Source of the DNA: Ichthyosporea sp. XGB-2017a
Taxonomy: Eukaryota; Opisthokonta; Ichthyosporea
Direction: 5' to 3'
Assembly (NCBI GenBank): GCA_002811675.1
Contig: PDIM01010353.1
Location: forward strand, 67,087-95,395
Length of the DNA stretch: 28,309 bases
The notes beneath the pieces were generated by a model that saw only the letters and a list, made by a program, of their open reading frames with translations, did not search any database and had not been told where the DNA came from. The translations under genes were made by a program, and so were the position numbers. This document shows, piece by piece, positions 1-28,309 of the stretch; the stretch's first letter is position 1; each line of letters starts with the position of its first letter.

Positions 1-17
1 AAAAAAAAAAAACAAAG

Positions 18-69
<52 letters not shown>

Positions 70-291
70 AAAAAAAAAAAAGGGGGAAAAAAAAATTTTT
101 TTTTTTTTTTTTTTTTTTCTTTTTTCTAAAAAAAAAAAAAAAACAAAAACAAAATCAACCAAACAAAAAAAAAAGAAAAAATAAACTCAACAAAAACAAA
201 AACAGAAAAAGCGGACGAGAAGTTTTTTTTTAAAGATTTCCTTTTTTCTTTGTTCTTTTTTCTTTTTTTTTTCCCAAATCCAAAACAGTCA
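1..291. repeat. A/T homopolymer block before the first gene
   Basis: Almost pure adenine with few interruptions up to about position 80, then a G5 island, then an A9-T23 junction at about 87-118, then more A-rich sequence and a pyrimidine-rich stretch (about 239-275) just before the first ATG. No coding frame or RNA gene is visible. The A-to-T junction is self-complementary. The pyrimidine run may belong to the promoter or 5' UTR of the transporter gene. Homopolymer lengths here could be sequencing or assembly artefacts. Confidence 0.8.
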
Positions 292-2256
292 ATGATGAAT
301 CATGACCAGTCTGCCTCTACAGAGAGTGATTCTGGACTGGACGGGAGGGGGATCCCTTGGGAAGATACACGGACGGAGACACAGGCACTGCCAGGGGCTG
401 TGGAAGTAGCTGCGGCATTTTCGTCGAGAGCGAGTGAAGGGGTATTGCTCCACAGGGGGGATACTAGTAGTCATTATAAGCGCGCTGTGTTTGTTCAGGA
501 TCCATTGGAGGGAGAAGATGTAGATGAAGAGAGATTCAGTGAGGAACACTGCACTGCACACCAACCCAATCCAAATTATCATCATGAAGATACTTTGACG
601 AGTGGCGAGATTGAAGCGCCTTTTTCTCCAAAGCAGCAGAAACATGTACAGGAAGCGCATCGAAGGAAATATATGCTTGGATTGTTCCTTCTGGGTGGTG
701 TGATTTGCCTTTGGATTGGAAGCTCGGAACTGACTCAGTATATTTACAGGAAATCATCAGCATCTTCTTCGTCTGAGTTTAACAAACCTCTATTTGTGAC
801 GTATTGGAATACTAGTTTGTTTTCTTTGTATCTGATAAAGGTTGGGTTTTGGGGTGGGGATGGGGCGGAGATGAAGACAAAGAGCCGACAGCAGTTTTGG
901 GATGTTGTGATGGCGTTCTTTAATGTCTTCAGAGGTGGTTTTGTGTTGACGGGGAGGAATGCAAAGCAACATGAACAATTGAGTAATGATGGTAGTGATT
1001 ACGAAAGTAATGTGAACCTAAGCAACAACAACTTCCACGAGGATAATTACAGTAGTAATAATAATAATAATAGCCATTTGGATGATTTTGAGTACGGGGC
1101 CGAGGATGAGGCGAGGTTATTGCCTTTGGGGGGAGAAGAAGAGGAAGAGGGGCGAGGGCTTATTGATGATGAAGAAGTAGTGGAAGGGGGAGGAGGAAGA
1201 AGGGGGGAAGAGTGTTTGATTCGTGGGGGAATGGGAGCGGATGAAAGAGAGCAAGAGGAGGAGCGGTTTGTGAATGATTATAACAAGGGGATTAATGGTA
1301 GGGATGAGAGAAGAGAAGGAGATAGTGAGGTTGTTGGAGAAATGAGGAAAGATGAAAGTGACGCTGAAGGGAAGATTGCACCTGAAGAAATGGTACAAAC
1401 GGTATTTTCCTTCCTTATTCTCTTTTTTAGTGCAAACTATGTGTTTAATCTTGCTTTGCTGAAAACAAATGTGAGTTCAGCTACGTTAATTAGTTCCACG
1501 TCTGGGTTTTTCACATTGCTTCTGAGCGTATTTCTTGATCCGGATCCGAGACATTCGCAGCGGTTGGGCATGAAGTTCTTTCTTGTGTTGGTTAGTTGCT
1601 TTGGGGTAGGACTAGTTACATTTTCTGATTCTATTCAGAAGGAATCAACTTCAGATCATGATGAGAGATATAGTATTAATAATAATACACGTTCGATTTA
1701 TGATAGTCGTGGTCATGATTCATTGATAAGAGCTGCAGGGGGCATCGAAGAAGGGAATGATAGTTCCAATAGCAGTAATGATCATTTACAACAGAGTGTT
1801 TTTGGGGATGCATTGGCGCTTTTGAGCGCTTTCTTTTACGGATTTTATTTAGTTTTGATGAAGGTGCGGTTGGGGGATGAAGAACGGGTTGATATGTTTC
1901 TTTTTTTTGGTCTGGTGGGGATATCTTGCGCGATATTTGCCCTGCCATTGTTTCCCCTGTTTCATTTAGTCGGGATTGAGAAGTTTGAGTTGCCTAGTGA
2001 TAATCTAATCTGGTTATTTTTGGCAATCAACGGGTTGATTGGGACTGTGCTGTCTGATTACCTGTGGATGCGAGCAACGCTATTAACAACTCCACTTGTG
2101 ACAACGATTGGGCTGAGTTTGACCATCCCTGGTGCGGTGATTGGTGATGTTATTGTGGGGACTTTCAAGTTCTCTGTTTATTTTCTGATTGGGACTATTC
2201 TTCAGGGGATTAGTTTTCTTTTGCTGAACAAAATGTCTTATGAGGAGGAAAGTTGA
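292..2256 (+). CDS. SLC35F5/YML018C-like drug/metabolite-superfamily membrane transporter
   Basis: A 654-residue polytopic membrane protein of the DMT/EamA superfamily, closest by eye to the SLC35F5/Thi74/YML018C vacuolar-type group. After a hydrophilic N-terminus of about 125 residues come TM1 (about 128-150, GLFLLGGVICLWIGSSEL) and TM2 (about 167-187, starting LFVTYWNTSLFSLY), both typical of this group. An acidic, Asn/Glu/Gly-rich loop of about 170 residues (about 192-365) separates them from TM3-5, and a second Ser/Asn-rich insert (about 447-503) precedes the C-terminal helices, which include the EamA-like segment GLIGTVLSDYLWMRATLLT. The first ATG in frame is at 292 with another at 295; the frame upstream has only a TTG. 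Substrate is unknown; a role in the vacuolar or another endomembrane is inferred from the family. No introns are evident. Confidence 0.85.
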   Translation: MMNHDQSASTESDSGLDGRGIPWEDTRTETQALPGAVEVAAAFSSRASEGVLLHRGDTSSHYKRAVFVQDPLEGEDVDEERFSEEHCTAHQPNPNYHHEDTLTSGEIEAPFSPKQQKHVQEAHRRKYMLGLFLLGGVICLWIGSSELTQYIYRKSSASSSSEFNKPLFVTYWNTSLFSLYLIKVGFWGGDGAEMKTKSRQQFWDVVMAFFNVFRGGFVLTGRNAKQHEQLSNDGSDYESNVNLSNNNFHEDNYSSNNNNNSHLDDFEYGAEDEARLLPLGGEEEEEGRGLIDDEEVVEGGGGRRGEECLIRGGMGADEREQEEERFVNDYNKGINGRDERREGDSEVVGEMRKDESDAEGKIAPEEMVQTVFSFLILFFSANYVFNLALLKTNVSSATLISSTSGFFTLLLSVFLDPDPRHSQRLGMKFFLVLVSCFGVGLVTFSDSIQKESTSDHDERYSINNNTRSIYDSRGHDSLIRAAGGIEEGNDSSNSSNDHLQQSVFGDALALLSAFFYGFYLVLMKVRLGDEERVDMFLFFGLVGISCAIFALPLFPLFHLVGIEKFELPSDNLIWLFLAINGLIGTVLSDYLWMRATLLTTPLVTTIGLSLTIPGAVIGDVIVGTFKFSVYFLIGTILQGISFLLLNKMSYEEES

Positions 2257-2610
2257 TGTACTAAAGAAAGAAAGAAACAGGGAAAACAGCAAAAATTCGA
2301 GGACAAAAAATGAAAATTCAAAAATCAAAATCAAAATAAAAAAGAAAAAATTATAAAAAAAAAATGGCGGGAAAAAAAATTTTCTTTTTTTTTTTTTTTT
2401 TTTTTTTTGTAATTTGGTTTTGTTTCTTTTGTTTTGATTGACTACTGAAATCTAATTTATTGTAAAGGAATCTTGAGTTTCTTTTAAAGAAAAAGAAAGA
2501 AAGAAAATTAATCCGAACGGATAGAAATTAATTTATTGGAAAAAGGCAAAAGAAAAGAAAAAAAAACAAAAAGAAAATTGTTAAAGCTTTTTTAATTGAA
2601 AAGATCAAAA
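2257..2610. other. Intergenic gap, tandem genes
   Basis: The 354 bases between the transporter stop and the arrestin ATG are very A/T rich, with a T24 run at 2385-2408 and oligo-A tracts just before the arrestin start. No coding potential or RNA gene is seen. It probably holds the 3' end of the transporter transcript and the arrestin promoter. Confidence 0.6.
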
Positions 2611-4689
2611 ATGTTGACTTCAAAGGAGCAAGTGAAGACCTCTCCCGCAAAAGATGCCATGACAACCGTGAATACAACGGAAATGAGAGGGCCACCAAGG
2701 CCTCCTCCACCCGCTTCTATGGGTTCAACGGGTAACATCAGCCCACAGGTGTCTAATGGGTCTATAAATGGAACTGATTCACCTGGAGAATATGCTCGAG
2801 AAAGTGATAACCTCAATCCATTGTATGATGATGTTCGTAGAAGTTATTATAGTCCTATTTTAGAGCAACCCCAAGAGAGGTTTGGGGATCAGCAGACTCC
2901 AGTTGGTTTGCCACCAGCTCATCCATTAGCTAATGAAGCCCATTCAGTATCGTCGGAGAAGACTGAATGCCCTGGGTTTATCAATTTAGAAATGAATCAA
3001 AACTGCGGGGTGTCTGGGCAATCTGTTTTTGGAAGGATGAAGTTAAAGATCAAAAGGGACATCAAAGTGCTGGGGATGGAGGTAGAGTTTGTGGGGGAAG
3101 AAATTCTGCCTAAAAAGTCTGGAAATAGGCTAATCACGAAAATTAGAAACAACATTGTGCAAACACCCGAGATGGAAAAATCATCGGGTCGCTCAATTGC
3201 TGGACGAGTATCAAAGGGAACGTATATCGTTCCTTTTAGCCTTCGCCTTCCCGAAAAACTGCCCTCCAGTTTTAGCGTTTCTGGTTACAAGGTAGAGTAC
3301 ACTCTTGGCTGTCGCATTGCTTCGGATGAAGGTGTTTTTGCGGAATATGTCAGATTCGCTATCGTGGAAAGCGAAAGTGCGTCTCCTTTGCCCGAGCCTC
3401 AGTTGTATAGCGCCAAAGGCAAATTTTTTTGGGGTGGTGGGCGTGAAATAACTTTGTTTGCACAGTTGCAAAACGCTTCGAGCATATGTTCAGGTGACCC
3501 TATAATATTGAAAATTGCAGTTGATAATTTATCCTCGAAGAAGCTTAACCTTTCTGTGAATTTGAAGCGCAAGATTGTCCCTAAAAATAATGTGAACAAT
3601 ACTGTCACCAAGACGTTGAAACACCAAAAGTATAAAGGCCATACCGTTCGCGCCAGTGAAAAAAGGGAGTTTTGTTTGGTGCTTGATGATTATCAGCGAA
3701 GCTTCTCATTGGCCTTGACTGAATTATTTACAGTGGTGCATGAGATTGAAGTCATAGCCTCACCCACTTCGATTGGCTTTGGAAGTGAAGTGAAACTGAG
3801 CTTTCCAATTACGCTTAAGGATCCTCTTGGCAAATTTGCATTCTGTTTTCCTCCTTTTGATAGCCCTGTGGAGATACGGTTTCAGAATTCTTTCTTAGGA
3901 TCAGAGCATGGTGTTATTCAAAGCAAAGGGGCACTTCCAAGCTCTGCGGGCTCGAGCCCACCCAGCTCGCCTTTGGGTATGCATATTGACAATAGTCGAC
4001 AAGCTGGTCCACTACCACAGAAGAATGGTTTTAATGCGCCCCATATGCCAATGAACCAAGATCCTTATTACCACGCACCCAATTATTCATACGGCCCAAA
4101 CGACCTGCAGCCCTCTGGGGTTCAACCACAGGCCTACAACGCAAAGCCATATGGGTCAGAGTATCAATATCCACAAGCTACTTATGGGTCTGAGTATCAG
4201 TATCCTCAACCATCAAATTCAAAGCCCCATGAATCTGAGTATCAATATCCACAAGCATCAAACTCAAAACCTAATGAATCTGAGTATCAGTATCCACAAG
4301 GGCCAAGTTCAAAACCCAATGAGTCTGAGTATACTTACCCGCAAAGCTCAAGCTCAAGACAGGATGCGTTGGGAATTCAATATCCACGGGTGCCAACCCC
4401 AAGAGCCAATGAAGGGGAATATCAATACCCACAGGCGTCAAGCTCGAAGCCCCATGGATCTGAATACAGCTATCCCCAACCCGATGCCCGAGTACCAAGT
4501 GAGGATTCCGTTTATAGCTATCCTATGCAAGCCCCTGCTGCCTCGTCTAGCTCAAGTGACAGTAAAGGAAAGGCACGTACAAAACCAATTGCACCGTATA
4601 ATGATGAATCTGGGTTTTCGGAAACTATCTATACGCCCTATTCCGAACAAACACCTGGTTATTCACCAAGTCTTCCTCCCAGAAAATGA
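2611..4689 (+). CDS. Alpha-arrestin-like protein with tyrosine-rich C-terminal repeats
   Basis: A 692-residue protein. Residues 1-115 are disordered and Pro/Ser rich, followed by an arrestin N domain (about 120-260, with the GTYIVPFSLRLPEKLPSSF strand typical of the family) and an arrestin C domain (about 265-420, ending in GSEVKLSFPITLKDPLG). The rest, from about 430, is a disordered tail carrying about eight 15-residue repeats around a Y-x-Y-P core. Family members act as adaptors that recruit ubiquitin ligases to plasma-membrane cargo for endocytosis, or sense pH (Rim8/PalF). I see no PPxY motif for Rsp5/NEDD4, so how it would recruit a ligase is unclear. The only start in frame upstream is a TTG at 2596, so ATG 2611 is used. 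Its stop faces the CCDC61 stop across 104 bases. Confidence 0.85.
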   Translation: MLTSKEQVKTSPAKDAMTTVNTTEMRGPPRPPPPASMGSTGNISPQVSNGSINGTDSPGEYARESDNLNPLYDDVRRSYYSPILEQPQERFGDQQTPVGLPPAHPLANEAHSVSSEKTECPGFINLEMNQNCGVSGQSVFGRMKLKIKRDIKVLGMEVEFVGEEILPKKSGNRLITKIRNNIVQTPEMEKSSGRSIAGRVSKGTYIVPFSLRLPEKLPSSFSVSGYKVEYTLGCRIASDEGVFAEYVRFAIVESESASPLPEPQLYSAKGKFFWGGGREITLFAQLQNASSICSGDPIILKIAVDNLSSKKLNLSVNLKRKIVPKNNVNNTVTKTLKHQKYKGHTVRASEKREFCLVLDDYQRSFSLALTELFTVVHEIEVIASPTSIGFGSEVKLSFPITLKDPLGKFAFCFPPFDSPVEIRFQNSFLGSEHGVIQSKGALPSSAGSSPPSSPLGMHIDNSRQAGPLPQKNGFNAPHMPMNQDPYYHAPNYSYGPNDLQPSGVQPQAYNAKPYGSEYQYPQATYGSEYQYPQPSNSKPHESEYQYPQASNSKPNESEYQYPQGPSSKPNESEYTYPQSSSSRQDALGIQYPRVPTPRANEGEYQYPQASSSKPHGSEYSYPQPDARVPSEDSVYSYPMQAPAASSSSSDSKGKARTKPIAPYNDESGFSETIYTPYSEQTPGYSPSLPPRK
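4156..4530 (+). repeat. In-frame 45-bp tandem repeats (YxYP repeats) in the arrestin tail
   Basis: About eight degenerate 15-residue units of the type SEYQYPQASNSKPNE. The first unit is shorter (11 residues) and the last two diverge. The period is 45 bases, in frame with the arrestin gene. The Y-x-Y-P core is kept in nearly all units while the linkers vary, which suggests selection on the motif rather than simple slippage. Confidence 0.9.
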
Positions 4690-4744
4690 AAGTAATAGTT
4701 GGTACTTGGTGTAGGGTCGCATATTTTTATTGTTATTAATATGA

Positions 4745-4750
4745 AATAAA
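4745..4750 (+). terminator. AATAAA polyadenylation signal for the arrestin gene
   Basis: A canonical AATAAA lies 56 bases past the arrestin stop and before the convergent CCDC61 stop at 4794. The position fits a 3'-end signal; usage is inferred. Confidence 0.45.
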
Positions 4751-4793
4751 AGTACATAAATTAATTTAAAAAGAATGTTGTGTTCTGTTTTCT

Positions 4794-6230
4794 TTAGGAT
4801 TGTGAAGTTTGCTTGGCCGTTTTGAGAAAATTTTGAAGGGCCATCAGCCTCGAATCTATATTGGAAATTTCAGAAGCAGCTTCCTTGTATGTATCTTTGA
4901 TAACGTTGGGGGCTATAACATGAGGGTCATTTTCATTTTCACCCTCTTGTTGACGCACGGCTGATGGGACTCTAATGGGAGACGACTTGAACGGGGACTT
5001 AGCTCTTCGTGTCCCGGAAGACGGTTGTGCATGGTATATTATATATTCTTCTTCATACTTTCTTGGATCAACCTTTTTGCGCAAAGGCTTGCTAATCGGG
5101 TATTTGGGACTCGGTGTTTTATGTAATCGATCATTGGTTCTTTCTGCAGATCGAGTTCGTGGTGACGCCCCCCTATATAGTCTTTCCACAGATCTTTGTT
5201 GTTCTCTGTAAGATGTTGATGACCTTCTCGAGCAAGAAGAATCAAAGCTTTCAACAGAAGATGACCTCGACATCCCACCTGTGCTCCTAGATCGCCTTCT
5301 CTGCATTTTTTCTTCTTTTTGTCGCACATACTCTGTTGGGTTGAAGCGCGGTCTGCTTGAGCTGGAACTTCGCCTGGTAGTACGTGTTGCTGGCCTTCGT
5401 AAGGAAGTTCCAGTTGTACGCGAAGTCTGGCCTCTATTGGCAGATGGTGTTCTAGTTCTACTTGAGGCTTTGAGGCGGTCGAGCTCTTTTTTCAGTACAG
5501 AGCAGCGGTCTTTTTCTTCAAACAACGCTTTCTTCAAATTTTGAATTTCGGCATTTTTCTTGCTTAAGGTATTTGTATATTTACTTTTCTCTAACCGCAC
5601 AATGGCTGTGCATGCCTTTCGTTCTTCATGCAGTTCATCCCTCAGCATGCTTCTCTCCTTTTCTAGAGCACAATATTGCGCATAAAGTTTTTTATACTCT
5701 TCATTTTTCTTTTTACTACCCAAATCTATACTTGCATCCCTTGCAAACGATGAAGATAGTCGTGCTTCTTCCAATTCACTCTTTAGGCTGCTAATCTTTT
5801 GCCGCAAGGCTACAGGATCAGGCGGGCCATCATATCCAAGGGGAAGAGGGTAGTGGGTTTTGTCAAACTCCGAAGTATATGTCATAATGAGGTATCGCTT
5901 GCTATTATTATTCGAGTTACGATTAATGGATTTAGGGTGTTCACCTGCTTTTTTACTTCTCAATGCTTCTAGGTGCGAATAAGTGAGTAATTCCAAGCCT
6001 ACAGAATTAGAGTCTTGCAATATGCTCGATTCAAGCATTTTGCTGAAAGTTTCAAAGTCTTTAAAATTCCCCGTTTTTTCAGAGAGCTCTTCAATGTATT
6101 CGGCATGAAAAGTTCCCGCCCACAAGTCCCCTTTTTCTAGATCCATTGCCTCTAAGGCGAGCGTATCCTCTCCCACAATAAGAGACAACGAATAGTCCAC
6201 GTTGTCAAAGCAAAGAGTGTTCGAAACCAT
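4794..6230 (-). CDS. CCDC61: CCDC61/VFL3 basal-body (centriole) protein
   Basis: A 478-residue protein matching CCDC61/VFL3. The N-terminal XRCC4/SAS-6-like head covers about residues 1-130 and contains DLWAGTFHAEYIEELSEKTG, FKDFETFSKMLESS, and the diagnostic KRYLIMTYTSEFDKTHYPLP. A coiled coil follows (about 140-255) and then a basic Ser/Arg-rich region (about 255-480) typical of microtubule binding. The family forms filaments at centrioles and basal bodies and is needed for basal-body positioning and striated-fibre or rootlet assembly. It is found in organisms with cilia. The ATG at 6230 is chosen; the frame continues upstream only to a GTG. The presence of this gene is the strongest hint that the organism makes a flagellum. 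Confidence 0.92.
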   Translation of the reverse strand: MVSNTLCFDNVDYSLSLIVGEDTLALEAMDLEKGDLWAGTFHAEYIEELSEKTGNFKDFETFSKMLESSILQDSNSVGLELLTYSHLEALRSKKAGEHPKSINRNSNNNSKRYLIMTYTSEFDKTHYPLPLGYDGPPDPVALRQKISSLKSELEEARLSSSFARDASIDLGSKKKNEEYKKLYAQYCALEKERSMLRDELHEERKACTAIVRLEKSKYTNTLSKKNAEIQNLKKALFEEKDRCSVLKKELDRLKASSRTRTPSANRGQTSRTTGTSLRRPATRTTRRSSSSSRPRFNPTEYVRQKEEKMQRRRSRSTGGMSRSSSVESFDSSCSRRSSTSYREQQRSVERLYRGASPRTRSAERTNDRLHKTPSPKYPISKPLRKKVDPRKYEEEYIIYHAQPSSGTRRAKSPFKSSPIRVPSAVRQQEGENENDPHVIAPNVIKDTYKEAASEISNIDSRLMALQNFLKTAKQTSQS

Positions 6231-6610
6231 GATGTGCACTTAAAAATGACAGCCTGGCCTTGCGTAGACTCCAGATGCCCCCCTTTCCCTCTTGAAATTT
6301 ACCTATTTTTACGAATTGAACCGGAAATTCAGCAATACCAGGAAAATGCCACAACACCACAATTCTCAGCGTTGAAGTTTCTTGATTTCTTTTTTTTTTT
6401 CAAAAAACTCAGAGAGGAGATTTCTTCGCTCTACTTCAGAAAAAAGTTTGAAAAATACAAAATACAAAATGCAGTGAAGTGAAAAGAAAAAAAAAAACTA
6501 AAACCCGGCGGTTCGCGGGTCCCAGGCGGGTCCACAGTCCACACTCCGCAGCTTTTTTTTTTTTTCAGCCAGGAGGAGGCCTAGGGTCTAGGGAGGGCTG
6601 TTTTCAGCAG

Positions 6611-6627
6611 CAGGGAGCAGCTCCCTG
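6611..6627. repeat. 17-base palindrome
   Basis: CAGGGAGCAGCTCCCTG is an 8-bp perfect inverted repeat around a single central A, about 380 bases upstream of the CCDC61 ATG. The single-base spacer argues for a dimeric protein-binding site rather than an RNA hairpin. Confidence 0.6.
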
Positions 6628-6721
6628 TTGGTTTTTTTGGCCCGATCTGATTTTGGCCGAGGATTTTGGCGGGAAAAATGTTAACTTGTTTTGGGTTTCC
6701 ACAACTTGATGAGTAAACAAG

Positions 6722-6727
6722 TTTATT
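6722..6727 (-). terminator. AATAAA polyadenylation signal for EFR3
   Basis: TTTATT on the plus strand reads AATAAA on the minus strand, about 30 bases past the EFR3 stop. Confidence 0.4.
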
Positions 6728-6756
6728 ATAAATTAAGAGTCCCCTCTTCTACAATA

Positions 6757-9622
6757 TTAGTAAATGACTGGGGGACTCATTGAAAGAGTATTGTTTTCCG
6801 AAAGGCAACTCCAGTCTCCATCCGTGGATAGGTACTTTTCCTCTTCCTTTGCCGATTCAGAAGACGATACTCCTGACTTTGAATATGACACCTCTGTCAT
6901 ATTCATTAGCTTGTCTACAAGTGCTATCCTATTTCCTATACTCGTACTAACAGCAGCAGCTTCTTCACCAAAATCAGCTTTTGAATGTCCGTTCTGGAAC
7001 ACCTTTTCAAGGGATGGCTTGCGCTTAGACTTGTCAAAATGGGATACAATGGACAAAAGGGCTCCTGCATCAATTAGATCGTCTGTCGCATCGGCTGAAG
7101 CTTGTTTAGGTTCTGCTTTAATAGAGGCAAGCTGCTTTCTTTCTTGTTTTGGAGAAGAAAGTTGGCCAAGTCTCTTAGCTTGATCATCTTTCCCCAGTAG
7201 AATGGTTTCGAAATCGGGATATTCAGCCCGCATACTAGCGTCACTATTTAGAGCTTGCACTACTTTTGTCATCAAAAACAGATAACCTTTGTTCCCTGGA
7301 CTATTGTCTACATCCAGGGAGGAATTAGACGAGCCAATGTCATCCTTTTCACCAGAGCCATCAGCAAGATTCACATCAACTTTAATTTGCTTCTGCGAAA
7401 TAACAGAATCATCCTCCTTCTCGGTATCATTTCCAGTAGTAGCTCCTCCTTCCGTTTCCATATGTTTATCATCATCGAAAACACTTAATTCATCCAAAAG
7501 AATTTCACTATCATTGAACAAATCTGGTTTATCCCTTCTAGCTTTTAAAACACCATTTACATATTTCTTGAGTACTTGATTTTTAGTACTGACAGCAGCC
7601 AATTGCATATAAGCAGCCGCGAACGCATGGGCACTCATTGCTTGAGAGTTATCAGAGCTACGCATGGATTCTCCGTGCTCTTGCAATAAAAATGCAAGTC
7701 GGATACCACTGAATAACTCGCAATAGCCAAATTCTTTGAGCATCAAGGCCACAGTTTGAAATATAGATAGGATATCTTCTCTTCTGCACTCAATATCTGT
7801 CAAGACGTCCGTCATTGCTTTCCTCAGCTGATCTCCGTAGTTTTGAATAAATGACAAATCAACAACTCCAATGGATATCTTCGTCAAATCAACTTCTTGA
7901 ATGAGGGATGCCTTTCTTCCAGCTCTTCTTCTAATTAATGCTCGGAACACTTTCTGGATGACAAGGCGCATTTCGGGATCACCAGAACGAACTGCATGGA
8001 CAAGTGGATTAATCATCGAAAGAGGATAGTTACGCTCTTCTTTAGATACGGAGTAGCAGGTGGCAACGCCCAGGAACGCCGTAATGAGCATTCGTCTGGT
8101 GCTGTCATTACACCGCGCTGACAAAGCACCACACGACAATTCCTTTTTCATTACGTTTCCAGTCTTCGAGCCAGCTGCGGCGCTAGAGGGGCTCAAGGTA
8201 TTACCAGTTTGTGCACTGGACCCTTCCAATGACGACCTTTTCATATCTGGAGACTTGAGTCTGCATTTAGATAAAATATAAGACATCACTTCTACGATTT
8301 GAAAGTCTGGAAGGTCTTCGGAAAATACTTTAAATGCTATAATCAGCGCATCTTGAAACTTTGATATATCTTCCTTTTCAGTCTCACCAACCTTTTCAAT
8401 ACCATCACTTGACAAAAGAAGGTGCTTTATGAACGCATTGTAAACTTCCAATACTGAAGGGCCCAACGATCCATGGGCATAAGGTGCAAGACGGTACAAA
8501 ACTTCTACTATACTTCGTTTTACTTGCCAAGACTTTGTAGTTGCATTTAAGTGACGAATCAATTCCGTTATTGGAATATGGACAAATTGAGGCTGGCTGG
8601 AGACCATCAAAAGTCTCAAGGAATCAAATGCAAAAGCACAAGGAGTCCAAAGATCATAGCTATCAAAATGAATAAGAACAGGTTTGATTACTGATGCCAT
8701 GTTCTGAAAATCAGCCCTCATAACAAGATTTCTCAATCCAGACTGGGCTAGTTTTCTCGGGGCCGAGTTTTCGTCGGCCACATTCCCATCAGAGTACAAA
8801 TGAATATTGGAGAATGACTGAGACATTGATCTCATGTGCTCCATTCCATTCATCCCCGAGGGTATATCAGAGTTGACAGTTTCATTAAGTCCGCCTGTCT
8901 CGTCCTCCATGTTTAAAAGCAGTGCAGGTACAATTGTGTCACAATGAACCCAAATGTAGGCGTTCAAATCATCGACAGTTTTTCGAATCAAAGAGCGTAG
9001 TCCGCGAAGCCCCGTGACTCTTAAACCCATTACCTCCGCCGATTCCGAATCCGAGCCCGCGGCTTTCAAGCACATGGAGCTGAATTTCGATACGAAAAAG
9101 TCGTACTGACGATGATAAGATGGGGACTCCTCTCTAATGCTCGAAAAGCGGGTAAATATATCAGTGCCGTACTTAAGCATATCATACTCTTTTGCTTCCA
9201 GAAGAATCTCTACAATCTTTAGAACACTTTCCACAAATAAGTTTAAATTCGCGTGACAAGACTGCAGTAGTCTATCCACAACTTGAACGCCAATATGAAC
9301 ATAACTGCACAATAATAATGAAAGAAGAAAATCCCAGCCCCAAAGCAAAACAAAAGGTTAGGATTTCACTTCAACAACAAATTTAAATCATATACTAAGC
9401 AAAGATAACATACTTAAATCTCTTCTTTTGGAGGTCCCTTGAGATTTTCTTTCTCACATATTTACCAATCCTATTCAATCGTCTTGGCTGGGTCACAGCA
9501 TAGTACGTGAGAGCCTGAACGTTATCACTCACAATGGGATCCTCCAAATTTGCAGGGTAGACTGCGTCTATAAGACGAACATACTTTAACTTGCTGAACT
9601 TCAAGCAGCTGAAGCACCCCAT
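6757..9622 (-). CDS. EFR3: EFR3, membrane anchor of the PI4-kinase III alpha complex (two exons)
   Basis: Exons are 9622-9414 and 9304-6757, giving 918 residues. The 109-nt intron runs 9413-9305 with donor GTATGT, branch-like CCTAACC and acceptor TGCAG; joining gives ...LQKKRFNYVHIGVQVVDRLL, which restores the conserved EFR3 core. Exon 1 carries YPANLEDPIVSDNVQALTYY and LNRIGKYVRKKISRDL; exon 2 carries SYHRQYDFFVSKFSSMC and GLRGLRSLIRKTVDD. The body is a helical-repeat rod with a disordered acidic C-terminal third. EFR3 tethers Stt4/PI4KA with Ypp1/TTC7 to the plasma membrane for PI4P synthesis. The protein starts MGCFSC, with Gly2 and Cys at 3 and 6, so lipid anchoring is plausible. Human EFR3 uses N-terminal palmitoylated cysteines; yeast Efr3 uses a basic patch. 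Confidence 0.92.
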
Positions 9623-10012
9623 TCCTCCTCTCCTTGCTTTAGATCTCTGCTACGTTTTCTTTATGCCCACCTCTGTACAAATCCAAAACGACACACCCCT
9701 ACGCAAGAAAAAAAAAGTATATTGAAATTTGGTTGATAAGAAGTGCGGAAAAACCCACAACGAGTTTTCGGCACGGAGGGACGACCTGGTTTTTGTGGCT
9801 CCCTGGTTTTTGGTTTTTTTTTTTTCAAGGTTTTTTATTTCGTTCCCCAATTTGCTTTGTGTTTTGCGTTTTTGTGTCTTCTTGGGGTCTCCCTTTCTTC
9901 TTTCCGGTTTTTCTTTCGTAGCTTTTAATGTCTCTAATTTATCTTTCACCATACACGATGGATGTTCAATTTGACTTGGAGAAGTTAGAAAGGAGGGGGT
10001 TAAAGAGGCTGA
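9623..10012. other. Intergenic gap between EFR3 and CWC2
   Basis: The 390 bases upstream of the EFR3 ATG and downstream of the CWC2 stop have several T runs (for example at about 9816-9836). Open frames here are low-complexity Phe or Lys/Arg runs without family resemblance. Nothing else is recognised. Confidence 0.55.
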
Positions 10013-11284
10013 TCACTTTGGCAGAAAGTGAGGTCCCTCCGTTTCCAATGCATCCTTTTCAATGTAGCCCCGTTTCAGGGCACTTTTAATTACTTGCTTT
10101 CGCGTATCTTGCACAAATGCTGCCTGGGCCTTTGGATTCGGATCAACGTTGGCCCATCGCACATTGATGGGTTCTAATCCCTCTAGTGGTTGATCTGCCA
10201 TCGCAATCTTGGCAAACTCTGCATTCATTCTATTCTTGAACCTGACAAAGGCAATATTCTTCCTACTCACAACATTCATATGCTCAATTTCCCCATATTC
10301 ACCAAATTCATCAGCAAGTACTTCTTCTAAAGGTCTTGCGTGTCCAGTCCCTAATCTCCCAATGTAAAGTGTTTTCCCTCCAGACTTGTCAAAAAACGAA
10401 CCTACCCCGCCCCTGTCATCCCTTTGTTGTGCGGCCATATCTCTCCCAAAGCAATCATGGGAATAGTCATTGGCGTTGCACTCCTCATCAATATCATCCG
10501 GAACGCGGTGATAATAGTTACATTTGCTTCCCAAATGGCAGCAACCCTTTGCGAAATGAATACAGAAATAAAAATGATTTGTTTCCGCAGAATTTTCAAC
10601 AGTTGTCCCTGCTAGCTTATCTGCTTTGGTCCAACCAGAATCTCTTACGACATCACACCTTGTCTCAGCTGGTCCTCGGCTCCCCCCTTTCCAGTGGTCT
10701 CCCGAATAGCGATCATACCAGATGTTGTATTCGTTTTGGCCTTGTTGATGCTCATGCACTTTCTTGCGTGTACCTTCGTTCACTTGCTTACGCGCAGGCC
10801 GAGAGAGAACTTCCTTGCGAGATATGGGTGGCTGGTATGAAACTGTTGCTTCAGCGTTACTTTTCTCATTTTGATCTGCATATGTACCTGCGCATATCTG
10901 CTCATAATCCGCTGCATATGCGGCAGGGTCAAATTCAACACCACCTTCTTCTTCTTCCTCCTCTTCTTCCCCTCCCCTTCCTCCACTAATCCCCTTTTTT
11001 TCCTCACCTTCCCCTTCCGCTGACGGTTGGAGCGTATTCCATTCCTCTGGTGTCTCCCATTGTGTAGTCATTGTTGCATAGTTCTGGTAATAATATCGCT
11101 GGGTGGTGTAATCACAACACAGAGCCCAGTTCCCTCTCACCTCATAAACGTAGCACCCCCAATACCCGTCCCCAGTGCTTGTCGCCTGCTCTGAGTGTGA
11201 CTCCCCACCACTCCCTTTACTCTTTTTCTCCGTATGCTCTGCCGAGGAACTTGCCGGCGCGGCTCTTTTAGCTGAGGCTGACAT
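10013..11284 (-). CDS. CWC2: CWC2-type pre-mRNA splicing factor with an added N-terminal WW domain
   Basis: A 423-residue protein. After a disordered start comes a WW-like domain (about 50-80: W53, YYY 64-66, W76, P79 in TTQWETP), an acidic Glu/Gly linker (about 90-118), the Torus region (about 148-235), a CCCH finger (C241-x7-C249-x5-C255-x3-H259), and an RRM (about 304-382) with LYIGRLG and IAFVRFK. It closes with the NVRWANVDPNP signature of fungal Cwc2. Cwc2 belongs to the Prp19-associated complex and contacts U6 snRNA and the catalytic core; the animal counterpart is RBM22. ATG 11284 is chosen because the upstream extension has only a TTG start and is hydrophobic and unlike the family. 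The WW domain is unusual for the family and may bind proline-rich splicing partners. Confidence 0.9.
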   Translation of the reverse strand: MSASAKRAAPASSSAEHTEKKSKGSGGESHSEQATSTGDGYWGCYVYEVRGNWALCCDYTTQRYYYQNYATMTTQWETPEEWNTLQPSAEGEGEEKKGISGGRGGEEEEEEEEGGVEFDPAAYAADYEQICAGTYADQNEKSNAEATVSYQPPISRKEVLSRPARKQVNEGTRKKVHEHQQGQNEYNIWYDRYSGDHWKGGSRGPAETRCDVVRDSGWTKADKLAGTTVENSAETNHFYFCIHFAKGCCHLGSKCNYYHRVPDDIDEECNANDYSHDCFGRDMAAQQRDDRGGVGSFFDKSGGKTLYIGRLGTGHARPLEEVLADEFGEYGEIEHMNVVSRKNIAFVRFKNRMNAEFAKIAMADQPLEGLEPINVRWANVDPNPKAQAAFVQDTRKQVIKSALKRGYIEKDALETEGPHFLPK

Positions 11285-11758
11285 TTTGGATTTGCAATAC
11301 AGGAAAACAAAAGAGATGAGTTTTTGAATCAAGAAATAACAATAAAGCACCTCTGTCTTCAAACAACCCAAATCAACAAATCTTCCCTCATATCATATCA
11401 CAAAAAACAAAACAAAACTACAATACACACACAACGAAAAAAGACACACGGGTCTAATAAAAGCGAGCGAGGCTTTTTTTTTTTTATTTTCGTCTGTGAC
11501 CAGAGCAGTCAGCAGGGAACTGCGCGACCGGTCGGCGGCCGGCGGTTTCTTTTTTTTTAGTTTTTTTTTTGCTGTGTGCAAATAAAAAGGATTTGGATTT
11601 TCCCGGGAAAAGTTGGAGTTGTGGAGGATTATGGAAGAGGGATTAAGCACGAATAGGAAGTTGAGATTGTGAAAAGAACCTTTTGTTTGATTGAATACCA
11701 AGGGAGGAATATTATATATCATAATATATATTATATGTACAATATAAAGCAAGGAGGT
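11285..11758. promoter_or_regulatory. Divergent promoter region, CWC2 / golgin
   Basis: The 474 bases between divergent ATGs contain T runs at about 11475-11485 and 11551-11570, a GC-rich patch at 11521-11546 with GGCGGTT, a CAGCAGGGA element at 11510, and an AT-only stretch at about 11710-11737 that reads like TATA sequence close to the golgin start. No coding gene is seen. Confidence 0.5.
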
Positions 11759-13597
11759 ATGCCTTCATTGGGCCGGGATTCAGAGGCGGGGCTGCTTAAA
11801 GGTGGGCTGGATGACTTGGATGACGAAATAAGAAACCTGGAAGCGGGGATTGAGAGTGAGCTTGGACTGGGGGATGAGTTAAATGGGGATGTAGCAAGTA
11901 TTGACGGGGGCTTGGGAGCGGTGTCTGCCGAAGAAAGGGAGGGGGATGTACAGATAAGGATTGCTGAGGCTTTGAAACACCAGAAAGAGGAACTGGAGCG
12001 CTCTTTTGGGGAGCGTTTAAATGCGGAAAGGAAATCTTGGGAGTCGAAAATTCAAACTACAAATGTGTCGAATGATGCTAGTCTTTCTTTACAGGCACTA
12101 GCAGATCTTACCAGTGCGTTTGGTGCTTTTGTGTCGCAGAGAGAAGTACAGTATCTTAATGGCATCAAAGAAAACTTTGGTGGGCCATTGCCGCAATTAA
12201 GTGGTACTTTGGACCAGTTGGTATTATTGGTGCAAGAAAGAGATCGTTTGTATCAGATATGGCAACAAATGAGTCAACAAATTGAGGGATTAAATAGAGA
12301 AAAGACTCAACTAACTGAAGATCTTCGCCGAGCACAAGTTGAGGCTAGCAGAGAAAAGGAAAGTGTCGAGCTTGTTCGGCAACAGCTCCATGATTCAACG
12401 CTAAATTTCGTGGAACTTCAGAAGAATTTTGAATGTGAAATTGCAGGGCTGCAAGCAAAATTGGCTGAACAATCTGTTGTTGTTAGTAGCGCACAAGCAA
12501 AAGAGGATACTGAGAAGGTGACTGCTCTGGAAGAGGCTTTAGAAAAATCAAAGAAAGAGCTTAAACGCCTCAAAGGCCATTTAATTCAAGTAGAGGACAT
12601 GCATACAGAGGAAGCACTTCAGCAGGAGCAATTGATTTCAAGCTTAAAGGCTACCTTAGAGTCCAAGAATGAAGAACTTCATCGATTCCAGTCTGTGGTT
12701 CAGCAATCTTCTTCAGAGGCGTCTCACAGGGTGAATGAAGTTGAAATCAATTTACAAGAGTCGGTAAAAGATCGAGAGCGTCTTGAGATGAAGGTTGCGT
12801 CTCTTCAAGAAGAAAACAAGCAGCTTCTCATGTCGTCGGATAATTTACAGGTTGCGCTGGAACAGTTTCAAGCGGATCAGGAGGAAGTTATTAGTCTACG
12901 AGTTTCAAAGCTCAACCATGAATTGAAAACTGCAAAAGAAGAAGTAGAAGACTGCAAATGCGAAGTTGATGATTTGAAGGAAGAGATAAAGCAGGCAAAA
13001 TCAAAAACGGGAGAAATTGACGAACTAAAAGCGATTATCTCGGAAAAGGACATCGAAATAGACACCTTAAGAGACAGTTTAAAGAGATTTGAAAAGCACC
13101 TCAACGAAAGCCATCTGAAGTTGAGTGAAGCGTTGAGCTCATCTGATGACCAACATGTTGATAAACGCCTTCTTAAGAATCTGTTAGTGACTTATTTTAA
13201 GACGGAGAAAAAGGCCGATACTTTGCTTTTGATGTGTAAAGTTCTGGACTGCTCAGATGCAGAAAAGAAAATAATGGGTGTATTGCCCAGTGGTGGTGGC
13301 TGGTCAAGCTATCTCACTGGCTGGGTTCCGGGATTGCAAGGCAGTGGAGAGTCTTCCTTTAATGAAGGAGAGGGTAAGGAGTCTGCTGATGCTGATACAA
13401 CCATGGGGGAACTATTTGTTCAGTTTCTTCTGGAAGAAAGTCGTGTTGAAAATGCTGAGGAAGCAAGTACGAGTACTCGACAGGCATCTGGTGCCAGCGA
13501 AGACTCTGCGCCGCCATCATCTGAACTGCCTAACAAAAGAAAAGAGGACCCGCTTGTGAAGCCTACACCTTTGGATATGCTAATCGAACCGAGCTGA
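11759..13597 (+). CDS. Golgin with C-terminal GRIP/GRAB-like domain (Rud3/GMAP-210-like)
   Basis: A 612-residue coiled-coil protein. An acidic Gly/Asp/Leu-rich N-terminus (1-65) is followed by long heptad-like coiled coil (about 65-460), then a helical module at about 467-507 (VDKRLLKNLLVTYF through CSDAEKKIMGV) that resembles the GRIP-related Arf-binding (GRAB) domain of Rud3 and GMAP-210. A Gly/Trp-rich segment (GGGWSSYLTGWVPG) and a disordered Ser/Glu tail come next. Such golgins tether vesicles at the cis-Golgi through Arf1. ATG 11759 has G at -3 and is preferred; ATG 11735 in frame would add eight residues. The domain match is by pattern only; it is divergent, and a different GRIP-type golgin is possible. 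Confidence 0.72.
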   Translation: MPSLGRDSEAGLLKGGLDDLDDEIRNLEAGIESELGLGDELNGDVASIDGGLGAVSAEEREGDVQIRIAEALKHQKEELERSFGERLNAERKSWESKIQTTNVSNDASLSLQALADLTSAFGAFVSQREVQYLNGIKENFGGPLPQLSGTLDQLVLLVQERDRLYQIWQQMSQQIEGLNREKTQLTEDLRRAQVEASREKESVELVRQQLHDSTLNFVELQKNFECEIAGLQAKLAEQSVVVSSAQAKEDTEKVTALEEALEKSKKELKRLKGHLIQVEDMHTEEALQQEQLISSLKATLESKNEELHRFQSVVQQSSSEASHRVNEVEINLQESVKDRERLEMKVASLQEENKQLLMSSDNLQVALEQFQADQEEVISLRVSKLNHELKTAKEEVEDCKCEVDDLKEEIKQAKSKTGEIDELKAIISEKDIEIDTLRDSLKRFEKHLNESHLKLSEALSSSDDQHVDKRLLKNLLVTYFKTEKKADTLLLMCKVLDCSDAEKKIMGVLPSGGGWSSYLTGWVPGLQGSGESSFNEGEGKESADADTTMGELFVQFLLEESRVENAEEASTSTRQASGASEDSAPPSSELPNKRKEDPLVKPTPLDMLIEPS

Positions 13598-13682
13598 TGA
13601 GAATGAACGAGGAAAAGCTATGACGAGAATTTGGTGACCGTTTTTCTTCCCTTGCTGGTTTCAAAATGTAGATAGTCATCAA

Positions 13683-13688
13683 AATAAA
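13683..13688 (+). terminator. AATAAA polyadenylation signal for the golgin gene
   Basis: AATAAA lies 85 bases past the golgin stop, inside the short convergent gap before the AlkB-like stop. Confidence 0.4.
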
Positions 13689-13757
13689 TTAAATTAAAAC
13701 AACCGATTTTCACGTCTGGAAGCGTAAGCAGACCAAAAGATAGGAATTTAACAGGGT

Positions 13758-14342
13758 TTATTGTTCTTCAGAATTTGAGGAACTCCCTTTAGGAATTGCA
13801 AACATGACCAAAGAAACACGCGGTTCGTTACATGACTTAACTTCAGGAACACAATGTTCATTCTTCTTATCATACTTTTGCGAAAAGTAGTATAGGTCGC
13901 CATTTTCAATTAAATGGCTGGTCTTCTTTCGCATATATAAGGTTCGAAATTCTATTGGCCTCGCCGAGCCAAAACTTAAAACAAACACATCCGTCCCGTA
14001 CTGGTCCTGATGCCAAGTTATTCGATGTTTCCCATTTTCAAATAAATTACACCACACATCAGTAATTTCTACATCGAAACTGTTCTGCATCATCGGAATG
14101 ATAGTTTCCTCTAGAAACACGTTATAATTTGTTTCACGATCTTTTTCCTCATAGTTATAGGCCAACTGTGGAAGAAGATGCCCGTCCGTCCATCGCTTAG
14201 GAGCAAATGGTATTTCCTTCACACTTCTGGCCATCAAATCATTAGCAACAGCCTGGTTCATCCAACCTTTCCATAAAGCAAATCCATCACGGCGGAGAGA
14301 TTGCAAAGTAATCTTACTCACAGAACTCGCCAAACTACTCAT
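13758..14342 (-). CDS. AlkB-like 2-oxoglutarate/Fe(II) dioxygenase
   Basis: A compact 194-residue protein with AlkB-superfamily features. The HxD iron motif is H111-Q-D113 in WHQDQYGTD, followed by VFVLSFGSARPIEFR, which resembles the strand pair after HxD in ALKBH2/3. The distal iron histidine is probably H163, in an EHCVPEV context after ENGDLYYFS, and the 2OG-binding arginine is R175 in EPRVSLVMF. All catalytic residues expected of an active enzyme are present. Family members demethylate DNA, RNA or proteins; I cannot assign a subfamily or substrate. The ATG at 14342 opens the gene directly. Its TAA stop lies within an AATAAA (plus strand 13757-13762). Confidence 0.8.
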   Translation of the reverse strand: MSSLASSVSKITLQSLRRDGFALWKGWMNQAVANDLMARSVKEIPFAPKRWTDGHLLPQLAYNYEEKDRETNYNVFLEETIIPMMQNSFDVEITDVWCNLFENGKHRITWHQDQYGTDVFVLSFGSARPIEFRTLYMRKKTSHLIENGDLYYFSQKYDKKNEHCVPEVKSCNEPRVSLVMFAIPKGSSSNSEEQ

Positions 14343-15940
14343 CCTTCTATACTTAAAGAAGCAAAAAGTAGCATGTCACTTGATCTATCACAAAAACATA
14401 TCACACAAACAAAAACAGATTTCACATTTGTTCACAATATTTATTTAGCGTTCTTTTGGTCAAGACCCACCCCCTATCCTCATTCAATTAAGAGATACAA
14501 AACCCCGCTAAGCAAATTAACGCATTATAATATGGACAGTTACGCAATGACCTTGGAGAATAAATTGATCGGGGCTTTGAGGATGTTGCTTCACTTTGGA
14601 GCCACTTTTGGACAATGCAATGGGCATTGGACAATGGACAACTTGTGTACTATATCAGATATCTGCAGAGAGCTTCGAGTAGTTCTGAAACGGAATAGTT
14701 TGCGCACCAAAAGTTGTAACCATGGTATGGTGTCCTTGAAAGTTAAAGAATGATGCTGGATCATCAGTTTCTGTTGGACCTTAGCTGTCTTCCTTTGCTT
14801 CAGAAAAAGGAAAGCCTTCACTATCGAAGAGGATGGCGCAAATATATCTCAACTGTTTTATGTAACACCGGTCACAGACTGTAACTACCGACAGGATTTG
14901 GTTTTGGTTTGGAATGCAGCTTTTCCAGCGTGATAGTTCAGCGATCGACTGTACTTCCTCCCTGTACTCACACAGTGCCAACGGACTTCATGGTTTGGTG
15001 CCAAAACAGCTGCCTGACTTACGCAGAGCAAAACTCAGCAACTATAGTCCTCCCTGTAAACTGTAAACTGCTGCATAGTTGTCACAGCTGGCTCCGAAAT
15101 GAATCCAAGCAACTCGTTGCTCACATTCGTGTCATTTCAGTATTACAGTAATATTAATAATGTTTGTAACGTACGCTTTGTAACGCTGAAGAGACCAGCT
15201 GCCGACGTACACGAGCCAAAATTAAAGAATCACATTATACTATGTATGTACCTTGGACGGATAGTAAGCAGCCTACCGCCATGCATCAAGCTGCAGTACG
15301 TTACCCCTGATGGCTGACCCTTTATTTACCAGTGTCACATTTATCACACCACCGTGGATAAAATTACATAGTACTCGTGTCGATAACACACTGACAATTA
15401 ACACTTAATTGTACATCCACCGTCCTGTTCGGAGGCTGGCGGCCGGGCGGGCATGCATGCGCCGCGCGGAGATATTGTAAATTGCAATACAAAAACCATC
15501 AATTATTTAAATATAATTTTTAAAGACTATTTTTTTATAAATAGTTGGGAAAATGTCCATACGCATGCCTTTTCCCCCCGCGTTTTAATTACAAAGGCGA
15601 GGATAATTGTAATTACGGCGCAGACCCGGCTGCACAGAGGGAATTATTATAATGCAAAGCGCCTGGATTCATAACAAAGCCAAACAAGAAGAGAATGAAC
15701 ACTGTTTGTTTCTTGTTCCGCTGTTTATAGGTATTGATCGGAAGGCCTCGGGAGACTGAAGTGTGCTTTGGCTTTTTCTGGTTTGTATAAAGGGAGTGGT
15801 AGTCTGGAAGATGGGAGTTAATATCATCAGGAAGAACGATATTTTCATTTTAGGCAATTGACTACAATCACTGTTCGCTGATTTCGTTTTGTGAACAAAA
15901 AAAAAACAAAGGAAACAAAAAGGAAAATAACATAGACGGC
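14343..15940. other. 1.6 kb gap between divergent genes
   Basis: There is no recognisable gene on either strand. Open frames of 60-150 codons are Cys/His/Lys-rich and unlike any family I know, and no tRNA or snRNA signature was found. The gap contains short GGACAATG-type direct repeats near 14610-14640 and a GC-rich island at about 15427-15475 with GCATGCATGC (15451-15460) in otherwise AT-rich sequence. The last 200 bases look like the promoter of the secreted-protein gene. Confidence 0.5.
15786..15791 (+). promoter_or_regulatory. TATAAA box of the secreted-protein gene
   Basis: TATAAA followed by a G-rich stretch lies 155 bases upstream of the ATG at 15941, in the right orientation. A transcript start 30-100 bases downstream would give a short 5' UTR. 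Confidence 0.45.
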
Positions 15941-16843
15941 ATGAAGGTGACTTTGAAATTAGTGATATTGACTGCATTGATCGCTTCAATTAGCGCTGTT
16001 GATCTGGAATGCAATAGCTCGTTGGCACAGAACGACGTTGAGGCGCTTAGCAAGTCTGTTACTGCCTTCCTTTCTGCAGCAGCACAATCTTGGTCACAGT
16101 TTTCTTTGCCCGACGGATATACAAATTCTGGCTCCCCAGACCATTTTACTGCTTCCAACAAAGTAGCTCCTGGAAAGTTAACTGTCCCCAACTTTAACTA
16201 TACAGCATATTGCAATAAGGTCGGGCCTCAGGCCAAAGATATATTCAATGTTCTGGAAAGCAAACAATGTATAAAGAATGAGCCTGCCTGGGCAAAGTGG
16301 GTTTCCAGTGCGGACACAGAAAGTGTTTATGATACAATTTCTTCTGATAGCTATACACCATGCTATATCTCTTTGTCAGAGGGGCTGAAACATGCTGCAT
16401 TTAGCGCTGTCATGTGCAATGATGATTTGTATTCAAAGTACGGGCAGGCCGTGTTTTTAAGTGATTCTAGAGTTGTTTCAACGGCAACAGTTGGCTCTTA
16501 CAACATGGATATGATTGAGCTCAACGACTCCGAGACGACCACTGCTGTGTGCAATGACAATAACTTTTTGGCCACCTATGTGAACTCTGGTTCTGGAAAA
16601 GCTAAATTCAATATTTTAAATCTCTCGTACGGTCTCAGCAGCCTTTTGCCCAATTGTGACCTAAGTCCTGTTAAAAATGGATTCGAAGGTCCCCAAAAGT
16701 GGCTAAAAGGGACTATGGATCAATCAAGAGGCGCGGTTTATTCCGTATGCTCAAAGCAAGGCAAAAGTAATGTCGGGGATTCTAATATTCTTGTTCCCTC
16801 TTTGACCGTTGTTATCTCCACTCTCTCATTCATGCTTCTCTAA
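15941..16843 (+). CDS. Secreted, probably GPI-anchored orphan protein with eight cysteines
   Basis: A 300-residue protein I do not recognise. It has a clear signal peptide (residues 1-19, cut after SISA) and a hydrophobic C-terminal tail (about 283-300) with no basic residues after it, preceded by small residues around 276-281: the pattern of a GPI attachment signal. Between them are eight cysteines (24, 91, 110, 141, 159, 204, 239, 270), an even number compatible with four disulfides, and N-glycosylation sequons at N25, N86, N195 and N227. The size and layout suggest a cell-surface or wall protein. Elicitin and CFEM families were considered, but the cysteine spacing does not fit. A TATA box and a long upstream gap suggest regulated expression. 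Confidence 0.75.
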   Translation: MKVTLKLVILTALIASISAVDLECNSSLAQNDVEALSKSVTAFLSAAAQSWSQFSLPDGYTNSGSPDHFTASNKVAPGKLTVPNFNYTAYCNKVGPQAKDIFNVLESKQCIKNEPAWAKWVSSADTESVYDTISSDSYTPCYISLSEGLKHAAFSAVMCNDDLYSKYGQAVFLSDSRVVSTATVGSYNMDMIELNDSETTTAVCNDNNFLATYVNSGSGKAKFNILNLSYGLSSLLPNCDLSPVKNGFEGPQKWLKGTMDQSRGAVYSVCSKQGKSNVGDSNILVPSLTVVISTLSFMLL

Positions 16844-16861
16844 TTTAAAGACTAATTTGCA

Positions 16862-16867
16862 AATAAA
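16862..16867 (+). terminator. AATAAA polyadenylation signal for the secreted-protein gene
   Basis: AATAAA lies 18 bases after the stop, in the 128-base convergent gap before the BolA-type stop. Confidence 0.4.
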
Positions 16868-16971
16868 CAACTCCCTTTCCCATAGTGCACAGATGAATAT
16901 GAACAGACAGAGTTTTCATTAGAGGCAACTTTAATACACATTTAATTCCCCAAAATCTACATGTATATCTC

Positions 16972-17582
16972 CTAAGACTCCTCATCGAAAGGCGTCGGTC
17001 CTTCCCCTGAATACGTATTTACTCTGAAAGCGTGTATGTGTTTCAGCTCCTCCGTCAATTCCTAAAGAATGCATTAAAATGGCAAATGTCAATTACTCGC
17101 AAAGGGTACGATAGGCTTCTTTTTATCTATCCCCACTTACCTTCTGAACAAGTTGATGTTGACGCACTCTCGACAGGCCCTTGAATTCCGGAGACACAAT
17201 AAATACGCTGTAACTGAGGCCACATCCAACGCCCACCTCGCGCGGCGAATGGTCCACAATTTTAATATTCTTTGGATTAAACCTTTCCGTAAGCTTGTCT
17301 TCAACGTGTTGGACTTTTTCATCAAAGCCCAGCAAAGCAAATTCTTCCGTGGTCAATGTCTTTGCACTATAACAGCGATTCTTCACAACAAACATTCAAA
17401 AAAGCACAAGCATCAGTTTCAAAGCTTTTCTTCGCCGGTATTTTGATTTTGAAACATCTTTGCTGCCCACTTACCCACATAGGTCCCATTCGGGTACACT
17501 TAGAAATAACTGTTTTCCCAACAACCCGGCTAGATCCCACTCCCATAAACCCCGAAAGCGATTTCACCAATGACATACTCAT
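16972..17582 (-). CDS. Mitochondrial BolA3-type protein (three exons)
   Basis: Exons 17582-17475, 17380-17141 and 17061-16972 give 145 residues. Intron 1 (94 nt) has donor GTAAGT and, in the best in-frame reading, an AAG acceptor. Intron 2 (79 nt) has GTAAGT and TTTAG. Exon 1 encodes a Ser/Gly/basic stretch with no acidic residue, as in a mitochondrial presequence. Exons 2-3 hold the BolA fold: KLTERFNPKNIKIVD, the GCG motif with its conserved cysteine, SVFIVSPEFKGLSRVRQHQLV and ELTEELKHIHAFRV. The GCG and QHQ signatures match BOLA3/Bol3, which works with a monothiol glutaredoxin and Nfu1 to pass 4Fe-4S clusters to lipoyl synthase and similar clients. An alternative intron 1 (donor GTGGGT, acceptor TATAG) also keeps frame and would shorten the presequence junction. 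Confidence 0.88.
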
Positions 17583-18174
17583 TATGAATCATGTACATAA
17601 GATGTATAATATAGCTTGACTGCCCTTTTAATACTATATATTCCCCTTTGCTACTTGAGATCCCTATATTTCACTCTCTAAAGAAGCACTGGCAACAGAA
17701 AAAAAGAAGAAAAAGAGAAATAAGAGTAACTCAAAATTAAAGTCTAATTGAACAAAATCAAATTCACAAAAGTGAAACGGACAACTTCAACAAACAAAAA
17801 AAAAAATAATTAAAAAAAACAAGGCCGAGCTTAGAATAAAAAATTGAGCAAAAACGAAAAATTCGCATTTCTTTCTTTTTTTTTTTTCAAGTGTTTTGGT
17901 TGCTGTGTAGTTTATTTTGATGGAAGCTTTACAATATTTGAACTAAATTAATAACTAGGGCATGGTGTGGAGACGGAGGGAGAAGGAAGAAGAGAATCTA
18001 CCCCTTGCCAACTCATTTGCACTATTTAAGATCACCCAAATCACATTTGACGTTTTGATAATAAATAAAAACCAATAAGCACACTCCCATTCACCAGCTC
18101 ACATCTCTCATTACCCATTCATTCAGTTAGTCACTCATTCTTATGGTTTTCTTCTCTCTTTCGATGGCTACCCT
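17583..18174. other. Intergenic gap upstream of the BolA3 gene
   Basis: The 592 bases are AT-rich, with purine-rich and A/T homopolymer runs at about 17695-17890. A TATATAG (minus strand, plus 17634-17640) lies 52 bases before the BolA3 ATG. The right part should carry the DUF962 3' UTR; TTTATT at 17911 would be a minus-strand poly(A) signal. No gene is seen. Confidence 0.5.
17634..17640 (-). promoter_or_regulatory. TATATAG box of the BolA3 gene
   Basis: TATATAG on the minus strand 52 bases upstream of the BolA3 ATG, in an otherwise less regular AT context. It is possible but not distinctive in AT-rich DNA. Confidence 0.3.
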
Positions 18175-18591
18175 TTAGTTCTCCTTCTTGGGCTCCTCAG
18201 TCTCAGTTTCGGGTTTGGCCTCGACAGCTTCAACAGTTGCCTCAACACGCTCATCAAAAGGACGCTGACCAGACACAAGCTCGTAGAACATAATAAAATC
18301 ACAACAGAAGGAGAGAAATGGGTGCTTAAAAGTAGCTGGCTTGTTCTTCTCAAAGAAGTAGTGACCGGCCCAGGCGAATCCATAGCCAAAAACAGCAGTC
18401 ATACCAAGGATCTTGGGGCTTCTCTTAGCGAGACCCACTGCAAGAACAGTAAGGGCGGTGGCAGTTCCGGCCACATGAAGCTTTCTGTTCTCCGGTGTCA
18501 TGTGCTCTCCCAAGTAGAAAGGATAAAACTCCTCAACGGTATTGAATCCGTTAGCAGGGTAAGGAAGTGTCTTGGCGGAAAACAAAGGCAT
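18175..18591 (-). CDS. DUF962 (Mpo1/YGL010w-like superfamily) membrane protein
   Basis: A 138-residue protein with the DUF962 signature: EEFYPFYLGEHMTPENRKLH (E29-H30, H39), GT at 42-43, then GYGFAWAGHYFFEKNKPATF (H77, E81, N83, P85) and KHPFLSFCCDFIMF (H90). Two hydrophobic stretches, about 44-72 and 94-108, suggest membrane association. The C-terminal 30 residues are a Glu/Lys/Thr tail. The superfamily includes yeast Mpo1, an Fe(II)-dependent 2-hydroxy-fatty-acid dioxygenase of the ER; the kept histidines would fit a metal site, but this short form is closer to the roughly 100-residue bacterial and protist type and its reaction is not assigned. The ATG at 18591 starts right at the conserved N-terminus. 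It is divergent from the receptor gene. Confidence 0.82.
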   Translation of the reverse strand: MPLFSAKTLPYPANGFNTVEEFYPFYLGEHMTPENRKLHVAGTATALTVLAVGLAKRSPKILGMTAVFGYGFAWAGHYFFEKNKPATFKHPFLSFCCDFIMFYELVSGQRPFDERVEATVEAVEAKPETETEEPKKEN

Positions 18592-18945
18592 TGTTCACAA
18601 TTTAAATCAAAAAAAGTTTTGTCAATCTTAAAATCTAAAATAACTTAATACAAAAAAGAAAATTTTTTAAAACCAATTTTTCTATACAAATGTATTGCCC
18701 AGCTGATATTTATATTTTGTATGGTAAAAATAGAAGGCAAAAGCAAAAAACAAAAAAAACGTGATTTATTTATTATTGTTCATTTTATACCGGCTTTTTC
18801 TTTTGGAAATATCTATTTTTCTCTCACTCTAAGGCAATTATGAATTTGTCGAGGTGTGAGAAAATTAAGAGTAAATTCGGGAAGGGGCAGAGAGAGGCAC
18901 CTTTAAATGCAAAGGGGTGGTGGATGTAATAGTGCTGTGATGCTC

Positions 18946-18993
18946 AAGAAGAAGAAGAAGAAGAAGAAGAAGATGATGATGATGATGAAGAAG
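18946..18993. repeat. (AAG)9(ATG)5(AAG)2 microsatellite
   Basis: Nine perfect AAG units (18946-18972) run directly into five ATG units (18973-18987) and two more AAG. It lies outside any supported gene. Confidence 0.95.
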
Positions 18994-19907
18994 CTATGTG
19001 CTCTCAGGTTTAGTGGAATGAGTCTATGAGTTTGCAAAGGTGCTTGGAGTAATGAACACACAAGTCGATTTAAAGGTTCAGGCATCTCTTCCAGTATATT
19101 TTTTGAATAGTGTGTAAGGTCGAAAATTCTGGTGATACTTTTTCCACTCTCATGGGAGTGGGTAAATCATCCGATCTTTGCTTGCACTGTAAAGACTTCT
19201 TCCAAGATCTCCTTGTCTCGTTGAAGCATTTTTGCTACTTAGGCCATCGCCGGTCTTTGATCACTAAACCGATGAGCACCTTCTTCCCCAGCTAGCGATA
19301 CGATTTCAGTCTCAGGGCAGCCACCTGGGATTGAGGAGTATTTTGGTATTTCCATCAGCACATGAAGTCTCTATATCGACAAGCCAGATATCTCCCTCGG
19401 GGCACTAGGGGTCCTTACAGATGCTCGATATTTGTCAGAATCGCTGCTGCTCCACTCACTCGACTCTCAAGAATATCCCTTTTTCTACCCATCTTTTCCA
19501 CGAAATAGCATAAAAAACTATGCGATCTTAGTATTTAGATTATAACAGTAGGTCACGATCCCTCACTGTCAAACCCAGACAACTGCTGAACGCAGCACTG
19601 CGAAACAGAACCTTAAATGCAAAGGCCACATTCACCCATGACAGAATGAACTTAACTTGTAAAACATAGCTATCACATTGAAGCTAATATCCCGTTTAGC
19701 CCTTTAGCTACTTGACAAAAGACACTTTGTACAAAACCCATTTGACATCTCAGAAACCCTGTTTAGTACTACACACTACCAACTGACCACAACCATCAAA
19801 TTATACTCTCCCAGCAATACAAATTACAAAGGTGAAAGAAGAAGAGAGGAAAGCTAGAGCAAAATTCGGACCAAAAATAATTTCGCAGGGGGTACTATAA
19901 TTGTAAC

Positions 19908-19940
19908 GGGGCCAGCAAGGAGCGCTCCTTGGGGCCAGCT
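19908..19940. repeat. Palindrome CAAGGAGCGCTCCTTG flanked by GGGGCCAG repeats
   Basis: A 16-base perfect palindrome (19916-19931) sits between GGGGCCAG (19908-19915) and a second GGGGCCAG (19931-19938), and is followed by the CAGCTG element. It is GC-rich in an AT-rich promoter, 465 bases upstream of the receptor ATG. It is a candidate dimer-binding site. Confidence 0.7.
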
Positions 19941-20158
19941 GATTGGTGATGAGGCACATCAGGGTTACGATAATCAATGCCTTTTGGCATGGGCAAGAAT
20001 AGAGAAAAGGGGAGTTTATTAGTAATAAATAAAATTATAATTACAATTGTATTTCTCACAGGGCCTTCTCCCAGCTGATTGATGATTGATCCTCCACTTC
20101 CTCTAATAATAAATTTAGTAAGTCCTTCTCTCTCGTGAATTATTTATCTGGAGGGATT

Positions 20159-20190
20159 TATCTATCTATCTATCTATATATCTATCTATC
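20159..20190. repeat. (TATC)n microsatellite
   Basis: About eight TATC units with one TA insertion in the middle, about 205 bases upstream of the receptor ATG. Confidence 0.95.
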
Positions 20191-20395
20191 TTGCTTGGTA
20201 TTGGATTTGTGCGGTGTTTGGGGGAAGGTGCTGCAATACTATTGGATTGGGAACTGAGAGCACGATCAGAAGCAGGATCCAGGATAAAGAGAGCAAGGGG
20301 GAAGGTGAATGGTTTGTGAATTGCTGGTTGCTGGTTGCTGTTGTTGATTTAAGTGAACTTGTGTTAATCAGTAGTGTGTTATTACTTTAGTGATA

Positions 20396-23300
20396 ATGCG
20401 TGGGATGAGATATATTTTATGGGTGGGGCTACAGGTGTTGATTTGGTGTGCTGTTTTGATCGAATGTCAAGCAGATAGGACTGGGAATATAAAATCTGCG
20501 GCTGAATCAGAGGAGGCCTTGTCGACGTATGAGCAACCATTCAATAGAGCGTTTTGCCCTGATTGTGCTGTGACTGCAAAAAACTTCTCTCTTCGACTTT
20601 TGCACACAGACTACTTGGATTCCCTAGTAGCACAGTCGCGTAGTGGTAATGGGGGCTTTGCAAGACTTGACTCGGGGCTGTCACAGCTCCGGAAGGAAGT
20701 TGGGACTCCTTCCTTGACCGTGGATGCAGGTAACTTCTTTGGATTCACTTCGTTCTTTCAATTCTTCCAAGGGTACTATATCAGTCAATATATGGCCTAC
20801 ATGGGGTACAACGCTGTAAATCTGGGATACAGTGAGGTGTTTGAGAGTAACTTACTTAGCCTTGCAAATTTCAAAAGTTATAATAACACAAGTGTTGTTT
20901 CATCTAATGTAAATGGTTTGCAGTCCACTCCAACATCGGAGTATTTTATGCCTTTTGCTGTAACGGAGGTGAATGGCACTGATGGTCAAACAGTAAAAGT
21001 GGGAATTGTTGGCTATGCTGATTCGAATGTTTGCAAGATGTCTGTTTGCTTGAGGACTATATTTATCTCTGAAATCGTAAGCTCCTTATCCACAGCAATA
21101 TTTCAATTACTGGGTACTCATCCTGATGTTAATGTTATAGTAGCGTTGAGTTCTGCGGGATATGAAATTGATGTTGAAATAGCTGCTCAACTACAATTTG
21201 TGAATGTCATTGTGGGGACTAGATTGAGCAATCAACACGGGTCTTCGGGTGATAACGAAACACCCATATTTGCAGTTGCTAAAAATGCTGACCTGGAACC
21301 AGTTCTATTGACTTCAACGAAGGGAAATTCTGAATACATTGGTATTGTGGACTTGGAATTTGTGAATAGTATTCCCACTTCTTGGAATAATGCTTCTTTA
21401 TTTTTAGCCAACTGTGATATTTCTACTCCCTGTGTCCAACCAAATGCAACCATGGAAGAAGAAATTAAACATCTGTATATGGATATAGAAGATAGCACTC
21501 ATCAAGTTATTGGAAATGTGGGTGGAAACTACACAGATTTAAACTGTAGAACGGAATACTGCCAAGCTGGTCAGTTCATAGCTAACAGTGCTTTGCAGCG
21601 ACTGAATGAGGATTATCAGTCTTGTGATTTCTTCTTTTTTGATGGTGGAAGCGCTAACCATAGCATTGGGCCTGGAAATGTCACTGTTCTTGATGTTGAT
21701 CTTCTATATCCTTATCCAGATAAGGCATCGTTCTTTCTTATATCAGGTGAAATTTTAATAAGCGTTGTGCGGATGTTCATGCAGGGCACATATCAATTTC
21801 TTCAGAATGCTGGGCTTCGCATTTCGAAGAACTGGGATAATCCCAGCGTTATATCAGTGACAAATGTAGAAGTGCTTCGTGATGGAGTGTGGACTGAGGT
21901 CGTTCCAACGAATTTATATAATGGGTGTGCGACGGACTACATTAGTAAAGGGAATGATGGTTATACAATTCTTGCACGCAATGTTTCGGGTGCGTTTGAT
22001 GATGGTCCATCGATTGACTATTTGTTGCGAAAGCAGTTTATGGTTGCAAACATCACAAATATGTCCTTTCCAACAACGCTGCCATACAACTTTCAAAATA
22101 GTACTCAAACAAAACCGAACTTCGTAGCCTCGTGCACTTACGAAGAGAAATTGAACGCATCGAACTTTAATTTCACGGATTATTGTAGTGTCGCGGATCG
22201 CTCTTCCGAAGAGATGGCATTACTCATATCACCCAAAACTTCAAAATTTCTTCCGGACGTGAGATCTATTTCCATTAAAGTGAAAGCGACGAATGTTAAT
22301 GAGAAAGTGCAAGCTCAATTAGCTATTTATGCAGGTCTTTCTGATTCTGGACCCTTAGTTACTTATTTTGAAACAGAGGACCTTATAGGTCTTGACAAAG
22401 TTGTGCATGTACCGTCTTCTGCTGCTTATATAGCGTTTGTTAGTGACGCGCTCAGTGGGGGTGAAGATACTTTAGAATTTTTTTACGAGGCTGAAACTTT
22501 TTGTAGCCCGGGCTATTACATACAGAAAGTTAACAATATCAGCAGTTGTATGCCATGTAGTGCTGGTTCTTATAGGAATGAAGGTGCAGATGACAGCGAA
22601 TGTAAGGTGTGTCCCAAAGGAACATATTCAAGCTTAGACGGATCTCCGTCGTGCACAAAATGTGATGGGCATATTGGATTGTATTCGGACTTGGCGGGTT
22701 CTACGGGATGTACATACTGTTCTGGGACCAGGAAAACTGTAATTGTGGATAGCTCGGGTAGCGGTATTGCATGTGACTGTGAAACCCCTCTCATAGGACC
22801 TGACTGTGTAAATCCCGAGGATATTTTGAGCTTGACTGGGGACTTTGGTATTCTAATAGTCGTGTTATCTGGTGTGGGTCTCATGTCAGTTATTGTCATT
22901 ACCATTCTGCTTATAGCATACCGAAGACATGGGGTTGTTAAAGCATCTTCGCTAATGTTTTGCCTATTTGTTCTCTTTGGCCTCTTTGTTGCCTTTTGTG
23001 CGCCTCCGTTTTATTTTGGAAGACCAACTACCGCAGTGTGTTATTTGAGGGACTACCTGTTAGTGTTTGGTGCTGTGATTATTTTTGCGAGCCTGGTTAC
23101 TAAGCTATGGAGAGTGTGGCGCGTTTTTGATAACCCTGACCTTGAAGGAAGCAAGTCATACTTGACAGATTCTAGATTGGCACTGTATATTTTATGTTTG
23201 GTGGGAATAGATTTTGTAATTGTGGTGGGATTAACTTTTGTGGATAAGCGCTATGTCAGTGCCCAAGTAAGCTCTTCTGGATATGTTGACTATGTTTGCA

Positions 23301-23923
23301 AGGGAGGGGAATATGAATTTATTACAGCTTCTGTTTTTAATTTCATGCTTCTTATTGCTGGACTTTTTCTGTCATTTAAAACGAGAAAAGTACCCGCAAT
23401 TTTTGCAGAAGCGAAATACGTTGGCTATAGTATTTATGTAACAGCTGCCCTAGTTGTTGTTTGTGTGTGTGTTGTTGCCGGATTGCGGGGTCAAAATCAT
23501 ACATTTATTAAGCTTTGCTCTATAACAATTGAACTTGTTGCTATCACAATACTTTGTTTCATATTTCTCCCCAAACTTTTCTCCCTCAAAAAATATTCGA
23601 GCACCGATTCGTTTGATGATCACCGCCCCGAATTTTCATCTTCCACATCTTCTGTGCAGCTTAACAAGGCCAGGAAGGATGATACATCAGTCCTTCTTAA
23701 CTTCTCCTCTTCTAGTATTATGAAATTCTGCAAGTACAATCGAACCTTGGTTGCTAATATAATGGAATCCACCTTTGCAAATGTAGAACTTGGGGAAACT
23801 CCGAGAGAGCGACTCCTTGCATTAGCCAAAGCCTCTGGCCTTGAAATGTACGACCAAGTTCCTTCTCTAGAGCCTACGAACTCCATGAACATGGGCGATA
23901 TCCATGACTGCCACACCGAATAG
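20396..23923 (+). CDS. Class C (GABA-B-like) GPCR with catalytically dead 5'-nucleotidase ectodomain
   Basis: A 1175-residue receptor. Signal peptide 1-26; 5'-nucleotidase/metallophosphatase-like N domain about 46-340; 5'-nucleotidase C domain about 365-560; further ectodomain to about 700; Cys-rich ephrin-receptor-like module about 703-804; seven helices about 813-1062; cytoplasmic tail of about 110 residues. The 7TM part shows GABA-B hallmarks: RRHGVVKASS after TM1, the TM3 cysteine in AVCYLRDYLL, KLWRVWRVF, and FLPKL at TM7. In the nucleotidase part, usual motif HTNDxH reads HTDYLD (70-75), DAGD reads DAGN (N113), GNHE reads GYSE (144-147), SH reads SS (252-253) and GGHSQ/T reads GTRLS (274-278), so the metal site is gone. 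The base-stacking loop survives as GNDGY (519-523). It probably senses a ligand and couples to G proteins; the ligand is unknown, and a nucleotide or nucleoside is a guess. ATG 20396 is chosen; 20405 is an alternative. Confidence 0.9.
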   Translation: MRGMRYILWVGLQVLIWCAVLIECQADRTGNIKSAAESEEALSTYEQPFNRAFCPDCAVTAKNFSLRLLHTDYLDSLVAQSRSGNGGFARLDSGLSQLRKEVGTPSLTVDAGNFFGFTSFFQFFQGYYISQYMAYMGYNAVNLGYSEVFESNLLSLANFKSYNNTSVVSSNVNGLQSTPTSEYFMPFAVTEVNGTDGQTVKVGIVGYADSNVCKMSVCLRTIFISEIVSSLSTAIFQLLGTHPDVNVIVALSSAGYEIDVEIAAQLQFVNVIVGTRLSNQHGSSGDNETPIFAVAKNADLEPVLLTSTKGNSEYIGIVDLEFVNSIPTSWNNASLFLANCDISTPCVQPNATMEEEIKHLYMDIEDSTHQVIGNVGGNYTDLNCRTEYCQAGQFIANSALQRLNEDYQSCDFFFFDGGSANHSIGPGNVTVLDVDLLYPYPDKASFFLISGEILISVVRMFMQGTYQFLQNAGLRISKNWDNPSVISVTNVEVLRDGVWTEVVPTNLYNGCATDYISKGNDGYTILARNVSGAFDDGPSIDYLLRKQFMVANITNMSFPTTLPYNFQNSTQTKPNFVASCTYEEKLNASNFNFTDYCSVADRSSEEMALLISPKTSKFLPDVRSISIKVKATNVNEKVQAQLAIYAGLSDSGPLVTYFETEDLIGLDKVVHVPSSAAYIAFVSDALSGGEDTLEFFYEAETFCSPGYYIQKVNNISSCMPCSAGSYRNEGADDSECKVCPKGTYSSLDGSPSCTKCDGHIGLYSDLAGSTGCTYCSGTRKTVIVDSSGSGIACDCETPLIGPDCVNPEDILSLTGDFGILIVVLSGVGLMSVIVITILLIAYRRHGVVKASSLMFCLFVLFGLFVAFCAPPFYFGRPTTAVCYLRDYLLVFGAVIIFASLVTKLWRVWRVFDNPDLEGSKSYLTDSRLALYILCLVGIDFVIVVGLTFVDKRYVSAQVSSSGYVDYVCKGGEYEFITASVFNFMLLIAGLFLSFKTRKVPAIFAEAKYVGYSIYVTAALVVVCVCVVAGLRGQNHTFIKLCSITIELVAITILCFIFLPKLFSLKKYSSTDSFDDHRPEFSSSTSSVQLNKARKDDTSVLLNFSSSSIMKFCKYNRTLVANIMESTFANVELGETPRERLLALAKASGLEMYDQVPSLEPTNSMNMGDIHDCHTE

Positions 23924-23932
23924 TTCCTTGAA

Positions 23933-23938
23933 AATAAA
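23933..23938 (+). terminator. AATAAA polyadenylation signal for the receptor gene
   Basis: AATAAA lies 9 bases past the receptor stop. The rest of the 222-base gap to PRP5 is a C-rich run (about 23995-24016) and a T-rich, (TG)n stretch. Confidence 0.4.
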
Positions 23939-24054
23939 GCATAGCATGGGTTTAAAAAAAAATGTTTCGGGTTCACAACTTTCAATTTTCAAAGCCCCCC
24001 CTGCCCCCCCCCGCCCAGTTTTGTTTTATTCTTTTTTGTTGTTGTTATTTGTTT

Positions 24055-24069
24055 TGTGTGTGTGTGTGT
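24055..24069. repeat. (TG)n tract upstream of PRP5
   Basis: A 15-base TG run in a T-rich leader that starts about 90 bases before the PRP5 ATG. With the C-rich run before it, the coding strand of the gap is strongly pyrimidine-biased. Confidence 0.85.
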
Positions 24070-24145
24070 CTTTTTTGTTTTTGATTTTAATTAAGCAAAG
24101 GCAGCATTGCACTTTTGTTATCCTTTGGGGGTGGAGTATATAGCC

Positions 24146-26857
24146 ATGGACGAGGAGAAAAAGCGACGTCTGGAGGCATGGAAGAAGCAGAAGCTACAGC
24201 AACAAAGCAAGGCAGCGCCCACTGGGAGCTCTGCTCCTGCAGCGCGGGTTGAAGAAAGTTCTGGGAATAACAGCGCTGCTATGGAAGAGCGAAGAAAGCG
24301 ATTGGAGTCGTGGAAGCTTAAGAAGCAGGAAGAGAAAGCCAAAGCTGCGCCCGAGAAGCCTAAGGTAACTGGGGGATTCAAATTTGTTGGTAATCTAGCG
24401 GCTTCAAAGAATCTGAAAGCACCTGCGTTCAACCTTGGAAGCGATGATAGCGATTCGGATGGACAAAGTACATCTGCGGGCAAGAGGTTTGGTAATGGTC
24501 GGCTGCATCGGGTTCCGAAAGCATTTTCAGCTTTTGAAGAAAAAGAGGAAGAAGGAGAGCGAAAGAAGATGAAGAAATCAGAGAGTAGTCCTAGAAAGAG
24601 AAAACTGTCGAATCAGGACCCGGAATACGATCCGCTTGACGCTTTTATGGTGGGTATTAAAAACACGACAGTAAAAGAAGAAAAATTGTCAAGGGGGGAG
24701 CTGTTTCATAATGACGCCGATGCGTTAGAATACTCAGAAGAAGAAGAAGAAGATGATGTATCATCCCACATGGAAAAGTTAAAGAAAAAGAGTAGACACA
24801 CTCAGATCATTGTGGATCATTCCAAAATAGAATATGAGGCCTTTCGCAAAAAATTTTATATTGAAGTACCCGAACTTGCTAAGATGACCAAAGCAGAGGT
24901 AGCCCAGTATCGGATGAGCTTGGATGGGATGAAAGTGAGAGGAAAGGATGCACCGAAACCGGTGAAGAATTGGGCACAATGTGGCTTGTCCAACAAAGTG
25001 TTGGACATCCTTAAGGCGTTAAAGTACTCCAGCCCTATGCCAATTCAAGCACAGGCGCTACCGACAATCATGTCTGGGCGTGATATGATTGGGATTGCTG
25101 CTACAGGGAGTGGGAAAACGATTGCTTTCCTGTTGCCAATGTTTCGTCACATTTTGGACCAAAGGGCTTTAGATGTTGGGGAGGGGGCTATTGCATTAAT
25201 AATGACACCAACAAGGGAGTTAGCTGTTCAAATTTTTACAGAATGTAGAAAGTTTGCTAAGCATTTGGGTATTAAAGGTGTTTGTGTGTATGGAGGAACG
25301 GCAGTTAGTGAGCAAATTGCCGATCTTAAGCGCGGTGCTGAGATTATTGTATGCACCCCGGGCAGAATGATTGATATGCTGGCTGTAAATTCCGGTAAAG
25401 TAACGAACTTGCGTAGAGTGACATATTTGGTTTTGGATGAGGCAGATCGAATGTTTGATATGGGGTTCGAACCTCAGGTTAAATCTATTGTTAATAATAC
25501 AAGGCCAGATAGACAGACGGTGCTGTTCTCTGCGACATTCCCATCGCAAATGCAAAAATTGGCTATGTCAATTTTAACAAGCCCAGTTGAGGTCATTTGC
25601 GGTGGTCGAAGTAGAGTTTCGGATGACGTTAGTCAAAATGTTGTCGTTCTGCCGGAGACTGAAAAGTTTTTAAAATTGCTAGAACTATTGGGTATTTGGT
25701 ATGAGAAAGGAAGCGTTCTTGTTTTTGTTGAAAGGCAAGAAAAAGCGGACTCTGTCTTGAAAGACTTGATGAGGGCTGGATACCCTTGTTTAACGTTGCA
25801 TGGTGGAATGGACCAGAATGATCGAGATAGTACTATAGTCGACTTCAAAAACGGCGTAACGAAAATTTTAATTGCGACTTCGGTTGCTGCAAGGGGACTG
25901 GATGTTCGTGGTTTGAACCTGGTTGTGAATTATGATGTTCCCAACCACTATGAAGACTATGTTCATCGAGTGGGAAGAACAGGGAGGGCAGGGAATAAGG
26001 GAACATCGTTTACGTTTATTACAGAAGACGAAGGAAAATACGCCGAGGAACTTGCTAAAGCTTTTGAAAATTCTGGAATACCGACCCCAGAAAATGTAAA
26101 GCGCCTCATTAAAGTCTTTAAAGAAGAGAATAAGGATTCTGATGTAAAACTAAGTAGCGGTTTCGGAGGTAAAGGATTTAAATTTGATGATTCTGAAAGG
26201 GCGAGGGTTGAAGAAATGCGAAATATCCAAAAAGCTTCTTTGGGCCTCAACGATTCGGACGAAGAAAATGGAGACTTTGACGACACGTCTGATTTGGATG
26301 ACGAAATCGAAAAGAAACTTGCGGGAGATGTTAAAAAGCGAGATATCGAAAAGGTGGAAGAGCCAGCTGTGGCAACCGCATCATCAACCTCCACAACAAC
26401 GGAAAGCAGCGCTTTAGCCAAAGCGCAGGCGATCGCATCTTCTTTGGCAACGGCGCGCCTAACGGCATCTCAAATGGCTAATAATCTTAGTAAGAAAGGA
26501 AACCCGACAAGTGCTGAAAATGCTGACGAAGAGTCAGCGGAAGCTGAGAAACATCACTATGAAGCAGAACTTGAAATCAACGACTTTCCCAAAATGTCGA
26601 GATTTAAAGTTACGAACAAAGAAGCTGTTCAACAAATTCAAGAATTTTCTGGGGCGGCAATGACCGTGAGAGGAACCTTTTATGAGCCTGGAAAGAACCC
26701 GAAACCAGGCGAGGAAAGAAAGCTGTACATATACATTGAAGCAAATACAGAGCAAAAGGTAATGCTTTGTAAGAATGAAATCAAACGAATTATCAAGGAA
26801 CAGATCATCAAAGATGTTCAGAAGCAGAAGTCCTCTGGACGCTATAAAGTTATGTAA
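24146..26857 (+). CDS. PRP5: PRP5/DDX46 DEAD-box spliceosomal ATPase
   Basis: A 903-residue protein. The N-terminal third is charged, with two copies of an EEK/RRLEAWK-type motif near residues 2-15 and 44-60 and acidic patches. The helicase core follows with Q-motif region PMPIQAQALP, motif I TGSGKT (about 320-325), PTRELA, TPGRMIDMLA, DEAD (about 430-433) in LDEADRMFDMGFEPQ, SAT (about 461), and HRVGRTGR (about 607). The C-terminal region has the DDX46 KH-like block with ELEINDFPKMSRFKVTNKEA and ERKLYIYIEA. Prp5 uses ATP to let U2 snRNP pair with the branch point and proofreads that pairing. ATG 24146 begins MDEEKKRRLEAW and has a CC-ATG-G context; the frame upstream has only TTG. Confidence 0.95.
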   Translation: MDEEKKRRLEAWKKQKLQQQSKAAPTGSSAPAARVEESSGNNSAAMEERRKRLESWKLKKQEEKAKAAPEKPKVTGGFKFVGNLAASKNLKAPAFNLGSDDSDSDGQSTSAGKRFGNGRLHRVPKAFSAFEEKEEEGERKKMKKSESSPRKRKLSNQDPEYDPLDAFMVGIKNTTVKEEKLSRGELFHNDADALEYSEEEEEDDVSSHMEKLKKKSRHTQIIVDHSKIEYEAFRKKFYIEVPELAKMTKAEVAQYRMSLDGMKVRGKDAPKPVKNWAQCGLSNKVLDILKALKYSSPMPIQAQALPTIMSGRDMIGIAATGSGKTIAFLLPMFRHILDQRALDVGEGAIALIMTPTRELAVQIFTECRKFAKHLGIKGVCVYGGTAVSEQIADLKRGAEIIVCTPGRMIDMLAVNSGKVTNLRRVTYLVLDEADRMFDMGFEPQVKSIVNNTRPDRQTVLFSATFPSQMQKLAMSILTSPVEVICGGRSRVSDDVSQNVVVLPETEKFLKLLELLGIWYEKGSVLVFVERQEKADSVLKDLMRAGYPCLTLHGGMDQNDRDSTIVDFKNGVTKILIATSVAARGLDVRGLNLVVNYDVPNHYEDYVHRVGRTGRAGNKGTSFTFITEDEGKYAEELAKAFENSGIPTPENVKRLIKVFKEENKDSDVKLSSGFGGKGFKFDDSERARVEEMRNIQKASLGLNDSDEENGDFDDTSDLDDEIEKKLAGDVKKRDIEKVEEPAVATASSTSTTTESSALAKAQAIASSLATARLTASQMANNLSKKGNPTSAENADEESAEAEKHHYEAELEINDFPKMSRFKVTNKEAVQQIQEFSGAAMTVRGTFYEPGKNPKPGEERKLYIYIEANTEQKVMLCKNEIKRIIKEQIIKDVQKQKSSGRYKVM

Positions 26858-26865
26858 CTTTTAAT

Positions 26866-26871
26866 AATAAA
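26866..26871 (+). terminator. AATAAA polyadenylation signal for PRP5
   Basis: AATAAA lies 8 bases past the PRP5 stop, in the 123-base gap to the convergent CENP-H stop. Confidence 0.4.
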
Positions 26872-26918
26872 GATTTAGACGGTGCAGTACGCTTTGCATC
26901 ATGGCAGGTGAATTATGG

Positions 26919-26924
26919 TTTATT
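26919..26924 (-). terminator. AATAAA polyadenylation signal for CENP-H
   Basis: TTTATT on the plus strand, 57 bases past the CENP-H stop on the minus strand. Confidence 0.35.
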
Positions 26925-26980
26925 TTGCGAGTGGTTGAAGCCTGTGGTGTGTGTGGTCTTTTCAGTGTTAGTTGCAGCGC

Positions 26981-28135
26981 TCATGTTTCAATCTTTCCTA
27001 GGTCGAGCATAATTTTTTTCAACTCTTTGTCTTCGTACCAGTTGACACCACTTTCGAGGATTAGATTCTGTTTCTTACAGTGAAAATGGTAAGTTTTGAT
27101 TCTAACTTTGAAAAATTGGAAATGCACTAAGATATACTAACCGTAAAAACGTTTTTTAAAATCTTATTCTTTGAGCTATGCATGTTGGCGATTTTCTGGT
27201 TTCTGTAATACGGAAGAAAAACAGCATTACCAATTAGTTCAATGTCTTCTTGTTTCTAAATAATCTTGAAACTTACCTCAAGCTATCTTCTGTGTTATTA
27301 GAAGAGCTCATACTTTCTGCTCTTGCCTCCGCTGACAATTTCGATGTTTCAATATCAAACATTAAGTTACGGTTTTCCGTTTTCAAGGCTTGTTTGTCGA
27401 GTAAATAAAAAGCGTACGTAATTATAAAAATAATCAGGTTATGGCAACTATACAAGATGCAAAAAAAATATATCTTCAAACATACCCACTGAGCTCTTCT
27501 TTACACTACTGATCTCCGCTTTAATTGCGTTTAGCGCTTCCAATTCCTTGAGAAAGGTTACAGCCAACATGTCTCTGTGGCGTATGTGTTCTTTAAGCAA
27601 ATCATTCCCATCTTCAAATAACTCCCGGGTCAAAGCATCATTTAGTCGCAATCGTTTGAGAAGCAACGTATTTAAAGAGCTGGCTGATGACTTTTGAAAA
27701 AGCTCAGTTTGCAAATGAACGATGCTCTCATTCAGAAATACCTCCATATCTTCTTCCTCTTCCATATCTCTATTGCTGGACTTTTGAAAATCGATATCGG
27801 CTTTTACTACAAAAAAATATGTTTCGTCAACCCGCAAAGCTTCATATTAATAACAGAACAATAAGCACTAGACTTTGTTTAACTTTGATTCTATACTCAC
27901 AGGCTTCCATGCCAATCTCTGCAGCTCTAACTTGATTATTCAACCAAATCTTATGCTTATTCAGCTCTAGCAATTCCCTCTGTGTAGGTGGCAAGTTCCC
28001 CAGTAAGAAATCAGGCACTGGCTGAACATTCTCATCCTTTAAAGACAATGCCCCAAAGCGGCAGTTCATTGTCAAATCAAAAATATCCCTGGACAAGGAT
28101 TGAATGCGATATAATACTTCTCCCGAGCTATCCAT
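26981..28135 (-). CDS. CENPH: CENP-H, inner-kinetochore (CCAN) subunit (five exons)
   Basis: Joined exons 28135-27901, 27806-27486, 27388-27277, 27202-27142 and 27067-26981 give 271 residues, close to human CENP-H (about 247). Introns are 94, 97, 74 and 74 nt with donors GTGAGT, GTATGT, GTAAGT and GTTAGT and acceptors GTAG, AAG, ACAG and ACAG; all phases agree (1, 1, 2, 0). The body is predicted coiled coil (for example ELEALNAIKAEISS, LKTENRNLMFDIETSKLS). The C-terminus across the last junction reads LKNVFTNLILESGVNWYEDKEL, the CENP-H signature, where human has VFQNLILGSKVNWAEDP. CENP-H pairs with CENP-K in the CENP-H/I/K/M complex that links centromeric chromatin to the outer kinetochore. 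ATG 28135 is the first in frame. The AAG acceptor of intron 2 is the least certain junction. Confidence 0.85.
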
Positions 28136-28309
28136 TGCGATTGTATAAAATAGGTGCTGATAGATTAGGCATAAAATCTCCTTGACTTTCTTCCTCCTCA
28201 CATAAGCTCTCTGATCTTAATCCCACTTTTTTTTTTTAAAAAAAAAACATACAACAATCCCAATTCCCAACGCTTCTGTCTTTTTTTCTTTTTGTGGCTG
28301 CTGTGTGAA
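28136..28309. other. Upstream region of CENP-H to window end
   Basis: AT-rich sequence with an A/T homopolymer junction at about 28228-28248. It presumably holds the CENP-H promoter. No gene is seen in the 174 bases. Confidence 0.45.

Follow-up and report, generated by a model that had tools for sequence, protein, structure and literature searches.

What does a class C G protein-coupled receptor (GPCR) sense when a 5'-nucleotidase stands where its Venus flytrap should be, and could that nucleotidase still act as an enzyme? The question is raised by the gene P0001 in the window (the whole stretch of 28,309 nucleotides analysed here), a single open frame on the + strand that runs from ATG to stop and needs no intron; the frame as listed begins at a GTG 6 bases upstream of the ATG. 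Its parts are the following:

20396..23923, + strand: whole gene P0001, 1175 codons plus stop
20396..20473, + strand: signal peptide-like start, residues 1-26 (hydrophobic stretch 6-24; helix 2-26 in the full-length model)
20585..21415, + strand: N-terminal metallophosphatase-type domain, predicted to be dead, residues ~64-340 (phmmer to 2z1a and CD73; model and fold search)
21428..22030, + strand: 5_nucleotid_C substrate-binding domain, residues ~345-545 (Pfam, E 2.2e-16; fold search)
22073..22495, + strand: linker, residues 560-700, without Pfam or PDB assignment
22502..22822, + strand: Cys-rich module, residues 703-809, with 12 Cys (Ephrin_rec_like; NCD3G under the cut-off)
22829..23581, + strand: class C seven-transmembrane (7TM) part with the FKTRKVPAIFAEAKY and FLPK motifs and the C882/C968 pair (Pfam 7tm_3, alignment to mGlu1)
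23582..23920, + strand: cytoplasmic tail, residues 1063-1175 (translation)

The open reading frame, Pfam, and phmmer agree on one frame that holds the signal peptide-like start, both nucleotidase domains, the Cys-rich module, and the 7TM, as a preliminary description of this DNA had read it. Pfam matched 5_nucleotid_C to residues 379-527 (60.8 bits, cut-off 23.6), Ephrin_rec_like to residues 706-756 (E 2.1e-6, above the cut-off), and 7tm_3 to residues 812-1060 (E 4.6e-43, 148.1 bits, curated cut-off 33.5); NCD3G reached 19.2 and 27.2 bits, under its cut-off of 38.9. No Pfam match up to E 0.1 was obtained for ANF_receptor (the Venus flytrap) in the protein or for Metallophos in the N-terminal nucleotidase domain. 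The NCBIfam family nadN matches P0001 from residue 80 (E 1.1e-18), and phmmer aligns residues 75-546 to the Thermus 5'-nucleotidase 2z1a (E 4.7e-20) and residues 79-526 to CD73 (E 1e-14 to 3e-14). The linker gave no Pfam match up to E 10, and its best PDB match (residues 560-709 searched) had an E value of 0.43; a CUB-like identity, suggested by eye, was dropped because neither database matched. The ectodomain holds 16 N-glycosylation sequons. A misassembly that joined two genes artificially is not favoured: nothing interrupts the frame, and this set of domains is on record from further unicellular relatives of animals.

Superposition of the predicted ectodomain, as proposed in the preliminary description, showed that it fits closed CD73 (structure model, fold search), with the two-domain nucleotidase fold matched over about 480 residues (Foldseek and VIA). 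The closed state in the prediction may simply mirror the aligned enzymes. A complete two-domain 5'-nucleotidase fold in P0001 is well supported by the model, and Pfam, phmmer, the model, and the fold search all bear out the view that a two-lobed hydrolase fold sits in the Venus flytrap position of a class C GPCR.

The 7TM had been called GABA-B-like, a label that does not hold: the GPCR rows among the best 60 of 118 PDB matches to P0001 are all metabotropic glutamate (mGlu) receptors, to which its 7TM is nearer in sequence than to GABA-B. Seven hydrophobic peaks span residues 819-1058, and the full-length model, which served for helix counting only, shows seven helices in the 7TM at low confidence (mean pLDDT, 59.5; 7TM mostly 35-66). 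Alignment to mGlu1 located the class C intracellular-loop and TM7 motifs and identified C882/C968 as the TM3-ECL2 Cys pair; the loop motifs, FLPK, and this pair are what we take to be class C hallmarks. By domains and motifs, P0001 is a class C (glutamate-family) GPCR that lacks matches above the cut-off to the ANF_receptor and NCD3G domains of the mGlu/CaSR/T1R subgroup. It shares with mGlu and calcium-sensing receptors the order of clamshell, Cys-rich module, and class C 7TM and the FKTR..P..F.EAKY loop, but the clamshell of those receptors is a Venus flytrap, whereas that of P0001 has a nucleotidase fold, followed by Ephrin_rec_like rather than NCD3G above the cut-off. Matches to G-alpha were found at two places in the genome, where stop codons within the matches suggest introns.

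Whether the nucleotidase could be active depends on seven residues that lie at the zinc ions and the phosphate in CD73: D36, H38, D85, N117, H118, H220, and H243 (PMC7939394). The CD73 numbering was placed on the letters of 7jv8 by anchoring at N390, and the other ten covered residues all fell on the correct letter. D36 and H38 lie upstream of the aligned CD73 letters and presumably correspond to D and H in the HTNDxH motif of the bacteria. For reference, 77 of 80 fetched bacterial relatives were aligned with MAFFT, three with frames of >900 amino acids being dropped. Each of the seven columns is invariant in 77/77 relatives, a figure that the two motifs used to fetch the bacteria partly force for the D85 and N117 columns and not for the other five. 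The corresponding positions in P0001 are as follows:

20612..20620, + strand: Y73 and D75 for CD73 D36 and H38 (metal), from MAFFT alone because they precede the phmmer-aligned part; D in 77/77 and H in 77/77 bacteria
20732..20734, + strand: N113 for CD73 D85 (metal), phmmer and MAFFT
20828..20833, + strand: Y145 and S146 for CD73 N117 and H118, phmmer and MAFFT
21152..21154, + strand: S253 for CD73 H220 (metal), phmmer and MAFFT
21221..21229, + strand: R276 for CD73 H243 (metal) and S278 at the final GGHxH/N position, phmmer and MAFFT

P0001 keeps 0/7 of these residues, and the S278 column, H in all 77 bacteria, is changed as well. The loss of every metal ligand and of the catalytic His had been claimed from the letters, and the MAFFT alignment to the 77 bacteria confirms it residue by residue (Y73, D75, N113, Y145, S146, S253, R276, and S278 for D, H, D, N, H, H, H, and H). 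The loss stands out against the rest of the N-terminal domain, where 19 of the 39 other invariant columns are kept (p 0.017). Leftover activity through another set of metal ligands is not favoured, as only D75 and N113 of the seven positions could still bind metal. That the metal/catalytic site of P0001 has been erased and that the domain is catalytically dead is well supported by these alignments.

The substrate site presents a different picture. In CD73 it comprises R354, N390, R395, F417, F500, and D506, of which F417 and F500 are the aromatics that bind the base (PMC7939394). By alignment, the equivalents in P0001 are the following:

21548..21550, + strand: R385, equal to CD73 R354, kept
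21641..21658, + strand: D416 and N421, equal to CD73 N390 and R395, both changed
21713..21715, + strand: Y440, equal to CD73 F417, aromatic kept
21938..21958, + strand: Y515, equal to CD73 F500 (aromatic kept), and D521, equal to CD73 D506 (kept), to the GNDGY loop

Counting aromatic for aromatic, P0001 keeps 4/6 substrate residues (R385, Y440, Y515, and D521), a proportion not above chance when set against the 14 of 29 other invariant columns kept in the C-terminal domain (p 0.36). The GNDGY loop, to which base stacking had been ascribed, is indeed kept and supplies the substrate residue D521, but the aromatics at the base are Y440 and Y515 and not the Y of GNDGY. N421 sits in an N-H-S glycosylation sequon and could bear a glycan within the cleft.

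A scan of the host assembly (25.06 Mb in 291 contigs) gave at least 6 matches to PF02872 and at least 8 to PF00149, none of the latter at the six PF02872 places. Four of the genes found (C160, C11, C46, and C273, the last read from two exons joined across a 111-nt GT..AG intron) are long and combine an EGF-like stretch with a nucleotidase ectodomain and a membrane part, the last with 6 hydrophobic peaks in C160 and 8 in each of the other three. The EGF-like stretches were recognized by eye, the single Pfam match (in C273) being under the cut-off. The membrane module of these four sisters gave no Pfam match above the cut-off (best E 0.12 for whole proteins and 0.16 for the module) and no solved relative (best PDB E 1.3). 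The sixth 5_nucleotid_C protein, C180, is without a hydrophobic peak.

Metal residues are kept at 0/7 in P0001, C160, C11, and C180 and at 1/7 in C46 and C273; substrate residues are kept at 6/6 in all four sisters and at 2/6 in C180. Judged by these residues, all six 5_nucleotid_C proteins found in the genome no longer have the metal site, and the profile search of the assembly, in which the best candidates were scored, found none with an intact one. R354, both aromatics, and D506 are kept in 5/5 receptor-like proteins (P0001 and the four sisters). Across these five, 2/35 metal cells are kept versus 82/195 other N-domain cells (p 8e-6) and 28/30 substrate cells versus 81/145 other C-domain cells (p 4e-5), p values that count kin proteins as independent and so overstate the case. 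The substrate-site excess comes from the four sisters, which are related to one another, so that their cells are not independent. In a 24-row tree the five receptor-like rows fall together (99/96, and in 100% of 200 bootstrap trees), a grouping equalled by 49 of 500 label shuffles; branches are long (P0001, 3.9; C180, 8.7), long branches meet, and the joins may be false. A single origin of the five proteins is plausible from this tree.

The same genome has other class C receptors. PF00003 gave ten matches in the assembly, nine of them above the cut-off. An ANF_receptor ectodomain above the Pfam cut-off was found in C68, C16, C57, C58, and C14; C86 has a PBP_like_2 ectodomain, and C218 a long repeat region without a Pfam match. 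By eye, C267 and C1 show a flytrap-like ectodomain and an EGF-like stretch. As to the host, the preliminary description had looked toward zoosporic fungi, but C134, which joins a partial LIM domain (by eye) to a homeodomain (Pfam) in one frame, supports a unicellular holozoan, going by what is said of such genes in PMC5560861. The same source reports an integrin pair in Corallochytrium; integrin beta and FG-GAP gave no match in our assembly, in scans whose positive controls matched 0 in one and 3/14 in another. Along with the intron in C273 and those suggested at the G-alpha matches, this lack counts against Corallochytrium limacisporum (0.0 introns per coding kb), which the long unbroken frames of the window call to mind; the host may be a teretosporean.

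The build as such had been thought undescribed, which the literature contradicts: the combination of 5_nucleotid_C with a class C 7TM is already published. A Capsaspora glutamate-family GPCR, CASP_EFW44378.1, bears 5_nucleotid_C (Krishnan 2012, PMC3251606), and glutamate receptors of choanoflagellates and of other lineages close to metazoans carry 5_nucleotid_C and Ephrin_rec-like domains, which those of metazoans lack (eLife 2025, PMC12716839). Corallochytrium and Chromosphaera were among the taxa screened in the latter study, and P0001 may itself be in its supplementary list if the host genome was among them. These receptors resemble P0001 in carrying 5_nucleotid_C (and, in the 2025 report, Ephrin_rec-like) on a glutamate-family receptor of a unicellular holozoan; they are published as domain lists, and the comparison with P0001 is one of domain content, not of sequence. 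No discussion of their catalytic residues was found in the text seen of PMC3251606 and PMC12716839. A further nucleotidase-bearing or dead-enzyme receptor was not found among the papers listed from the open-licence literature, judged by title and start of abstract, and no nucleotidase was found in the part seen of PMC10445921. Among nine protein-database relatives of P0001, 7/9 (P0002 to P0005 and P0008 to P0010) carry 7tm_3 and 0/9 carry 5_nucleotid_C, a count that is not evidence of absence, as mostly the top word-sharing candidates were scored and the published Capsaspora receptor was also missed. The class C receptors mGlyR and GPR179 likewise have a ligand domain other than a flytrap, but theirs has a Cache fold and is no former enzyme (PMC12716839). 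Within the open-licence literature searched, what looks new is the loss of the metal/catalytic site, the retention of the clamp, and the family's use of two scaffolds.

CD73 and UshA share with P0001 the two-domain fold, and CD73 also shares the aromatic clamp, D506, R354, and the CRxxxC cysteine pair; P0001 differs from the enzymes in that it has replaced each of the seven metal/catalytic residues as well as N390 and R395 and in that its nucleotidase is fused to a Cys-rich module and a 7TM instead of being GPI-anchored or periplasmic. Class C receptors work as dimers of clamshells that close on a ligand. Substrate is taken up by the C-terminal domain of CD73 while the enzyme is open; this domain grips base and ribose, a domain rotation of ~100 and up to 114 degrees carries the metals to the phosphate, and the dimer forms through the C-terminal domains (PMC8677862, PMC7939394). 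With its dimer and its domain rotation, the nucleotidase fold thus already had both properties that a class C receptor needs. We propose, with a probability of about 50%, that P0001 is a class C GPCR in which a CD73-like pseudoenzyme clamshell shuts around a nucleoside-like ligand and, through the Cys-rich module, drives the 7TM. An extracellular nucleoside or nucleoside-like ligand would lie between Y440 and Y515 of the C-terminal domain, where D521 and R385 would hold it; the N-terminal domain would rotate shut on it without cleavage, replacing Venus flytrap closure; loss of the metals would leave the clamshell able to shut on the nucleoside and remain shut; and the Cys-rich module would pass the motion on to the 7TM, which would probably relay it to a G protein.

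A nucleoside or nucleotide ligand had been suspected from the outset, and the residues kept in P0001 and above all in its sisters speak for it, with the reservation that P0001 alone does not rise above chance; for this protein, a nucleoside-type ligand is supported in outline only. At N390 and R395 P0001 departs from the four sisters, which keep both residues; this suggests a ligand unlike theirs, perhaps without phosphate. The ligand might instead still be a phosphorylated nucleotide or another anion, bound without metal and with its charge met by R276 and R385: R276 places a positive charge at the former metal-ligand position H243, and R385 is kept. We consider this unlikely, however, since CD73 R395 (here N421), N117, and H118 are all gone, and the disappearance of everything that faced the phosphate suggests more readily that phosphate is no longer bound.

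The long branch of P0001, the changes at N390 and R395, and a substrate site that is not preferentially kept would also suit an unrelated small molecule in a reshaped pocket, for which the nucleotidase fold would be a mere two-lobed scaffold; retention of both base-binding aromatics, D506, and R354 argues against this reading, which we likewise think improbable. Pseudoenzymes frequently turn into protein-binding modules, and this precedent, together with the sequons on the ectodomain, could be taken to mean that what the dead domain recognizes is not a small ligand but a macromolecule or a partner receptor (in adhesion, as a dimer partner, or as a co-receptor). Conservation of R354, the aromatic pair, and D506 in all five receptor-like proteins makes that very unlikely. 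The preferred reading, a dead clamshell closing on a nucleoside-like ligand, has a practical consequence: the fossil active site of P0001 narrows the ligand to a short list of candidates that can be tested by binding.

A broader and more tentative possibility, which we hold to be somewhat doubtful, is that a pre-animal 5'-nucleotidase with a disarmed metal site became a reusable nucleoside-sensing ectodomain on at least two kinds of membrane module, namely that of a class C GPCR and one with six to eight hydrophobic spans. To our knowledge, few glutamate-family receptors outside animals have an established ligand. If nucleoside sensing is true, the substrate-driven domain rotation of the enzyme would have been reused as a receptor switch, the lineage would possess its own nucleoside receptor family, independent of the adenosine and P2Y receptors of animals, and nucleoside sensing would have arisen separately from animal adenosine receptors.

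Apart from P0001, the window encodes an arrestin-fold protein (2596-4689, +; Arrestin_N and Arrestin_C), whose C-terminal tail is built from 45-nt tandem repeats encoding SEYQYPQ-like units, and a 300-amino-acid protein (15941-16843, +) with a signal peptide-like start and a hydrophobic C-terminus that appears GPI-like by eye, for which Pfam gave nothing above the cut-off. Elsewhere in the assembly (L-numbered loci, local coordinates), L103 1294-2910 (+) encodes a partial LIM domain and, after it, a homeodomain; holozoans are reported to have this pairing (PMC5560861).

Two further class C GPCRs carry other ectodomains. That at L012 2120-4648 (-) is PBP_like_2, of the periplasmic-binding-protein type; that at L015 1-3732 (+), of ∼1,000 residues, had no match in Pfam and by eye has the appearance of right-handed beta-helix repeats.

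Five loci share 5_nucleotid_C with the P0001 ectodomain:
L009 584-5242 (-), dead-nucleotidase-ectodomain gene
L010 2818-7302 (+), dead-nucleotidase-ectodomain gene
L011 2623-6999 (+), dead-nucleotidase-ectodomain gene
L021 2-4036 (-), dead-nucleotidase-ectodomain gene
L022 1360-3360 (-), 5_nucleotid_C protein

The L022 protein, in which no hydrophobic peak was found, retains 0/7 metal-site and 2/6 substrate-site residues of CD73; its N-terminus, MGCGGS, is myristoylation-like.

The other four genes encode an EGF-like stretch (recognized by eye), a membrane part with six to eight hydrophobic peaks, which had nothing above the cut-off in Pfam and no match in the PDB, and long tails thereafter. 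They are a second receptor-like type.
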